Of a stretch of 64,000 nt of DNA, positions 1-64,000 are shown one piece after another. The notes below the pieces were generated by a model. The model saw nothing but the letters and a program-made list of their open reading frames with translations. It had not been told where the DNA came from and did not search any database. Made by a program: the position numbers and the translations under genes. The number at the start of each line of letters is the position of its first letter. Positions within the stretch are counted from its first letter, which is position 1. Origin of the DNA: Rhodospirillaceae bacterium SYSU D60007 (lineage in GTDB: Bacteria; Pseudomonadota; Alphaproteobacteria; Reyranellales; Reyranellaceae); contig QOCQ01000010.1 of assembly GCA_003574685.1 (NCBI GenBank), positions 62,001-126,000 of the forward strand. The letters run 5' to 3'.

Positions 1-743
1 TAGGGCACGAGGTGGACGTAGGGAATGAACAGCCCGAACGAGTTGGCGGCGCAGGCCACGAACAGCAGCCAGAAGGGCAGGGTGCGCGCGGCCTCGGCGA
101 GGGTTTCGCCGCTGCCGTTGGCTGCCGTCGGACTGACGTTCGCGGTATCGCCGTCAGGGTGTTGCCCATAAGCTTCCGGCGAACGCAGCACCGCGAAGGC
201 GGCGAAGGCTGCGGTGGCCAGCGCCAGCAGACACAGCCCGAGATAGGCGGTGCGCCATCCGAGTGCATCGATCAGCGCTTGCGCCAGCGGTGGCGCGGCG
301 ATGGTGCCCACGCCGATGCCGGCGACCGCAATCCCCGTGGCAAGCCCGCGGCCGCGCACGAACCAGCGCTGTAGCGCCGCCACGGCCGGCACGTAGGCGA
401 ATCCGATGCCCACCCCGACGCCGAGCCCATAGCCGACATAGACCTGCCACAGCGCGCTTGCCTGGCTGGCGGCCAGCGCGCCCAGCGCCACCAGCGTCAT
501 ACCGCCGGTCACCACCCAGCGCGGGCCGATGCGGTCGGCCAGCGTGCCGCTCAGCAGGCCGAGAGAGAAGTAGAGGCCGCCCGCGATCGCGAAGACCAGC
601 GAGATGTCGCCGCGGCGCGCATCGAACTCCGCCTGCAGCGGCAGAAAGAAGGCCGAGAAGCTGTAGGCGATACCGAATCCGACCGCCAGCACGGCAAAGG
701 CGCCCGCGACAACCCGCCAGCCCAGAAACCTGTCGCTAGACAA
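1..743 (-). CDS. MFS transporter, 3' end beyond the window
   Basis: Reading the complement from 743 to 1 gives an open frame of 247 codons that runs off the window edge. It is rich in hydrophobic helices and carries major facilitator landmarks: an early helix around AVGFGIAYSFSAFFLPL, the loop 2-3 signature GTLADRIGPR, and a helix-5 stretch of glycines (GIAVAGIGVGTIAAPP). The family exports or imports small solutes by alternating access; the DARRGDIS and GTLADRIGPRW pattern is common in oxalate/formate antiporter-like and monocarboxylate-like MFS proteins, but the substrate cannot be assigned. No ATG lies near the N-terminus; the best start is TTG at 743, only 16 bp from a REPIN-like element, so the native promoter or start may have been displaced. 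The C-terminal half is outside the window. Confidence 0.85.
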   Translation of the reverse strand, partial: MSSDRFLGWRVVAGAFAVLAVGFGIAYSFSAFFLPLQAEFDARRGDISLVFAIAGGLYFSLGLLSGTLADRIGPRWVVTGGMTLVALGALAASQASALWQVYVGYGLGVGVGIGFAYVPAVAALQRWFVRGRGLATGIAVAGIGVGTIAAPPLAQALIDALGWRTAYLGLCLLALATAAFAAFAVLRSPEAYGQHPDGDTANVSPTAANGSGETLAEAARTLPFWLLFVACAANSFGLFIPYVHLVP

Positions 744-758
744 AGCCGCGAACTCTAC

Positions 759-893
759 GCCGGGAGCGCGCCACTCCAGTGGCGCATTGCCCGGAGCGAC
801 AGCGCAGGGCAGACGGCGGTCCAGCTTTGCGGTGACAGGACTTGGCTTCGCTGGCGCTTCGCCAATGCGCCACTGGAGTGGCGCGCTCCCGGC
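759..893. repeat. REPIN-like element, family 1, copy A
   Basis: Positions 759-789 and 863-893 are perfect 31-bp inverted repeats of each other. Each arm contains a near-palindrome with core GCGCCACTCCAGTGGCGC or its complement, next to a GGGAGC/GCTCCC tail. The arms are separated by 73 bp. The same core and inverted-pair layout recurs at 17078-17167, so this is a dispersed family rather than a local terminator. It fills almost all of the space between the MFS start and the PPK2 stop. Confidence 0.85.
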
Positions 894-915
894 GAGGCAT
901 TCCGGTTTGCGGACA

Positions 916-1731
916 CTAGTCGGTGGTCCGGGTGGGTCCTGCACCGGGTTGCCAGCCGAACATTTGCTGGGCGGCGCGGATGACCTCAGGGTCAAGCTCG
1001 GAGGGGGCGAGATTGGCGCCGGTGGAAAGAACCTTGGCAACAAGCTCGATGCCTTCGATGCGGGCGCGCCGCTTGCTGTCGGTGGCGATCACTGTCCATG
1101 GCGCGGCGTCGGTATCCGTGCGCTCAAGCATGTCGTCATAGGCCTCGATGTAGGCGTCCCGCTTGGCGATATTGCGGAAATCGTCCAGCGTCACCTTGAA
1201 ACGCTTCTCGGGTGCTTCCATGCGCTCGATAATGCGCTTGCGCTGTTCCTTCGCGCTGACATGCAGCAGCAGCTTGACCAGCCGTATGCCGTCATCCGTC
1301 AGCACGCGCTCGAACTCGTTGATCTCGCCGTAAGCCCGGCGCCAGGCATCCCTGGCTGCATAGCCTTCGACCCGCTCGACGAGAACGCGCCCGTACCATG
1401 TGCGATCGAAGATGGCGACTTCGCCCGGGGGCGGCAGCTTCTGCCAGAAACGGTAGAGATAGTGCCGTCCTTGTTCTTCCGGCGTCGGCGCCGCGATCTG
1501 CCAGACTGCCAGCGGGCGCGGATCCATCTTCTCCGTCAGGCGCTTGATGAGGCCACCCTTGCCGGCAGCATCCCAACCCTCGATGGCGATGATCGCCCGC
1601 CCGCCGGTGCGGGCCAGCCACTGCTGGATGTGCAGCATGCGGAACTGGGCGCGGCTCAGACGCTCCTCGTAGGCCTCCTCGGTGAGCCCGTCGGCAAGGT
1701 CCATCTTGTCCAGCTTCTTCCACTTGCCCAT
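916..1731 (-). CDS. ppk2: Polyphosphate kinase 2 family protein
   Basis: The product transfers phosphate between inorganic polyphosphate and nucleotides (PPK2 superfamily; class I enzymes act on NDP, classes II/III on NMP). The 271-residue protein has the single-domain PPK2 layout: Walker A GWDAAGKGG at residues 52-60, the Walker B-like block FDRTWYGR near 108-115, and the lid region with basic residues after MEAPEKRFK. The ATG at 1731 is chosen because an ideal AAGGAGG (complement of 1741-1747) lies 9 bp upstream; longer open frames across mlaE have no such support. It is divergent from the Mla operon. Which class (I, II or III) it belongs to needs alignment. Soluble cytoplasmic enzyme, likely part of energy or stress phosphate storage. 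Confidence 0.93.
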   Translation of the reverse strand: MGKWKKLDKMDLADGLTEEAYEERLSRAQFRMLHIQQWLARTGGRAIIAIEGWDAAGKGGLIKRLTEKMDPRPLAVWQIAAPTPEEQGRHYLYRFWQKLPPPGEVAIFDRTWYGRVLVERVEGYAARDAWRRAYGEINEFERVLTDDGIRLVKLLLHVSAKEQRKRIIERMEAPEKRFKVTLDDFRNIAKRDAYIEAYDDMLERTDTDAAPWTVIATDSKRRARIEGIELVAKVLSTGANLAPSELDPEVIRAAQQMFGWQPGAGPTRTTD

Positions 1732-1813
1732 CGGCCTGAACCTCCTTGCGCCAGTCTGCGCAGGCACGCCGGCACGATGCAATGGCCAATCGCCCATGTC
1801 ACGTTGCGCCGCG

Positions 1814-1842
1814 TTGACATGAACAATGCGCTCACTTCCAAT
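1814..1842 (+). promoter_or_regulatory. Putative sigma-70 promoter of the mla operon
   Basis: TTGACA (1814-1819) is followed after 17 bp by TCCAAT (1837-1842). If used, transcription begins near 1849, which makes the upstream ATG at 1826 part of the promoter and favours a start at 1850 or later for mlaE. Confidence 0.4.
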
Positions 1843-1849
1843 CGGACCG

Positions 1850-2983
1850 ATGAAGGACGATGGCTCACCCGCCCACGCAGCATGGTTGCGCCCGGTCGAT
1901 CGCCACGGCCGGATGATCCTGGAAGCGGGCGGCACCTGGACGGTATTTGCGGTGAGCAGCCTTCGCGCGATGGCAAGCCGTGCCGGGGGACGCAAACAGG
2001 CAGCAGCCATTGATCTGGGCGCCATCGACCGGCTGGATACCGCCGGTGCGCTGGAGCTCGTGCGCCTGCGGCAACGCTTTCCACAGGCGGCCCTGGAGAA
2101 CGGCAAGGCGGAGCATCTGGCGCTGATCGAGCTTGTGGCCAGCGGCGCAGCCGCGGACGTACCGCAGCCGCAGAGGATGGGCTGGGTGATGCAGTCGCTC
2201 CACGAGCTGGGCGAACTGGTCATGGAGTTTTTCGAGCAGACGGCCCGCCTGCTGGCTTTCTTCGGCGAGGTGCTGGTGGTCATGGCCGGCGCGGTTCGCC
2301 GGCCGCGGCGCTTCCGCGCACCGTCGATCGTGACGCAGATGCGCGAGGTGTGGATTCTCGCCATGCCGATCGTGGGCGTGCTGACGTTCCTGATCGGCGT
2401 GGTGATCGCCTACCAGGGCGTGCTGCAGCTCAGGACATTCGGGGCCGAAACCTTCGCCGTCGAAGCGGTCGGCGTCTCGATCCTGCGCGAGCTGGGCGTG
2501 CTGCTGACGGCGATCATCGTGGCCGGCCGCTCGGGAAGCGCCTTCACCGCCCAGCTCGGCACCATGCAGGTGAATCTTGAGCTCGATGCCATGCGCACGA
2601 TGGCGCTCAATCCGATCGAGTGGCTGGTCGTACCGCGCATTGTGGCGCTGGTGCTGTCGATGCCTCTGCTGGTGTTCTTCGGCGATATCGTGGGGCTGCT
2701 CGGCGGGGCATTCGCCTGCATGATCTATCTGGATTTCACCCTGGCCCAGTTCTTCAACCGCCTGCGCGATACGATCGACATCTGGCACTTCTGGACCGGC
2801 ATGATAAAGGCGCCGGTGTTTGCCTTCGTCATTGCCGCCATCGGCTGCTATGAAGGCCTGCAGGTCCGCGGATCGGCCGAGAGCGTGGGCCAGCAGACGA
2901 CGAGGTCGGTGGTCGAGTCGATCTTCTTCGTCGTTGCGCTCGATGCGCTTTTTTCCGTCATCTTCCTGCTGGCAGGGGTCTGA
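1850..2983 (+). CDS. mlaE: MlaE-type ABC permease with fused STAS domain
   Basis: This is the membrane subunit of an MCE (Mla-type) phospholipid transporter moving lipids between the inner and outer membranes. The N-terminal 110 residues look like a STAS domain (AIDLGAIDRLDTAGALELV), equivalent to the separate MlaB subunit of enterobacteria; the C-terminal ~230 residues are the MlaE permease, with several hydrophobic helices and the conserved stretch ELGVLLTAIIVAGRSGSAF. The start is uncertain: ATG 1826 and ATG 1850 are in frame and neither has a clear ribosome site; 1850 is preferred because 1826 falls inside a good promoter match. The next gene begins 1 bp after the stop, so the two are co-translated. 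Confidence 0.92.
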   Translation: MKDDGSPAHAAWLRPVDRHGRMILEAGGTWTVFAVSSLRAMASRAGGRKQAAAIDLGAIDRLDTAGALELVRLRQRFPQAALENGKAEHLALIELVASGAAADVPQPQRMGWVMQSLHELGELVMEFFEQTARLLAFFGEVLVVMAGAVRRPRRFRAPSIVTQMREVWILAMPIVGVLTFLIGVVIAYQGVLQLRTFGAETFAVEAVGVSILRELGVLLTAIIVAGRSGSAFTAQLGTMQVNLELDAMRTMALNPIEWLVVPRIVALVLSMPLLVFFGDIVGLLGGAFACMIYLDFTLAQFFNRLRDTIDIWHFWTGMIKAPVFAFVIAAIGCYEGLQVRGSAESVGQQTTRSVVESIFFVVALDALFSVIFLLAGV

Positions 2984-2984
2984 C

Positions 2985-3818
2985 ATGAACGATGCGCCTG
3001 CCTTGCCACGGCTTGCCGAGGGAGGCCAGATCAGCGACCAGTCGCATGGCCGGGAACGCGTCATCTCCATCCGGGGACTGCGCAACCAGTTCGGCACGAA
3101 CGTGCTGCACGACAATCTTGATTTCGACATCTTCCGCGGCGAGATCGTCGGCCTCGTGGGCGGCTCCGGCTCGGGAAAATCGGTGTTGCTGCGCACCATC
3201 ATCGGCCTCAATCCGTCGCGCGCGGGACGCATCGAGGTGCTTGGCCAGGATGCGGCCCGTCTCTCGCCGGAGGAGCGCGAGCGCCTGCAGACACGCTGGG
3301 GCGTGCTGTTCCAGGATGGCGCGCTTTTCTCTTCGCTGACGGTGTCGGAAAATATCGGCCTGCCCTTGCGCGAACATGCGCGCCTGCCGGACGCGGCCGT
3401 GGACGACATCGCGGCCCTGAAGGTGGCGCTTGTGGGCCTGCCACTGGGCGCGTGCGTCAAGAAGCCGTCGGAGCTTTCCGGCGGCATGAGGAAGCGCGCC
3501 GGCCTCGCCCGCGCGCTGGCGCTCGATCCGGAACTGCTGTTTCTCGACGAGCCGACCGCCGGGCTGGACCCCATCGGCGCGGCCAATTTCGACGAGCTGC
3601 TGCGCAGCCTTCAGCGCAGCCTCGGCCTGACCGTGCTGATGGTGACGCATGACCTCGACAGCCTGAATGCCATCTGCGATCGCATCGCGGTGCTGCTCGA
3701 CAAGCGCATCGTGGCCGGTACGATGGAGGAGCTGCTGGTCTATGATCATCCGTGGATACGCGAGTATTTCCACGGACCGCGTGGTCGGGCGGCGGGACTG
3801 GGCAAGGGGGAAGGTTAA
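2985..3818 (+). CDS. mlaF: MlaF-type ABC transporter ATPase
   Basis: ATPase subunit energising the MlaE permease for lipid transport. In the 277-residue protein, Walker A GGSGSGKS lies at residues 59-66, the ABC signature LSGGM at 164-168, Walker B ELLFLDEP at 183-190, and the H-loop in VTHDLDSL. The start ATG at 2985 follows the mlaE stop by one base. An extension of about 25 residues precedes the core domain. The order permease-ATPase-MCE protein-lipoprotein is the standard arrangement, and no mlaC-like periplasmic carrier gene is present in this cluster. Confidence 0.94.
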   Translation: MNDAPALPRLAEGGQISDQSHGRERVISIRGLRNQFGTNVLHDNLDFDIFRGEIVGLVGGSGSGKSVLLRTIIGLNPSRAGRIEVLGQDAARLSPEERERLQTRWGVLFQDGALFSSLTVSENIGLPLREHARLPDAAVDDIAALKVALVGLPLGACVKKPSELSGGMRKRAGLARALALDPELLFLDEPTAGLDPIGAANFDELLRSLQRSLGLTVLMVTHDLDSLNAICDRIAVLLDKRIVAGTMEELLVYDHPWIREYFHGPRGRAAGLGKGEG

Positions 3819-3827
3819 GGAGCACGC

Positions 3828-4868
3828 ATGGAAAACCGCTCTCCCTATGTGCTTGTCGGGGCCGCTGTCCTGATCTTCGTGCTGGCCATCACTGGCTTCG
3901 TGATCTGGAAGCTGCGCACTGGCGGCAACCAGCAGCTAGCCTATTACGAGATCCTGTTCTCGGGCGAAGTCCAGGGGCTGACTTCCGATTCGGCGGTCTT
4001 CTATCGCGGCATCCGGGTGGGCCGCGTCCATTCGATCTCGCTGAAGATGCTGTCGGAAGCGCCGCGCTGGGGCGGCACGCCGCGGCCGGTGGAACGGATC
4101 TCGGTCGTGATCGCGGTCGATCCTGCCATCGATATCCGCGAGCGTGCGACGGCAGTTCTGGAGCGGCCGCTGGTGACCGGCGTCGGGTTCATCCAGATCG
4201 TGGCGCCGCCGGACGAAACGGGGCAGGCGAAACCCAAGAAGGGGCTTGGCCAGCTTCCCTATCCCGAAATCGAGGCCGGCACGTCGTTCTTCCAGTCGAC
4301 GACGATGAGCGCCCAGGAACTGGTCGCCAAGGCCGGGATCATTGCTGATCGGATCACCGAGGCGCTCAATCCGGAAACGATCAAGGGCTTCAGCCAGGTT
4401 GTGGCGAATCTGGCAGAAATCTCGGGCATGCTGGCGAAAACGGAGCCGGCCTTCACGAAGACAATGAACGAGCTTCCGGACGCGGTCGCCGAACTGCGTC
4501 AGGCCATGGCCAAGATCACGGCGGTGGGCGCGCGCGCCGAGTTGCTGCTGGCCGAGCTGGGGCCGCAGGACGCGGCCACACGCAAGGCACTGGAAGGGCG
4601 TGCGCCCAGCGAGCTGAAGGAGGCCATTGGCGAGCTGCGCGGGGCGCTGGCCAACCTCAACGCGGCCGCCGGCGGCCTCAACAAGGCCGTGGCGGAAAAC
4701 CGCGGGGCCGTGCGGCAGTTCTCGGAGGGCGGCCTGACCGAGCTCAGCATCGCCATTCGCGAGTTGCGGGCGCTGGTCGCCAGTCTGAACGCGATCTCCG
4801 CGCGGCTCGATCGCGACCCGGCAGGCTACCTGTTCGGCGGCAGCAGGCAGGGATACCAGCCGAAATGA
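3828..4868 (+). CDS. mlaD: MCE family protein (MlaD)
   Basis: Membrane-anchored substrate-binding subunit of the Mla transporter. A single N-terminal transmembrane segment (VLVGAAVLIFVLAITGFVIW) is followed by the MCE domain, recognisable by YYEILFSGEVQGLTSDSAVFYRGIRVGRV, and then a long C-terminal region rich in Ala, Glu and Leu (roughly residues 150-330) predicted to be helical or coiled-coil, as in MCE proteins that build a periplasmic channel. The length, 346 residues, is longer than E. coli MlaD (183) because of that tail. A TAAGGAG ribosome site precedes the ATG. The stop codon overlaps the next start (ATGA). Confidence 0.94.
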   Translation: MENRSPYVLVGAAVLIFVLAITGFVIWKLRTGGNQQLAYYEILFSGEVQGLTSDSAVFYRGIRVGRVHSISLKMLSEAPRWGGTPRPVERISVVIAVDPAIDIRERATAVLERPLVTGVGFIQIVAPPDETGQAKPKKGLGQLPYPEIEAGTSFFQSTTMSAQELVAKAGIIADRITEALNPETIKGFSQVVANLAEISGMLAKTEPAFTKTMNELPDAVAELRQAMAKITAVGARAELLLAELGPQDAATRKALEGRAPSELKEAIGELRGALANLNAAAGGLNKAVAENRGAVRQFSEGGLTELSIAIRELRALVASLNAISARLDRDPAGYLFGGSRQGYQPK

Positions 4869-5569
4869 CCCTGCCGGGCCGGGCGCTTGGCGCCATCGTC
4901 ATGGTGGCCGCCGGCACGATGCTGGCGGCCTGCGCCGTGCTGTCGGCGGGAGAGGATCCGCCGCAGCTCTATACGCTGACGCCCAAGAGCACCTTCGACC
5001 AGTCGCTGCCGCGGGTGTCCTGGCAGATCGTGGTCGAGGCGCCGTCCGCCGCGGCCTATCTCAATACTTCGCGCATTGCGCTGGCCATGACGCCGACCTC
5101 GGCCGACTATTACGCCAATGCCGCATGGACGGACCGGGCGCCGCTCATGATCCAGACCCTGCTGGTCGAGTCGCTGGAGAACTCGCGCCGGATCGTCGGC
5201 GTCGGGCGCGATCCGTTGTCGGTGCGGCCCACCTACGTGCTGCAAAGCGAGCTGCGCGAATTCCAGGCCGAGTACTTCCAAGGCAAGCCGCCGCTGGCGC
5301 ATGTCCGCATCGTTGCGCGCATCGTGCGGCAGTCGGACCGCCAGATCATCGCCAGCCGCGGTTTCGAGCGTTGCGTGCGGGCTGCGGAGGACAGCGTACA
5401 GGCCGTGGTGCAGGCCTTTGATGCGGCGCTCGACGGTGTGCTCAAGGGCGCCGTATCGTGGACGCTGCGCACGCCGCCGGCGAACGCCGCGATCGAAGGC
5501 GTGTCCTTGCCGCGTGCAAGGGCGCTTCCCGGCGACGACACTGCCGGCTGTCCGGGATCGGGAAGCTGA
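4865..5569 (+). CDS. ABC-type transport auxiliary lipoprotein (PqiC-like)
   Basis: The 234-residue product has a lipoprotein signal: a short N-terminus, a hydrophobic stretch and a lipobox ending in LAAC near residue 22. The mature part matches the auxiliary lipoprotein family that accompanies MCE transporters (PqiC / DUF330 type), with LYTLTPKSTF at the start and a body typical of these proteins (TDRAPLMIQTLLVESLENS, VLQSELREFQAEYF). It probably anchors to the outer membrane and connects the MlaD tube to it. The ATG overlaps the mlaD stop by 4 bp, so expression is coupled. In E. coli Mla the equivalent position is taken by MlaC/MlaA; this lipoprotein is the alphaproteobacterial substitute. 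Confidence 0.88.
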   Translation: MTLPGRALGAIVMVAAGTMLAACAVLSAGEDPPQLYTLTPKSTFDQSLPRVSWQIVVEAPSAAAYLNTSRIALAMTPTSADYYANAAWTDRAPLMIQTLLVESLENSRRIVGVGRDPLSVRPTYVLQSELREFQAEYFQGKPPLAHVRIVARIVRQSDRQIIASRGFERCVRAAEDSVQAVVQAFDAALDGVLKGAVSWTLRTPPANAAIEGVSLPRARALPGDDTAGCPGSGS

Positions 5570-5585
5570 GCAGGAAGGCACCGCG

Positions 5586-6143
5586 ATGGGGCGCAGCGAG
5601 AAGGAAAAGATGCTGGCCGGCGAGCTGTACAGGCCGGCAGATCCCGACCTGCAGCGCGACCTTGCGGCGAATGCCGCATGGATGGCGCAGTACAATGCCG
5701 CGATCGGCCGGCCGGATGCCGAGCTGCATGCGATGCTCCGCAACCGGCTGGGACATGTCGGCGAAGGCGTGGTCGTGCGGCAGCCTTTCTTTTGCGACTA
5801 TGGTTTCAATATCCGGCTGGGCGCGGGGGTGTTTCTTAACTTCAACTGTGTGATCCTCGATGTCGTGGAGGTGACCATCGGCGAGGGAGCGCAGATCGGG
5901 CCCGGTGTTCACATCTATGCCGCCGATCATCCACGCGATCCCGAACTGCGCCGCGCGGGGTTTGAGCTGGGCAAGCCGGTCAGGATCGGCCGCAACGCAT
6001 GGATCGGTGGCGGGGCGATCATCCTGCCCGGCGTCACAATCGGCGATGACGCGGTCGTGGGGGCAGGTGCCGTCGTCAGCCGGGATGTGGCGCCGGGCAT
6101 CACTGTCGTGGGCAATCCCGCGCGGGCAATTGCAAGATCGTAG
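5586..6143 (+). CDS. Sugar O-acetyltransferase (maltose/galactoside acetyltransferase type)
   Basis: Acetyl-CoA-dependent O-acetyltransferase of the LacA/Maa/NodL group, 185 residues. The N-terminal motif EKEKMLAGELYRPADPDL is the family Mac domain, followed by a left-handed parallel beta-helix of hexapeptide repeats (for example IGEGAQIGPGVHIYAADH, with the catalytic His in the AADH segment, and VTIGDDAVVGAGAVVSRDV). The start ATG at 5586 has AAGG upstream. It lies 16 bp after the lipoprotein gene and 11 bp before the dehydrogenase, so it is probably in the same transcript. The physiological acceptor is unknown; many homologues are detoxifying acetyltransferases with broad specificity. Confidence 0.92.
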   Translation: MGRSEKEKMLAGELYRPADPDLQRDLAANAAWMAQYNAAIGRPDAELHAMLRNRLGHVGEGVVVRQPFFCDYGFNIRLGAGVFLNFNCVILDVVEVTIGEGAQIGPGVHIYAADHPRDPELRRAGFELGKPVRIGRNAWIGGGAIILPGVTIGDDAVVGAGAVVSRDVAPGITVVGNPARAIARS

Positions 6144-6154
6144 AGGAGCAGCGC

Positions 6155-7669
6155 ATGAGCCTTGATGTTTCGCGGCCGGATCTGGTCGTGGGCGTGGTCG
6201 GAACCGGGGCCATGGGGCGCGGCATCGCACAGGTGACGGCCCAGGGCGGCATGCGCACGATCATGTACGATGCCGTGCCCGAAGGTGCCGCCGCAGCCCG
6301 GAACGCGATTGTGGCGACGCTGAAGGGTCTGGTCGGCAAGGGGCGCCTGACGGCGGAAGCCTGCGAGGCCGCCACGCAGAACCTGGTGGTGAGCGACGAT
6401 CTTGCGGCGCTGTCCGGCTGCCATGTCGTGATCGAGGCCGTTTTCGAAGATCTCTCGGTCAAGCAGAAGCTGTTTGCGGAGCTGGAGCGTGTGGTCGGCG
6501 AGACGACCATCATTGCCTCCAACACCTCGTCGATCCGGATCGCCTCAATCGCGCGTACGCTGAAACGGCGCGACCGTGTCTGCGGCATGCACTATTTCAA
6601 TCCCGTGCCGCTGATGAAGCTGGTGGAGGTAATCCGCGCGGCCGAAACGGCGCCATGGGTCGTCGAGGCGATGGTTGCGCTGGGCAAGCGCCAGACCCGC
6701 GTGCCGGTGGTGGTCGGCGATACGCCGGGCTTTCTGGTCAACCTGGGCGGCACGGCCATCGGCACTGAAGGATTGCGCATCTACACGGAAGGCCGCGCGA
6801 CACCCTCGCAAATCGACGCTGTCATGCGCGATGCCGGTGGTTTCCGCATGGGCCCCTTTGAGCTGATGGACCTCACGGGCATCGACGTGAACTTTCCCGC
6901 CCGCCGCATCATCTACGAGGGCTTCTTCCATGACCGGCGGATGACACCGAGCCCGTATCACGAGAGCCTGTTTCATGCCGGCAAGTTCGGCCGCAAGAGC
7001 GGCGGCGGCTGGTACGCCTACGACGAGCAGGGGAATAAGGCCGATCCCGGCGCGGATCACAGCAGCACAGCAGAGCCGGCCGCGACAGTCGTGGCGGCCG
7101 GGGAGGTCAGCGACAAGGTGGCGGCGCTGTTCATGGCGGCGGGCGCCAAGGTTGTCGCGCACGACGATGGCCACAGCCCGATCGTCGTCACGCCGCTGGG
7201 CGACGATTGCACCACGGCCTGCGTGGCGGCGGGACTCGACTTCCGGCGGACGGTGGCGATCGATCCCACGGGCGCCATCGAGAGGCGCGCCACGCTGATG
7301 ATGGCGCCCGGCGGCGATACGGCGGCGCGCGATACCGTGTCGGCTGCGCTCGTCAAGGCCGGAACGAAGGTGACGGCGATCAAGGACAGCCCCGGCTTCG
7401 TGCTGCAGCGCATGCGCGCCATGATCGCCAATCTGGGATGCGAGATGGCGCAGATCGGCATCGCCTCGCCGGCGGACGTCGACACGGCCATGACGCTGGG
7501 CCTGAACTATCCGCAAGGTCCGCTGGCGATGGCCGACGCCATGGGCGTGAAGGAGACGCACGCCATTCTTGAGCGCCTGCAGGCGATCACCGGCGACGAC
7601 AGATATCGGCCCAGCCAGTGGCTGCGCCGCCGTGCGATGCTGGGGCTGAGCGCAACCACACCGGAGTAA
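6155..7669 (+). CDS. 3-hydroxyacyl-CoA dehydrogenase (PaaH-like, duplicated C-terminal domain)
   Basis: NAD-dependent oxidation of (S)-3-hydroxyacyl-CoA to 3-ketoacyl-CoA. The Rossmann motif GTGAMGRGIA is at residues 16-25, the catalytic His lies in GMHYFNPVPLMKLVE, and SNTSSIRI is the substrate loop. After the first C-terminal domain (LVNLGGTAIGTEGLRI...), a second C-terminal dehydrogenase domain appears at about residues 410-500 (KDSPGFVLQRMRAMIANLG), so the 504-residue protein has the length and layout of PaaH/PaaC of phenylacetate degradation. No other paa gene is nearby, so the pathway is not fixed; 3-hydroxybutyryl-CoA is an alternative substrate. A GAGGAG ribosome site precedes the ATG. 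Confidence 0.93.
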   Translation: MSLDVSRPDLVVGVVGTGAMGRGIAQVTAQGGMRTIMYDAVPEGAAAARNAIVATLKGLVGKGRLTAEACEAATQNLVVSDDLAALSGCHVVIEAVFEDLSVKQKLFAELERVVGETTIIASNTSSIRIASIARTLKRRDRVCGMHYFNPVPLMKLVEVIRAAETAPWVVEAMVALGKRQTRVPVVVGDTPGFLVNLGGTAIGTEGLRIYTEGRATPSQIDAVMRDAGGFRMGPFELMDLTGIDVNFPARRIIYEGFFHDRRMTPSPYHESLFHAGKFGRKSGGGWYAYDEQGNKADPGADHSSTAEPAATVVAAGEVSDKVAALFMAAGAKVVAHDDGHSPIVVTPLGDDCTTACVAAGLDFRRTVAIDPTGAIERRATLMMAPGGDTAARDTVSAALVKAGTKVTAIKDSPGFVLQRMRAMIANLGCEMAQIGIASPADVDTAMTLGLNYPQGPLAMADAMGVKETHAILERLQAITGDDRYRPSQWLRRRAMLGLSATTPE

Positions 7670-7720
7670 AGCCGCGCCAATCGTGCTACGCTGCTTTGCC
7701 GTCAGGCGCGGGGGAGCAGG

Positions 7721-9949
7721 ATGCGCTGGCTGGGAGTTCGAAACTGGCTGTTGCTGGCGGTCGCGCTGGCTGGCGTGGCTGTCGGTGCCGGCCGGCTCGC
7801 CGCCCAGCCTGCACCGGCACCGCCGCCGGGCATGACCCAGCAGCAATTCGATGCACTGGTCGAGGCGATCAGCGCCGCTGTCGCGAAGAAGCTGGCAGAG
7901 AAGGACAACCTTCCGCCGAAGGCGCCACCACCGGAGCCGTCCACGTCCGTATCGCCAGACCGGAGCGACAGGTTTCGTGCCGAATCGCGGCTGCTGGCCG
8001 ATCGCATCGAGGCCGTGATTGTCGCCTTCCCCGAGTGGTTTCGGCATGCCGGCACGCTGACCATGCGCCTTGACCGCCGGGGTGAAGGCGGCCTTGACGC
8101 GGGCGGCTTTCTGTTTCTGCTGGCGGCAGCAGTCGCTGTCGCGCTGGCGGCCGAGTTTCTGGCGCGCATTGCGCTGATACGCGCCGAGGCAGGTATCCTG
8201 CACGGCCATGTCGAGGCGCCGGGGCCCTGGCGGCTGCTGGCGCTGGCGGCTGTCGACCTCGTACCCATCCTGGTGCTGGCCGTAGTGGCGCGCGCCGCTG
8301 GCGGCTGGTGGTTCGCCGGCGAGCACACCCAGGCCCAGCTCGCGACGCTGGTGCTGTTCGGCCTGGTCGCCTGGCGGAGCTACGTGCTGGTGTTTCGCAT
8401 CTGGCTGCGACCCGGACTGGCGGCGGCCCGCCTCGTGCCGGTCGATGGTCCGGATGCCCGCCGCATCTATCACACCCTTTCCATCGTGACGCTGGTGATG
8501 GCCGCCGCCCGCTCCTGGGCCTTGTTTCTGCAGGCATCCGGCGCGGCACCCGACACGATGGCGGCGGCGGCACTGATCAACAACCTTGTCTCGACCAGCC
8601 TCTACATTGCGGCTGCCTGGTACGCGCGCGACGCGGTGGCGCGCTGGTTCGTCACGATGATCGAGCACCAGTACCATGCCGGCGACCACATCAGGCTCGC
8701 GCTCGCCCGCCGGTGGCTGGTTCTGGCGGTTGCGCTGTTCCTGGTCATGGGCGCGGCGTACGCCTACGGCGTGCTGCTGGCGCGATTTGACGTGCTCCCG
8801 GCGGTCAACCGCATGCTGTTCGTTGTCATCGGCCTGATCCTGTTCGAGACGCTGGTCGACTATGTCACGCGCCGACTGGTGAAGCCCGCACCGCTCAACG
8901 AAGCCGGCGTGGCCGAGCCGCGCCTGGCGGACGTCGTCGCGCGCTGCCTGCGCGCGCTGGCGCGCATCGTGGCCCTGCTGATCGTGGCCGAGGCGTGGGT
9001 GGTTGACGTGCTGGCGCTGGTCCCGCCGGACCGGGTGTGGACGCTGGCCCGCGGCGGCCTTACCGCCGGAACCACGCTGTTCATTGCCTATGTGGCCTGG
9101 GAGATCGTGAAGTTCCTGGCCCGGCGCTACGAGGTGCGCAACCCCGTCGCGGCACCCGGCAGCGACCCGGAGGAAGGAGACGACGAGGCCACGCCCAGCA
9201 ATGTCTCGCGGCTGCGTACCCTGCTGCCGGTGATGCGCGTGGCCATGGCCATCACCATTGTCGTGCTGACGATCCTGATCGTGCTGTCGGAGCTGGGCGT
9301 CAACATCGCGCCGCTGATCGCCGGTGCGTCCGTGATTGGTCTGGCGATTTCATTCGGCAGCCAGGCGCTGGTGCGGGATGTCGTTTCAGGCATTTTCTTT
9401 CTTGCCGATGATGCATTCCGCGTTGGCGAATATCTCGATGTCGGCAAGGCCAAGGGAACCGTCGAGGGGTTCACCCTGCGCTCGATCCGCTTGCGCCATC
9501 AGAATGGCGAGGTTCACACCATTCCCTTCGGCCAGCTTGGCCAGATCACCAATTTCAGCCGCGACTGGCGAACCGTGAAATTCAACCTGCGCTTTGCGCG
9601 CGACACAGATCTTGAGAAGCTGCGCAAGGCCGTGAAGAAGATCGGCCAGGAAATGTTGGCGGAACCGGAGTTCAAGCGCGAATTGCTGCAGCCGCTGAAG
9701 ATGCAGGGCGTCACGGATATCGCGGACAATGCGCTGGTCGTGCGCTTCAAGTTCACGTGCCGGCCGATGAAGCCGACATGGATCCAGCGCCAGGCAGTCA
9801 AGCGCATGGTCCAGTCATTTCCTGCCCAGGGGATCGAGTTCGCGCAGGCGACGATCAGCGTGCAGGCCTTGGGCAGTTCGACCGATCCGGCCCTTGCCGC
9901 CGGTGCCGCCGCCGCACGCCAGCCGGTCGCGACGGCCGCGAGTTCGTGA
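7721..9949 (+). CDS. Large MscS-type mechanosensitive ion channel
   Basis: Inner-membrane channel that opens under membrane tension and releases osmolytes. The 742-residue protein begins with a cleavable signal (hydrophobic stretch ending near GRLAAQ), has a short periplasmic segment rich in Pro and Gln, then many transmembrane helices (about residues 110-480), followed by the conserved MscS pore helix and beta domain: GVNIAPLIAGASVIGLAISF, then SQALVRDVVSGIFFLADDAFRVGEYLDVG and the C-terminal alpha/beta domain. Extra N-terminal helices put it in the MscK/YbdG/YnaI-like group rather than minimal MscS. The tail ends in an Ala/Pro-rich stretch. A start ATG at 7721 has GGGGAG upstream. Confidence 0.92.
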   Translation: MRWLGVRNWLLLAVALAGVAVGAGRLAAQPAPAPPPGMTQQQFDALVEAISAAVAKKLAEKDNLPPKAPPPEPSTSVSPDRSDRFRAESRLLADRIEAVIVAFPEWFRHAGTLTMRLDRRGEGGLDAGGFLFLLAAAVAVALAAEFLARIALIRAEAGILHGHVEAPGPWRLLALAAVDLVPILVLAVVARAAGGWWFAGEHTQAQLATLVLFGLVAWRSYVLVFRIWLRPGLAAARLVPVDGPDARRIYHTLSIVTLVMAAARSWALFLQASGAAPDTMAAAALINNLVSTSLYIAAAWYARDAVARWFVTMIEHQYHAGDHIRLALARRWLVLAVALFLVMGAAYAYGVLLARFDVLPAVNRMLFVVIGLILFETLVDYVTRRLVKPAPLNEAGVAEPRLADVVARCLRALARIVALLIVAEAWVVDVLALVPPDRVWTLARGGLTAGTTLFIAYVAWEIVKFLARRYEVRNPVAAPGSDPEEGDDEATPSNVSRLRTLLPVMRVAMAITIVVLTILIVLSELGVNIAPLIAGASVIGLAISFGSQALVRDVVSGIFFLADDAFRVGEYLDVGKAKGTVEGFTLRSIRLRHQNGEVHTIPFGQLGQITNFSRDWRTVKFNLRFARDTDLEKLRKAVKKIGQEMLAEPEFKRELLQPLKMQGVTDIADNALVVRFKFTCRPMKPTWIQRQAVKRMVQSFPAQGIEFAQATISVQALGSSTDPALAAGAAAARQPVATAASS

Positions 9950-9958
9950 GCCGGGTCG

Positions 9959-10600
9959 ATGCGATTTCTGCTTGTGTTGCTCGCCGCCTGCGCTGTTGGC
10001 GGCTGTGCGCGCGTGCAGGAAATCGGTTCGCTCCAGCCCGTCCCGCTTGTGGCGGCTGATGGACCGGCACAGCGTCACGCCATTGCCTATCAGCTCCCGG
10101 CCGAGCCATCCGCCGGCACGCGGCCGGCCATCACGGTTCTGCGCGGCGCGGCCTGCGAACCCGGCAGTCAGCGCGCATCGCGGGCCAGCACCTTCGTCAT
10201 CATGGACGCCGAATATGCCAACGTCTTTCAGGACGAGCTCAGGCGTGCCGGCTATCGTGCCACCGACGCGCTGCCGGCGGGTGCGGGCGGCGCCGGGACC
10301 GGATATCGGCTCACGGCCACGATGTCCGGCGTTGGCTTGAATGTCTGCCTGCCGGAAATCGACCAGAACAATCCCTACGACGGCAAGGGCGAAGCCGGCA
10401 TGACGGTCCAGTGGCAGGTCAGGCGCGCCAGTGACGGGCGCGTCGTCTACACGAGCACCCAGCGCTGCTATGCCCGGACAGATACCGTCATTGCGGCGGC
10501 CGGTCGGGTATTGCTCAAGGCGGCCTTTGTCCGCGCCATCCATGGCTTGCTGGCCGACGAAGGATTCAGGGCGGTGCTGCGCCAGGGACAGGGACTCTGA
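9959..10600 (+). CDS. Putative lipoprotein of unknown function
   Basis: The 213-residue product starts with MRFLLVLLAACAVGGC, a short lipoprotein signal with lipobox VGGC at residues 13-16. I do not recognise the mature domain. It contains four further cysteines, including AACEPG and LNVCLPE, and a central segment (YANVFQDELRRAGY) resembling proteins that report on oxidised or aggregated envelope components only in general character. It follows the mechanosensitive channel by 9 bp and precedes the EamA exporter by 12 bp, suggesting co-transcription. Function unassigned. Confidence 0.8.
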   Translation: MRFLLVLLAACAVGGCARVQEIGSLQPVPLVAADGPAQRHAIAYQLPAEPSAGTRPAITVLRGAACEPGSQRASRASTFVIMDAEYANVFQDELRRAGYRATDALPAGAGGAGTGYRLTATMSGVGLNVCLPEIDQNNPYDGKGEAGMTVQWQVRRASDGRVVYTSTQRCYARTDTVIAAAGRVLLKAAFVRAIHGLLADEGFRAVLRQGQGL

Positions 10601-10612
10601 GACCTGCCCACA

Positions 10613-11494
10613 ATGTCCCTTCGCCACACCGCACTTGCGCTGCTCGTCGCGCTCATCTGGGGCTGCAATTTTGCCGTCATCAGGATCGGGCTCGACTCGT
10701 TTCCACCGCTGCTGCTGACCGGTCTGCGCTTCCTGATTGCCGCCGCCCCGGTGCTGTGGCTGGCGCGCCCCAGGGTACCGTGGCCCCTGATGCTGGCGGT
10801 GGCGGGGACCTGGTACGTGGCCCAGTTCGCCCTGCTGTTCAGCGCCATGGCCACGGGGCTGGCGCCGGGCATCGCCGCCGTGCTGGACCACATGCAGGCA
10901 CCCTTCACCATCCTGTTCGCGCTGGCGATTGGTGAACGGCCGGGCCGCCAGCAGATCGCGGGCATGGCCGTAGCACTGTGCGGGCTTGTGCTGGTGGCCT
11001 TCTCAATCGGCGGTGACGTGACGGTTCCTGGTTTCGTGCTGGGTGTCGGTGCGGGTGCGAGCTGGGCGCTGGGTAATGTCATCTACAAGCGGGTGGGGCC
11101 GGTGGATCAGTCCTCGATGATCATCTGGCTGAGCCTCGTCGCGGCATTGCCGTCGCTCGCGCTGAGCACGGCGGTCGAGGGACCGGCGCTCATTCTGGAG
11201 TCTTTTGTGACGGCAAGCTGGGCGGGGTGGGCAGCGCTGGCCTATCTCGCCGGTGCGGCCACGCTCGCGGCCTGGTGGATGTGGGGCTACCTGCTGGCCC
11301 GGCATCCCGCCTCGATGGTCGCGCCCTACGCGCTGCTGGTGCCGGTGCTCAGCGCCGTCATCTCGTGGTTCGCATTCGATGAGCGCTTCGGGCCCTTGAG
11401 GCTTGCCGGCATGATCCTGATCGTGGCCGGGCTGGCGATCGTGGCGCTGCCCCTGCACTATGCGTGGCGCCGGTATGGTGGAGGAGAACGGTGA
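10613..11494 (+). CDS. EamA/DMT family transporter
   Basis: Drug/metabolite transporter superfamily exporter with ten predicted transmembrane helices in two EamA repeats of about 140 residues each. The N-terminal signature LLVALIWGCNFAVIRIGL is characteristic of the family, as is the second repeat FVLGVGAGASWALGNVIYKR. The family exports amino acids, nucleosides or other metabolites (for example EamA for O-acetylserine and cysteine); this member's substrate cannot be read from the sequence. Length 293 residues is normal. The transcript runs into a REPIN-like element immediately downstream. Confidence 0.92.
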   Translation: MSLRHTALALLVALIWGCNFAVIRIGLDSFPPLLLTGLRFLIAAAPVLWLARPRVPWPLMLAVAGTWYVAQFALLFSAMATGLAPGIAAVLDHMQAPFTILFALAIGERPGRQQIAGMAVALCGLVLVAFSIGGDVTVPGFVLGVGAGASWALGNVIYKRVGPVDQSSMIIWLSLVAALPSLALSTAVEGPALILESFVTASWAGWAALAYLAGAATLAAWWMWGYLLARHPASMVAPYALLVPVLSAVISWFAFDERFGPLRLAGMILIVAGLAIVALPLHYAWRRYGGGER

Positions 11495-11540
11495 TTCAGC
11501 ATGCCCCCTCGAAAGGACCACGGAGTGGACACGTCCTGGC

Positions 11541-11688
11541 CCTCTCCCCGCGAAGGCGGGGAGAGGAGGGGCCCATCGTGCCAGCGATGGGAGGTGAGGG
11601 GCTTCGCGGCGTTGCACATTGTACGAGGCGCCGCGAAGCCCCTCATCCGCCCTTCGGGCACCTTCTCCCCGCCTTCGCGGGGAGAAGG
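11541..11688. repeat. REPIN-like hairpin mosaic, family 2
   Basis: A compact block of hairpins. The left unit (11541-11564, CCTCTCCCCGC...GCGGGGAGAGG) and the right unit (11661-11688, CCTTCTCCCC...GGGGAGAAGG) share a 20-bp segment in inverted orientation. Between them are CATCG/CGATG, a long GGGGCTTCGCGGCG...CGCCGCGAAGCCCC stem (11598-11642) and a GCCCTTCGGGC mini-hairpin. The paired-inverted-palindrome architecture is the same as in family 1. It separates the EamA gene from the lipoprotein gene and abuts the latter's 5' end. Confidence 0.85.
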
Positions 11689-11716
11689 CAAGACGCTTCC
11701 AACATAAGTCCGCAAC

Positions 11717-11732
11717 GTAGCTTTAAAGCTAC
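11717..11732. promoter_or_regulatory. 16-bp perfect palindrome upstream of lipoprotein gene
   Basis: GTAGCTTTAAAGCTAC is a perfect 16-bp palindrome lying 4 bp before the putative GTG start at 11737 and 28 bp after the hairpin mosaic. It could be an operator, a small hairpin blocking translation, or the edge of the repeat element. Confidence 0.4.
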
Positions 11733-11736
11733 CGTC

Positions 11737-12486
11737 GTGGCGGGCGCCGTTCTTCTTTTGAGCGCCTGTGCGCAGAGCTATGGACCCGATACCGGTTCGT
11801 TTCCTGTAGCGGCGATCCGGGCTGACATGGCGCAGCTCAGCCTGACGCCGGCCGATTTCGACCGCATTCTGGCGCCGGTGCCGGCCGTCTATCGCTGGGC
11901 TCCGCAGGAGGTGCCGGTGGCGCTCGTGACGGGACCGGGACTTGATCCCGCGTGTGCCCGCAAGACCTCCGCACATCTGGACACCGCGCTGGCGGCGCTG
12001 TCGCAGGAGTCCGGCATCCGCTTCACGCGCGCCGCATCGCAGACCAGCGCGAAGGTGCTGATCGAGCTCGCCGCCGAACCCTCGCATGAAAAGGCGTTCC
12101 GCGATGCCGCGCCGCCGGGCCTGACACAGACGCTGAAGAATCCCCCGACGGAAGGACCGAAACGCTGGGAGGCCTGGCAATTGTCGGACACAACACGGAA
12201 GACCATCGAACGTGGCTACGTCTTCGATGGCAGGCACTACGTGGAGAACAGCAGCCGCGATCGGCGTCGCAATGCCTGCAAGCCGTTCGATTTCGCGCAG
12301 TTTCTCCGCTACGTCTCATGGAAGCTGGAAATCGCACCGCTGAACTGGGGGCTGGAGAAGCAGTACGATGACGCGCAGTTGCTGGCCTATGACCGCATGC
12401 TGCTGCGCATCGTCAACGCTCCCCCGGTGACACCCGGCATGTCCGGCCGCGAGGTGGTCTTCCGCCTGAAGCGGGCGCTGCAGTAA
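11737..12486 (+). CDS. Putative lipoprotein of unknown function with unclear start
   Basis: The open frame carries a short hydrophobic stretch ending in lipobox LLSAC, so the product is probably a lipoprotein of about 249 residues. The mature part has no domain I recognise; it is mostly soluble, with motifs such as LDPACARKTSAHLDTALAAL and a Cys in RRNACKPFDFAQF. There is no ATG or TTG in frame between the family-2 repeat and the signal, and no ribosome site; GTG at 11737 is the only usual initiation codon, giving an unusually short n-region without positive charge. The native start may have been lost when the repeat element arrived, so reduced expression or a pseudogene is possible. Confidence 0.65.
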   Translation: MAGAVLLLSACAQSYGPDTGSFPVAAIRADMAQLSLTPADFDRILAPVPAVYRWAPQEVPVALVTGPGLDPACARKTSAHLDTALAALSQESGIRFTRAASQTSAKVLIELAAEPSHEKAFRDAAPPGLTQTLKNPPTEGPKRWEAWQLSDTTRKTIERGYVFDGRHYVENSSRDRRRNACKPFDFAQFLRYVSWKLEIAPLNWGLEKQYDDAQLLAYDRMLLRIVNAPPVTPGMSGREVVFRLKRALQ

Positions 12487-12501
12487 CCCTGACAAGGCGG
12501 C

Positions 12502-14460
12502 CTAACGAGGCTGCGAACTGACCCTGGCGACTTCGGCGTCCAGAAGCCTTGCGATCCAGGCCGCGCGCCGCGCGAGGGTGGCGGTAATATCCGACGCAAG
12601 CCTTCGTTCGCTCGCTGCCGCCAGTGCGTCCGCATCGGCCAGCACCATCTTGCCCCGGGCACTGGATGTGACCGCCGGAACAACGCCGTCCAGGGTAATC
12701 TCGTGCTCGTGCGAGGCCAGGCGCGGCTGCCCCGGCGCGCGCTCATGAGGCCGCTGGTGCAGGCTGCGATCGACCATTTCGATAATGTCGCCCAGCCGCC
12801 TGCCGTACCAGTTCCACTCATCCTCGGTCAGATCGAGCCCGAAGAATTCGATCGGCACGTTGCTGTCGACGAGAAGCACTGCCGGGCGCGATTCCGCCGG
12901 TGCCTGTACGGGATCGTAGGACGAGATCGGGATAGCGAAGAGCCATCGCATTTCGGGCCACAGCAGGCGGCGGCGGTGCCGGTTCTGCCCACCGCGCAGC
13001 CACGGTCCCGTGCTGGCATCGTGGATGGCAAACAGGCGGGCGACCTGCGAGGTGTAGACATCGCCGGCGGGCGAGCCGCGGATCGGCAGCAGCAAGTCGT
13101 TGTCGGCATGGCCATCCAGCCCGTAGCCGTGACGGATGCGCAGCGAATCGAGGCTGCCCGCTTCCTGGAAGGCGACGCTGACACGCACGACACGCCTGTC
13201 GGGGGGCACAGGACATACGGCAAGGCGGGGGCTTCGTGCCAGCACGCCGCAGATGCCGTCGTGGATGTCCTTGCAGGCCTCCTGGTAGTGGCGCGGCACG
13301 TCGAACAGGTGAAAGTCGAGCTCGGCTTCCACGTAGGCCTGTGCGTGGCGAACCGCGCGCACACCGCGCCCGCCTTTCAGCCTGAAGTCGAGCAGTTCGA
13401 CGGCGGTTTGCAGGGGGAAACCATGGAGGTGAGTCGTGGCGCGCCGTTCCAGGACGCTGGCGCCGAACATCGCCGATCGCGCAATGCCCGCCAGCAGCGA
13501 GGCAACGCCGCGGCTGTCGGGAGCCCGGCCCACGCTTTGCGGATCGGCGATCTCGAACGCGATGGTCAGGGCATCGGGGAAGAGCTGCCGTTCCTCGTCG
13601 AAGGTCCACACCGGCAGGTTGCTCACCAGTGCCCCATCGACGTGGCGCTGCCCCTCGATTCGCCACGGCCTGAACACGAAGGGCATCGCCATCGATGCCG
13701 CCACAGCGTCGGCGACGGGCATCTCGGGCGTCGTCTTGTCGGAGAACAGCCGCAGCGTACGTCGGTCGATGTTGGTGGCTACGATGCGCAGCGACCGGCC
13801 GCGTTGCCGCAGGTCGCCAAACGTGATGGGCCGGTCCAGTCCCAGCCGCAGGCGCAGGCCTTCGTCCAGCTTGTCGTGCAGCCGTTCCAGCGAGGCCAGT
13901 CCCGTCAGCAGGCGGCGCCCGGCCAGCAGCAGCAGCAGGATCTCGACAAGGGCGAGGGTGAGGCCGCAGGCCGGGCAGGTGGCTGCCCAGTAGCCGGCGC
14001 CGACGAGGCCGGCGACGGCGACGAGTGCCGCCAGCGCGATGGCCCATTTGCCGAACGCCAGCAGCGGCTTGATCACCAGGGCCAGTGCGAGTTTGTCGCG
14101 CCGGCGGAACAGATCCCGCGCGACCCGCAGCCCGACGCTTTCGAGAACGGGGCTGGCGCCAGTCCTCTTTCCCTCGACGATATAGATTTCGTCGGCGCTG
14201 TATCCGGCCGCGACCAGCGCCGCGATCAGCGCGCCGGCCGACGTGCCGGCGGCCCCGCGGATTTCGGCGCCCCGGCGCTCCAGCGCCCGCAACGCGCCGA
14301 TATGCGCGACACTCTTGGCGCCGCCGCCTTCGAAGATAACGAATACGTCATCGAGGGTATCCGGATTGGGCTCGCGGCGGGGCGTCTCAATACGTACCGT
14401 GCCCGCGGCAGGAGCCTGCCGCGAGTCGTCGGCGTGTATATCAACAGCCTGTCCGAGCAT
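12502..14460 (-). CDS. Patatin-like phospholipase with internal membrane segment
   Basis: Serine lipase/acyl hydrolase of the patatin family, 652 residues. The oxyanion glycines appear as FEGGGAKSVAHIG (about residues 42-54), the nucleophile elbow is GTSAG (about 72-76), and the catalytic Asp lies in VDGALVSNLP. Between nucleophile and Asp there is a hydrophobic insertion with two probable transmembrane helices (WAIALAALVAVAGLVGAGYW and LTLALVEILLLLLAG), which is unusual because canonical patatins are soluble. The C-terminal ~300 residues are unlike known patatins and probably hold an accessory domain. The start ATG at 14460 lacks a clear ribosome site. It is divergent from the acyl-CoA dehydrogenase gene. 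Confidence 0.9.
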   Translation of the reverse strand: MLGQAVDIHADDSRQAPAAGTVRIETPRREPNPDTLDDVFVIFEGGGAKSVAHIGALRALERRGAEIRGAAGTSAGALIAALVAAGYSADEIYIVEGKRTGASPVLESVGLRVARDLFRRRDKLALALVIKPLLAFGKWAIALAALVAVAGLVGAGYWAATCPACGLTLALVEILLLLLAGRRLLTGLASLERLHDKLDEGLRLRLGLDRPITFGDLRQRGRSLRIVATNIDRRTLRLFSDKTTPEMPVADAVAASMAMPFVFRPWRIEGQRHVDGALVSNLPVWTFDEERQLFPDALTIAFEIADPQSVGRAPDSRGVASLLAGIARSAMFGASVLERRATTHLHGFPLQTAVELLDFRLKGGRGVRAVRHAQAYVEAELDFHLFDVPRHYQEACKDIHDGICGVLARSPRLAVCPVPPDRRVVRVSVAFQEAGSLDSLRIRHGYGLDGHADNDLLLPIRGSPAGDVYTSQVARLFAIHDASTGPWLRGGQNRHRRRLLWPEMRWLFAIPISSYDPVQAPAESRPAVLLVDSNVPIEFFGLDLTEDEWNWYGRRLGDIIEMVDRSLHQRPHERAPGQPRLASHEHEITLDGVVPAVTSSARGKMVLADADALAAASERRLASDITATLARRAAWIARLLDAEVARVSSQPR

Positions 14461-14574
14461 CGGTGCTTTGGCGCAATGATGACGCGATGCGCGAGCCGAT
14501 TGCCATAGGCAATTGACGGCGCTGCCATCGCGCTGGCGTCAGCCGCTTCGCGGAATGGCCTATGCTGCGCCAGA

Positions 14575-14590
14575 TTGACGTTAACGTAAA
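14575..14590. promoter_or_regulatory. Palindromic operator resembling LiuR-type acyl-CoA regulator sites
   Basis: TTGACGTTAACGTAAA is a 16-bp imperfect palindrome (only positions 3 and 14 break symmetry). It lies 32 bp before the first start codon of the acyl-CoA dehydrogenase gene. From general knowledge, MerR-family LiuR operators in proteobacterial branched-chain and fatty-acid catabolism have a similar ACGTTAACGT-type core; the regulator gene is not in this window. The first six bases also read as a -35 box (TTGACG), with TAGGGT 17 bp later. Confidence 0.5.
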
Positions 14591-14622
14591 GGTAAACTAG
14601 GGTCCGGTATCGCTGGAACCGA

Positions 14623-15777
14623 ATGGGAGCCAAGCAGGTGACCGCACTGGCAAGCCTTTACACACCGGAACATGGCATGTTCCGCGACACCTGCCGTCGT
14701 TTTTTCGAGAAGGAAGTGAAGCCCTTCCACGCGAAATGGGAGGAAGACGGCGTTGTCCCGAAGGAGGTGTGGCGCAAGGCCGGTGCCCAGGGGTTGTTGT
14801 GCATGGACGTGGCCGAAGAATATGGCGGCGCCGGCGCCGACTGGCTGCACAACGTGATCCTGATTGAGGAGCAGGGGCGCGTGCTGGCAACGGGTCCGGG
14901 CTTCTCGCTGCACAACGACATCACCTCTCCGTACATCCGCCACTATGGTACCGAGGAGCAGAAGAAGCGCTGGCTGCCGAAGATGGTCAGCGGCGAGATG
15001 ATCACCGCCATCGCCATGACCGAGCCGGGCACGGGTTCGGACCTGCAGGCGGTGCGCACGACGGCGCGCATGGACGGCAACGAGTATGTCATCAACGGCG
15101 CCAAGACGTTCATCACCAACGGCCAGAATGCCGACCTGATCATCGTGGTCTGCAAGACCGACCCGTCGGCCGGCGCCAAGGGCACGTCGCTGATCTGCGT
15201 CGAAGGCGACCGGCCCGGCTTCAAGCGCGGCCGCAATCTCGAGAAGATCGGGATGAAGGCGCAGGACACCTCGGAGCTGTTCTTCGACAATGTGCGGGTG
15301 CCGCCGGAGAACCTGCTGGGTGGCGAGGGCATGGGCTTCGTCCAGCTCATGCAGATGTTGCCGCAGGAGCGGCTGGTGATCGCCGTGCAGGCCGTTGCCG
15401 CCATCGAGGCCGCGCTGGAGCACACCATCGCGTACGTCAAGGAGCGCAAGGCGTTCGGCAAGCCCATCATCGATTTCCAGAATACGCGCTTCAAGCTGGC
15501 CGAGCTCAAGACCAAGGCCACGGTGGCCCGCACCTTCGTCGATGACTGCGTGGCGCGGCACCTGCGCGGCGAGCTCGACGTGGCGGGTGCTGCCATGGCC
15601 AAGTACTGGACCACCGACCTGCAGTGCGAGATCATTGACGAGTGCCTGCAGCTCCACGGTGGCTATGGCTATATGTGGGAGTATCCGATCGCGCGGCTCT
15701 ATGCCGACAGCCGGGTGCAGAAGATCTATGGCGGCACCAACGAGATCATGAAGGAGCTGATTGGCCGCACCCTGTGA
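14623..15777 (+). CDS. Acyl-CoA dehydrogenase (long-chain type)
   Basis: FAD enzyme performing the first step of beta-oxidation, acyl-CoA to trans-2-enoyl-CoA. The 384-residue protein has the N-terminal helical domain, the flavin-binding signature [18 protein letters not shown], and the C-terminal [21 protein letters not shown] helix bundle. The C-terminal motif [17 protein letters not shown] has Gly where medium-chain enzymes have the Glu base in IYEGT; long-chain and isovaleryl enzymes share this and place the base elsewhere, so a long- or branched-chain substrate is likely. ATG 14623 is used here; GTG 14638, with GGGAG upstream, is an equally good start. First gene of a cluster with thiolase and FadB/FadJ-type genes. 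Confidence 0.94.
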
Positions 15778-15862
15778 GCCCGTCGCAACGAGGCGACAAC
15801 CCTCGCGTAAGCATGGAAACAGCGGGCGGCATGCCCGCGCCCCGGAAGGGAAGGAGCACGAC

Positions 15863-17074
15863 ATGACCGACGCCTACATTTATGACGCCGTGCGCACGCC
15901 GCGCGGCAAGGGCCGCAAGGACGGGTCCCTGCACGAGGTCACGCCGACGCGCCTTGCCGTCACGGCGCTGCAGGCGATTCGCGACCGCAGCAACCTCGAT
16001 ACTGCGCTGGTCGATGACGTGGTGCTGGGCTGCGTCATGCCCATCGGCGAGCAGGGCGCCAACATCGCCCGCACCGCCGCGGTGATGGCGGGCTACTCGG
16101 AGACGGTGGCGGGCGTGCAGGTCAACCGCTTCTGCGCCTCGGGGCTGGAGGCCACCAATATGGCGGCCGCGCAGGTGATGTCCGGCCAGTCGCAGGCGGT
16201 GATCGGCGGCGGCGTCGAGTCGATGTCGCGGGTGCCGATGGGCTCCGACGGCGGCTCATGGCCGGTCGATCCGGCGGTGGCAATTCCGATGTACTTCGTG
16301 CCGCAGGGAATCTCGGCAGACCTCGTCGCCACGAAGTACGGGTTCAGCCGCGACGACGTGGATGCTTACGCGATCGAATCGCAGAAGCGCGCAAAGAACG
16401 CCTGGGACAAGGGCTATTTCAAGAAGTCGGTCGTGGCCGTGAAGGACCAGAACGGCGTCGAGATCCTGAACCACGACGAGCACATGCGGCCGCAGACCAC
16501 CATGCAGTCGCTGGCTTCGCTGGAGCCGTCGTTCAAGATGCACGGCGAGGTCATGCCGGGCTTCGATGCCGTGGCGCTGCAGCGCTACCCCGAGGTCGAG
16601 AAGATCAACCACGTGCATCACGCCGGCAACTCGTCGGGCATTGTCGACGGCGCCTCGGCGATCCTGCTGGGCAATCGCGAGTTCGGCGAGAAGGCCGGGC
16701 TCAAGCCGCGCGCGCGCATTCGCGCCTTCGCCTCGATCGGATCGGAGCCGACCATCATGCTCACCGGCCCGGCGCCAGCCTCGGAAAAGGCCTTGAAGCG
16801 CGCCGGCATGTCGGTGAACGACATCGACCTCTACGAGCTCAACGAGGCGTTTGCCGCGGTCGTGCTGCGCTACATGCAGAAGCTGGGCATCCCGCACGAC
16901 AAGATGAACGTCAACGGCGGCGCGATCGCCATGGGTCATCCGCTGGGCGCGACCGGTGCCATGATCCTCGGCACCCTGCTGGACGAGATGGAACGGCGCG
17001 GGCTTGGCACCGGGCTTGCGACGCTCTGCATCGGCGCCGGCATGGGCACCGCCACCATCATCGAGCGCGTGTGA
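15863..17074 (+). CDS. fadA: Acetyl-CoA acyltransferase (thiolase)
   Basis: Thiolytic cleavage of 3-ketoacyl-CoA in beta-oxidation. Active-site residues are visible: the nucleophile Cys91 in [15 protein letters not shown], the His of [15 protein letters not shown], and the second Cys in [15 protein letters not shown]. Length 403 residues is normal. The ATG at 15863 has AAGGAG upstream. Placed between the acyl-CoA dehydrogenase and the FadB/FadJ-type multifunctional protein, it is most likely the degradative (FadA/FadI-like) thiolase, not a biosynthetic acetoacetyl-CoA thiolase, though the two cannot be separated with certainty by motifs. Confidence 0.94.
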
Positions 17075-17077
17075 TGC

Positions 17078-17167
17078 TGGGGGCGCGCCACTCCAGTGGC
17101 GCGTCTTGTCTGGATTATTAGTCCGCTGATTGAGGGAAGATCGCGCCACTGGAGTGGCGCGCCCCCG
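17078..17167. repeat. REPIN-like element, family 1, copy B
   Basis: Two inverted arms, 17078-17103 and 17142-17167, match each other at 25 of 26 positions when one is complemented, and carry the same GCGCCACTCCAGTGGCGC core as the element at 759-893. The spacer is only 38 bp. It sits 3 bp after the thiolase stop, inside what is otherwise a co-directional beta-oxidation operon, and ends 23 bp before the next ATG. Confidence 0.85.
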
Positions 17168-17190
17168 GCGGACCCTCGGAGGCCATAACC

Positions 17191-19434
17191 ATGATCAACT
17201 ACAACGTCGATTCCGACGGCATCGCCACCATAACGTGGGACATGCCGGACCGGTCCATGAACGTGCTCAACGAAGCCTCGATGACGGCCTTCGCCGAGGC
17301 GATGCAGAAGGCGATCAAGGACGCGGCGGTCAAGGGCGTGATCCTGGCATCGGGCAAGGCCGATTTCATCGCCGGCGCCGATCTCGACATGCTGCTCAAC
17401 GTCGACACCTCCGATGCCACGGCGCTGATGGAGCAGTTCAGCCAGCTTCAGCGCCTGTTCCGGGCCATCGAGACCGGCGGCAAGCCGTGGGTCGCGGCCA
17501 TCAACGGTACGGCCCTGGGCGGCGGGCTGGAAATCTGCCTTGCCTGCCACTATCGGATCGCAGCCGACAACCCGAAGGCCAAGATCGGCCAGCCGGAGGT
17601 GAAGATCGGCCTGCTGCCCGGCGGTGGCGGCACGCAGCGGATCCCGCGCCTGATCGGCGTGATGAACGCAGCGCCCATCCTGCTCGAAGGCAAGGAGCTG
17701 AAGGTCCAGGAGGCCAAGGGGCTGGGCCTGATTCACGAAGTGGTGCCGCCGGGCGAATTGCTGGCGCGCGCCAAGGCCTGGCTCGTGGCGCCGGGTACGG
17801 AGAAGGTGGCGCCGACCTGGACCAAGGGTGTGCAGCTCGATGCGCGCGCCGTGCAGCCCTGGGACCGGCCGGGCTTCAAGGTGCCCGGCTTCCCGGGCGG
17901 GCAGGTGTGGAGCCCGGTGGGCGTGCAGACCTTCATCGGCGGCAATGCCATGATCGCGGGCAAGACGTGGGGCGTCTATCCGGCGCCCAAGGCCATCATG
18001 TCGTGCGTCTACGAGGGACTGAACGTGCCGTTCGACACGGGCCTGAAGATCGAGACGCGCTATTTCGTGTCGCTGCTGCGCGATCCCGTCGCCAAGAGCA
18101 TGATCCGCACGCTGTTCTTCGGCTTGCAGGAAGCCAACAAGCTGGCGCGCCGCCCGCAAGGCGTGCCGAAGCAGGAGTACCGCAAGATCGGTGTTCTTGG
18201 TGCCGGCCTGATGGGTGCCGGCATCGCCAACGTCTCGGCGCGTGCCGGCCTTGAGGTTGTGCTGCTCGACCGCGACCAGGCGTCGGCCGACAAGGGCAAG
18301 GCGCATTGCCAGGCCGATGTCGAAAAGGACGCCGGCCGAGGGCGGCTGACGAAGGAGCAGGCAGCCGAGATCGTCGCCCGCATCAAGCCGACGGCAGACT
18401 ATGGCGACCTCAAGGGCTGCCAGTTGGTGATCGAAGCGGTGTTCGAGAACCGCGACGTCAAGGCCGAGGCGACGAAGAAGGCGGAAGCCGTTCTGGGTTC
18501 GGATGCGATCTTCGCCTCCAACACCTCAACCCTGCCGATCACTGGCCTCGCCGAGGCAAGCGTGCGGCCGGCCAATTTCATCGGTCTGCACTTCTTCTCG
18601 CCGGTGGAGAAGATGCCGCTGGTCGAGATCATCGTCGGCGCGAAAACGTCGCAGGAGACGCTGGCGCGCTCGCTGGACTATGTCCAGAAGATCCGCAAGA
18701 CGCCGATCGTCGTCAACGACAGCCGCGGCTTCTTCACCTCGCGGGTGTGCGGCGCCTATATCAGCGAAGGCCACCGCATGCTGAAGGAGGGCATCCCGGC
18801 GGCCATGATCGAGAACTGCGCCCGCATGGCCGGCATGCCGGTCGGGCCGCTGGCGCTCAACGACGAGGTCGCGATCGACCTGTCCTACAAGATCATGGAC
18901 CAGACCCGGCGCGATGCCGAGGCTGCCGGGCAGAAATTTGAAGGCAGCGGCACCGAGGACGTGCTGGAGCTGATGGTCAAGAAGCTGGAGCGGTTCGGCC
19001 GCAAGAACGGCAAGGGCTTCTACGAGTATCCGTCGGACGGCAAGAAGCGGCTGTGGCCCGGCCTGAAGGAGCACTTCAGGGAGCGCGCGGATCTGGCCCA
19101 TGGCGAAGGGCCGGAAAAGAGGGAGGTCGCCGACGAGATCGAGAAGCGGCTCCTCTACGTACAGGCCGTCGATACGGCGCGCTGCCTCGAGGCCAACGTG
19201 CTGACCGATCCGCGCGATGGCGACATCGGCTCGATCATGGGCCTGGGCTTTGCACCGCAGACCGGCGGCGCCATCAGCCTGATCGACCAGGTCGGTGTGT
19301 CGAAGTTTGTCACCGAGTGCGATGCGCTGGCGCAGAAATACGGCCAGCAATTCGCCGTGCCGCAGATGCTGCGCAACATGGCCGACAAGGGCGAAAGCTT
19401 CTACGGCCAGGCCTCAAAGGCCAAAGCGGCGTAG
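17191..19434 (+). CDS. fadJ: Multifunctional 3-hydroxyacyl-CoA dehydrogenase / enoyl-CoA hydratase
   Basis: Alpha subunit of the beta-oxidation complex, combining hydration of 2-enoyl-CoA and NAD-dependent oxidation of 3-hydroxyacyl-CoA. Residues ~1-200 form the crotonase domain (oxyanion strand AAINGTALGGGLEICLAC, second Glu in GQPEVKIGLLPGGGGTQ). Residues ~330-510 form the Rossmann domain (GVLGAGLMGAGIANVSARAG; catalytic region IGLHFFSPVEKMPLVEII), followed by two C-terminal dehydrogenase domains to residue 747. A GGAGG ribosome site precedes the ATG. It partners with the thiolase upstream despite a repeat element between them. Whether it is FadB-like (with isomerase) or FadJ-like is not decided. 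Confidence 0.94.
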   Translation: MINYNVDSDGIATITWDMPDRSMNVLNEASMTAFAEAMQKAIKDAAVKGVILASGKADFIAGADLDMLLNVDTSDATALMEQFSQLQRLFRAIETGGKPWVAAINGTALGGGLEICLACHYRIAADNPKAKIGQPEVKIGLLPGGGGTQRIPRLIGVMNAAPILLEGKELKVQEAKGLGLIHEVVPPGELLARAKAWLVAPGTEKVAPTWTKGVQLDARAVQPWDRPGFKVPGFPGGQVWSPVGVQTFIGGNAMIAGKTWGVYPAPKAIMSCVYEGLNVPFDTGLKIETRYFVSLLRDPVAKSMIRTLFFGLQEANKLARRPQGVPKQEYRKIGVLGAGLMGAGIANVSARAGLEVVLLDRDQASADKGKAHCQADVEKDAGRGRLTKEQAAEIVARIKPTADYGDLKGCQLVIEAVFENRDVKAEATKKAEAVLGSDAIFASNTSTLPITGLAEASVRPANFIGLHFFSPVEKMPLVEIIVGAKTSQETLARSLDYVQKIRKTPIVVNDSRGFFTSRVCGAYISEGHRMLKEGIPAAMIENCARMAGMPVGPLALNDEVAIDLSYKIMDQTRRDAEAAGQKFEGSGTEDVLELMVKKLERFGRKNGKGFYEYPSDGKKRLWPGLKEHFRERADLAHGEGPEKREVADEIEKRLLYVQAVDTARCLEANVLTDPRDGDIGSIMGLGFAPQTGGAISLIDQVGVSKFVTECDALAQKYGQQFAVPQMLRNMADKGESFYGQASKAKAA

Positions 19435-19450
19435 TCTGAGCACTCAAGCA

Positions 19451-19485
19451 AGCCTTCATGGTGAGCCTGTCGAACCATGAAGGCT
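19451..19485. repeat. REP-like hairpin, family 3, single copy
   Basis: AGCCTTCATGGT and ACCATGAAGGCT form a perfect 12-bp stem with an 11-base loop (GAGCCTGTCGA). The same core recurs three times at 27507-27658. It lies between the convergent FadB/FadJ-type gene and the oxidoreductase gene, so it may also serve as a bidirectional transcript end, although no T-run follows. Confidence 0.8.
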
Positions 19486-19506
19486 CTGCAGCACCGACGG
19501 TGCGGT

Positions 19507-20682
19507 TCAGAGCTCCGTCCAGGCAGCTTGGTTCTGAGAGGAGCGAACGGCTGCTTCGATGAAGCGCACGCCGCGCACGCCGGCATCGACGGTGGGCACG
19601 AGCAGCGAGAACGGATCGGGCGCGCGGCCCTCCTGCCGCGCCGTGATCTGTTCCGCTACGTCGCGATAGAGCTGGGCAAAGCCTTCCAGATAGCCCTCGG
19701 GGTGGCCGGCGGGTATGCGCGATGCGGCCCGCGCGACGTCTTCTGTGCCGGCGCTGTTGCGGCGGATCAGCCGCGGCGGGTCACCGAGCGGTGCATGGAT
19801 GAGAAGGTTCGGCTGCTCCTGGTGCCATTCGAGGCTGCCCCGCTCGCCGTAGACGCGGATGCGGAGCGCGTTGTCGCTCCCCGCCGCAACCTGGCTGCAC
19901 CAGAGCATGCCCCGCGTGCCGCCCTCGAAGCGCAACAGCATGTGGGCGTTGTCGTCAAGCCGGCGACCTTCCACGAAGGTGTGAAGCTCGGCTGCCAGCG
20001 CCACGACCGGCTGGCCGACAATAAACTCCGCGAGGTTGAAGGCATGGGTGCCGATATCGCCGACGGCGCCGGCCGGACCCGCGCGCGCCGGGTCGGTGCG
20101 CCAGTCCGCCTGCTTCTGGCCGGTCTCCTCGATTCGGGTCGCCAGCCAGTCCTGCGCATACTCCGCCTGCACCACGCGGATCGCACCGATCGCGCCGGCA
20201 GCCACCATGGCGCGCGCCTGCCGCACCATAGGATAGCCGGTGTAGTTGTGCGTGACGGCGAAGATCAGGCCGGATGATCGGGCGCGTTCGGCAAGCTGCT
20301 CGGCCTCGTGGCGGGTGGTGGTCAGCGGCTTGTCGCAGATGACATGAATGCCCGCCTCAAGGAAGGCTGCTGCTGCGGCAGCATGGGCATGGTTCGGCGT
20401 GACGATGGCGACGGCGTCGATGCCGTCCGGCCGGCGTGATTCGCGTTCCGCCATGACACGGAAATCCGCATAGGTGCGCTCCGGTGCCAGCATCAGGTCC
20501 GCGGCCGACAGGCGCGCCCGCTCCGCATCCGAGGAGAGTGCGCCGGCGACGAGTCCCCAGCGATCGTCGATGCGCGCGGCGATCCGGTGCACCGCGCCGA
20601 TGAACGCCCCGTGGCCGCCGCCCACCATGCCGAGCCGCAGGCGCCTGGCGGGCTGCGCGCTGCCTGAGCCTTGGATGGTCAT
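19507..20682 (-). CDS. Gfo/Idh/MocA family oxidoreductase
   Basis: NAD(P)-dependent sugar or polyol dehydrogenase. The N-terminal Rossmann domain begins [19 protein letters not shown], with the family EKP-type motif appearing as [11 protein letters not shown], where Asp replaces Glu. The C-terminal alpha/beta domain contains [19 protein letters not shown], with the His typical of the catalytic region. The 391-residue length is normal. The ATG at 20682 lies 2 bp past the stop of the isomerase gene, so the two are translationally coupled. As the last gene of the ABC-transporter operon it likely oxidises the imported sugar or inositol-like substrate. Confidence 0.91.
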
Positions 20683-20683
20683 G

Positions 20684-21739
20684 TCAGGCGAGCCCGAGCA
20701 TCCGCCGGTTCGCCGCCTCGTCGGCGCCGCCGGCGGCAAAGTCGTCGAATGCTGTTTCGGTCACCCGAATGATGTGCGAGCGGATGAACTCGGCGCCCTC
20801 GCGCGCACCGTCTTCGGGGTGCTTGAGGCAGCATTCCCACTCCAGCACCGCCCAGGAGTCGTAGTCGTACTGCGCCAGCTTCGAGAAGATGCCAGTGAAA
20901 TCGATCTGGCCGTCACCCAGCGAGCGGAAGCGCCCGGCGCGGTCTATCCAGCTCTGGAAGCCGCCATAGACGCCGCTGCGGCCCGTGGGATTGAATTCCG
21001 CATCCTTCACATGGAAGGCCTTGATGCGCTCGTGGTAGAGATCGATGAAGGCGAGATAGTCGAGCTGCTGCAGCAGAAAGTGGCTGGGATCGTAGTTGAT
21101 GCAGGCGCGCGTGTGACCGCCGACCGCGTCGAGAAAGCGCTCGAAGCTGACGCCGTCATGCAGATCCTCGCCGGGATGGATCTCGTAGCACACATCGACG
21201 CCGGCCGCGTCGAAGGCATCGAGGATTGGCCGCCAGCGGCGCCCCAGCTCGGCAAACGCGGTTTCTATGAGCCCGGCAGGGCGTGGCGGCCACGGGTACA
21301 GGTAAGGCCAGGCCAGCGCACCCGAGAAGGTGGCGTGGGTGCGCAAGCCCAGCCGCTTCGAAGCCTGTGCCCCGAGGTGCATCTGGCGGACGGCCCACTC
21401 GGTGCGGGCGGCGGGGTTGCCGCGAACCTCGGGTACGGCGAAGGCATCAAAGGCGTCGTCGTAGGCCGGATGGACGGCGACGAGCTGGCCCTGGAGATGC
21501 GTGGAAAGCTCGGTGATCTCGATGCCGTGCCGCGCAACGATACCCCTGACTTCATCGCAGTACGCGTCGGAGGTCGCGGCGCGCTCGAGGTCGAACAGGC
21601 GCTTGTCCCAGCTCGGCACCTGAACGCCCTTGTAGCCGAGCGAAGCCGCCCAGCCGCAGATCGCATCGAGCGAATTGAACGGCGCTGCATCGCCCGCGAA
21701 CTGGGCGAGGAAGATCGCCGGGCCCTTGATGGTCTTCAT
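20684..21739 (-). CDS. Sugar phosphate isomerase/epimerase (TIM barrel)
   Basis: AP-endonuclease-2-like TIM barrel protein of the IolE/xylose-isomerase-like group, 351 residues. Metal-ligand motifs are present: CYEIHPGEDLHDG, CINYDPSHF, IKAFHVKDAEF and VLEWECC. These correspond to the Glu-Asp-His-Glu metal site. The start MKTIKGPAIFLAQFAG at 21739 is chosen over an in-frame upstream ATG because the latter is in a low-complexity, arginine-rich leader. Paired with a Gfo/Idh/MocA dehydrogenase and a ribose-type ABC transporter, it likely isomerises or dehydrates an oxidised polyol or inositol intermediate. Substrate unknown. Confidence 0.9.
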   Translation of the reverse strand: MKTIKGPAIFLAQFAGDAAPFNSLDAICGWAASLGYKGVQVPSWDKRLFDLERAATSDAYCDEVRGIVARHGIEITELSTHLQGQLVAVHPAYDDAFDAFAVPEVRGNPAARTEWAVRQMHLGAQASKRLGLRTHATFSGALAWPYLYPWPPRPAGLIETAFAELGRRWRPILDAFDAAGVDVCYEIHPGEDLHDGVSFERFLDAVGGHTRACINYDPSHFLLQQLDYLAFIDLYHERIKAFHVKDAEFNPTGRSGVYGGFQSWIDRAGRFRSLGDGQIDFTGIFSKLAQYDYDSWAVLEWECCLKHPEDGAREGAEFIRSHIIRVTETAFDDFAAGGADEAANRRMLGLA

Positions 21740-21775
21740 GGCTGTGTCCTCGTGTCTGGCCATCCCGCGCAAGGG

Positions 21776-21808
21776 CCGGAAGCGCATCGCCAAACGGTGC
21801 GCTCCCGG
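21776..21808. repeat. Hairpin between binding-protein and isomerase genes
   Basis: CCGGAAGCGCATCG pairs with CGGTGCGCTCCCGG across a 5-base loop, 13 of 14 positions including one wobble. The GCGCTCCCGG arm end resembles the tail of family-1 repeats, so it may be a decayed copy. No T-run follows, so it more likely stabilises the upstream binding-protein transcript than terminates it. Confidence 0.5.
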
Positions 21809-21817
21809 TACGCGCCG

Positions 21818-22764
21818 TCAGAACGGCGAGTTCGGATAGTAGAAGTCCTTGGCGTTTTCTTTGGTGATCAGCGTCGCCTCGAGCACGTAGGTGCCGCGCA
21901 TCGGGGCGTTCGAGTAGAACTTGGCGGCGGTGACTTCCATGGCGGTCGCGATCATCGCCGGCGGATAGGAGACGTTGACCGGGATCATCTTGTCGCCGTC
22001 CATCACCTTCTTGACCATCTCCTTCATGCCGGCACCGCCCAGCACGAACTTGATGTCGGTGCGCTTCGCCTGACGGATCGCCTCAAGCACGCCCAGCGCC
22101 ATGTCGTCATCCGCGGCCCAGACCGCATCGATCTTCGGGTGCTTGGACAGGAAGTCCTGCATGACGCGGAAGGCGTCATCGCGGTCCAGTTGGCATATTG
22201 CTTGTCGAGGATCTTCACCCCTGAGCCCTGCAGCGCCTTCTCGAAGCTGGTAACCCGCTCCTCGTCTATTACGGTCGGAATGCCGCGCAGCACCACGACA
22301 TTGCCCTGCTTCAGGTAATCAGCGAAGTACTTTCCGGCCACGCGGCCGAATTCCGGGTTGTTGCCGGCGACGTAGATGTCCTGGATGGTCGGATCCTTCA
22401 GGCCACGGTCGACGACAGTGATGAACGTGCCGCGCCGCTTTACGTCCAGCACCGGATTGGTGAGCTCGTCGGAATTGAAGGGCAGCACGACCAGCGCGTC
22501 GATCTTTTGCGCGGAGAGGTCCTCCAGCGCGTTGGCCTGTGCGGCGCCGCTGGGCGAGGTCTTCACGATCACCTTCAGCCCCGGATAGGTCTTCTCCAGA
22601 CGCTTCGCGGCTTCCTCCGCATGGTAGACCACGCCACCGGTCCAGCCATGCGTGGCGGCGGGGATGGAAACCCCGATCGTGACGTTCTTCTGCTGGGCCT
22701 GCGCGGCGCCGAGCGCGAAAGCCACGCCGGCTGCCGCGATTGCTGAAAGTGCGAGCTTCTTCAC
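21818..22764 (-). pseudogene. Sugar ABC transporter substrate-binding protein, frameshifted
   Basis: The N-terminal reading frame (22764 to ~22186, 193 codons) has a clean signal peptide ([19 protein letters not shown]...AQAQ) and a periplasmic-binding-protein-1 fold of RbsB type ([64 protein letters not shown]). At 22184-22185 one base is missing: after codons for KQYANW the protein continues only in the next frame ([29 protein letters not shown], to the stop at 21818). Joined, the product would be about 315 residues, the normal family length. There is no slippery heptamer, so a real 1-nt deletion or a sequencing error is more likely than programmed frameshifting. Confidence 0.85.
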
Positions 22765-22836
22765 GATTTCCTCCCAGTGCCTGTCTGCGAGCCAAGCTGA
22801 AAAGAACCACCGGCTGGCTCCTGCCGGTCCTTGCCT

Positions 22837-23898
22837 TCACTGCCGCCGATGCAGGCCGCGTTGCACCAGCATGGCGACGATGATGATCGCGCCCTGGACC
22901 GCGCCGACGAGGTATTCCGAGACGAGGTCCGAGAGCACCATGATGTTGGCCACTAGCTCCAGGATCACGGCGCCGGCGATCGTGCCCCAGACGCGACCGG
23001 TGCCGCCCTTGAGCATGGTGCCGCCGATCACCACCGCCGTGATCGCCTGCAATTCCCACAGCAGGCCGGTCGTCGGCGTTGCCGAGCCAAGCCGCGGCAC
23101 GTACACCAGGATTGCCAGCGCGACGCAGACGCCCTGGATCACATAGGTCAGCACCCGCACGCGTGCGATCGGCACGCCGGAATAGCGGGCGACATCCTCA
23201 CTGGAGCCAAGCGCCACCACATGGCGGCCGAAGGGCGTCCTGTAGAGGAGGAGGGCGCCCGCCGCGGCAATGGCGAGGAAGATGAGGATCGGCACCGGTA
23301 CGCCGGCAATCGAACCGAAATAGACGGGCCGGTAGAGCTCCCGCAGCTCGACGCTGCGCATCGTGATCGTGCCGCCCGCCGCCAGCCAGATGATCAGGCC
23401 GCGGTAGATGCCCATGGTGCCGAGCGTGACGATGAACGGTTCGATTCGTCCGAAGGTCGTCACCACGCCATTGGCGAGGCCGCACAGGGCACCCAGCAGC
23501 AGCGCCAGCAGAATGCCTGCGGCGAGTATGCCCATTGGAGAGCTGCCAAAGAGAGTACTCAGCGTGGCGAAGAACGCGTTTGCCGGCGCCGGTGCCCCCA
23601 GCCCGTTCATGACGAAGATCATGACGCCGGCGATCAGCGCCGCCATGGAACCGACCGAGAGGTCAAGTCCGCCGCCGGCAATGACGAACGTGGCGCCGAC
23701 AGCGATGATGGCGATGAAGGCAGAACGCGTCGCGACGTTGACGAGGTTGTCCACGGTCAGAAACCGGTCGCTCACCAGGGCGCCCAGCAGCACCAGCGCG
23801 CCAAGGGCAACAAACGGCGCCACCACGCGGAGGTCGGCATGCAGCCAGCGCCGCAAGGACTTCATCGGCGGGACCGCCTCTGCGCCCCGCTCGGTCAT
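22837..23898 (-). CDS. Ribose-type ABC transporter permease
   Basis: Inner-membrane permease of the RbsC/XylH family (carbohydrate uptake transporter 2). The 353-residue protein begins MTERGAEAVPPMKSLRRW and has about nine hydrophobic helices, with the conserved family segment FVIAGGGLDLSVGSMAALIAG and the EAA-like region TGRVWGTIAGAVILELVAN. The ATG at 23898 overlaps the ATPase stop in ATGA, so both subunits are made together. It should import the sugar or polyol bound by the neighbouring (frameshifted) binding protein. Confidence 0.93.
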   Translation of the reverse strand: MTERGAEAVPPMKSLRRWLHADLRVVAPFVALGALVLLGALVSDRFLTVDNLVNVATRSAFIAIIAVGATFVIAGGGLDLSVGSMAALIAGVMIFVMNGLGAPAPANAFFATLSTLFGSSPMGILAAGILLALLLGALCGLANGVVTTFGRIEPFIVTLGTMGIYRGLIIWLAAGGTITMRSVELRELYRPVYFGSIAGVPVPILIFLAIAAAGALLLYRTPFGRHVVALGSSEDVARYSGVPIARVRVLTYVIQGVCVALAILVYVPRLGSATPTTGLLWELQAITAVVIGGTMLKGGTGRVWGTIAGAVILELVANIMVLSDLVSEYLVGAVQGAIIIVAMLVQRGLHRRQ

Positions 23899-25415
23899 GC
23901 GACACCCGCGGCGATGGCCGCCGCCTTGTCTTCGTGAACGCCGGTGGCGAGGAACACGATGGCGTCCTCGCTGAGGTCCTCCCCTGGCACCTCGCCGGTG
24001 ATCCGGCCGTTGCGCATCACCAGCACGCGGTCGCACAGGCCGATAAGCTCCGGCATCTCCGAGGAGATCACGATGATCGAACGGCCCTGCGCGGCCAGGC
24101 GAGCGATGAACTGGTAGATCTGTTCCCTGGTGCCGATATCGACGCCGCGGGTCGGCTCGTCGATGATGATGATGCGCGGCTCGACCAGCATCATCTTGGC
24201 CAGAAGCAGCTTCTGCTGGTTGCCGCCCGAAAGCTGGCCCGCGAGCATGTTGCGCCGCCGTGCCCGGATATCGAAATTGCGCAGGGCGCCGTCCAGAGCG
24301 CGGTCTTCAGCCGCGGCGTCGATGAGTGGACCGCGCGTGAATCGCTCCAGCGCTGCCAGCGTGAGGTTGACGCGCAGATCCTGCTGCAGCAGCAGGCCCT
24401 TGCCCTTGCGATCCTCGGTCAGATAGGCGACGCCGGAAGCCAAGGCTTCCCCGGCATTGCGAAACCGGACTTCGCGGCCTTCGAGGATCACTTCACCGCG
24501 AAAGCTGCGTAGTCCCACAAGCCCTTCAAGGAGTTCAGTGCGTCCCGCGCCGACAAGGCCGCCGAATCCCAGAATCTCGCCCCGGTGCAGCTCGAACGAC
24601 GCGTTGTGCACGAAACCCGGCACGGACGCCCCGGTAACTGACAGCACCATGTCGCGAGAACCAGCGGCCGGCTTGTCCGGATAGAGTTTGGAAAGATCAC
24701 GGCCCACCATCAGTCGGGCCATCTCGACCGGTTCGAGGCTGCTGGCGTCGCGGGTGGCAACGAGTTGCCCGTCGCGCAGCACGGTCACCCGCTCGGCGAT
24801 CGCCTTCACCTCCGCCAGCCGATGCGAGATGTACAGGACCGCAATGCCATCCGCCTTCAGCCGCCGGATGGTGGTGAACAGCGCTTCCGCCTCGATCGGC
24901 GTGAGCACGGCCGTCGGCTCGTCGAAGATGACGACCTGGTGCGGCACGAGAAGGGCACGGGCAATCTGCACGAACTGGCGTTCGGCAATGGAGAGGCCAC
25001 GCACCTGGGCGTCGGGCGGAATGCGTGCGCCGAGGCGGGCCAGTGCGGCGCGTGTGCTCTCGCGCATCGCCTGTTTGTCCGTGAGGCCGAAGCGCCGCAG
25101 CTCGCGGCCGAGAAAAAGGTTCTCGCTGACGGTGAGGTCTTCGGCGAGCAGGATCTCCTGATGAACCAGCACGATTCCGCGCCGCTCCGCTTCGACCGGC
25201 CCTGAGAAGCGTACGGGCTCGCCCCTGAACTCCAGCGCGCCCTTGCTCGGCTGCAGGTGGCCGGACAGGATGCGCATCAGGGTCGATTTGCCGGCGCCAT
25301 TCTCGCCGATGACGGCGTGCACTTCGCCCGGCTCCAGCCCGAACGAGATATCGCTCAGGACCTCGACAGGTCCGAACGATCTGGAGATGCGGTGCGCGCT
25401 CAGAATCGGCGCCAA
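23895..25415 (-). CDS. Ribose-type ABC transporter ATPase (two NBDs)
   Basis: RbsA/XylG-like protein of 506 residues with two tandem nucleotide-binding domains. The first has Walker A GENGAGKS, signature LSIAERQ and Walker B VVIFDEPTAVL; the second has the degenerate Walker A GLVGAGRTE typical of the family, signature LSGGNQQKLLLAKM and Walker B IIIIDEPTRGVD. The start is TTG at 25415: an in-frame TAA lies upstream and no ATG or GTG comes earlier in frame. As the first gene of the operon it is read from the intergenic operator region shared with the LacI regulator. Confidence 0.93.
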   Translation of the reverse strand: MAPILSAHRISRSFGPVEVLSDISFGLEPGEVHAVIGENGAGKSTLMRILSGHLQPSKGALEFRGEPVRFSGPVEAERRGIVLVHQEILLAEDLTVSENLFLGRELRRFGLTDKQAMRESTRAALARLGARIPPDAQVRGLSIAERQFVQIARALLVPHQVVIFDEPTAVLTPIEAEALFTTIRRLKADGIAVLYISHRLAEVKAIAERVTVLRDGQLVATRDASSLEPVEMARLMVGRDLSKLYPDKPAAGSRDMVLSVTGASVPGFVHNASFELHRGEILGFGGLVGAGRTELLEGLVGLRSFRGEVILEGREVRFRNAGEALASGVAYLTEDRKGKGLLLQQDLRVNLTLAALERFTRGPLIDAAAEDRALDGALRNFDIRARRRNMLAGQLSGGNQQKLLLAKMMLVEPRIIIIDEPTRGVDIGTREQIYQFIARLAAQGRSIIVISSEMPELIGLCDRVLVMRNGRITGEVPGEDLSEDAIVFLATGVHEDKAAAIAAGVA

Positions 25416-25434
25416 CGTTTCCTGCCCTGTGGGT

Positions 25435-25463
25435 ATGTAATCGATTTATGTAATCGTTTACAT
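25435..25463. promoter_or_regulatory. LacI-family operators in the divergent intergenic region
   Basis: ATGTAATCGTTTACAT (25448-25463) is a palindrome with 6-bp arms and the central CG typical of LacI-family operators. A second half-operator, ATGTAATCG, begins 13 bp upstream at 25435 and runs on as ATGTAATCGATTTAT. The sites lie 20-48 bp upstream of the ATPase start and ~60-85 bp upstream of the regulator start, so the adjacent LacI protein probably controls both genes. Confidence 0.75.
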
Positions 25464-25520
25464 TCACTTTACCGAAGTTGCCGCCTCTGTCAAACACGAC
25501 GGCGATAGAGAGATCATGCG

Positions 25521-26600
25521 GTGAAGTCCCAAACACCCCGCGAGCTGGACGCGACGCCCGACGAGGAGCCGATCACGCCGCGGGCCGCGCGCATCCAGGA
25601 CGTGGCGCGCCTGGCGCAGGTCTCCACGGCCACGGTGAGCCGCGCCCTGAGCGATCCGGCGCGAGTCTCGGCGGGCGCGAAGGCCCGCGTATCGGAGGCG
25701 ATCGCGCGGCTGGGCTATTTGCCGAACTCCGCGGCGCGCAGCCTGCGTTCGCAGAAGGCCCGCATGGTGCTGGTGGTGCTGCCGGATCTCTCGAATTCGT
25801 TCTTCTCGGAGATCCTGCAGGGCATCGAGGACAGGCTGTACGAGGCCGGCTACGGCATGATCATCGGCAACCTCGACGGCTCGCCGCAAAAGGAGGCTCG
25901 CTTCGCCGCCTTCACCGCCACAGGCCAGGTCGATGGCGCCTTGCTGCTGAACGGCCATCTCTTCGGGCAGACCCGCGACGGGCATGGCGAACCCATGAAG
26001 ACCAGCGTGCCGCTGGTGGCGCTGTGCGAGGCGATACCCGGCGCTGACATCCCGCAGATCGAGGTGGACAACCGCGCCGCCGCCCGCGCGATGACGCTTT
26101 ACCTCGCAGGCCTGGGGCACCGGCGCATCGCCTATGTGTGCGGCCCCGCCGGCAATGTGCTTGAGGTGGAGCGCTGCCGCGGCTATCGCGAGGGGCTCGA
26201 GGCAACCCAGCTCGGCTTCGATGCCGACCTCGTCCTTCCGGGCGACTACACGCTCGAAGCCGGCATTCGGGTGGGGCAGACGCTGCTGGCAAGCGAGGTG
26301 CGGCCCACAGCGGTGTTCTGCTCCAATGACGAGATGGCGATCGGGCTTATCCGCACGCTGGCGGCCGGCGGCCTGCGCGTGCCACGGGACATTTCAGTCG
26401 CCGGGTTCGACGACATCGTGTTTGCCGCCATGGCAGATCCGCCGCTGACGACAATTCGCCAGCCCCGGCGCGAGCTGGGACGAAAGGGCGCTTCGGTCAT
26501 TCTCGACCTGCTGAAAGGGCAGGGCGTGCCAAAGCGCATCCGGCTCGAGACGGAACTCGTCGTGCGGGAAAGCACCGCTGCACCGCCACCGCAGGGGTGA
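25521..26600 (+). CDS. LacI family transcriptional regulator
   Basis: The 359-residue protein has an N-terminal extension of ~25 residues, then the LacI helix-turn-helix and hinge (RIQDVARLAQVSTATVSRAL, followed by SEAIARLGYLPNSAARSLRS), and a C-terminal periplasmic-binding-protein-like effector domain (SNDEMAIGLIRTL; SVAGFDDIVFAAMADPPLTT). Start codon GTG at 25521; the nearby ATG at 25514 meets TGA after two codons. It is divergent from the ABC transporter operon, with operator palindromes in between, and most likely represses that operon until a sugar or polyol binds. Confidence 0.93.
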   Translation: MKSQTPRELDATPDEEPITPRAARIQDVARLAQVSTATVSRALSDPARVSAGAKARVSEAIARLGYLPNSAARSLRSQKARMVLVVLPDLSNSFFSEILQGIEDRLYEAGYGMIIGNLDGSPQKEARFAAFTATGQVDGALLLNGHLFGQTRDGHGEPMKTSVPLVALCEAIPGADIPQIEVDNRAAARAMTLYLAGLGHRRIAYVCGPAGNVLEVERCRGYREGLEATQLGFDADLVLPGDYTLEAGIRVGQTLLASEVRPTAVFCSNDEMAIGLIRTLAAGGLRVPRDISVAGFDDIVFAAMADPPLTTIRQPRRELGRKGASVILDLLKGQGVPKRIRLETELVVRESTAAPPPQG

Positions 26601-26647
26601 CGGCAACTGTTCGTGCATGCTAGTTCGGCCATCGGAGGACCCTGCCC

Positions 26648-27445
26648 ATGATGACTGACGCTGATATCGCCACGCTTGCTGAAAAGATCGCCGGGGCACG
26701 CCGCAACAAGACCGCGATCGATTTCCTGCCGGGCGCGCTGGCCGGCGGCACCGAAGCGGATGCCTACAAGCTTCAGTTCGCCGTGCACGAGCGGCTCACC
26801 GCGTCGGGCAGCGATCGCATCGCCGGCTGGAAGGTCGCGGCCACCTTGCCGGCGCAGTACCAGCCGATCGGCCTCTCCGGACCGGCCTTCGCGGGCATCT
26901 ACCAGAGCGGCGTGAAGGAGTCCGGCGCAACGTTCCCTCGCGGATCGCTGCTGAAATACGGCGTCGAGTGCGAGGTGGTGGCGCGCATGGCGCGCGACGT
27001 GCCGGCGCAGGGCAAGCCGTACGATGCCCAGAGCATTCGCCCGTTCATCGCGGCGCTGCATTGCGGGATGGAGGTGGTCGACAACCGCTTCGCCGATATC
27101 GCCAAGGCGGATGGCAAGTGCCGCATTGCCGACGAGTTCCTCCAGGCCGCCTGCGTTGTCGGCCCGCCGATCGCCGGCTGGCAGGAGCTGGATCTTGCGA
27201 CGATCCAGGGCCGTTCCCTGCACGACGGCAAGGAGCTGGCTTCGGGACCCGGCTCCAACGTGATGGGCCATCCGCTGGCTTCGCTGGCGTGGCTCGCCAA
27301 TCAGCTCCTCGCGCACGGCAAGGCCTTGCGTAGCGGCGATGTGGTGCTGACCGGCTCGACGCATGCCCCGCAATTTCTCGCCGGACCCGGAACGGCGACG
27401 GCCGAGTTCGTCGGCATCGGCGCCACCACCGTGACATTCGGCTGA
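26648..27445 (+). CDS. 2-keto-4-pentenoate hydratase family protein
   Basis: The 265-residue protein belongs to the hydratase/decarboxylase branch of the fumarylacetoacetate hydrolase superfamily (MhpD/DmpE/HpaH-like), which adds water to 2-oxopent-4-enoates or decarboxylates 4-oxalocrotonate. Family features are DAYKLQFAVHERL, IAGWKVAAT, the metal-binding segment KYGVECEVVARM, and the C-terminal SGDVVLTGSTHAPQFLAGPG. It follows the LacI gene by 47 bp with its own GGAGG ribosome site, so it may serve the same carbohydrate pathway (2-keto acid hydration) rather than aromatic degradation. Substrate unassigned. Confidence 0.88.
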   Translation: MMTDADIATLAEKIAGARRNKTAIDFLPGALAGGTEADAYKLQFAVHERLTASGSDRIAGWKVAATLPAQYQPIGLSGPAFAGIYQSGVKESGATFPRGSLLKYGVECEVVARMARDVPAQGKPYDAQSIRPFIAALHCGMEVVDNRFADIAKADGKCRIADEFLQAACVVGPPIAGWQELDLATIQGRSLHDGKELASGPGSNVMGHPLASLAWLANQLLAHGKALRSGDVVLTGSTHAPQFLAGPGTATAEFVGIGATTVTFG

Positions 27446-27506
27446 CGACGTCATAACCTTGCCGCGGAGGGCGGGCATTCGCATACCTGATTGTCCACTT
27501 GGCTTA

Positions 27507-27658
27507 GCCTTCATGGTGAGCTTGTCGAACCATGCCCCTCGACAAGCTCGGGGTGAAGATAGAGAAGCCTTCATGGTGAGCTTGTCGAACCATGAAGGCG
27601 CCGCACAGCGGCAATGCGGCGGGCCGCTTCATGGTTCGACAAGCTCACCATGAAGCGG
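27507..27658. repeat. REP-like cluster, family 3, three copies
   Basis: The core TTCATGGTGAGCTTGTCGAA recurs at 27507-27534 and 27567-27600, and in inverted orientation at 27624-27658, with a hairpin of related sequence (CCCCTCGACAAGCTCGGGG) between the first two. The second and third copies are perfect 12-bp stems. The same family has one copy at 19451-19485. Peptides such as MVSLSNH or VRQAHHE that appear when such repeats are translated are well known spurious annotations. The cluster fills most of the 289-bp gap between the hydratase and peroxidase genes; nothing else is visible there. Confidence 0.88.
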
Positions 27659-27734
27659 TTCTCCAACAACAGGGGCGCCCAACGGACTCCCGCATGGTCA
27701 GGTATGCCAGTGCCTTGGTGAAGAGGGGTGAGAG

Positions 27735-28217
27735 ATGTCTGCGACCGATTTCACCTTCACGTCGATCGATGGGGCGCCCTTGCCGCTGAAGGAGTTCGCG
27801 GGGCGGCCGATCCTGGTGGTCAACGTGGCATCGGCTTGCGGGTTCACGCCGCAATATGCCGGGCTGCAGGAACTGCACCAGAAGATGGGGCCGCGCGGCC
27901 TTGTCGTGCTCGGCGTGCCGTCGAATGATTTCGGCGCCCAGGAACCGGGCAGCGAGAGCGAGATCAAGCGCTTCTGCGAGACGGGTTACGGTGTCAGCTT
28001 TCCGATGACGGCCAAGCAGAAGGTGATCGGCGCCGACGCCCATCCGCTCTATCGCTGGATCGCGGATCAGCTCGGCGAGGATGCCGCGCCGAAGTGGAAC
28101 TTCCACAAATACCTGATCGGCCGCGACGGCGAGCTGGTGGATGCCTGGCCGAGCCGCGTGGCCCCGACCGCGCAGCCGATCGTCGGTGCCATCGAGTCGG
28201 CGCTCGCCGCGCGCTGA
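27735..28217 (+). CDS. Glutathione peroxidase
   Basis: Thiol peroxidase reducing hydroperoxides, 160 residues. The peroxidatic Cys35 lies in NVASACGFTPQY (Cys instead of selenocysteine), followed by the VLGVPSNDFGAQEPGS motif with the conserved Gln-like pair and KWNFHKYLIGRDGE carrying the Trp and Asn of the catalytic tetrad. Bacterial homologues usually use thioredoxin rather than glutathione. An ATG at 27735 has GAGAG upstream. The gene stands alone; the next gene converges on it. Confidence 0.94.
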   Translation: MSATDFTFTSIDGAPLPLKEFAGRPILVVNVASACGFTPQYAGLQELHQKMGPRGLVVLGVPSNDFGAQEPGSESEIKRFCETGYGVSFPMTAKQKVIGADAHPLYRWIADQLGEDAAPKWNFHKYLIGRDGELVDAWPSRVAPTAQPIVGAIESALAAR

Positions 28218-28223
28218 AGCTGC

Positions 28224-28811
28224 TCAGGCTTCGATGGCGCGCTGCAGATTTGCGCGCGCTTGCGGCTCGAAGCGCCGGCGGAAGTCTTCGGTCGCGAAGA
28301 TCGCGGGCTTCGCCAGCATGCTCCGGTAGAAGGCACGCCGGGCGTCCCAGAACGCTGCGTCCGACGGGTGAAGGAAGCGAAATTCGCGCCGGATGTCCTC
28401 CGCATGCCGGCGGAAATCGTCCCACGGCGCGGCCAGCCGCCACAGGTCGAGATCGCATACCCGCGCCGCGGCCGGCGGCGGCGGTTCCGCATGCGTCGTG
28501 GCGCGGATGATGATGTCAGCCGTATCGATATCCGATGCATCCGGTACCGTGATGGCGCCGGCCTGCACCAGCGCAAAGACCGTGGCGCGCATCAGCAGCG
28601 CCGACAGCGCCTCGTTGCTGCCTTTTGCTGCACCGGGCACGTAGACGGCATCGTGGAACAGGATCGCCAGACGCTCGGCGGCCAACAGGTCGGGTGCATA
28701 CGTCCGCGCCAGCTCGAGCAGCTCCAGTACATGGCGTTCGTCGTGATAGGCCCGATGGGGCTGGCGATGATGCGCCAGCGCCGCTTCGAGCAGGGGATCA
28801 TGCGCGGTCAC
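28224..28811 (-). CDS. HD superfamily metal-dependent phosphohydrolase
   Basis: The 195-residue product matches the predicted metal-dependent HD hydrolase family: RAYHDERHVLELLEL holds the first His/Asp pair, AILFHDAVYVPG holds the central HD, and DIDTADIIIRATTHAEP the later His. Start GTG at 28811 is chosen because it is the first in-frame start after the upstream gene's stop, 1 bp away. It is coupled to the uracil-DNA glycosylase gene. The substrate is not known; homologues are often mislabelled. Confidence 0.85.
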   Translation of the reverse strand: MTAHDPLLEAALAHHRQPHRAYHDERHVLELLELARTYAPDLLAAERLAILFHDAVYVPGAAKGSNEALSALLMRATVFALVQAGAITVPDASDIDTADIIIRATTHAEPPPPAAARVCDLDLWRLAAPWDDFRRHAEDIRREFRFLHPSDAAFWDARRAFYRSMLAKPAIFATEDFRRRFEPQARANLQRAIEA

Positions 28812-28812
28812 C

Positions 28813-29481
28813 TCAGGCACGCCGCAAGCGCTCCGTGACGGCGCGGAAGACATCGTGGAACATCGCAGGCGTCAGCCGGCCGGTGTTCGTATTGTAGCGC
28901 GAGCAGTGGTAGCTGTCGGCCAGTGCCAGGCCCTGCGGCAGATCGTGCAGCCGACCATGAACGAACGGGAATGATGCCGCCGATTTCACGGCGAGCGCAC
29001 GCAGCGTCTGGTCATGCGCGCCCTTGCCCAGCGCCACTATGATCCGCAGGTTGGGCATGGCCGCCAGTTCCGCGCGCAGGAACGGCCGGCAGGCGGTGAA
29101 CTCGGCAGGGGCGGGCTTGTTTTCCGGCGGCACGCAGCGCACGGCGTTGGCGATGCGGGCGTCCTTCAGGACAAGCTGGTCGTTCGGATCGGCGCGATAT
29201 TCGCCCTCGGCGAGACCAAAGGCCAGCAAGGTCGAATAGAGCAGATCGCCGGCGTAGTCGCCCGTGAAGGGGCGTCCGGTGCGATTGGCGCCGCGCAATC
29301 CCGGCGCCAGTCCGACAATGGCGATCCGCGCCTCGAGCGGACCGAAGGACGGCACCGGCGCGTTGTGCCACTCGGGAAACGCAGTCCGCTGCCGCTGGCG
29401 GAATTCGACCAGACGGGGACAATAGCTGCAGTCGCGCGAGGGCGGCTGGAAGGTCGTGGCCGCGCGCCAGCTTTCCGGCAT
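28813..29481 (-). CDS. udgB: Uracil-DNA glycosylase, family 5
   Basis: DNA repair enzyme removing uracil and other deaminated bases. In the 222-residue protein motif A is IVGLAPGLRGANRTGRPFTGD, and motif B is the region SYHCSRYNTNTGRLTPAMF; both are characteristic of family 5 (UdgB). Cysteines in RDCSYCPRL, VRCVPP and CRPFL are placed as the ligands of the Fe-S cluster found in families 4 and 5. ATG 29481 is used; the longer frame overlaps the neighbouring gene. Motif B normally has a His-Pro start (HPSPLN-like), here HCSRYN, a noticeable substitution. Cytoplasmic, on the nucleoid. Confidence 0.88.
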   Translation of the reverse strand: MPESWRAATTFQPPSRDCSYCPRLVEFRQRQRTAFPEWHNAPVPSFGPLEARIAIVGLAPGLRGANRTGRPFTGDYAGDLLYSTLLAFGLAEGEYRADPNDQLVLKDARIANAVRCVPPENKPAPAEFTACRPFLRAELAAMPNLRIIVALGKGAHDQTLRALAVKSAASFPFVHGRLHDLPQGLALADSYHCSRYNTNTGRLTPAMFHDVFRAVTERLRRA

Positions 29482-29500
29482 CAGCCCGTCCCGGCCGGAT

Positions 29501-30118
29501 TCAGGCCGAGCGGACCATCTGGCCGTCGTCGAGATCGGCGTCCCGCTGGCCGTTCTGCGGTGCATGCCGCGCGGGCCGTTCGGACGGCGCGCGGGCGATC
29601 AGCGGTGCCAGCTCGGCGAGTTCGATGAACTCGTCGGCCTGCCGGCGCAACTCGTCGGCCACCATCGGCGGCGCCGACTTGATGGTGCTGACCACCGAGA
29701 CGCGCAGGCCCTTGCGTTGCACGGCCTCTACCAGACGCCGGAAATCGCCGTCGCCGGAGAACAGCACCGCATGGTCGAGGTGTTCGGCCATCTCCAGCAC
29801 GTCGATAGCCAGCTCGATATCCATGTTGCCCTTGATCTTGCGCCGGCCCATGGCGTCGGTGAATTCCTTGGTGGGCTTGGTCACCATGGTGTAGCCGTTG
29901 TAGTCCAGCCAATCGACCAGCGGCCGGATCGGCGAATACTCCTGATCCTCCACCAGCGCCGTATAGTAATACGCACGCACCAGCCGGCCGCGCTCGCGGA
30001 AGACTTTCAGGAGCTTGCGATAGTCGATGTCGAAGCCCAGCGCCCGTGCGGCGGAGTAGAGATTGGCACCGTCGATGAAGAGGGCGATGCGCTCTTCGGC
30101 GTAGAAATGACTTTTCAT
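29501..30118 (-). CDS. NYN domain (PIN-like) protein
   Basis: The 205-residue protein begins with the NYN signature IALFIDGANLYSAARALGFD and contains GNMDIELAIDVLEMA and VLFSGDGDFRRLVEAVQRKG, which supply the acidic residues of the PIN/FLAP nuclease fold (LabA/DUF88 type). The family is thought to be RNase-like and to take part in RNA processing. The ATG at 30118 has AAGGAAAAG upstream. In many alphaproteobacteria it stands divergent to folK-rpoZ-rsh, as here. The C-terminal ~25 residues are low-complexity and acidic. Confidence 0.9.
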   Translation of the reverse strand: MKSHFYAEERIALFIDGANLYSAARALGFDIDYRKLLKVFRERGRLVRAYYYTALVEDQEYSPIRPLVDWLDYNGYTMVTKPTKEFTDAMGRRKIKGNMDIELAIDVLEMAEHLDHAVLFSGDGDFRRLVEAVQRKGLRVSVVSTIKSAPPMVADELRRQADEFIELAELAPLIARAPSERPARHAPQNGQRDADLDDGQMVRSA

Positions 30119-30282
30119 TTGGCTTTTCCTTAACCGGGAGGGGGTACTATGAATGTGCCGGCCGATCCGGCGACCAGAAATTTGCCTGCCTATGGTACTG
30201 AATCCAGTGTACCGGCGCCGCTGCCGGCCGGCAAGCGGCATGGTGCTGAAAAGGCAGAGGTTTTTTACAGGCGACGGCAGGC

Positions 30283-30789
30283 ATGCCCATCTATATTGGC
30301 CTTGGCGCCAACCTTGACCATCCCCGGTACGGCTCGCCGCAGCGGACGCTGGCCGCGGCGCTGGACGCCTTGGCGGGGGTTGGCGTGCGCCCTGTCCGGC
30401 ACTCGCGCTGGTATCGCAGCAGCCCGATGCCGCCTTCCGGCCAGCCCTGGTACGTGAACGCCGTCGCACAAGTCCTTACCGGACTTGGCCCAGATGCCAC
30501 GCTGGCTGCCCTGCACCGGGTCGAGGACGCCTTCGGAAGGGTGCGGCGGCAGCGTGACGAGGCCCGGGTGATTGATCTTGATCTTTTGGATTATGACTCG
30601 ATAGTAAAAGAAAACAATCTTAATGGATTAGCAAGGTTACCTCATCCAAGACTTGAGATGAGAGCGTTCGTTCTGCTGCCTCTGGAGGAATTGGCCTCTG
30701 GATGGCGGCACCCGGTGTCGCGGGCATCCATTGCCACGCTGATCGCCCGCTTGCCCGCAGACCAGCAGATCGCGCCGCTCAGCGACTAG
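30283..30789 (+). CDS. folK: 2-amino-4-hydroxy-6-hydroxymethyldihydropteridine pyrophosphokinase
   Basis: Folate biosynthesis enzyme transferring pyrophosphate from ATP to 6-hydroxymethyl-dihydropterin, 168 residues. Motifs are YIGLGANL at the N-terminus, [19 protein letters not shown], the magnesium-binding segment [11 protein letters not shown] and the terminal [18 protein letters not shown] 90-bp stretch (30571-30660) over the last two motifs is only about 33% G+C by my count (30 of 90), against a much higher background, with codons such as AAA, AAT, TTA that are otherwise rare here. First gene of folK-rpoZ-rsh. Confidence 0.93.
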
Positions 30790-30806
30790 AGTCGCGGCAC
30801 GGCGGC

Positions 30807-30833
30807 TTGCTTTTTGCCGGCCGCACCTATATT
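30807..30833 (+). promoter_or_regulatory. Possible rpoZ promoter
   Basis: TTGCTT (30807-30812) and TATATT (30828-30833) are separated by 15 bp in an otherwise GC-rich gap between folK and rpoZ. The spacing is short, so this is tentative. Confidence 0.35.
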
Positions 30834-30863
30834 CACCGCGTTCCCCGATTTCCGGAGCACTCC

Positions 30864-31229
30864 ATGGCACGCGTCACCGTTGAGGACTGCATCATCCAGG
30901 TGCCGAACCGTTTCGATCTGGTCATGCTCGCGGCCCAGCGGGCGCGCAAGATCTCGTCGGGCGAGACGCTGCTGGTGGATCGCGACCGCGACAAGAACCC
31001 GGTCGTGGCATTGCGCGAGATTGCTGACCAGAAGCTGGATCTGGAGGTGCTGCGCGAGGACATCGTGAAGGGCCTGCAGAAGCACTCCGACATCGACAAG
31101 CCGGAAGAGGGCAACGAGATGCTGGAGCTGGAGGAGCATCTGGCGGCCACCCTGGCGCAGCAAGGCGCCGAGGCCTCGCAACCGCGTCCACTACCGGCCG
31201 ACGACTACGACGATACGGACCAGCCCTGA
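30864..31229 (+). CDS. rpoZ: RNA polymerase omega subunit
   Basis: Small RNA polymerase subunit that helps assemble beta-prime and, in many proteobacteria, forms part of a ppGpp site. The 121-residue protein begins [20 protein letters not shown] and contains the conserved RARKISSGE and [11 protein letters not shown] motifs; the C-terminal ~55 residues are acidic and variable. GGAG precedes the ATG. The pairing with the (p)ppGpp synthetase/hydrolase downstream is a conserved functional link. A strong terminator separates the two genes. Confidence 0.96.
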
Positions 31230-31253
31230 CGTCATCGCAGCCGCGTCAGAGCG

Positions 31254-31287
31254 GCGCCGGTCGGCATCGCCGACCGGCGCTTTTTTT
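31254..31287 (+). terminator. Intrinsic terminator after rpoZ
   Basis: GCGCCGGTCGG pairs perfectly with CCGACCGGCGC (11 bp) around a CATCG loop, followed by seven T. It ends the folK-rpoZ transcript 25 bp past the rpoZ stop, so the (p)ppGpp gene must have its own promoter; TATATATT at 31364-31371 is a candidate -10. Confidence 0.93.
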
Positions 31288-31396
31288 CGGGAACGCGGCA
31301 AGAGACCCGCGCTCTCAGGGGTTTTTGGCGGGCCGCGGCATGGCGGAGCCGTCCACGCCGGTCTATATATTGGTGGTGGAGGTCGGCTGCGGCGTC

Positions 31397-33562
31397 ATGA
31401 TCCGGCAGTTCGAGCTGGTTGAACGCGTCAAGTCCTACGATCCCAATGCGGACGAGGACCTGCTGAACCGCGCCTACGTCTATGGTCTGCGCAAGCACGG
31501 CGCCCAGACGCGCGCTTCCGGCGATCCCTATTTTTCCCATCCCGTTCAGGTCGCCGGCCTGCTCGCTGACATGCGGCTGGATTCGGCGTCGATCGTCACC
31601 GGCCTGCTGCACGATACGGTCGAGGACACCGACGCGACCCTCGAGGAGATCGAGCGGCTGTTCGGCCCGCAGATCGCCAAGCTGGTGGACGGCGTCACCA
31701 AGCTGTCGCGCCTGCAGTTGCAGTCGGACGACACCAAGCATGCGGAGAATTTCCGCAAACTGGTGGTGGCGATGTCGGACGACATCCGTGTGCTGCTGGT
31801 GAAGCTCGCCGACCGGCTGCACAACATGCAGACGCTGCACTTCATCAAGGATGCCGACAAGCGCCGCCGAATCGCCCGCGAGACGATGGACATCTATGCG
31901 CCGCTGGCCTCGCGTATCGGCATGGAGCACGTCAAGGAGCAACTCGAGGACATGGCCTTCGCGGAGCTCAATCCCGAGGGCCGCCAGTCGGTGGTCAACC
32001 GCCTGCAGTTCCTGCGCGAGCACGGCCGCACGCTGGTACCCGATATCTGCGGGGAGCTGCGTGCCGTCCTGCACGAGGCCGGCATCGAGGCCGAGGTCAC
32101 GGGCCGCGAAAAGACGCCATATTCGATCTGGCGCAAGATGCGCACCAAGAACGTGTCCTTCGAGCAGCTCTCGGACATCATGGCCTTCCGTGTCGTGGTG
32201 GACAGTGTGCAAAGCTGCTACGCCGCGCTGGGTGCGCTGCACGGCCGCTATCGCACCGTGCCCAACCGGTTCAAGGACTACATTTCGGTTCCCAAACCGA
32301 ACGGCTACAGCTCGCTGCACAGCGGCCTGCACGGGCCGCACGGCAATCGCATCGAGGTGCAGATCCGCACCCGCGAGATGCACGACATTGCCGAGCATGG
32401 GGCAGCGGCGCACTGGGCTTACAAGGAAGGCGCGGCGGCGACCGAGGGCCGGCAGTATCGCTGGCTGCGCGATCTGCTCGATATCCTGGACAAGGCGTCC
32501 GGCCCGGAGGAATTCCTCGAGCACACCAAGCTCGAGATGTTCCAGGACCAGGTGTTCTGCTTCACGCCGAGGGGCGACCTGCACACCCTGCCGCGCGGCG
32601 CCACGCCGGTCGACTTCGCCTACGCCGTCCACAGCCAGGTCGGCGACACCTGCGTGGGCGCCAAGGTCAACGGCCGGATGGTGCCGCTGCGCACGCCACT
32701 GCAGAACGGCGACCAGGTCGAGATCGTCACCTCAAGGGCGCAGACGCCCTCGCCGACCTGGGAGCGCTTCGTCGTCACCGGCAAGGCCAAGGCCGCCATC
32801 CGCCGCTATGTGCGGATGAAGCAGCGCGAGCAGTATCTCAGCCTGGGCAAGTCGCTGCTGCACAAGGCGTTCAGCGAGGCCGGCGAGGCGATGACCGAAA
32901 AAGGCCTGCACGATGTATTGGCCAATTTCAAGCAGCAGTCGATCGACGATCTTTATGCAGCGGTCGGGGCCGCGCTGGTGTCGGCCCGCGACGTGGTGCA
33001 TGCGGTCTATCCCGGCCTGAAGACCCGCTCCAAGGGCGGCGCCGACGTGGTGCCGATCGCGCGTGCCCGTGCCCGGCTGCGCGAAGGTGGAGAAGCGGCG
33101 CCCGACGATCCCTCGATCGCGGTTCGCGGGCTGATCCCGGGCATGGCCGTCCACTTCGCGCGCTGCTGCCATCCGCTGCCCGGAGACCGTATCGTCGGCA
33201 TCATCACCACCGGCAAGGGTGTCACCATCCACACCATCGACTGCGAGACGCTGGAGAGCTTTGCGCATCAGCCCGAGCGCTGGATCGACGTGGGCTGGCA
33301 GGGCGGGGCGGACAGCGGCAACAAGTATGTCGGGCGCCTGCGGGTCACGGTGGAGAACCGCACCGGTACCCTGTCCAGCCTGTCGACGGTGATCGCCCGC
33401 AACGAGGGCAACATCATCAATCTGAAGATCACCAACCGCTCCTCGGACTTTTTTGACATGCTGCTCGACATCGAGGTGTCCGACGCCCGTCACCTCGCCG
33501 ACATTACAGCCGCCCTGCGCGCCACCCCCGCCATCAACGCTGTGGAACGGGCGCGCGCCTAG
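31397..33562 (+). CDS. rsh: Bifunctional (p)ppGpp synthetase/hydrolase
   Basis: Stringent response enzyme making and degrading (p)ppGpp. In the 721-residue form: HD hydrolase domain (residues ~20-170, with YFSHPVQVAG and the catalytic HDTVED at 72-77), synthetase domain (RFKDYISVPKPNGYSSLHSG), TGS domain (VFCFTPRGDLHTLPRGATPVDFAYAVH) and C-terminal ACT domain (VTVENRTGTLSSLSTVIARNEGNI). The intact HD motif indicates hydrolysis as well as synthesis. The start ATG 31397 (MIRQFELVERVKSY) matches the usual alphaproteobacterial Rsh N-terminus; an upstream in-frame ATG at 31340 lies across a possible -10 region and is less likely. Downstream lies the decamer array. Confidence 0.95.
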   Translation: MIRQFELVERVKSYDPNADEDLLNRAYVYGLRKHGAQTRASGDPYFSHPVQVAGLLADMRLDSASIVTGLLHDTVEDTDATLEEIERLFGPQIAKLVDGVTKLSRLQLQSDDTKHAENFRKLVVAMSDDIRVLLVKLADRLHNMQTLHFIKDADKRRRIARETMDIYAPLASRIGMEHVKEQLEDMAFAELNPEGRQSVVNRLQFLREHGRTLVPDICGELRAVLHEAGIEAEVTGREKTPYSIWRKMRTKNVSFEQLSDIMAFRVVVDSVQSCYAALGALHGRYRTVPNRFKDYISVPKPNGYSSLHSGLHGPHGNRIEVQIRTREMHDIAEHGAAAHWAYKEGAAATEGRQYRWLRDLLDILDKASGPEEFLEHTKLEMFQDQVFCFTPRGDLHTLPRGATPVDFAYAVHSQVGDTCVGAKVNGRMVPLRTPLQNGDQVEIVTSRAQTPSPTWERFVVTGKAKAAIRRYVRMKQREQYLSLGKSLLHKAFSEAGEAMTEKGLHDVLANFKQQSIDDLYAAVGAALVSARDVVHAVYPGLKTRSKGGADVVPIARARARLREGGEAAPDDPSIAVRGLIPGMAVHFARCCHPLPGDRIVGIITTGKGVTIHTIDCETLESFAHQPERWIDVGWQGGADSGNKYVGRLRVTVENRTGTLSSLSTVIARNEGNIINLKITNRSSDFFDMLLDIEVSDARHLADITAALRATPAINAVERARA

Positions 33563-33644
33563 ATCTGCCTTGATTTTTTCATAAGAAAATGAGATACGTC
33601 AATTGCATCAGGCGCACGCGATAGGTGCGTGTGATGCGATCTGG

Positions 33645-33657
33645 ATCTGTCTCAAAT
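33645..33657 (+). repeat. 13-bp direct repeat, left copy
   Basis: ATCTGTCTCAAAT occurs here and again at 34027-34039, where it forms the last array unit and includes the hisZ stop codon. The two copies bracket 369 bp containing the decamer array. Confidence 0.7.
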
Positions 33658-33810
33658 CATCTCCAACCGGGCACCTGCGTCTCCCGGCGAGGAGGGGTAT
33701 TCGCCTGTCCCGACCGCAGCCCCATGGCGCGAACCTGCGCCATATGCGGACGCCCTGCCTGCCGGGGCAGGCCAGCGGACTTTCGGGCGGGTTCTATGCA
33801 CCCGTCTGTA

Positions 33811-34038
33811 CCTGTCTCCGGCTGTCCACGACTGTCCCAACTTGTCTCCATCTGTCTCCGCCCGTCCAGTCTGTCCACGGTTGTCTCAACCTGTCTCCGG
33901 CTGTCCATGACTGTCCCAACCTGTCTCCATCTGTCTCCACCTGTCCAGGCTGTCCATGACTGTCCCAACCTGTCTCCATCTGTCTCCACCTGTCCAGGCT
34001 GTCCACGGCTGTCTCAACCTGTCTCCATCTGTCTCAAA
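33811..34038 (+). repeat. Helically phased CTGTCY decamer array between rsh and hisZ
   Basis: About 23 consecutive units, nearly all 10 bp and a few 9 or 11 bp, each built on (C/T)TGTC(C/T). A 49-bp block of five units is repeated side by side (33911-33959 and 33960-34008), differing only in the last three bases. On the rsh sense strand it is C-rich and G-poor: in 33901-33960 I count 24 C and 10 G. It fills most of the 471-bp gap between the converging rsh and hisZ stops. The 10-bp period does not preserve reading frame, so coding is unlikely. Nothing else is visible in the gap apart from a weak AT-rich hairpin after rsh. Confidence 0.9.
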
Positions 34039-35266
34039 TGGCGGTGGGCTTGCCATCAACCAGGGTGTGGGTGCAGCCAAGGCGGCGGGCTTCGGTGGCG
34101 GGCTCTGCCCCGGCATCAAGGCCACGCACGGTGAGAAAGCCCTGTGCCTGCCAGCCGGCCAGCGCATTCCAGGGCGTGCCGGGCGGCACATAGAGGCGCT
34201 GGCCGGGAAGCTGGATGCGGGCGGCCCCCGATACGGTGTCCATGTAGAGCGTGAAGCCGGTCGCCGGCACGGTGCGGCCTCTGCCGGCATCGGCCGGGCC
34301 CGTCTCCGATGCGATCGGCACGACGGATAGATCGGCCGCAGCCTCGTCCTCCGGATAGCCGGCACGGTAACGGCCGCCGCGGCCCAGCTCGCCGCGCGTA
34401 TCGAGCGCGTAGAAAGTGAAGCTGACGCCCGTCTGGTATTCCAGCCCGCGATACTCCACCGGATCAATCGTCAGCCGCAAATCGGGTGCCGCCGTTCGGA
34501 CCAGCAACATCACCGCTTCCAGGCGGTCGGCTTCGGCGCGCGCATCCTCTGGCAAGTCCAGCGCCTGCAGGGCGGTGAGACCCGGCTCGGCTGGCCCGAC
34601 GGTGCGCAGCAGGCCCACGAACAGGTCTGCCGACGCACTGGCAGCACCGAGCGAACGACGCACGGCATCCTCATCCTTGCGCTCCAGCGCCCGGCGCAGG
34701 CGCGCGACCGTGACGGCCGGCAGGGCGAGGCTCCGGCACACCGCGGTGACCAGGGTGGGCAGGTTCAGGTCGACGGAGAGATTGGCGACCCCCACCGCAC
34801 GCAGGGCCTCGACGGCGAGAAGGATCGTCTCGGCATCGGCATCGGCCGAGTCTGGTCCGATCAGCTCGGCGCCAGCCTGGGCGAATTGCCGCTCCGGCCG
34901 CAACTGCGAGCCGCGCACCCGGATCACGTTGCCGGCGTAGCTCAGCCGCAGGGGCCGCGGCGCGTCCCGCAGCCGCGTGACCGCGATCCGGGCGATCTGC
35001 ACCGTCATGTCGGGACGCACGCCCATCATGCGCTGGGACACCGGGTCCATCAGCCGGAAGGTATCCTTGGCCAGCGCCGCGCCCGGCCCGCCCAGCAGCG
35101 ACTCCTCGAACTCGACCAGCGGCGGCTTGACCCGCTGGTAGCCGTGCGCGGCCAGGCGGCCCATCACGCGCTCCATCGCGTGCGCCTCCAGCGCTGCTTC
35201 CGGTGGCAGCATGTCGCTGAGGCCTGCGGGCAGCAGGCCGCGATGGGGTGTGTCATTGGCGCTCAC
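34034..35266 (-). CDS. hisZ: ATP phosphoribosyltransferase regulatory subunit
   Basis: HisS-like protein without aminoacylation activity that pairs with short-form HisG in the first step of histidine synthesis. The 410-residue protein has class II synthetase-like motif 1/2 regions: GLLPAGLSDMLPPEAALEAHAM, KDTFRLMDPVSQRMMGVRPDMTVQIARIAVTR and the later GGRYRAGY-type glycine-rich motif GRGGRYRAGYPEDEAA. GTG start at 35266 has AGGAGG 6 bp upstream. It is divergent from purA, a common neighbour in alphaproteobacteria. Its TGA stop sits inside the last unit of the decamer array. Confidence 0.92.
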   Translation of the reverse strand: MSANDTPHRGLLPAGLSDMLPPEAALEAHAMERVMGRLAAHGYQRVKPPLVEFEESLLGGPGAALAKDTFRLMDPVSQRMMGVRPDMTVQIARIAVTRLRDAPRPLRLSYAGNVIRVRGSQLRPERQFAQAGAELIGPDSADADAETILLAVEALRAVGVANLSVDLNLPTLVTAVCRSLALPAVTVARLRRALERKDEDAVRRSLGAASASADLFVGLLRTVGPAEPGLTALQALDLPEDARAEADRLEAVMLLVRTAAPDLRLTIDPVEYRGLEYQTGVSFTFYALDTRGELGRGGRYRAGYPEDEAAADLSVVPIASETGPADAGRGRTVPATGFTLYMDTVSGAARIQLPGQRLYVPPGTPWNALAGWQAQGFLTVRGLDAGAEPATEARRLGCTHTLVDGKPTAI

Positions 35267-35375
35267 GCAATCCTCCTGGAGGCGGATGTAGCGGATGGCT
35301 TGCCGCGACGGAAGGGCGGCCGGTGAGGGGAAATTTCGGGATTTCGCGGCCGCGCCGGGCGTGCTAGATGGCTTT

Positions 35376-35411
35376 ACGCCCCTCGCGGCCAGACGGCCGG
35401 AGGGGCGTTTT
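35376..35411 (+). terminator. Terminator-like hairpin in the purA leader
   Basis: ACGCCCCTC pairs with GAGGGGCGT (9 bp), and inside the loop CGGCC pairs with GGCCG (5 bp); TTTT follows directly. It lies 43 bp before the purA ATG, with no gene on the plus strand upstream within 1.8 kb, so it cannot end a preceding plus-strand gene and may act as an attenuator or leader hairpin for purA. Confidence 0.6.
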
Positions 35412-35453
35412 GCGTGCCCGCGGCGTGCGCGCACGTCATGCAGGGACAATGCG

Positions 35454-36746
35454 ATGGCCAACGTGGCGGTGGTCGGTGCCCAGTGGGGCGACGAGGGCAA
35501 GGGAAAGATCGTGGACTGGCTGTCGGAGCGCGCCGAGGTGGTCGTGCGCTTCCAGGGTGGCCACAACGCCGGCCATACGCTCGTGATCGGCAACCAGACC
35601 TACAAGCTGGCGCTGTTGCCGTCCGGCGTGGTGCGGCCGGGCAAGCTGTCGGTCATCGGCAACGGCGTGGTGATCGACCCCTGGCATTTCGTGGCCGAGC
35701 TGGCGCGCCTGAAGGAGCAGGGGGTCGAGGTCACGCCCGAGTCGCTGCGCATCGCCAATCACGCCGTGCTGATCCTGCCGCTGCACCGCGATCTCGACGG
35801 CTGGCGCGAGGATGTGCCGGGCGTGATCCGCATCGGCACGACCCGGCGCGGCATCGGTCCCGCCTACGAGGACAAGGTGGGCCGCCGCGCCATCCGGGTC
35901 GGCGATCTGGCCGAGCCGCAGACCCTGGCGCGCAAGGTCGATACCCTGCTGGCGCATCACAACGCCTTGCGCCACGGCCTGGGCAAGGACCCGGTACCGC
36001 GCGACGGTCTGCTCAACGACCTGCTGGAGATCGCGCCCCGCATCCTGCCCTTTGCCGAGGACGTGTGGGAACGCATCGACGGCTTGCGCCGGGCCGGCAA
36101 GCGCATCCTGTTCGAAGGTGCGCAGGCCACCATGCTCGATATCGACCATGGCACCTATCCGTACGTGACATCGTCCAACACGGTGGCGGCGCAGGCGATG
36201 ATCGGCAGCGGCCTGGGCAATGGCAGCGTTGGCTATGTGCTGGGCATCGCCAAGGCCTACACCACCCGCGTCGGCGACGGGCCGTTCCCCACCGAGCTGT
36301 TCGATGAAATTGGTGATGGCCTGCAGCAGCGTGGCAACGAGTTCGGCGTCAACACCGGCCGCAAGCGCCGCTGCGGCTGGTTCGATGCGGTGATGGTGCG
36401 GCAGGCTGTGAAGCTCAACGGCATCGACGGTGTGGCGCTCACCAAGCTCGACGTGCTCGACGGCATGAGCGAGGTCAAGGTCTGCACGGCCTATCGCCTG
36501 GGCGACCGCACCATCGAGCGCTTTCCCTTCACCATGGAAGCGCAGGCGAGCCTCGAGCCGGTCTACGAGACCTTCGAGGGCTGGCAGGAAAGCACGCGCG
36601 GCGCGCGCTCCTGGGCGCAGCTTCCCGCCGCCGCCATCAAGTATGTGCGCCGGCTGGAGGAGCTGATCGGCTGCCCCGTGGCCCTGCTGTCGACATCGCC
36701 CGAACGTGAAGACACCATCCTGATGAAGGATCCCTTCGCGGACTAG
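35454..36746 (+). CDS. purA: Adenylosuccinate synthetase
   Basis: GTP-dependent ligation of aspartate to IMP, first committed step to AMP. The 430-residue protein begins [20 protein letters not shown], the phosphate-binding loop with catalytic Asp13; the His of GHNAGHT, the IMP-binding region [18 protein letters not shown], and the C-terminal GTTTGR-like and [17 protein letters not shown] segments are all present. The ATG at 35454 follows a plausible GGGAC site. Its stop overlaps the convergent dehydrogenase gene's stop by a few bases. Confidence 0.96.
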
Positions 36747-37693
36747 TCGGCGGTACCCCGCACGACTTTCGCGGACAACAAATCGAGGGCCACGTCCAAA
36801 GGCGGCACCTTGCCGTCTGCAGGCGCGATTTCAGCCATAACCGTGCACTTGTGGCTGGCGGCGATGGCGCGCGTCATCAGCGGCTCGACACCGGTTTCGC
36901 GCAGGGTGCGCTCGACCAGCGCCATTTCCTCCCAGCGCCGCCGCGCGTGCACGACGTGCGTGGCCAGTAGCGTCGTGACGTACTGCCGGAAGGGCACGAG
37001 ATCGAGATCGCCGAAGCATCCCAGCACCTCCTCGAGGACGCCCTGCCGGCGCGCGGCCACGAACGATTCGACGGCGAGTGCCTCGATCCCCTTGAGCATG
37101 ACGCTGCGCATCATCTTCACTGCCGAGGCGCTGCCGGGTTTCGGCCCCAGCACGGTGACGCTGAAGCCCTGGGCCTTCATCCACGCCGCCGTGGCTTCGG
37201 CGTCTGGGCCGGCCAGCAGCATCGGCGCCTTGTGGCCATGGCCGAAGAACGACCCCATCACCGCGATATCGACATAGCGCGCACCGCCGGCTTCGATGAC
37301 GGCCCGGTTCTCTTCGGCCATGCGGCCGGTGACCGTGCACAGGTCGAGATAGAGTGCGCCCGGTTTGAGCAGCGCTGCCGCAGCCGTCGCCGCTTCCAGC
37401 GCATTCTCGCCGGGCACGGCCGAGATGACCAGGTCGGCCTCATGCAGCGCAGCGGTGTAGTCACGCGTGATCGGGACACCGAGCCGTCGCGCTTCGGCAC
37501 CCAGCGCCCGGCCGCGATCATCCTGGTCCAGCGCCGTATCGATGGCGATGACCTGTCGGGGCCGATTGTCGCCCGGACGTGCAGCCCCGCGCCAGCCGTC
37601 GCCGGCGCACAGCCCGCGGGCAATGGCGCTGCCGCCCTCGCCGAAGCCGATCAGGGCGATAGTCGAGGGCTCGATGGCGGCCGGTGTGGTCAT
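36743..37693 (-). CDS. NAD(P)-binding 6-phosphogluconate dehydrogenase-like protein (DUF1932)
   Basis: The 316-residue protein has a Rossmann N-terminus ([18 protein letters not shown]) and a beta-hydroxyacid dehydrogenase-like segment ([21 protein letters not shown]), followed by a helical C-terminal domain of the DUF1932 type beginning about [14 protein letters not shown], with the conserved Lys. The family oxidises hydroxyacids; a precise substrate is not known. It converges on purA with a 4-bp overlap of the two ends. It is divergent from dnaE across a 151-bp gap in which I see no strong site. Confidence 0.86.
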
Positions 37694-37844
37694 GGCGGGC
37701 TGATCCAGTGGTGTGGGTCGGCCTGCGGCATAGACACCTCGCGCCCCCGCGGCAAGCGCTTCGCAGCCCTCCTATTGGGCACTGGCCTATCCACAGCCAC
37801 TTCGCCGATGATATGAGGAACGAAACAACGGCCCCCTCGATCGC

Positions 37845-40800
37845 ATGTCGTTTGCTCCTTTCGTCCACCTGCGTGTGCGCTCGGCCTATTCGCTGGCCGA
37901 GGGCGCCATCAAGGTGGACAAGCTCGCCGCCCTGATCCGCGACATGGCCATGCCGGCGGTGGCCGTCACCGACCGGGACAACCTGTTCGGCGCGCTGGAA
38001 TTCGGGCAATACGCCAGCAATGCCGGCGTGCAACCCATCATCGGCTGCGATCTCGCGATCCGGCGGGACGAGGAAGGCGGCCTTGCCGGCGTGGTGAAGG
38101 CGCCCCAGGCCGACTGGCTGGCGTTGCTGGCGCAGAACGAACGCGGCTATCTGAACCTGCTGCGGCTGGTGAGCGCGGCACACCTCCGGTTCAAGACCGG
38201 CGCGCTGGCCGCGATCCCGCTGGCGGAGCTGGAAGGCCACACCGACGGCCTTATCGCACTGACCGGCGGTGCTGCGGGCGCGCTGGGCCGCCTGCTGGCG
38301 GATCGGCAGGATGCCGCCGCCACCCATCTGCTGGAGCGCCTGAAAGGGCTGTTCGGCGAGCGGCTCTATGTCGAGCTGCAGCGCCATGGCGATCCGGTGG
38401 AACGGCGCATCGAGCCGGCGCTGATCGAGCTTGCCTATGGGCACGGGCTGCCGCTGGTGGCGACCAACGATGCGCATTTCGCCACCGGCGACATGTTCGA
38501 GGCGCACGATGTGCTGATGTGCATCGCGCAAGGGGTGCTGCTGGACGATCCCAACCGGCGCCGCCTGACGCAAGAGCACTGGCTGAAGCCCGCCGACGCC
38601 ATGCGAACGCTGTTCGCGGATTTGCCGGAGGCCTGCGACAACACGCTGGTGATCGCGCGCCGCTGCGCCTACATGCCCGAGCCGCGCAAGCCGATCCTGC
38701 CGCGCTATCCCAAGCTCGGGAACCGCTCCGAGGGCGAGGCGCTGCGCGAAATGGCTGAAGCCGGCCTCGTGGCGCTGCGCGATGCCGGCCGGCTGGCCGT
38801 GGAGATCCCGTTCGAGCAGTACGAGAAGCGGCTGGCCTACGAGGTCGAGATGATCGACCGGATGGGCTTCTCCGGCTACTTCCTGATCGTGGCCGACTTC
38901 ATCCAGTGGGCCAAGCAGCACGACGTGCCCATCGGACCGGGCCGTGGCTCTGGCGCCGGCTCGCTGGTGGCCTGGGCGCTCAAGATCACGGACCTCGATC
39001 CGCTGCGCTGGGGGCTGCTGTTCGAGCGGTTCCTCAACCCCGAGCGCGTGTCGATGCCAGATTTCGACATCGACTTCTGTCAGGACAAGCGCGGCCTCGT
39101 CATCAAGTACGTGCGCGACGAATACGGCGCGGACCGGGTGGCGGCGATCATCACCTTCGGCAAGCTGCAGGCACGGGCGGTGCTGCGCGACGTCGGCCGC
39201 GTGCTGGGCATGCCATATGGCCAAGTGGACCGCATCTGCAAGCTGGTGCCCAACAATCCAGCGAAGCCGGTCACGCTGGCGCAGGCCCTGGCCAGCGAAC
39301 CGCTGCTCAAGGAGCAGTACCAGGACCCGGATATCCGGCGCCTGGTGGATCTGGCGCTGCGGCTTGAGGGCCTGTACCGCAACGCCTCGACGCACGCGGC
39401 CGGCGTGGTGATCGGCGATCGCCCGCTGGACCAGCTCGTGCCGCTCTATCGCGACAGCGAGGACCAGGACCAGCTTCCGGCCACCCAGTTCAATATGAAG
39501 TGGGTCGAAACTGCAGGTCTGGTGAAGTTCGACTTTCTCGGGTTGAAGACGCTCACCGTGCTGGAGAAGGCGGTTGATCTGATCGGCCGCGAGCGCATCA
39601 ACCTGGCGGCCCTGCCATTGGACGACCAGCCGACCTACCGCATGCTGGCGCGCGGTGACGTTTCAGGCGTGTTCCAGCTCGAAGGCAGCGGCATGCGCGA
39701 CGTGCTGCGCAAGCTGCGGCCCGACCGTTTCGAGGACATCATCGCCGTCGTGGCTCTCTACCGGCCCGGCCCGATGGAGAACATCCCCAGCTACATCAAG
39801 CGCAAGCAGGGTGAGGAGCCGGTTGATCATCTGCATCCCATGCTGGAGGGCATCCTCAAGGAGACCTACGGCATCATCATCTACCAGGAGCAGGTGATGC
39901 AGATTGCCCAGGTGCTGGCCGGCTATTCGCTGGGCGGCGCCGACCTGCTGCGCCGGGCGATGGGCAAGAAGATCCAGTCGGAGATGGACGCGCAGCGGGC
40001 GGTGTTCATCACAGGCGCGCAGAAGAATGGCGTGCCGGCCGGCCATGCTTCGTCGATCTTCGACCAGGTCGACAAATTCGCCGGCTACGGCTTCAACAAG
40101 TCGCACGCTGCCGCCTATGCGCTGGTGTCGTACCAGACCGCGTACCTGAAGTCGAACTACCCGGTCGAGTTCATCGCCGCTTCGATGACGCTCGACATGG
40201 GCAATACCGACAAGCTCGCTTCGTTCCGGCGGGAGCTCGACCGCATTCGCGTCGCCATGCTGCCGCCCGACGTGAATCATTCGGGCGCGGAATTCACCGT
40301 CGAGCTGGCAGACGACGGCAAGAAGGCGGTGCGCTATGCGCTGGCCGCCATCAAGGGCATCGGCCGCGATGCGATGGAGGCGCTGGTCGCCGAGCGCCAG
40401 GCGCGCGGTCCGTTCGCCAGCCTGTGGGATCTCGCCGAGCGGCTCGACAGCCGCGTGCTCAACAAGCGGCAGATGGAGAACCTCGTACGAGCGGGCGCCC
40501 TCGACTCGCTGAACGCCAACCGGGCGCAGACATTCCACGCAATCGAGAGCCTTATCCGGCACTCCGGCGCCATACACGAGAGCCGGCGCAGCGATCAGGC
40601 GGCACTGTTCGGCGACGATACGGCAGCACGCCGGCCGCAATTGCCGAAAGTCGCGGACTGGCCGGCGATGGAGCGGCTCAACCACGAGCTGGCGGCGATC
40701 GGTTTCTACTTCTCTTCGCATCCGCTGGCAGCGTATGGCCGCAGCCTCGAGCGCCTGGGTGTAACGCGGGTCACCGATTTGCCGGCGAAGCTGGCGCATG

Positions 40801-41285
40801 GCACGGCGCGTGTGAAGCTGGCCGGCACCGTCATTGACAAAGCGGAGCGCACATCGGCAAAGGGCAACCGTTTTGCCTTCGTCTCGGCATCCGATGCTTC
40901 AGGCAATTTCGAGCTCACCGTGTTCAGCGAAGTGCTGAGCGCAAAGCGCGATCTGCTGCAGCCGGGCATGACGATCCTGGTATCGGCCGATGCGCGCATG
41001 GATGGCGAGCAGATCAAGCTGACCACCCAGAGCGTCGAAAAGCTTGACGATGCTGTACAGCATGCGGCGGCAGGCTTGCGCATCAGGCTCACGGAAGCGG
41101 AAGCACTGGCGCGGCTCAAGGACATCATCGGCCAGTCGCGCGGCCGCGGGCGCATCAGCCTGCTGCTGCAGCTTGACGACGACAGCGAGGCTGAGGTGAG
41201 CCTGAAGGGCGGCTACGCCGTGGCACCTGGCCTGCGCGAAAGCCTGTGGAGCGTACCCGGCATCACGCAGGTGGAGGAGGTGTGA
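37845..41285 (+). CDS. dnaE: DNA polymerase III alpha subunit
   Basis: Replicative polymerase, 1146 residues. The N-terminal PHP domain (FVHLRVRSAYSLAEGAIKVDKL) is followed by the polymerase palm with GPGRGSGAGSLVAWALKIT and catalytic acidic PDFDIDFCQDKRG, the thumb and fingers, a helix-hairpin-helix segment (ALAAIKGIGRDAMEALV) and a C-terminal OB-fold and beta-clamp-binding region (VKLAGTVIDKAERTSAKGNRFAFVSASDASG). This is the DnaE1 type by length and by the presence of a full set of domains. The ATG at 37845 has no strong ribosome site. The DUF72 gene follows after 19 bp. Confidence 0.97.
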   Translation: MSFAPFVHLRVRSAYSLAEGAIKVDKLAALIRDMAMPAVAVTDRDNLFGALEFGQYASNAGVQPIIGCDLAIRRDEEGGLAGVVKAPQADWLALLAQNERGYLNLLRLVSAAHLRFKTGALAAIPLAELEGHTDGLIALTGGAAGALGRLLADRQDAAATHLLERLKGLFGERLYVELQRHGDPVERRIEPALIELAYGHGLPLVATNDAHFATGDMFEAHDVLMCIAQGVLLDDPNRRRLTQEHWLKPADAMRTLFADLPEACDNTLVIARRCAYMPEPRKPILPRYPKLGNRSEGEALREMAEAGLVALRDAGRLAVEIPFEQYEKRLAYEVEMIDRMGFSGYFLIVADFIQWAKQHDVPIGPGRGSGAGSLVAWALKITDLDPLRWGLLFERFLNPERVSMPDFDIDFCQDKRGLVIKYVRDEYGADRVAAIITFGKLQARAVLRDVGRVLGMPYGQVDRICKLVPNNPAKPVTLAQALASEPLLKEQYQDPDIRRLVDLALRLEGLYRNASTHAAGVVIGDRPLDQLVPLYRDSEDQDQLPATQFNMKWVETAGLVKFDFLGLKTLTVLEKAVDLIGRERINLAALPLDDQPTYRMLARGDVSGVFQLEGSGMRDVLRKLRPDRFEDIIAVVALYRPGPMENIPSYIKRKQGEEPVDHLHPMLEGILKETYGIIIYQEQVMQIAQVLAGYSLGGADLLRRAMGKKIQSEMDAQRAVFITGAQKNGVPAGHASSIFDQVDKFAGYGFNKSHAAAYALVSYQTAYLKSNYPVEFIAASMTLDMGNTDKLASFRRELDRIRVAMLPPDVNHSGAEFTVELADDGKKAVRYALAAIKGIGRDAMEALVAERQARGPFASLWDLAERLDSRVLNKRQMENLVRAGALDSLNANRAQTFHAIESLIRHSGAIHESRRSDQAALFGDDTAARRPQLPKVADWPAMERLNHELAAIGFYFSSHPLAAYGRSLERLGVTRVTDLPAKLAHGTARVKLAGTVIDKAERTSAKGNRFAFVSASDASGNFELTVFSEVLSAKRDLLQPGMTILVSADARMDGEQIKLTTQSVEKLDDAVQHAAAGLRIRLTEAEALARLKDIIGQSRGRGRISLLLQLDDDSEAEVSLKGGYAVAPGLRESLWSVPGITQVEEV

Positions 41286-41304
41286 GCCGGGGAGGGCCGC
41301 GCGC

Positions 41305-42339
41305 ATGACCGGCCAGCTCTCGATGTTCGCGGTGCCGGCACGTGAACGGCGTGCCGGCAAGCTACCCGCGCCGGCGTGCGATTCGCCCCTGCGGCTGCAG
41401 CCGCCTGCAGGACTGTATCTCGGCACGTCCTCGTGGTCGTTTCCCGGCTGGAAGGGCCTGGTGTGGGACGGGCACTACGCGCCGGAGACGCTCGCCCGTC
41501 ACGGGCTTGCCGCTTATGCCGCGCTGGGCCTGTTCCGCGCGGTGGGCATCGACCGGACGTATTACGAACCGATCGACGTCGAGGCGTTCGCGGCCTATGC
41601 GGCCCAGGTGGACGATGGTTTCCGCTTTCTGGTGAAAGCGCCGCAACTGGTGACGGACGCGGTCATCCGGTCGGACACAGGGCAGGGGCGTGCGCACAAT
41701 GCGCACCATCTCGATAGTGTGATCGCGACAGAGCGCTTCGTCATGCCGGCGATGGAGGGCTTGGGTCAGCGCGCCGGGCCACTGGTGTTTCAGTTTCCGC
41801 CAATGCCGCTTGAGGTCCTGACCGAACCGGCCCGCTGGGCGGAGAGGCTCGCCCTGTTTCTGGCCGGTCTGCCGCGCGCGGTTGCCGGCAGGAAGCCGAT
41901 CTACGCCGTGGAAGTGCGCAATCCCGAACTGCTGACGCCGCGGCTGATGCGCCTGCTGCGCGAGGCGGACGTACGCTACATCATCGGACTGCATGCCCGC
42001 ATGCCCGGCGTGGCACGCCAGGTGAATGCACTGCGCGCGCTCGACGGCTGCGCGAGCGAAGGTGACTACGTCCCGTCGGGTCCGGTCGTTGTGCGCTGGA
42101 ACCTGCGGCCAGGCCTGCGCTACGAGGAGGCCAGAAGTCGCTACTTTCCCTTCGACCGCCTGGTCGATGAGGACCCGCAGACCCGCCAGGAGCTGGCCGT
42201 GCTGGCGCATGCAGCGCTCAAGGCCAGTCAGCCTGTCTGGATCATCGCCAATAATAAGGCCGAGGGCAGCGCCCCGCTGACGCTGCTGCGGCTATGCGAG
42301 GAGATGGAAGCCGGGGATCAGACCCAGTCGCCCGTGTAG
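41305..42339 (+). CDS. DUF72 family protein
   Basis: The 344-residue product carries the DUF72 signature YLGTSSWSFPGWKGLVWDGHYAPETLARHGLAAYA, then KAPQLVTDAVI and VRWNLRPGLRYEEARSRYFPFDRLV, followed by NNKAEGSAPLTLLRL near the C-terminus (the NNHYEG-like motif). The fold is a TIM barrel; biochemical role is not established. It is probably co-transcribed with dnaE. The 3' end overlaps the convergent unknown gene by 22 bp. Confidence 0.9.
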   Translation: MTGQLSMFAVPARERRAGKLPAPACDSPLRLQPPAGLYLGTSSWSFPGWKGLVWDGHYAPETLARHGLAAYAALGLFRAVGIDRTYYEPIDVEAFAAYAAQVDDGFRFLVKAPQLVTDAVIRSDTGQGRAHNAHHLDSVIATERFVMPAMEGLGQRAGPLVFQFPPMPLEVLTEPARWAERLALFLAGLPRAVAGRKPIYAVEVRNPELLTPRLMRLLREADVRYIIGLHARMPGVARQVNALRALDGCASEGDYVPSGPVVVRWNLRPGLRYEEARSRYFPFDRLVDEDPQTRQELAVLAHAALKASQPVWIIANNKAEGSAPLTLLRLCEEMEAGDQTQSPV

Positions 42340-42824
42340 GTCTGGCCCGGGCCGAGTGCCGCCTTGACCACGAAAGGCAGCGGCTTGACTGCCTTCCACT
42401 GGGGAATGCCCGAGCCCGGCGGATAGGTTTCGATGTCGCTGTGATCGATCACAGGAGTCACCTTGGCCAGCCGCTGCGGCCCGCTGACGTTGAAGCGGGC
42501 GATCTGTCCTTCCTTGAAGCGGCGTACGTCGGCCGCGCTCCAGCCCTGTTCGCGGATCAGCCGCTGCTCCTGGACGGGCGGCGGCACCGCGTGCGGCAAA
42601 TGGCCCTGCACCATGCCGCCCGAGAAATGCGTGTAGCCATGCATTTCGTATTCGTCGGGGGTCGGCCTGCGCAGCATGAAGAACAGGTACCAGCCGTGGG
42701 AGAGCCGGCCCGTGCGGAAGCCGATGCGCCGTTCCAGTTCGGCGGGTGATTGGCCCCGGATAAAGTTGAGCTGCAGGAAGTAGCCCCGCATGTCGAGCGT
42801 GACGCCGGGGGTGAACGTAGCCAT
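42318..42824 (-). CDS. Protein of unknown function, 168 residues
   Basis: The ATG at 42824 has AAGGA upstream at good spacing, and the frame has normal codon use for the window, so it is likely real. I do not recognise the family. The sequence is soluble, with no signal or transmembrane segment, and contains clusters of aromatic residues ([25 protein letters not shown]), a [16 protein letters not shown] segment and a strongly basic middle. [19 protein letters not shown] stretch near the C-terminus could be a small beta barrel. It converges with the DUF72 gene and is divergent from rpsB. Confidence 0.7.
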
Positions 42825-42835
42825 GCCTGTTATCC

Positions 42836-42863
42836 TTGGTGTGACCGTCTGCTCACTTATAGC
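42836..42863 (+). promoter_or_regulatory. Putative rpsB promoter
   Basis: TTGGTG (42836-42841) and TATAGC (42858-42863) are separated by 16 bp, just after the divergent unknown gene's start. Transcription from here would give a leader of roughly 160 nt containing the nested hairpin at 42939-43008. Confidence 0.45.
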
Positions 42864-42938
42864 CGATCTGATGAACACCTGGATGCACGAAGCCTTGCAA
42901 AATTTCCTGCCGGTCTGTATCACCCGCCCCATCTCGCA

Positions 42939-43008
42939 CGCGGGGCTGCGGACGGCGGGGAGACATCCCGCCGGCCGCTCCGGTGTCCGCAAGGACGTTT
43001 ACCCCGCG
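42939..43008 (+). promoter_or_regulatory. Nested stem-loop in the rpsB leader
   Basis: Three stems nest inside each other: CGCGGGG (42939-42945) with CCCCGCG (43002-43008), GCGGAC (42948-42953) with GTCCGC (42985-42990), and CGGCGGG (42953-42959) with CCCGCCG (42967-42973). The structure ends 23 bp before the rpsB ATG, next to its ribosome site. It is a candidate binding site for S2 autoregulation, as known in principle for rpsB-tsf operons, but the fold is inferred by eye only. Confidence 0.55.
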
Positions 43009-43031
43009 GAGGCATAACCGGAGAAGGTTCT

Positions 43032-43826
43032 ATGACGCTACCGACGTTTACGATGCGTCAGCTCCTGGAAGCTGGCGTGCATTTCGGCCATCACACCCGC
43101 CGCTGGAACCCCAAGATGAAGCCGTACCTGTTCGGGGTACGTAACGGGGTGCACATCATCGACCTGACGCAGGCCGTGCCGCTGCTCGAGCAGGCCATGA
43201 AGGCCGTCCGCGACACCGTGGCGGCGGGCGGGCGCGTGCTGTTCGTGGGCACCAAGCCGGCTGCAGCCGAGCGGGTGGCGGAAGCGGCCAAACGTTGCGG
43301 CCAGTACTACGTCAATCACCGCTGGCTCGGCGGCATGATGACCAATTGGCAGACGATTTCCGCCTCGATCAAGCGCCTGCGGGAGCTGGATGACAGGCTC
43401 GCCGGCGACATCGTGGGCCTGACCAAGAAGGAAACGCTCGACCTCTCGCGCGAGCGCGAGAAGCTGGAGCGGTCGCTGGGCGGCATCAAGGAGATGGGCG
43501 GTCTGCCCGACATCCTGATCGTGATCGACACCAACAAGGAGGCGATCGCGGTGCAGGAAGCGCGCAAGCGCGGCATTCCGATCGTGGCCATCCTCGACAG
43601 CAACTCCGATCCCGACGGCATCACCTATCCGGTGCCGGGCAACGACGACGCGATCCGGGCGATCTCGCTCTACTGCGAGCTGCTGTCCGGCGCCGTGCTT
43701 GACGGTATCCGCGAGGAGATCAGGGCATCGGGCGGCGACCTGGGCGAGGTATCCGAGCCGACTCCCGAAGAGCTGCCGGACGTCACCGAAGCGGCACCTG
43801 CCGAGTCGCCTGCGCCGGCCGCCTGA
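43032..43826 (+). CDS. rpsB: 30S ribosomal protein S2
   Basis: Small-subunit ribosomal protein, 264 residues. Standard motifs are present: [62 protein letters not shown] and [26 protein letters not shown] variable acidic Pro/Ala-rich tail of ~25 residues follows. The ribosome site GAAGG precedes the ATG. First gene of the rpsB-tsf-pyrH-frr superoperon. Confidence 0.97.
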
Positions 43827-43853
43827 GCCCTTCGCCCCTGTCAGCTTCGGGCC

Positions 43854-43873
43854 GGCCGGTCTCTGGACCGGCC
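43854..43873 (+). promoter_or_regulatory. Hairpin between rpsB and tsf
   Basis: GGCCGGTC pairs with GACCGGCC over a TCTG loop (8-bp stem). No T-run follows, so it is more likely an attenuator or RNA-processing hairpin than a full terminator. Confidence 0.6.
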
Positions 43874-43904
43874 GTCTCGCATTGGCAATTCACGGAGAAT
43901 GAAT

Positions 43905-44876
43905 ATGGCCGAGATTACCGCCGCCCTCGTCAAGGAGCTTCGCGAGAAAACCGGCGCGGGCATGATGGATTGCAAGAAGGCGCTCAGCGAGACCGGCGGC
44001 GACCTGGAGGCGTCGGTCGACTGGCTGCGCAAGAAGGGCCTGTCGGCCGCAGCCAAGAAGGCTGGCCGCGTTGCCGCGGAGGGACTGGTCGGCGTCGTCG
44101 CGGACGGCACGTCGGGTGCTGTTGTCGAGGTCAATTCGGAGACGGATTTCGTCGCGCGCAACGACAAGTTCCAAGCGTTCGTCGATGCAGTTGCGCGCCT
44201 CGCGCTGGCTGGCGACGGCGATGTCACGAAACTTGCAGGTGCCGCGTATCCCGGCACGGGACGCGACGTCCAGGGCGAACTTACCAACCTCATCGCCACG
44301 ATCGGTGAGAACATGTCGCTGCGCCGCGCCCGCAAGCTGTCGGTGAAGCAGGGCATCGTGGCGACCTACGTGCACACGGCGGTCACGCCGACGCTGGGCA
44401 AGATCGGTGTGCTGGTCGCGCTGGAATCGGCGGGCGACAAGGCGAAGCTCGCCGCCTTCGGCAAGCAGCTCGCCATGCACGTGGCGGCGGCCAGCCCGCT
44501 CTCGGTATCGACGGCTGATCTCGACCCGGCCGCGGTCGAGCGCGAGCGCCAGGTGCAGAGGGAGCTGGCGGCCCAGTCCGGCAAGCCTGCCGAGATTGTC
44601 GAAAAAATGGTCGATGGCCGGCTGCGCAAGTTCTATCAGGACGTGGTGCTGCTGGAGCAGACCTGGGTCATCGACGGCGAAACGAAGGTCGCCAAGGCGA
44701 TCGACGCGGCAGGCAAGGAGGCGGGCGCACCCGTGAAGGTCGCTGGCTTCGCGCGCTTCCAGCTTGGCGAAGGCATCGAGAAGAAGCAGGACGATTTCGC
44801 CGCTGAAGTCGCGGCGCAGGCCGGCCTTGCAAAACCGGGCTCCGAGTCCGAGGCGCCGGGCCCGTCACAACAATGA
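43905..44876 (+). CDS. tsf: Elongation factor Ts
   Basis: Nucleotide exchange factor for EF-Tu, 323 residues. The N-terminal UBA-like and TDFVxR motifs are visible: [37 protein letters not shown]. The C-terminal coiled-coil region includes [17 protein letters not shown] 43905 is chosen over ATG 43899 because GGAGA lies 7 bp before it, whereas it is only 2 bp before 43899. Confidence 0.96.
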
Positions 44877-44920
44877 TGCTTGCCGGGCGAGGCTGGCTAT
44901 CGACTGTATCTGGCCGCCGG

Positions 44921-44959
44921 CCGTCCCCGGAGCGCAAAATGCCGTGCGCACGGGGACGG
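44921..44959 (+). promoter_or_regulatory. Long hairpin between tsf and pyrH
   Basis: A 9-bp stem (44921-44929 with 44951-44959) contains an inner 5-bp stem (GCGCA 44932-44936 with TGCGC 44945-44949). TAATAT at 44966-44971 follows 6 bp later. The hairpin could attenuate read-through from tsf while the AT-rich hexamer starts a pyrH transcript. Confidence 0.5.
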
Positions 44960-45041
44960 CTGGTGTAATATTCGCTGTCCCTTTCCGCCTGTCGGCCGAT
45001 GCTTCGGCTGCGTCGGCTCAACAACAAGACCGAGTCCAGGC

Positions 45042-45767
45042 ATGTCCGTTGCTCCCGCCTACCGCCGAGTGCTGATCAAGCTGTCCGGCGAGGGGCTTAT
45101 GGGCAAGCGCGAGTATGGCCTGGATCCCTCGATGCTGGCCTCGATCGCGCGCGAGATCCAGTCGGTGCACGCCATGGGCGTCGAGGTGTGCATCGTGATC
45201 GGCGGCGGCAACATCTATCGGGGCGTTGCCGGCGCAGCCAAGGGCATGGAGCGGGCCAGCGCCGACTACATGGGCATGCTGGCGACCGTCATTAACGCGC
45301 TGGCGCTGCAGAACGAGCTCGAGAAGATCGGCCTGCATACCCGCGTGCTGTCGGCCATTCCCATGACCACCGTCTGCGAACCCTACATCCGCCGCCGAGC
45401 CGTGCGGCACATGGAGAAGGGCCGCATCGTGATCTTTGCAGCCGGCACCGGCAATCCGTTCTTCACCACCGACACCGCCGCGGCGTTGCGTGCCGCCGAA
45501 ATGGGCGTGGGCGCCATGCTGAAGGCGACGCAAGTGGACGGCGTCTATTCGGCCGACCCGCGCAAGGACCCGGGCGCGCAGCGCTATGACCGCCTGACCT
45601 ATATGGAGGTCCTGTCGCGTGATCTGCAGGTCATGGACGCCTCCGCCATCTCGCTGGCGCGCGAGAACGGTATTCCGATCGTCGTGTTCGATCTGCACAA
45701 GCCGGGCGGGCTCGCCGAGGTGATGCGCGGCGAAGGCAAGTTCACGATCATCAGCAACCAGGAGTGA
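45042..45767 (+). CDS. pyrH: UMP kinase
   Basis: Hexameric amino-acid-kinase-fold enzyme phosphorylating UMP, 241 residues. The family features [68 protein letters not shown] and [12 protein letters not shown] are all present. The 165-bp upstream gap holds a hairpin. The stop codon overlaps the region that carries the frr ribosome site. Confidence 0.96.
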
Positions 45768-45772
45768 TGGTC

Positions 45773-46330
45773 ATGGCTGCTCCCAACCTCAAAGAGTACG
45801 AGAAGCGCATGCAGGGCGCCATCGACGCGCTCAAGAAGGAGTTCGCCGGATTGCGTACGGGCCGGGCTTCTGTGAGCCTGCTGGATCCGGTGATGGTCGA
45901 GGCGTACGGCCAGCGCATGCCGCTCAACCAGTGCGGCACCGTGAGCGCGCCCGAACCGCGGCTGCTGTCGGTGCAGGTGTGGGACAAGGGGCTGGTCGTT
46001 GCCGTGCAGAAGGCCATCCGCGAGGCGGGGCTGGGCCTCAACCCTTCGGCCGACGGCCAGCTCGTGCGCGTGCCGATTCCCGAGCTGAACGAGGAGCGGC
46101 GCAAGGAGCTGACCAAGATCGCGCACAAATATGCCGAGCAGGCCAGGGTCGCCGTGCGCAATGTGCGCCGCGACGGCATGGAAGACCTGAAGAAGGCGGA
46201 AAAGGACAAGTCGATCTCGCAGGACGAGCATCGCCGGCTGCACGAGGAAGTCCAGAAAATGACCGACAGGTTCGTGAAGATGGCCGACGATACGCTTGCC
46301 GCCAAGGAAAAGGAGATCATGACTGTCTGA
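45773..46330 (+). CDS. frr: Ribosome recycling factor
   Basis: Releases ribosomes after termination together with EF-G, 185 residues. [41 protein letters not shown] and [30 protein letters not shown] are the family hallmarks. ATG 45773 has AGGAG 9 bp upstream inside the pyrH stop region; two other in-frame starts (GTG 45764, ATG 45767) lie too close to that site. Confidence 0.96.
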
Positions 46331-46355
46331 GCCGCTGACGCCCCTGCGTGCCCCG

Positions 46356-47102
46356 ATGCATACCGCCGCCGCGCCCATCACCGCGCCCGCCGACATCGCG
46401 GGGGATCCACGCCATATCGCCATCATCATGGATGGCAACGGGCGCTGGGCCACTGCGCGCGGCCTGCCGCGTACGGCGGGTCACCGGCGCGGTGTGGAAA
46501 CCGTGCGTGAAACCGTGCGCGCCGCCGGCGAGCTGGGCGTCGAGTACCTGACGCTCTTCGGCTTCTCGACGGAGAACTGGAAACGGCCGGCGGACGAGGT
46601 CAGTTTCCTGATGAGCCTGCTGCGCCACTACCTGCGTGCCGAGCTCGATACGCTCGTCAAGGAGGGCGCCCGCCTGAGGGTGGTGGGTGACCGCGACGGG
46701 CTGGCGGCCGATATCGTCGACATGATCAGGGTGGCCGAGGAACGCACGCGCGCCAACACCCGCATTCACGTTTCGATCGCCCTGAACTATGGCGGCCGTG
46801 CGGACATCGTGCAGGCCGCGCGGCAGCTTGCCGAGGCGGCGGCGCGTGGCCGGCTCGACCCGGACGCTGTCACCGAGCAGCTCCTGGAGCAGCATCTTCT
46901 GACACGCGAGTTGCCGGAACCGGATCTCCTGATCCGCACGGGTGGTGAGCAGCGGATCAGCAACTTCCTGCTCTGGCAGTCGGCTTACACCGAGCTGGTC
47001 TTCTGCGACGCGCTGTGGCCGGATTTCAGCAAGGCCGATCTGGCGGGGGCCATTGCCGAATTCCGTCGCCGGGAGCGTCGATATGGCGCCATCACCGGCT
47101 GA
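46356..47102 (+). CDS. uppS: Undecaprenyl diphosphate synthase
   Basis: Cis-prenyltransferase making the C55 carrier lipid for peptidoglycan and surface glycans, 248 residues. HIAIIMDGNGRWATARGL contains the catalytic Asp, with GHRRGVETVRETVRAAGELGVEYLTLFGFSTENWKRP, and LLIRTGGEQRISNFLLWQSAYTE near the C-terminus; all key residues are conserved. The gene overlaps cdsA by 20 bp. Confidence 0.95.
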   Translation: MHTAAAPITAPADIAGDPRHIAIIMDGNGRWATARGLPRTAGHRRGVETVRETVRAAGELGVEYLTLFGFSTENWKRPADEVSFLMSLLRHYLRAELDTLVKEGARLRVVGDRDGLAADIVDMIRVAEERTRANTRIHVSIALNYGGRADIVQAARQLAEAAARGRLDPDAVTEQLLEQHLLTRELPEPDLLIRTGGEQRISNFLLWQSAYTELVFCDALWPDFSKADLAGAIAEFRRRERRYGAITG

Positions 47103-47775
47103 CGCGCCGGGCGCCAGCCGGTTTCGCGATGTTGCGGTCCGGGCTCTGTCGGCCGCGATTATCGCGCCGCTGGCCCTTGCGGCGGTCTGGTTCGGCTTTC
47201 CCTGGTTCGATCTGCTGGTGGCGCTGGCCACCGTGCTGATGGTGGCCGAGTGGCATCGCATGGTGGGCGGCTTGCGGCGGCCGGGATGGCTGGCGCTCGG
47301 CTTTGCGTACGTTTTCCTGGCGGTGCTGGCGGCGTTCTGGATCCGTCATGACGCCCAGGCGGGCCGGCTGACGTTCCTGTGGGTATTAGCTGTGGTGTGG
47401 GCAACCGACATCTTCGCGTTCTTCGCCGGGCGGCAGTTCGGCGGCCGCAAGCTTGCGCCCGCCATCAGCCCGTCCAAGACATGGTCGGGGCTGGCCGGCG
47501 GGATGGGGGCGGCGGCCCTGGCCAGTGCCATCTTTACGGCATGGTCGCCAGCAGGCTGGCTGGCGCTGGCGCTGTGGGGTGCCCTGTTCGCCGTGGTCGC
47601 ACAAATCGGCGATCTGGCGGAATCCGCGATGAAACGCCGCTTCGGCCTGAAGGATAGCGGGCACCTGATTCCCGGTCATGGTGGTATTCTTGACCGCGTC
47701 GACGGCCTGCTGGCGGTGTTGCTGGGTCTGGCAACGGTCCGGCTGGCCGGCGGCGGAGCGACGCCATGGAACTGA
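47083..47775 (+). CDS. cdsA: Phosphatidate cytidylyltransferase
   Basis: Makes CDP-diacylglycerol for phospholipid synthesis. The 230-residue protein has several membrane helices and the C-terminal CdsA signature KRRFGLKDSGHLIPGHGGILDRVDGLL, with the SPSKTWSGLAGG motif before it. It is at the short end of the family (E. coli CdsA 285). GGGAG precedes the ATG, which lies inside uppS. Overlaps dxr by 10 bp, so uppS, cdsA and dxr are translationally coupled. Confidence 0.93.
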   Translation: MAPSPADAPGASRFRDVAVRALSAAIIAPLALAAVWFGFPWFDLLVALATVLMVAEWHRMVGGLRRPGWLALGFAYVFLAVLAAFWIRHDAQAGRLTFLWVLAVVWATDIFAFFAGRQFGGRKLAPAISPSKTWSGLAGGMGAAALASAIFTAWSPAGWLALALWGALFAVVAQIGDLAESAMKRRFGLKDSGHLIPGHGGILDRVDGLLAVLLGLATVRLAGGGATPWN

Positions 47776-48983
47776 GCAGAAAGCTGGCCCGCGCCCAGGC
47801 CGCATCGCCCAGGCCGCGCCATGTCACCATCCTGGGCTCGACCGGATCGGTCGGCTGCAACACGGTCGACCTGATTGCCGGTGCACCCGAGGCGTTCCAG
47901 GTCGAGGCGCTGACGGCCCACAGCAACGTCGGGCTGCTGGCCAAACAGGCACGCCGGCTGGGTGCGCGCCTGGCAGCAGTCGCGGACGACACCAGGTACG
48001 CGGCACTGAAAGAGGCGCTGGCAGGCACCGGCATCGAGGCGGCGGCTGGCCGCTCCGGACTGATCGCCGCCGGCGAACGGCCGGCCGAATGGGTCATGGC
48101 CGCCATCGTCGGTTTCGCCGGTTTGCCGCCCACCCTGGCTGCCGCCCGGCGCGGCGCCACCATCGCACTGGCCAACAAGGAGGCCCTGGTCTGCGCCGGC
48201 ACTGTGCTGCTGAACGCGGTCCGTAACGGCGGTGCGCGGTTGCTGCCGGTCGACAGCGAGCACAACGCAATCTTCCAGTGCCTCGACGAAGGCAATCGCG
48301 AGGCCGTGGAGCGGCTGATCCTGACGGCCTCCGGCGGCCCGTTCCGGACCTGGACGCTGGAGCAGATGGCCCATGCCAGCCCTGCCCAGGCTGTCGCCCA
48401 CCCCAACTGGGACATGGGCGCAAAGATCTCGGTCGACTCCGCGACCATGATGAACAAGGGGCTGGAGCTGATCGAGGCCCACCACCTGTTCGACATGCCG
48501 GAAGACCGCATCGAGATCGTGGTCCACCCGCAATCGGTCATTCATTCGATGGTGGCCTACGCCGACGGCTCCGTGGTGGCGCAGCTCGGGGACCAGGACA
48601 TGCGGGTGCCGATCGCACATGCGCTCGCGTGGCCGCGGCGCATGCGCACCCCAGCCGCGCGCCTCGACTTCGCCAAATTGTCGGCGCTCACTTTCGAAGC
48701 GCCTGATCCCATTCGCTTTCCTGCCCTGAGGCTGGCGCGGGAAGCGTTACGTGTCGGGGGATATGCACCCATAATTCTCAATTCAGCCAATGAGATAGCC
48801 GTCAGTTCTTATCTTGATTCTGAAATTGGCTTTCTTGACATTGCGCGGATTGTAGAGGACGTGCTCAACCGAATGACCCGCCGCTTCGAAAGCCGTGCGG
48901 CGCCGTCCGGATTCGATGATATCCATGCCGTTGACGAGCAGGTGCGGGCCGAGGCCCGCTTGATGTGCAGCGCGGGACGATGA
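47766..48983 (+). CDS. dxr: 1-deoxy-D-xylulose 5-phosphate reductoisomerase
   Basis: First committed enzyme of the MEP isoprenoid pathway, 405 residues. The N-terminal NADPH site ILGSTGSVGCNTVDLI, the metal and substrate region LLPVDSEHNAIFQCLDEG, and catalytic ASGGPFRTWTLEQM, HPNWDMGAKISVDSATMMNKGLELIEAHHLFDM are conserved. A stretch of codons at 48771-48840 is only about 36% G+C by my count (25 of 70), covering the conserved ILNSANEIAVSSYLDSEIGFLD segment. The frame and motifs are intact through it. Confidence 0.95.
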   Translation: MELSRKLARAQAASPRPRHVTILGSTGSVGCNTVDLIAGAPEAFQVEALTAHSNVGLLAKQARRLGARLAAVADDTRYAALKEALAGTGIEAAAGRSGLIAAGERPAEWVMAAIVGFAGLPPTLAAARRGATIALANKEALVCAGTVLLNAVRNGGARLLPVDSEHNAIFQCLDEGNREAVERLILTASGGPFRTWTLEQMAHASPAQAVAHPNWDMGAKISVDSATMMNKGLELIEAHHLFDMPEDRIEIVVHPQSVIHSMVAYADGSVVAQLGDQDMRVPIAHALAWPRRMRTPAARLDFAKLSALTFEAPDPIRFPALRLAREALRVGGYAPIILNSANEIAVSSYLDSEIGFLDIARIVEDVLNRMTRRFESRAAPSGFDDIHAVDEQVRAEARLMCSAGR

Positions 48984-49005
48984 CCGCCCGAGCGGGGAGA
49001 GTACT

Positions 49006-50406
49006 GTGGACTTTGTCGGTTTCTTCACCAACAACATCATCCTGACCCTGCTGGTCATTACGGTGCTCGTGTTCGTGCACGAGTGGGGGCACTACTGGGT
49101 CGGCGTGCGCAACGGTGTTCACGCCGAGGTCTTCTCAATCGGTTTCGGGCCCGAGATCTGGGGCTGGACGAGCAAGCGGACCGGTACACGCTGGCGCATT
49201 TCGGCGTTGCCGCTGGGCGGCTACGTCAAGTTCCTGGGCGACAGCAATCCCGCCAGTGCGGGGCCGGGTGACGACGGCCTGACGCAGGAGCAGCGCAAGC
49301 GCGCCTTCCACACGCAGTCGCTGGCCGTGCGGGCCGCGGTGGTGGTAGCCGGACCGGCGGCCAATCTCATTTTTGCGGTCATCCTGATGGCCGGGCTGCT
49401 GATGACCTTCGGCCAGCCCTATACGCCGCCCCGCATCGTCGTCATCGAGCTGGAAGGCGCCGCCGCGCAGGCCGGCATGCGCACTGGCGACACGGTCGTG
49501 TCCATTGGCGGGCAATCGGTGGACAGCTTCGAGGACATCCTGTCGGTGGCGCAGCTCAATCCGGGCATCGCCTTGCCGGTCACTGTCTCCCGCGACGGCC
49601 ACACTGCCAGCCTGACCGTCACGCCAGTGCCCCACGATTACAAGGACCGCTTCGGCAACGTCCATCGTCTGGGCGAGCTGGGCGTTGCCAGCATCAACGC
49701 CTTGCCTGTCGTGGGCCGCGTGCTGCCAGGCAGCGTGGCGGAAAGCGCCGGCCTGCTGGCAGGCGATCGCATTCTCGAAGTTCAGGGCGTGCCGATCGAT
49801 CACTTTGGGCAGATCCCGCGGATCGTTCGGGTGCGCGCCAACCAGCCGACCACAATGAAGATCGAGCGCAACGGGCAGACGGTGCAGATCGTGGCTACGC
49901 CCGCCGCCGAGGAGGTCCGCGGGCCCGATGGCCAGACACGGATCGAAGGCCGGCTGGGCTTCACCAGCGGCTCGGCGTCCGTGGTGCGCACCATGGGCCC
50001 GGTGGACGCGGTGGTCGAGGGCACGGCCCAAGTCTGGCGCATCACGGGCACGATCTACACCGTCATCCGGCAGATTGTCCTTGGCCTGCGACCGGCCAAT
50101 GAAATCGGCGGACCGATCGCCATCGCCAAGACCACGGGTGAGGTATCGCAGATCGGCTGGAGTGCGGTGCTCTATTTCGTGGTGGGCCTGTCCGTGACCC
50201 TGGGCGTGTTCAATCTTCTGCCGATTCCGATGCTCGATGGCGGGCACCTGCTGTTCTACGCTATCGAGTGGATCCGTGGCCGCCCTCTTTCAGCGCGGGC
50301 ACAGGATATTGGTTTTCGCATCGGGCTTGCGGCTGTCGGCAGCCTCATGGTTTTTGCCACCTTCAATGACGTCTCGCGGCTGATCGGGCGAATTCTTCCC
50401 CTATGA
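49006..50406 (+). CDS. rseP: Site-2 protease RseP
   Basis: Inner-membrane zinc metalloprotease of the sigma-E envelope-stress cascade; also cleaves leftover signal peptides. The 466-residue protein starts with GTG and shows the zinc site VFVHEWGHY, the SIGFGPEIWGWTSKRTGTRW motif, two PDZ domains (about residues 130-215 and 225-305, e.g. GMRTGDTVVSIGGQSVDSF and ESAGLLAGDRILEVQGVPI) and the C-terminal LLPIPMLDGGHLLFY motif. Two PDZ domains match the E. coli-type protein. It follows dxr by 22 bp. Confidence 0.95.
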   Translation: MDFVGFFTNNIILTLLVITVLVFVHEWGHYWVGVRNGVHAEVFSIGFGPEIWGWTSKRTGTRWRISALPLGGYVKFLGDSNPASAGPGDDGLTQEQRKRAFHTQSLAVRAAVVVAGPAANLIFAVILMAGLLMTFGQPYTPPRIVVIELEGAAAQAGMRTGDTVVSIGGQSVDSFEDILSVAQLNPGIALPVTVSRDGHTASLTVTPVPHDYKDRFGNVHRLGELGVASINALPVVGRVLPGSVAESAGLLAGDRILEVQGVPIDHFGQIPRIVRVRANQPTTMKIERNGQTVQIVATPAAEEVRGPDGQTRIEGRLGFTSGSASVVRTMGPVDAVVEGTAQVWRITGTIYTVIRQIVLGLRPANEIGGPIAIAKTTGEVSQIGWSAVLYFVVGLSVTLGVFNLLPIPMLDGGHLLFYAIEWIRGRPLSARAQDIGFRIGLAAVGSLMVFATFNDVSRLIGRILPL

Positions 50407-50451
50407 AAGGGGTTGGAAGGAGCGTCCGCTCTCGGTTAAATGCAATAGTTT

Positions 50452-52761
50452 GTGTCTAATAACGAGCCTGACGGGGCAGGGGGAGCTTTGCTGCGCCTGA
50501 AACGCGTTCTGGGCCTGACCGCCCTTTGTTTCGCCTGCCTCTTCGTCGCTGTTCCGCCGGCTTCGGCACAGCGCGGGGGCGTCATCTCCTCCATCGAAAT
50601 CCAGGGCAACAGCCGTGTGGAGCCGGACACCATCCGCTCCTATCTCGAGCTGCGCCAGGGACAGCCTTATGACGCGGAAGCGGCGAACCGCTCGCTCAAG
50701 GCACTGTTCGGCACTGGCCTGTTCAGCGATGTCGTGATCCAGCAGGACGGCTCGCGCCTGATCGTGCGCGTGGTCGAGAATCCGCTGATCAACCGCGTGG
50801 CATTCGAAGGCAACAGCAAGCTGGAGGACGACCAGCTCCGGCAGGAGGTCCAGACCAAGCCGCGCACCGTCTACACCCAGTCCAAGGTGCAGTCGGATGT
50901 GCGCCGCCTGGTTGAGGTCTATCGGCGTGCCGGCAAGTTCAACGCCCGCATCGAGCCCAAGATCATCCGCCTCGACCAGAATCGCGTCGATCTGGTGTTC
51001 GAGATCAACGAGGGCGACACCACCGGTATTCGCCGTATCAGTTTTGTCGGCAACGAACGTTTCAGCGACGGCACGCTGCGCGAGAAAATCCGCACCACCG
51101 AATCGGCCTGGTGGCGCCTGTTCACGTCCGATGACCGCTACGATCCGGACAGGCTGAACTTCGACAAGGAGCTGCTGCGCAAGTTCTACCTGTCGGAAGG
51201 CTATGCCGATTTCCGGGTGCTGTCCGCCGTGGCCGAACTCGCGCCCGATCGCGATGGCTTCTACGTCACATTCACCATCTCCGAGGGTGAGCGTTACAAG
51301 TTCGGCAAGGTCGATGTATCGACCCATTTCGAGGCGCTCGACGTCGATGCGGTGAAGGCGCTGGTCACCACCCGCGAGGGCGACTGGTTCAACGCCGATG
51401 AAGTCGAGCAGACTATCACCGCCATCAGCGAGGCGGTGGGCACGCTGGGCTATGCCTTTGTCGAGGTGCGCCCTAACATCCGGCGCAACACGGAAACCCT
51501 CACGATCGACATCGATTACGACATCCAGGAGGGGCCGCGGGTCTACGTCGAGCGCATCAACATCACCGGCAACACGCGCACGCTCGACAAGGTGATCCGC
51601 CGGGAGTTCCGCCTCGCCGAGGGTGATGCCTTCAACACTGCCAAGCTGCGCCGCTCGCAGCAGCGGCTGCAGAACTTGGGCTTCTTCGAGAAAGTCGACG
51701 TTTCAAACCGCCCGGGATCGACGCCCGACAAGACCGTGATCGATGTCAACGTCGTGGAACAGAGCACCGGCGAAATCTCGTTCGGTGCCGGCTACTCGAC
51801 TTCGTCGGGCATCCTCGGCGATATCGCCGTCCGCGAGCGTAACCTGCTGGGACGCGGCCAGGACCTGCGCGTCGGCCTGTCGTTGGGCACGCGCAGCACG
51901 CAGATCGATCTCAGCTTCACCGAACCCTATTTCCTCGACCGCAACGTCTCGGCCGGGTTCGACGTCTTCCGCATTACGCGCGACTACCAGCGGACCAGCT
52001 CGTTCGACGAAAGCACGCTGGGCTTTGCCCTGCGCGCCGGCTGGAGCCTTTCGGAGCACACGCGCCAGACGGTCAAGTACACGCTGCGCCGCGACACGAT
52101 CAAGAATGTCGGCGACGATGCCTCGTTCATTATCAAGGCGCAGGAGGGCACGACCTGGACGTCGGAAATCGGACAACTTCTCTCCTGGGATACCCGCGAT
52201 AACCGGCTCAACCCCACCAAGGGATTCCTGCTGCGTTACGGGCTGGACGTCGGCGGCCTGGGCGGCACCGAGCACTACGTCCGCAACAAGGTTGAGGGGG
52301 CCTGGTTCTACGAGGTGTTCGACGAGGTCGTGTTCTCGCTGTCCGGCCAGGCCGGCGTCGTGACGCCGATCAGGGATGATCTGAAGATCGCCAATCGCTT
52401 CTTTCTCGGCGGCGACAATTTCCGGGGCTTCCGCACCGGCGGCGTGGGCCCGCACAGCGGCGGCGACGCGATCGGCGGAAAGTACTATTATGTCACCAGC
52501 GCGGAGATCAGCTTTCCGCTCGGCCTGCCGCGCGAGATCGGCATTCTGGGTAAAGGCTTCGTGGATGCCGGCAGCCTGTGGGGGCCGGAGGAGAGCGACG
52601 CCACGGTGCAGGATTCCAAGTCGATCCGCGTGTCGGCCGGCGTCGGGCTGCAGTGGATCTCGCCATTTGGCCCGATCCGCATTGACTACGCGCTGCCGGT
52701 CCGCAAGGAGGGTTTTGACAAGACGGAAAGGTTCCGCTTCAGCTTCGGAACGCGGTTCTAG
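50452..52761 (+). CDS. bamA: Outer membrane assembly protein BamA
   Basis: Central subunit of the BAM machine inserting beta-barrel proteins. After a signal peptide (LKRVLGLTALCFACLFVAVPPASAQ) the 769-residue protein has five POTRA domains (about residues 45-440; e.g. INRVAFEGNSKLEDDQLRQEV and RINITGNTRTLDKVIRREFRL) and a 16-strand barrel with the FFLGGDNFRGFRTGGVGPH lid motif, ending in the C-terminal Phe (RFRFSFGTRF) required for barrel folding. The start is ambiguous: GTG 50452 lacks a ribosome site, and TTG 50488 has GGGGGAG only 2 bp before it. fabZ follows directly, without lpxD or an ompH-like gene. Confidence 0.95.
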   Translation: MSNNEPDGAGGALLRLKRVLGLTALCFACLFVAVPPASAQRGGVISSIEIQGNSRVEPDTIRSYLELRQGQPYDAEAANRSLKALFGTGLFSDVVIQQDGSRLIVRVVENPLINRVAFEGNSKLEDDQLRQEVQTKPRTVYTQSKVQSDVRRLVEVYRRAGKFNARIEPKIIRLDQNRVDLVFEINEGDTTGIRRISFVGNERFSDGTLREKIRTTESAWWRLFTSDDRYDPDRLNFDKELLRKFYLSEGYADFRVLSAVAELAPDRDGFYVTFTISEGERYKFGKVDVSTHFEALDVDAVKALVTTREGDWFNADEVEQTITAISEAVGTLGYAFVEVRPNIRRNTETLTIDIDYDIQEGPRVYVERINITGNTRTLDKVIRREFRLAEGDAFNTAKLRRSQQRLQNLGFFEKVDVSNRPGSTPDKTVIDVNVVEQSTGEISFGAGYSTSSGILGDIAVRERNLLGRGQDLRVGLSLGTRSTQIDLSFTEPYFLDRNVSAGFDVFRITRDYQRTSSFDESTLGFALRAGWSLSEHTRQTVKYTLRRDTIKNVGDDASFIIKAQEGTTWTSEIGQLLSWDTRDNRLNPTKGFLLRYGLDVGGLGGTEHYVRNKVEGAWFYEVFDEVVFSLSGQAGVVTPIRDDLKIANRFFLGGDNFRGFRTGGVGPHSGGDAIGGKYYYVTSAEISFPLGLPREIGILGKGFVDAGSLWGPEESDATVQDSKSIRVSAGVGLQWISPFGPIRIDYALPVRKEGFDKTERFRFSFGTRF

Positions 52762-52791
52762 TGCCGCCGGCCGAAGCCCTGGATCGCCAAT

Positions 52792-53274
52792 ATGAGTGAT
52801 ACGCAAGCCAAGGAGAGTACTGCGGGTGGCGTCATCGCCTCGGTCGATGTTCGCCGAATCGTGCAGATGATCCCCCACCGCTATCCAATGCTGCTGGTGG
52901 ATCGGGTCGTTGATCTGCGGCTGGGCGAGAGCGCGGTCGGGATCAAGAACGTCTCCATCAACGAGCCCTTCTTCCAGGGCCATTTTCCCGGCGCGCCGGT
53001 GATGCCCGGCGTGCTGCTCATCGAATCGATGGCACAGACCGCCGCCGTGCTGGTGGTGGCCACCATGGGTCCGGAAGCGGAAGGGAAGCTCGTCTACTTC
53101 ATGTCAATTGACGGCGCGCGCTTCCGGCGTCCGGTGGTGCCGGGCGACCGCATCGAGGTCAGGGTCCAGAAGCAGCAGGCGCGGCAGAGCGTGTGGAAGT
53201 TCTCGGGCAAGGTGATTGTCGACGGCAACGTGGCCGCCGAAGCCACCTTCGCCGCCATGATCCGCGACCGCTGA
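52792..53274 (+). CDS. fabZ: 3-hydroxyacyl-ACP dehydratase FabZ
   Basis: Dehydrates 3-hydroxyacyl-ACP in fatty-acid elongation, 160 residues. The catalytic His64 lies in [18 protein letters not shown] and the Glu78 in [33 protein letters not shown] is the family N-terminus. In the usual alphaproteobacterial order, lpxD precedes and lpxA follows fabZ; here neither is present. FabZ is needed for fatty acid synthesis even without lipid A, so its retention is not evidence of lipid A synthesis. Confidence 0.96.
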
Positions 53275-53348
53275 CCCGCTGCACTACTACGGCAGAACGC
53301 GAACAATAGGCCGCTCGACGCCCACCGGTATGGTGCTAGGCTAGGCCA

Positions 53349-55571
53349 ATGACCTACGCGACCACCATTTATCAGCAGCCGCGGCGGGCGCCGCGGGCGG
53401 GCGAGACGATCGTCACCAGCACCTGCGGCCACAATTGCGGTGGGCGCTGCGTGGTGAATGCCCATGTCGCCGACGGGCGGATCGTGAAGATCTCGACTGA
53501 CCCCGGCCGGTGGAACCCGGAGCTGCCGCCTCTGCCGGCCTGCGCCCGCGGCGTGGGGCAGATCGAGCGCACCTATCATCCCGACCGCCTGAAATATCCC
53601 ATGCGCCGCACCGGACCGCGCGGCTCGGGCCAGTTTGAGCGCATCTCCTGGGACGAGGCGCTTGATACGGTCGCACGCGAGTTGCTGCGGGTGCGTACGC
53701 AATACGGCAACGCCGCCATTCTCGATGGCTCGCGCTCGGGCAGCCTGTCCATGCTGCATGGACGGGGAGCGGCCAAGCGCTTCCTGCACATGTTCGGCGG
53801 CTGCACCGATCTGTGGTCCAACATGTCAGCCGAAGCGGAAGTGTTCGCCGTACGCATGACGTTCGGCGCCAATGCCGACTACAAATCATCGGGACGCGAG
53901 CCGACCGACTACATCAATTCAAGGCTGATCCTGATGTGGGGCTGGAGCCCGGCCGACGGCACCTTCGGGACCGGCACGCAGCGCTACCTGAAGTGGGCAA
54001 AGGAAAAGGGCGTGCGCATCGTCTGCGTCGATCCGCGGCGCACGCGCACCAGCAGCGCACTCGCCGACGAGCATATCTTCATCCGCCCCTCGACCGATGC
54101 CGCGGCACTGATCGCCATGGCATATGTGATTGTCAGCGAAGGCCTGCACGACCAGGCATATTGCGATCGCCACGTGCTGGGCTTCGACGAGGAGCACCTG
54201 CCGCCGGGTGCGCCAGCCGGAGCCTCATATCGCTCCTATCTGCTGGGCCTCAACGACGGCGTACCAAAGACGCCCGAATGGGCCAGCGGCATCACGGGTA
54301 TTACGGCCGAAACGATCCGGCGGCTCGCGATAGAATTCGGTACCACCAAGCCCGCGGCGCTGCAGTGCGGCTATGCGCCAGGACGTACCGCCTTTGGCGA
54401 GCAGTTCCATCGTGCCGCCTATGCGCTGGCGGCCATCACGGGGAATATCGGCATTGCCGGCGGCAATTCCGGCGTCAGTAACGGCGCGACCGGCCGTGCC
54501 GGCATCCGCAGCCTGCCCACCGGCACCAATCCGATCAATGCGCGTGTCTCCTCGCCGCTACTGGCCGATCTTCTGGCCCGCGGCAAAAGCGGCGGCTATC
54601 CGGCCGACATCAAGCTCATCTATTCGGCAGGTGGCGATCTGTTTAACCAGGCGCCCAACGCGAGGAAGATGGCCGCGTCACTGGAGGGCGTGGAGTTCAT
54701 CGTGGCGCAGGATCACTTCCTGACGCCCACGGCGCGCCATGCCGACATCCTGCTGCCGGCCACCACGTTCTGGGAACGCAACGACGTGCACACGCCGTGG
54801 GCAGGCGCTGGCCACTATGCAATCTTCATGAGGCAGGCGATCGAGCCGATGTACGAGTGCCGCAACGATATCGACATCTTCGCCGACCTTGCCCGGCGCC
54901 TCGGCATTGAAGGCTACAACGATGTTGGGGAGCTCGACTGGCTGCGCGAACTCACGAAGGATGCGGTCGACGATTTCGAGACGTTCATGGAGAAGGGCGT
55001 CGCGCGCTTCCCGGCGCCCGAGGACGCGGTCGCCTTTGCACGGCAGATCCGCGACCCCGAGAACCACAGATTCTCGACGCCTTCGGGCAAGATCGAAATC
55101 TATTCGATGGCGATGGCGGCCAATCCGGATCCTTACGGGCTTGGTGCCATGCCACCGATCCCGACCTGGATCCCGCCGGTCGAGCCGGATGAGCGTTATC
55201 CGCTGAGCCTGTGCAGTCCCAAGTCCCGGGCCCGTACGCATTCGATCCACGGCAACCAGCCGGACCTGGCGCGGGTCGACCCCGACGATGTGTGGATCAA
55301 CCCGGCGGACGCAAGGCCCCGTGGCATCAGGGACGGCCAGCTCGTGCGCATCTTCAGCGCCCATGGTGCGACCGTGCTGCCGGCCAGGGTCACCGGCCGC
55401 ATCGCACCCGGCGTGGTGGCGATCAAGGAAGGTGCCTGGTTCATGCCCGATGAAGGCGGCACCGACCGCAGCGGCTGCGCCAACGCCATCACCGCCGACC
55501 GCTCGGCGCCCTGCGGCGCCACCACCTACAACACCAACCAGGTCGAGGTGGAGCCGGTGTCCCGAGCCTAG
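53349..55571 (+). CDS. Cytoplasmic molybdopterin oxidoreductase (DMSO reductase family)
   Basis: The 740-residue enzyme has an N-terminal [4Fe-4S] motif, Cys26-x3-Cys30-x3-Cys34-x30-Cys65 (CGHNCGGRCV ... PACARGVG), then the molybdopterin-binding domains of the DMSO reductase superfamily. The likely Mo-ligand region is WSNMSAEAEVFAV, with Ser as probable ligand, followed by LILMWGWSPADGTFGTGT; the C-terminal MGD-binding domain shows SLCSPKSRARTHSIHGNQP. It is closest in outline to DmsA/BisC catalytic subunits, but there is no twin-arginine leader with a hydrophobic region, so it stays cytosolic, and no dmsB/dmsC-type partner gene is adjacent. It occupies the place of lpxA-lpxI-lpxB after fabZ. 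Substrate unknown; moeA and moaC lie 7 kb away. Confidence 0.92.
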   Translation: MTYATTIYQQPRRAPRAGETIVTSTCGHNCGGRCVVNAHVADGRIVKISTDPGRWNPELPPLPACARGVGQIERTYHPDRLKYPMRRTGPRGSGQFERISWDEALDTVARELLRVRTQYGNAAILDGSRSGSLSMLHGRGAAKRFLHMFGGCTDLWSNMSAEAEVFAVRMTFGANADYKSSGREPTDYINSRLILMWGWSPADGTFGTGTQRYLKWAKEKGVRIVCVDPRRTRTSSALADEHIFIRPSTDAAALIAMAYVIVSEGLHDQAYCDRHVLGFDEEHLPPGAPAGASYRSYLLGLNDGVPKTPEWASGITGITAETIRRLAIEFGTTKPAALQCGYAPGRTAFGEQFHRAAYALAAITGNIGIAGGNSGVSNGATGRAGIRSLPTGTNPINARVSSPLLADLLARGKSGGYPADIKLIYSAGGDLFNQAPNARKMAASLEGVEFIVAQDHFLTPTARHADILLPATTFWERNDVHTPWAGAGHYAIFMRQAIEPMYECRNDIDIFADLARRLGIEGYNDVGELDWLRELTKDAVDDFETFMEKGVARFPAPEDAVAFARQIRDPENHRFSTPSGKIEIYSMAMAANPDPYGLGAMPPIPTWIPPVEPDERYPLSLCSPKSRARTHSIHGNQPDLARVDPDDVWINPADARPRGIRDGQLVRIFSAHGATVLPARVTGRIAPGVVAIKEGAWFMPDEGGTDRSGCANAITADRSAPCGATTYNTNQVEVEPVSRA

Positions 55572-55768
55572 TTCAGGAGCACCGCGGCGAAGACGGCGGC
55601 GGCCAGCGCGCACAATAGCAGGCGGAGCAGTCCGCGTCCGGCGCGCATGAGAAACGGGCCGTTGTCATTGGCCGGCGCGGCAATCCGCACCACGCTCCTT
55701 GGACCTCGATACGCTGCCGGGCCGACACCGCCCGGCTGTTCCCGCCGCCGATAGTCGAAGGCCGCCAT
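55568..55768 (-). CDS. Small membrane protein of unknown function, 66 residues
   Basis: The ATG at 55768 has GGGAG upstream. The product has a basic, Pro/Gly-rich N-terminal half (MAAFDYRRREQPGG) and a single C-terminal transmembrane segment (GLLRLLLCALAAAVFAAVLL). It lies 23 bp downstream of gltA on the same strand, and its stop overlaps the end of the molybdenum enzyme gene. I do not recognise it; tail-anchored topology is inferred. Confidence 0.5.
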   Translation of the reverse strand: MAAFDYRRREQPGGVGPAAYRGPRSVVRIAAPANDNGPFLMRAGRGLLRLLLCALAAAVFAAVLLN

Positions 55769-55791
55769 GGTCGCTGCCGCTCCCGTCGGGA

Positions 55792-57093
55792 TTACTTGCG
55801 CGCGTGAATCGGAACGTAGGGACGCTCGGTCTGGCCGGTATAGAGCTGCCGCGGCCGGCCGATCTTGGACTGCGGATCCTCGACCATCTCCCGCCACTGC
55901 GCGATCCAGCCCACGGTGCGAGCCACGGCGAACAGCACCGTGAACATGCTGACCGGAATGCCGATCGCCCGGAAGATGATGCCGGAGTAGAAGTCGACGT
56001 TGGGGTAAAGCTTCTTCGAGACGAAGTAATCGTCCTTGAGCGCGATCTGCTCCATCTCCATGGCAAGATCTAGCAGCGGGTCGCCCTTGAAGCCGAGCGA
56101 CGCCAGGACCTCGTGGCAGGTCGTGCGCATCACTGTAGCACGCGGATCATAGTTCTTGTAGACGCGGTGGCCAAAACCCATCAGCCGCGTGTGATCGTTC
56201 TTGTCCTTCACGCGCGACAGGAAGGTCTGAATGTTCTTCCTGTCGCCGATGTGCTGCAGCATGTTCAGCACAGCTTCGTTGGCGCCGCCATGGCTGGGGC
56301 CCCACAGCGAAGCGATGCCAGCGGCGATGCAGGCGAACGGATTGGCGCCCGACGAGCCAGCCAGCCGCACCGTCGAGGTCGAAGCGTTCTGCTCGTGGTC
56401 GGCGTGCAGCATCAGGATGCGGTCCATCGCCTTTTCGATGACCGGGTTGACCACGTACTCCTCGGCCGGCACACCGAACAGCAGGCGCAGGAAATTGCCG
56501 GCGTAGCTGAGGTTGTTCTGCGGATACATGAATGGCTGGCCGACCGAGTACTTGTAGGCCCAGGCCGCGATCGTCGGCATCTTGGCAATCAGGCGATGGG
56601 CCGAGATCATCCGCTGGTGCGGATCGTTGATGTCGAGCGAGTCGTGATAGAAGGCCGAGAGCGCGCCCACGACGCCGCAGCAAACCGCCATCGGATGCGC
56701 ATCGCGGCGAAAACCACGATAGAAGGTCGCGATCTGCTCGTGCAGCATGGTGTGCCGGCTGATCGTGTGGATGAAGTCCGCCTTCTCGTCGGCGGTCGGC
56801 AGGTCGCCGTTCAGGAGCAGGTAGGCGACTTCCATGAAGTCGCTGCGCTCGGCCAGTTCGGCAATGTTGTAGCCGCGATGCAGCAGGATGCCGGCGTCGC
56901 CGTCGATATAGGTGATCTTCGATTCGCACGAGCCGGTCGAAGTGAAGCCGGGATCATAGGTGAACATCCCGGTCTCGCCATAGAGCTTGCGCACGTCGAT
57001 GACGTCAGGGCCCGTCGTCCCGGCCAGAACCGGAAACTTCCAGTTCTTGCCCGTCGAGTCGTCGGTAAGCGTAACGGACCTGTTGCTGCTCAT
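55792..57093 (-). CDS. gltA: Citrate synthase
   Basis: Condenses oxaloacetate and acetyl-CoA, entry to the TCA cycle, 433 residues. The N-terminal beta domain ([33 protein letters not shown]) and the catalytic residues in [23 protein letters not shown] (His), [17 protein letters not shown] (His) and later [15 protein letters not shown] (Asp) identify a type II, hexameric-type enzyme. It is oriented opposite to the lpx-type operon on the left, and followed on its own strand by a small membrane-protein gene. The 158-bp gap to gltX holds no clear site. Confidence 0.96.
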
Positions 57094-57251
57094 GGCGTCA
57101 CCTGCTGTCTGAGCGCGGTAGCTGCGCAGGGGCTGCGGCCGATTCCGTGTCCCGAAACTGCCCGCTGCCCTGCGCGCGATGGAAATCGCAGCACCCTAAC
57201 AAGCCGTCCCGGCCGGCGCAATTCTGTCAGTCCTGCTGACGCGAAGCGGCG

Positions 57252-58649
57252 TCAGGCAGCGGCGGCCCGCAGCCGTATCAACGACTCCTCGCGGCCCAGG
57301 ATGCTCAGCACCTCGAAGATGCCGGGCGATACGGTCGATCCTGTCAGCGCCACGCGCAGCGGCTGGGCGACCTGCCCAAGCTTGATGCCGGCGCTTTCGG
57401 CGAAGGCCTTCACGGTCGATTCCAGCGCCGGCTCGGTCCAGGGTGCAGGCTCCAGCGCCGCCGCCACGCCGGCGATCACGCCCCTGGCCGCAGGTGTCAG
57501 CAGCGCAGCCGCTTTCTCTTCAGCCGGCGGCGCGCCGCTGCGGGCGTAGAACGCCAGGCCCGCGGACAGCTCGACCAGCGTTCGCGAGCGCTGCTTGACA
57601 CCATTGATGCCGCGCGCAATGCGCTCGCGCGCCGCGTCCGACAGCGGTTCACCGATCAGTCTGCCGATCGCCGGCAGCACGAGCGGCAGCAGATCCGCAT
57701 CGGGGGTCTCGCGCAGATAGTGGGCATTCAGGCTGGTCAGCTTGGCGAAGTCGAAGCGGGCAGGGGACTGGCCGACGTGTTCCAGGTCGAACCACTGGAT
57801 AGCCTGGGTGGTGGAGATGATCTCGTCGTCGCCGTGGCTCCAGCCCAGCCGCAGCAGATAGTTGCGCAGCGCCGCCGGCAGATAGCCCATGTCGCGGTAG
57901 GCATCGACGCCGAGCGCCCCATGGCGCTTCGACAGCTTGGCACCGTCCGGGCCATGGATCAGAGGGATGTGCGCGAACTCGGGAACCTGCCAGCCCAGCG
58001 CGTTGTAGAGCTGGACCTGCCGGAAGGTGTTGGTGTGATGATCGGCGCCGCGGATCACGTGCGTGATGCCCATGTCGTGATCATCAACCACGACCGACAG
58101 CATGTAGACGGGCGTGCCGTCGGATCGCAGCAGCACCATGTCGTCGAGCTGTGCGTTCTGCACGGTCACCTTGCCCAGGACCTGGTCGATGACGACGGTT
58201 TCACCTTCCTGCGGCGCCTTGAGCCGGACCACCGGCTTCACCCCGGCCGGGGCTTCGCGCGGGTCGCGGTCGCGCCAGCGGCCGTCGTAGCGCATTGGCC
58301 GGTTCTCACGCCGGGCCTGTTCGCGCATCTCCTCCAGCTCCTGGGGCGTGGCGTAGCAGTGGTATGCCTTTCCTTCGGCCAGCAATTGCTGCGCGACTTC
58401 GGCGTGCCGCGCGGCACGGCTGAACTGGTAGATGATGTCGCCGTCCCAATCGAGGCCCAGCCACGAAAGACCATCGAGGATGGCGTCGATCGCTTCGGCG
58501 GTAGAGCGCTGCCGGTCGGTATCTTCAACGCGCAGCAGGTAGCGGCCGCCGTGCCGGCGCGCGTAAAGCCAGTTGAAGAGGGCGGTGCGGGCGCCGCCAA
58601 TATGCAGGAAGCCGGTTGGCGAGGGCGCGAAACGGGTTACAACAGTCAT
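57252..58649 (-). CDS. gltX: Glutamate--tRNA ligase
   Basis: Aminoacylates tRNA-Glu (and in many alphaproteobacteria also tRNA-Gln, later amidated), 465 residues. The class I signatures are the HIGH-like [26 protein letters not shown] and the KMSKS-like [24 protein letters not shown] 58649 starts [13 protein letters not shown], the expected N-terminus; the longer upstream frame is leader. It is divergent from comEC. Confidence 0.96.
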
Positions 58650-58806
58650 GGATCCAACGATGCTGGGGACAAACCGCGGGACTGAATGGCACGGCGGCCC
58701 CGCTTTGGTCACAAACGGCGGGGTAGCATAAGAATCATGCCCTGTCAGTCAAAGCGCTGACACCGGGCAGTCGTGGGGGGATACCAACATCGCACTGCCA
58801 GCCGCC

Positions 58807-60954
58807 ATGGGCCGCATTGCCGGGCTGCCATCAGGCGCCGTCGCTGTGCTCGCGCGGCGTTTGGAGGCGGAGCGCGAGCGATGGGCCTTGTGGCTTCCCG
58901 TCGCACTGGGGATGGGTATCGCCCTCTACTTCGAGCTGCCGTTCGAACCGCCCTCATGGCTGGGACCTGTCATTGCGGGCTTTGGGCTCGTACTGCTGTG
59001 GACCAGCCTTGGCGTGGCAAGCCTGCGTCCCCTGGCGCTGGGCGTGGCGGTCTTCGGTGTCGGTCTGGCGGCGGTGACCTGGCGCGCCGAAAGTGCGGCG
59101 GCGCCGGTGTTGGCACGCGGCTATGGCCCGGCGGCCGTGCACGGCCGCGTCGTCGAGGTTACGCTGCTGCCGGCGGGCAGGCGCGTGATTCTCGAAGACG
59201 TCGTGCTGCGGGGCGTGGCGCCGGAAGAAACGCCAGCGCGCGTCCGCGTTTCCCTGCTGAGGGGCGGGGCTGATCGTGTCGCCGTTGGTGACCGGATCTC
59301 GGTGCCCGCCATGCTGTCGCCGCCACCCGGACCGGCCGCGCCGGGCGCCTTCGACTTCCAGCGCTTCGCCTGGTTCGCTCGCATTGGCGCCGTGGGCTAT
59401 GCTCATGCGGCACCCACGGTCCTGGAGCAGGGTCAGCCGTCAGGCCTGGTGATGTGGCTGGACGAGCTGCGTCGCCGTTTGAGCGCGCGCATTCTCGCGG
59501 TGGTGCCGGGCGACGCCGGAGCCATGGCGGCGGCCCTGATCACCGGCGACCAGACCGGCATCTCGCGCGACACGATGCAGGCAATGCGCGACTCGGGTCT
59601 GGCACATCTGCTGTCGATCTCCGGCTTGCACATCACTTTTGCAGCAGTCCTGGTGATGGGGCTGGTGCGCTACGGTCTCGCGGCGGTGCCGTGGCTGGCG
59701 CTGCGCTTTCCGGTCAAGAAATGGGCGGCGGTGGCCGGCATCGGCGGCGCATTGTTCTACATGCTGTTGGCAGGCGCGCCGGTCCCGGCCCAACGGGCCT
59801 TTCTGATGCTGGCCATCGTGCTGCTGGGCGTGCTTGTGGACCGCATGGCCCTCACCATGCGGCTGGTGTGTTGGGCCGCGGTTGTCATCCTGCTGCTCCT
59901 GCCGGAAAGCCTGGTGGGTGCGAGTTTCCAGCTCTCGTTCGCGGCGGTCGTGGGGCTCGTTGCTGCATGGGAGGCCTGGCAGGCGTGGCGCAGGCGATGG
60001 GCTGACCGGCCGCCGACGCCGGCAGGCCGGGTCATGGCGTGGATCGGGGCCTCGCTGTTCACGACGCTGGTCGCCAGCATCGCCACGGCGGGATTCTCCG
60101 CCTACCATTTCAACCGGCTGAGCCTGGTCGGTATCTTCGCCAATCTCATTGCCGTGCCGCTGACGGGCATCTGGGCGATTCCCTGCGGCCTGGCGGCGCT
60201 GCTGTTGCTGCCCCTGGGCCTTGAAGCGGTTGCCCTGGTGCCGATGGGCTGGGGCGTGGAGGCCATTATCGCGATCGCGCGCGAGGCTGCGGCGTGGCCG
60301 GCCGCCGCGACGATCACGCCGGCGTTGCCGGGTGCCTCCCTGTGGTTGCTGACGCTGGGCGGCCTGTGGCTTTGCCTGTGGCGTACGTCGTGGCGCTTCT
60401 GGGGCCTGGCACCGGTTGTCTGTGCGCTTCTGCTGGGATGGTTCCACCGTCCGCCCGACCTGCTGGTCAGTGCCGATGCGCGGCTTGTCGGCATAAGGGA
60501 CGCAAGCGGCGGCATGCTTCTCTCGACGGTACGCGCCGAGCGCTTTACGGCTGAAAGCTGGGTGCGTCGGGCCGGGGCCGATCACGCCGATCTGTGGCCG
60601 GTGGATGCGCAAAGCGCCGATGGCCGGCTGCGGTGCGATGCGCTGGGCTGTCTGTACCGCGGCAGCGGCGGCCAGCAGGTCGCGATCGCGCGCAGCGTCG
60701 AGGCGCTAGCCGATGATTGCTCTGGCGCCGATGTCCTGCTGTCCCTTGTCCCGGTGCGCCGTCGCTGCCCCGGTGTCCGGCATGTCGTTGACCGCTTCGA
60801 CATCTGGCGCAACGGCGCCCATGTCCTGTGGCTGGACAGCGGCGGTGGCGTGCGCATCGAAAACACGCGCTGGGCCCGTGGCGAGCGGCCCTGGGTGCCC
60901 AGGCCCGAAACGCGCCCGCGCCCCGCCTCTAGGCCGGTTTCGGCAAAGCGCTAG
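58807..60954 (+). CDS. comEC: ComEC/Rec2 family protein
   Basis: Inner-membrane channel protein for DNA uptake. The 715-residue protein has a DUF4131-like N-terminal region with two early hydrophobic helices, then the competence domain from ARILAVVPGDAGAMAAALITGDQTGISRDTMQAMRDSGLAHLLSISGLHITF onward with many membrane helices. The C-terminus (after residue ~550) is a soluble stretch that lacks the HxHxDH-type metallo-beta-lactamase motif, so it is the short ComEC form common in alphaproteobacteria. Converges with lexA with 3 bp between stops. Confidence 0.93.
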   Translation: MGRIAGLPSGAVAVLARRLEAERERWALWLPVALGMGIALYFELPFEPPSWLGPVIAGFGLVLLWTSLGVASLRPLALGVAVFGVGLAAVTWRAESAAAPVLARGYGPAAVHGRVVEVTLLPAGRRVILEDVVLRGVAPEETPARVRVSLLRGGADRVAVGDRISVPAMLSPPPGPAAPGAFDFQRFAWFARIGAVGYAHAAPTVLEQGQPSGLVMWLDELRRRLSARILAVVPGDAGAMAAALITGDQTGISRDTMQAMRDSGLAHLLSISGLHITFAAVLVMGLVRYGLAAVPWLALRFPVKKWAAVAGIGGALFYMLLAGAPVPAQRAFLMLAIVLLGVLVDRMALTMRLVCWAAVVILLLLPESLVGASFQLSFAAVVGLVAAWEAWQAWRRRWADRPPTPAGRVMAWIGASLFTTLVASIATAGFSAYHFNRLSLVGIFANLIAVPLTGIWAIPCGLAALLLLPLGLEAVALVPMGWGVEAIIAIAREAAAWPAAATITPALPGASLWLLTLGGLWLCLWRTSWRFWGLAPVVCALLLGWFHRPPDLLVSADARLVGIRDASGGMLLSTVRAERFTAESWVRRAGADHADLWPVDAQSADGRLRCDALGCLYRGSGGQQVAIARSVEALADDCSGADVLLSLVPVRRRCPGVRHVVDRFDIWRNGAHVLWLDSGGGVRIENTRWARGERPWVPRPETRPRPASRPVSAKR

Positions 60955-60957
60955 TTG

Positions 60958-61719
60958 TCAGAACTTGCGGTAGAGACCGACCAGGCGTCCTTGCACCTTG
61001 ACCCTGTCGGGGCCAAAGATCCGCGTCTCGTACCGCGGATTTGCCGGCTCGAGCGCGATCGATGCGCCCTTGCGCCGCAGGCGCTTGAGGGTGGCCTCGG
61101 TGTCATCGACCAGGGCCACAACGATGCTGCCATTTTCCGCCGTGTCGCCGCTGCGGATGATAGCAATATCGCCGTCATTGATGCCGGCCTCGATCATCGA
61201 ATCGCCTTCGACTTGCAGGCAGTAATGCGCGCCCTTGCCCAGCAGCGACACCGGCACGTCGATGGTCGTGGTGTTATCGCGCAGCGCCTCGATCGGCGTG
61301 CCCGCCGCGATCTTGCCGTAGAGCGGCAGGGAAAGCGCCGCCGCCTCGTTGGCCGGCACCAGCGCCCCGGGCAGGGTGGGGCGGAAGTCTCCCTTGATGA
61401 CCTGCGGCACAAAGCTCGAACCGGCTTCGCGCATGCCGATGTTGGCGGCGGCGCGGCCGGCCGCCGGCGCATAGGCCGGATCCGGCAGATGCGGCACGGC
61501 CGCGGCTTCCGGCAGCTTGATGACCTGAAGCGCGCGGGCGCGATGCGCCAGGCGCCGCAGGAAACCCCGCTCTTCAAGCCCGGTGATCAGCCGGTGAATG
61601 CCGGACTTGGAGCGCAGCTTCAGCGCTTCCTTCATCTCGTCGAAAGAAGGGGATACGCCGTCTTCGTTGAGCCGCTTGTTGATGAAAACAAGCAGCTCGT
61701 ACTGTTTGCGGGTCAGCAC
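60958..61719 (-). CDS. lexA: SOS repressor LexA
   Basis: Repressor of the SOS regulon, self-cleaved when RecA is activated. In the 253-residue protein the N-terminal winged helix is [45 protein letters not shown]; the cleavage bond is Ala139-Gly140 in [11 protein letters not shown]; the catalytic Ser174 is in [11 protein letters not shown] and Lys212 in [10 protein letters not shown] linker of ~60 Ala/Pro-rich residues is typical for alphaproteobacteria. GTG 61719 is taken as start because it gives the standard MLTRKQ N-terminus. Confidence 0.95.
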
Positions 61720-61778
61720 TTTGGCCCTCGCTCCTGATCTGCCACCTGATCTGGAATAAAACCAGAACAGATCCACAT

Positions 61779-61793
61779 GTTCTAGTTTGGTTC
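61779..61793. promoter_or_regulatory. LexA box (alphaproteobacterial SOS box)
   Basis: GTTC (61779-61782), 7 bp, GTTC (61790-61793): the direct repeat GTTC-N7-GTTC that defines LexA operators in Alphaproteobacteria. It lies 59-74 bp upstream of the lexA GTG, consistent with autoregulation. Confidence 0.92.
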
Positions 61794-61814
61794 GTGGAAA
61801 AGATCAAGAGCCGA

Positions 61815-63032
61815 TCAGAACGTGTGGCCCAGATCGGCGAAGTCGATGATATCGACCTCCTCTCCGGGCACGCGTGCCGGGTCGTGCGGGGCGCGGACCA
61901 GAAGCCCGTCGGCACGGGACAAGACCGAAAGCATCGAGCTGTCCTGGACATCGAACGGGTGAACCGCTGGCAGCCCGCTTCCGCGCCGCTCGATACGGCT
62001 GCGCATGTAGTCCTGGCGCGTATCGTTGGCGCCGAGCGCCATGCCCAGGACACCCCGGCGCAGGGCGACGGGTGACCCGGGCAGACCGGACAACCGCTCG
62101 ATGGCCGGCTTGAGGAACAGCAGGGCGCAGATCATGGTCGATACCGGATTGCCCGGCAGGCCCAGGGCTGTCTGGCCATCGCGCTCGGCGAACATCAGCG
62201 GCTTGCCCGGCCGCATCGCGATCCGCCAGAAATCGAGCGAGAAGCCCAGCCCCTTAAGCGTATCCTGCACCAGATCGTGCTCGCCCACCGACACGCCGCC
62301 CAGCGTGACGAGGATGTCAGCCGACAGACCGGCGCTTATGCGTGCGGCTGTATCCTCGCGTGTATCGCGGGCGATGCCGAGCAGGCTGGCTTCCCCGCCC
62401 CAGGCGCGCACCAGCGCCGCCACCGCCAGCGCCGATGACGACAGGATCTGGTTCGGTCCCACTGGTTCACCCGGCATGACCAGTTCGTCGCCGGTGGCCA
62501 GCACGGCGACGCGTGGCCGGTGATGCACCGTCAGCCAGGGCGCGTTCATGGCGGCCGCCAGAGACACGTCGCGCGGCACCAGCCGCCGGCCGGGCTCAAG
62601 CCCGACGGTACCGGCCGCGAAATCCAGCCCGCGCCGGCGGATGTGCCGGCCCCGCTGCACGCCTTCCAGAACAGTGACGGTGCCGGCCGCTTCGACTTTC
62701 GTGTTTTCCTGAATGACGATGGTATCGGCACCCGCGGGCAGGGGGCCGCCGGTGAAGATGCGCACGGTCTCGCCGTTGCCCACGGTACCCTCATAGGCAC
62801 CGCCCGCCGGCGCCTGGCCGACGACCTTCAGGGTGACGGGCAGACTGGCGCAGTCGGCAGCGCGCACCGCATAGCCGTCCATGGCCGACAAATCCGCAAA
62901 CGGCTGGTCGAGTCGCGCGGCGAGCGGCGCCGCCAGAACCCGGCCCGCAGCCTCGGCGATCGAGACGGTTTCCGAAAGCAGCGGCCTGTGGCGCGCCAGA
63001 ATCCGCGCCAGCGCTTCATCGACAGTGAGCAT
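61815..63032 (-). CDS. moeA: Molybdopterin molybdenumtransferase MoeA
   Basis: Inserts molybdate into molybdopterin, 405 residues. Features include MLTVDEALARILARHRPLLSETVSIAEAAGRVLAAPL, MDGYAVRAAD, the GGPLPAGADTIVIQENT segment, the MoCF domain with PRVAVLATGDELVMPGEPVGPNQI and TLGGVSVGEHDLVQDTLKGLG, and the C-terminal PGKPLMFAERDGQTALGLPGNPVST. ATG 63032 with GAGG upstream is preferred to the longer TTG start. It is co-directional with moaC and trpC; lexA follows after a gap carrying the LexA box. Confidence 0.95.
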   Translation of the reverse strand: MLTVDEALARILARHRPLLSETVSIAEAAGRVLAAPLAARLDQPFADLSAMDGYAVRAADCASLPVTLKVVGQAPAGGAYEGTVGNGETVRIFTGGPLPAGADTIVIQENTKVEAAGTVTVLEGVQRGRHIRRRGLDFAAGTVGLEPGRRLVPRDVSLAAAMNAPWLTVHHRPRVAVLATGDELVMPGEPVGPNQILSSSALAVAALVRAWGGEASLLGIARDTREDTAARISAGLSADILVTLGGVSVGEHDLVQDTLKGLGFSLDFWRIAMRPGKPLMFAERDGQTALGLPGNPVSTMICALLFLKPAIERLSGLPGSPVALRRGVLGMALGANDTRQDYMRSRIERRGSGLPAVHPFDVQDSSMLSVLSRADGLLVRAPHDPARVPGEEVDIIDFADLGHTF

Positions 63033-63047
63033 GAACAACCTCGCGGG

Positions 63048-63524
63048 CTAGCGGGCCTCCCAGGTGCCGGACTTGCCACCGGATTTGTGCACCAGCCGCA
63101 CGTCGGTGATGGTCATGCCGCGGTCGATGGCCTTGCACATGTCATAGACGGTGAGAGCGGCTACCGATGCTGCCGTCAGCGCCTCCATCTCGACGCCGGT
63201 ACGTCCAACCAGCTTGCAGGTCGCCTCGATGTCCACGGCAGATCGCGCTGCATCGCAGTCGAGCGCAACCTTGACCGATGTCAGCGCCAGCGGATGGCAC
63301 AGAGGAATCAGATCGGGCGTACGCTTGGCGGCCATGATGCCGGCAAGCTGCGCGACAGCCAGCACGTCGCCCTTTTTCAGCGCCCTGTTTTGGATCAGCT
63401 TCAGCGTGTGCGGCTGCATGATCACCGAGGCGCGCGCCACGGCGATGCGCTCGGTTTCGGGTTTGTCCGCGACATCGACCATGCGCGCGTTGCCTTCGGC
63501 ATCGATATGGGTGAGGTCGGCCAT
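63048..63524 (-). CDS. moaC: Cyclic pyranopterin monophosphate synthase
   Basis: Completes the first stage of molybdenum cofactor synthesis together with MoaA, 158 residues. [29 protein letters not shown], the catalytic Lys-containing [40 protein letters not shown] with the conserved CHP, and [24 protein letters not shown] with the active-site Asp are all present. It begins 10 bp after the trpC stop and ends 15 bp before moeA, so the three genes share a transcript. Confidence 0.95.
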
Positions 63525-63534
63525 GACGCCTCCT

Positions 63535-64000
63535 TCACGCAGCCCTGTCCGGCTTCGGCACGGGATTGGCCAGCATCGTGCGCACCGCGGCCGCGACGTC
63601 GGGCTTGCGCATGAAGCTCTCGCCGATCAGGAACGCGCGCGCGCCCACGCGTGCCATGCGGGCGAGATCGGCGGGGCTGTCCAGCCCGCTTTCGCACACC
63701 AGCAGACGATCGGGCGGCACGGCGCGCGCCAGTGCCTCCGTCGTGCCGAGATCGACCTGCAGTGTCCGCAGATTGCGGTTGTTGACGCCGATCAGCGGGG
63801 TATCGAGCTTCAGCGCCCGTTCCAGCTCGGCGGCGTCGTGTACTTCCGCCAGCACGTCCATCTCCCAGCGCCGCGCAAGCCCGCACAACTCTGCCGCCAT
63901 CGCGTCGTCCAGCGACGCCAGGATGAGCAGCACGCAATCTGCGCCCAGCGCCCGGCTTTCGACGATCTGCCAAGGATCGATCATGAAATCCTTGCGCAGC
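63535..64000 (-). CDS. trpC: Indole-3-glycerol phosphate synthase, 5' end beyond the window
   Basis: The C-terminal 154 residues of TrpC (tryptophan biosynthesis, converting CdRP to indole-glycerol phosphate) are visible. [26 protein letters not shown] contains the catalytic Lys of the usual LxKDF motif, and [18 protein letters not shown] and [17 protein letters not shown] are the later catalytic segments. The frame runs off the window; trpD/trpG probably lie beyond, as is usual next to moaC-moeA-lexA in alphaproteobacteria. Confidence 0.94.

Follow-up and report, generated by a model that had tools for sequence, protein, structure and literature searches.

A decamer array between two converging genes

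Several unrelated bacteria carry intergenic arrays of short repeats, and it is on this ground that the family described here falls. The question is raised by a tandem array of decamers in Rhodospirillaceae bacterium SYSU D60007, located in a 64,000-nucleotide stretch of contig QOCQ01000010.1 that was analyzed as a whole and is referred to below as the window: what is this array, how did it come to lie between two genes, and does it act on them? Examination of the window shows 22 TGTC[CT] boxes on the plus strand at 33813..34035, and the C-rich strand is the sense strand of the gene rsh. Elsewhere in the window there are at most six TGTCY per 226-bp stretch, and the maximum in 30 first-order Markov simulations was five per 226 bp, which places the array far above chance and bears out its existence as described in an earlier note made from the sequence alone. 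The "about 23 units" given there is a fair count, as degenerate CGTCY units can be seen by eye near 33802 and 33862 in addition to the 22 boxes, and a recount of the bases in 33901-33960 gave the identical 24 C and 10 G. The flanking genes do converge, as had been stated. The RelA/SpoT family gene rsh (31340..33562, plus strand; TIGR00691, E 1.1e-210, over the cut-off) reads into the C-rich strand, and hisZ, for the ATP phosphoribosyltransferase regulatory subunit (34034..35266, minus strand; TIGR00443, E 1.6e-66, which is below that model's curated cut-off), converges on the array from the other side. The hisZ stop codon, TGA, is the TCA of the last array unit, TGTCTCA (34034..34036, minus strand).

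Box starts run from 33813 to 34030 with gaps of 10 bp, save for one of 19 bp and two of 9 bp, giving a mean spacing of 9.86 bp. TRF reports the 10-bp period and, at a higher order, periods of 49 bp (94% match) and 79 bp (88% match), the 49-bp repeat occupying 33882..34035 on the plus strand in 3.1 copies. The degenerate 5' end of the array (33788..33812, plus strand) consists of GTTCTAT followed by CCGTCTGTAC, and was judged by eye to be similar to the (CG)TTCTAYC with which solitary copies of the repeat begin elsewhere in the genome. A possible decayed solitary module, ATCTGTCTCAAATCATCTCC, again found by eye, lies between rsh and the array at 33645..33664 on the plus strand. When both strands are considered, the plus strand of the array is the C-richest and G-poorest 100-nt stretch in the window (C/G 2.62).

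A dispersed polar repeat in the source genome

The earlier note had suggested a search of the genome for further arrays of the same decamer, and had counted a lack of similar arrays at other gene ends among the results that would refute its reading. Such arrays exist: the genome to which the window belongs (G000; 5.34 Mb in 58 contigs) has three-unit arrays on many of its contigs, and the search revealed a dispersed family. Reading the G000 loci (L-numbers below are locus labels) identified a common start, CTAYCTGTCTC, in the arrays and in solitary copies too. Solitary modules (CTAYCTGTCTCNNNNTGTCTC) coexist with arrays of mostly 8- to 10-bp units, and the basic module is approximately 20-30 bp long, reading (CGTT)CTAYCTGTCTC-N4-TGTCTC(A/C), in which the two TGTCTC boxes are spaced by 10 bp. 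At L216, L220, L217 and L215 there are variant clusters that repeat the TGTCTC pair approximately every 27 or 39 bp. The module pattern CTAYCTGTCYCNNNNTGTCYC occurs in G000 at 39 exact places and at 126 with no more than one mismatch, some of the latter being internal array units, and the reversed control pattern gave 0. A sequence-only model, R1, built from 53 copies, gave 166 matches in G000 at E<=1, from a search in which 150 of 706 candidates were scored. The rsh/hisZ array is one member of this dispersed polar repeat family, for which no description was found in the open-licence PMC literature.

Among the genomes searched, the repeat forms a family in G000 alone. The strict three-unit pattern was found in 0 of 74 other genomes of the taxonomic family, 50 of which have a completeness of 90% or more and a contamination of 5% or less. 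Across 385 genomes of the class, the R1 model, applied at E<=0.001 with stricter filters, matched G000 and gave one marginal match, in G253 (E 6.5e-4). Within the genus, with one mismatch allowed, the module pattern occurs once in G001 and once in G002, and is absent from G003. A wide bacterial survey of genome contigs with a loose, degenerate five-unit pattern yielded 113 stretches among the matches listed, most of which look like CTGTC pentamers or other simple repeats. Five of these 113 (L047, L057, L076, L091 and L103) fit the module pattern, since it is included in any pure CTGTCTCTAY array; therefore, the pattern alone is no proof of common descent. The perfect CTGTCTCTAY decamer arrays at L057, L091 and L103 all lie in one Saprospiraceae bin, and these, along with those at L047 and L076, are possibly private decamer families of a similar sort. 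The module pattern also matches eight IMG/VR stretches, a number that a rough estimate puts at about chance level for that collection, and a phage origin was rejected on these matches.

How the copies are placed was determined in 52 G000 loci, taken because they matched and not as a random genome sample, with gene edges from a home-made ORF caller (NCBIfam hits were obtained for 10 of 10 genes tested, 4 of them over the curated cut-off). These loci hold 48 clusters, 45 of which lie outside called genes, indicating that the family is mostly non-coding; three are within called genes (L183, L184 and L186), 17 are without one flanking gene, and 28 are usable. In 26 of the 28 usable intergenic clusters, the 3' edge of the TGTC strand is closer to an ORF than the 5' edge is (p 3e-6), the exceptions being L023 and L178, and the median distance to the ORF is 31.5 bp from the 3' edge versus 231.5 bp from the 5' edge. 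This polarity is independent of ORF direction, with 16 stops and 12 starts located at the 3' edge. Neighboring genes are convergent at 11 clusters, tandem at 15 and divergent at two, compared with 26, 106 and 49, respectively, of the 181 regions of 100 bp or longer that separate genes in these loci, a background that includes the element-bearing regions, so that the convergent and divergent comparisons are not independent.

As at hisZ, a TGA stop is exactly the TCA of the last TGTCTCA at L012, L015, L024, L176 and L180, the last two being solitary modules. This TGTC|TCA register is found for 6 of 21 opposing neighbors, for which the assumed chance level of 1/60 per site is arbitrary and serves as a rough guide. 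By reading, the stop is the TCA of the penultimate unit at L009 and L027, and adjoins a unit at L014. The C-terminal end of HisZ is at the corresponding residue in G003 (stop TGA) and G001 (stop TAG), both of which are without the array. Likewise, G001 (TGA), G002 (TAG) and G007 (TGA) have copies of the gamma-glutamyltransferase-like gene at L180 with the same final residues and position of the stop, and the module is absent from these copies; hits to this gene in G003 and G009 are on the other strand and were left out of the stop comparison. Given that both stop positions are kept without the repeat, the element at these two loci sits on a pre-existing stop and has not truncated the gene.

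In the relatives, the rsh/hisZ junction holds other sequences: an inverted repeat in G001, and an extra gene plus an inverted repeat in G003. The inverted repeats differ between the two related genomes (L196:3890-4040 and L195:4110-4260), and therefore this convergent junction turns over repeats fast. A hairpin, GTCTCCCCGC...GCGGGGAGACAG, with a GAGACAGA-like end, is located in G001 right after the stop of the gamma-glutamyltransferase-like gene (L241, first 60 bases), and may be related to the module as its sister or its ancestor. A dyad at L180:5035-5060, ACCTTCCC...GGGAAGGT, which we take to resemble a CueR site, precedes a copper-ATPase-like gene and is kept in G001.

One insertion-sequence end is present in 10 copies in G000, each no more than about 420 bp from a contig end; seven of the 10 lie within approximately 110 bp of a repeat pair, one lies at 482 bp, and two are without any nearby. 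A second type of end lies beside clusters six times, a count that is biased by the choice of loci for their clusters. Insertion-sequence ends abut repeat clusters at L017, L018, L019, L026, L027, L182, L192 and other contig ends, and many G000 contigs break at such sites, a pattern that would fit arrays at which insertions are either favored or safely tolerated.

Origin of the arrays and a possible role for Rho

The dominant units are private to each array, with 11 copies of CTGTCTCAAC at L014, 10 of CTGTCTCCAT at L017 and seven of CTGTCTCCGC at L013. Judging from this unit make-up and from the 49-bp duplications at rsh/hisZ, the arrays probably expanded in place. The explanation that we favor, with a probability of roughly 70%, takes the array to be one copy, expanded locally, of a polar REP/STRR-like repeat that is dispersed between genes, spread by insertion and grew by slippage. 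The two boxes of the module form a direct repeat, from which replication slippage or unequal exchange would build decamer arrays in place, and since these boxes lie 10 bp apart in the solitary module, slippage would give a 10-bp period without selection for helical pitch. Copies would spread through a putative insertion process that is directional relative to gene edges, and would persist at gene ends owing to the little harm done there. Whatever effect there may be on the transcripts of rsh and hisZ, for instance termination of rsh read-through by Rho, would be secondary. Points against this explanation are the lack of a conserved palindrome, the two loci that break polarity (L023 and L178), and the three clusters inside called genes. 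With solitary modules, grown arrays and shared stops in one genome, and repeat-free junctions in its relatives, the order "insert, then expand" is directly testable.

Private unit mixes are also what would be seen if these were unrelated simple-sequence arrays, each arising independently by slippage with no dispersed element involved. Arrays of CTGTC pentamers and decamers are found in many bacteria, and the five survey loci carry the module pattern simply through their CTGTCTCTAY unit. Nevertheless, independent slippage is very improbable as an account of G000, where the CTAY tag recurs at the 39 exact places with differing spacer bases and none in the control, is present in solitary two-box modules as well, and is accompanied by a polarity to ORF edges and a stop register that slippage would not lead one to expect. 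We give even less credence to a helically phased binding site for a TGTC-contacting protein, for example a PhoB-type response regulator, in favor of which are the near-10-bp direct repeats and the resemblance of CTGTC to the start of a PHO-box half site. The earlier note had every TGTC facing the same side of the helix, however at 10.5 bp per turn the mean spacing of 9.86 bp causes the boxes to drift around it (resultant 0.17 of 1), and helical phasing is thereby ruled out. In addition, CTGTCAT, from the PHO-box consensus, is absent from the window array, convergent regions are favored and divergent ones avoided, and a scan of ten neighboring genes gave no common theme.

Other candidates were also rejected. 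A G3 quadruplex motif is found in 0 of 17 arrays, and a weak G2 motif in 13 of the 17. There is no sign of conserved RNA structure, with 0 predicted pairs in 53 modules, and Rfam gave one sub-threshold miRNA match (E 0.85). By reading, the 8- to 10-bp units are without the unique spacers of a CRISPR.

The earlier note further proposed that the array could be an expanded rut site terminating rsh transcription before hisZ. RhoTermPredict models rut sites as having more C than G and regularly spaced Cs over 78 nt (PMC6407284), and our scoring is our own version of its first step. The composition agrees with the proposal: the best 78-nt stretch of the window array has a C/G of 3.4 with C spacing as in that first step, and C/G is at least 2 in 15 of 17 arrays compared with 19 of 340 stop-downstream control regions without elements. 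As RNA, the TGTC strand shows no more folding than shuffled sequences do (z +1.42) and is predicted to be unstructured, and the hisZ-sense strand exceeds its shuffles in folding (z -2.46). G000 has a Rho gene, and no intrinsic-terminator-like site was found in 33500-34200. What counts against the proposal is the family to which the array belongs, which is polar and the solitary modules of which, at 20-30 bp, fall short of the 70-80 nt of a rut.

More broadly, the arrays could be functional rut sites, selected for insulation, that, as their C-rich strand mostly points into the nearby ORF, would load Rho on RNA entering a gene from outside, whether this is read-through from rsh at hisZ, antisense transcripts at the other stop edges, or read-through at start edges. 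Such selection may account for the polarity and for the enrichment in convergent regions, and is compatible with the expanded-repeat explanation. In support, 21 of 28 clusters have their 5'-side gene reading into the C-rich strand (p 0.001 against an expected 0.436), although this is mostly because of convergent enrichment and divergent depletion, and the tandem clusters divide into 10 with a sense and five with an antisense C-rich strand (p 0.30). Moreover, the short solitary modules are placed in the same manner as the arrays, there is no gene reading in from the 5' side in 7 of 28 clusters, 12 of 28 precede a start, a position at which a rut could end transcription of the gene itself, and the arrays at L014 and L017 fail the C-spacing rule. 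Given these points, we regard selected rut sites as unlikely, and Rho action, in the form of putative termination or insulation at gene edges, as a possible consequence and not the cause of the repeat family. Somewhat more doubtful again is the full scenario in which a species-specific micro-repeat was planted at gene edges in a single fixed orientation and the arrays that grew from it by slippage have become Rho-loading insulators. In that scenario, with the C-rich strand pointing into the ORF, RNA invading the gene from either end would be terminated, and the length of an array would be a rapidly evolving control on antisense and read-through transcription. Should the rut reading be correct, the arrays would represent a natural length series of Rho sites.

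Comparison with known repeat systems

Like the rut sites modeled by RhoTermPredict (PMC6407284), the arrays present, downstream of a gene, an unstructured strand that is rich in C, poor in G and regular in its Cs, but they differ in being a repeated, sequence-specific family with short solitary members, for which Rho action is putative. The TAACTGA direct repeats of marine Beggiatoaceae, located just upstream of start codons (MacGregor 2015, PMC4679880), are similar in forming many intergenic sets of a short direct repeat that are sporadic among species; the unit is different, and in G000 stop edges are at least as common as starts (16 stops, 12 starts, n=28). Elements of the REP GTAG and CGTC super-families are 20-40 bp, dispersed and extragenic (Di Nocera et al. 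2013, PMC3733652), lie mainly in unidirectional and convergent regions near 3' ends, and have GTAG termini that often give the flanking ORF its stop. The family in G000 shares the extragenic, 3'-biased placement and may supply the stop codon (6 of 21 opposing neighbors). In contrast to REPs, it has no conserved palindromic stem (0 predicted pairs in 53 modules), direct boxes replace the hairpin, and it expands into decamer arrays. Mobilization by a RAYT transposase is a trait of REPs of the GTAG type.

Among the kinds described, the closest are the heptamers GGGNATC and GGGGA(C/T)T, G-rich repeats of Xanthomonas and Nostoc that are arranged in short intergenic tandem arrays throughout the genome (Rehm et al. 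2015, PMC4692102). As reported by Rehm et al., their G-rich strand starts nearer its 5' ORF whichever way that ORF reads, they lie near stop codons on the coding strand, with stop overlaps included, are under-represented between divergent ORFs, and are generally not beside insertion sequences. Both systems consist of dispersed intergenic tandem units with a polarity to ORF edges (26 of 28 here), overlap stops, and avoid divergent regions. They differ in that the unit here is 8-10 bp and not 7, the 17 arrays contain no G3 quadruplex motif, there is a CTAY-tagged solitary module, several copies lie beside insertion sequences, and the family is found in one genome. The recurrence of the ORF-edge rule here without the G3 quadruplex motif suggests that the rule does not come from quadruplexes.
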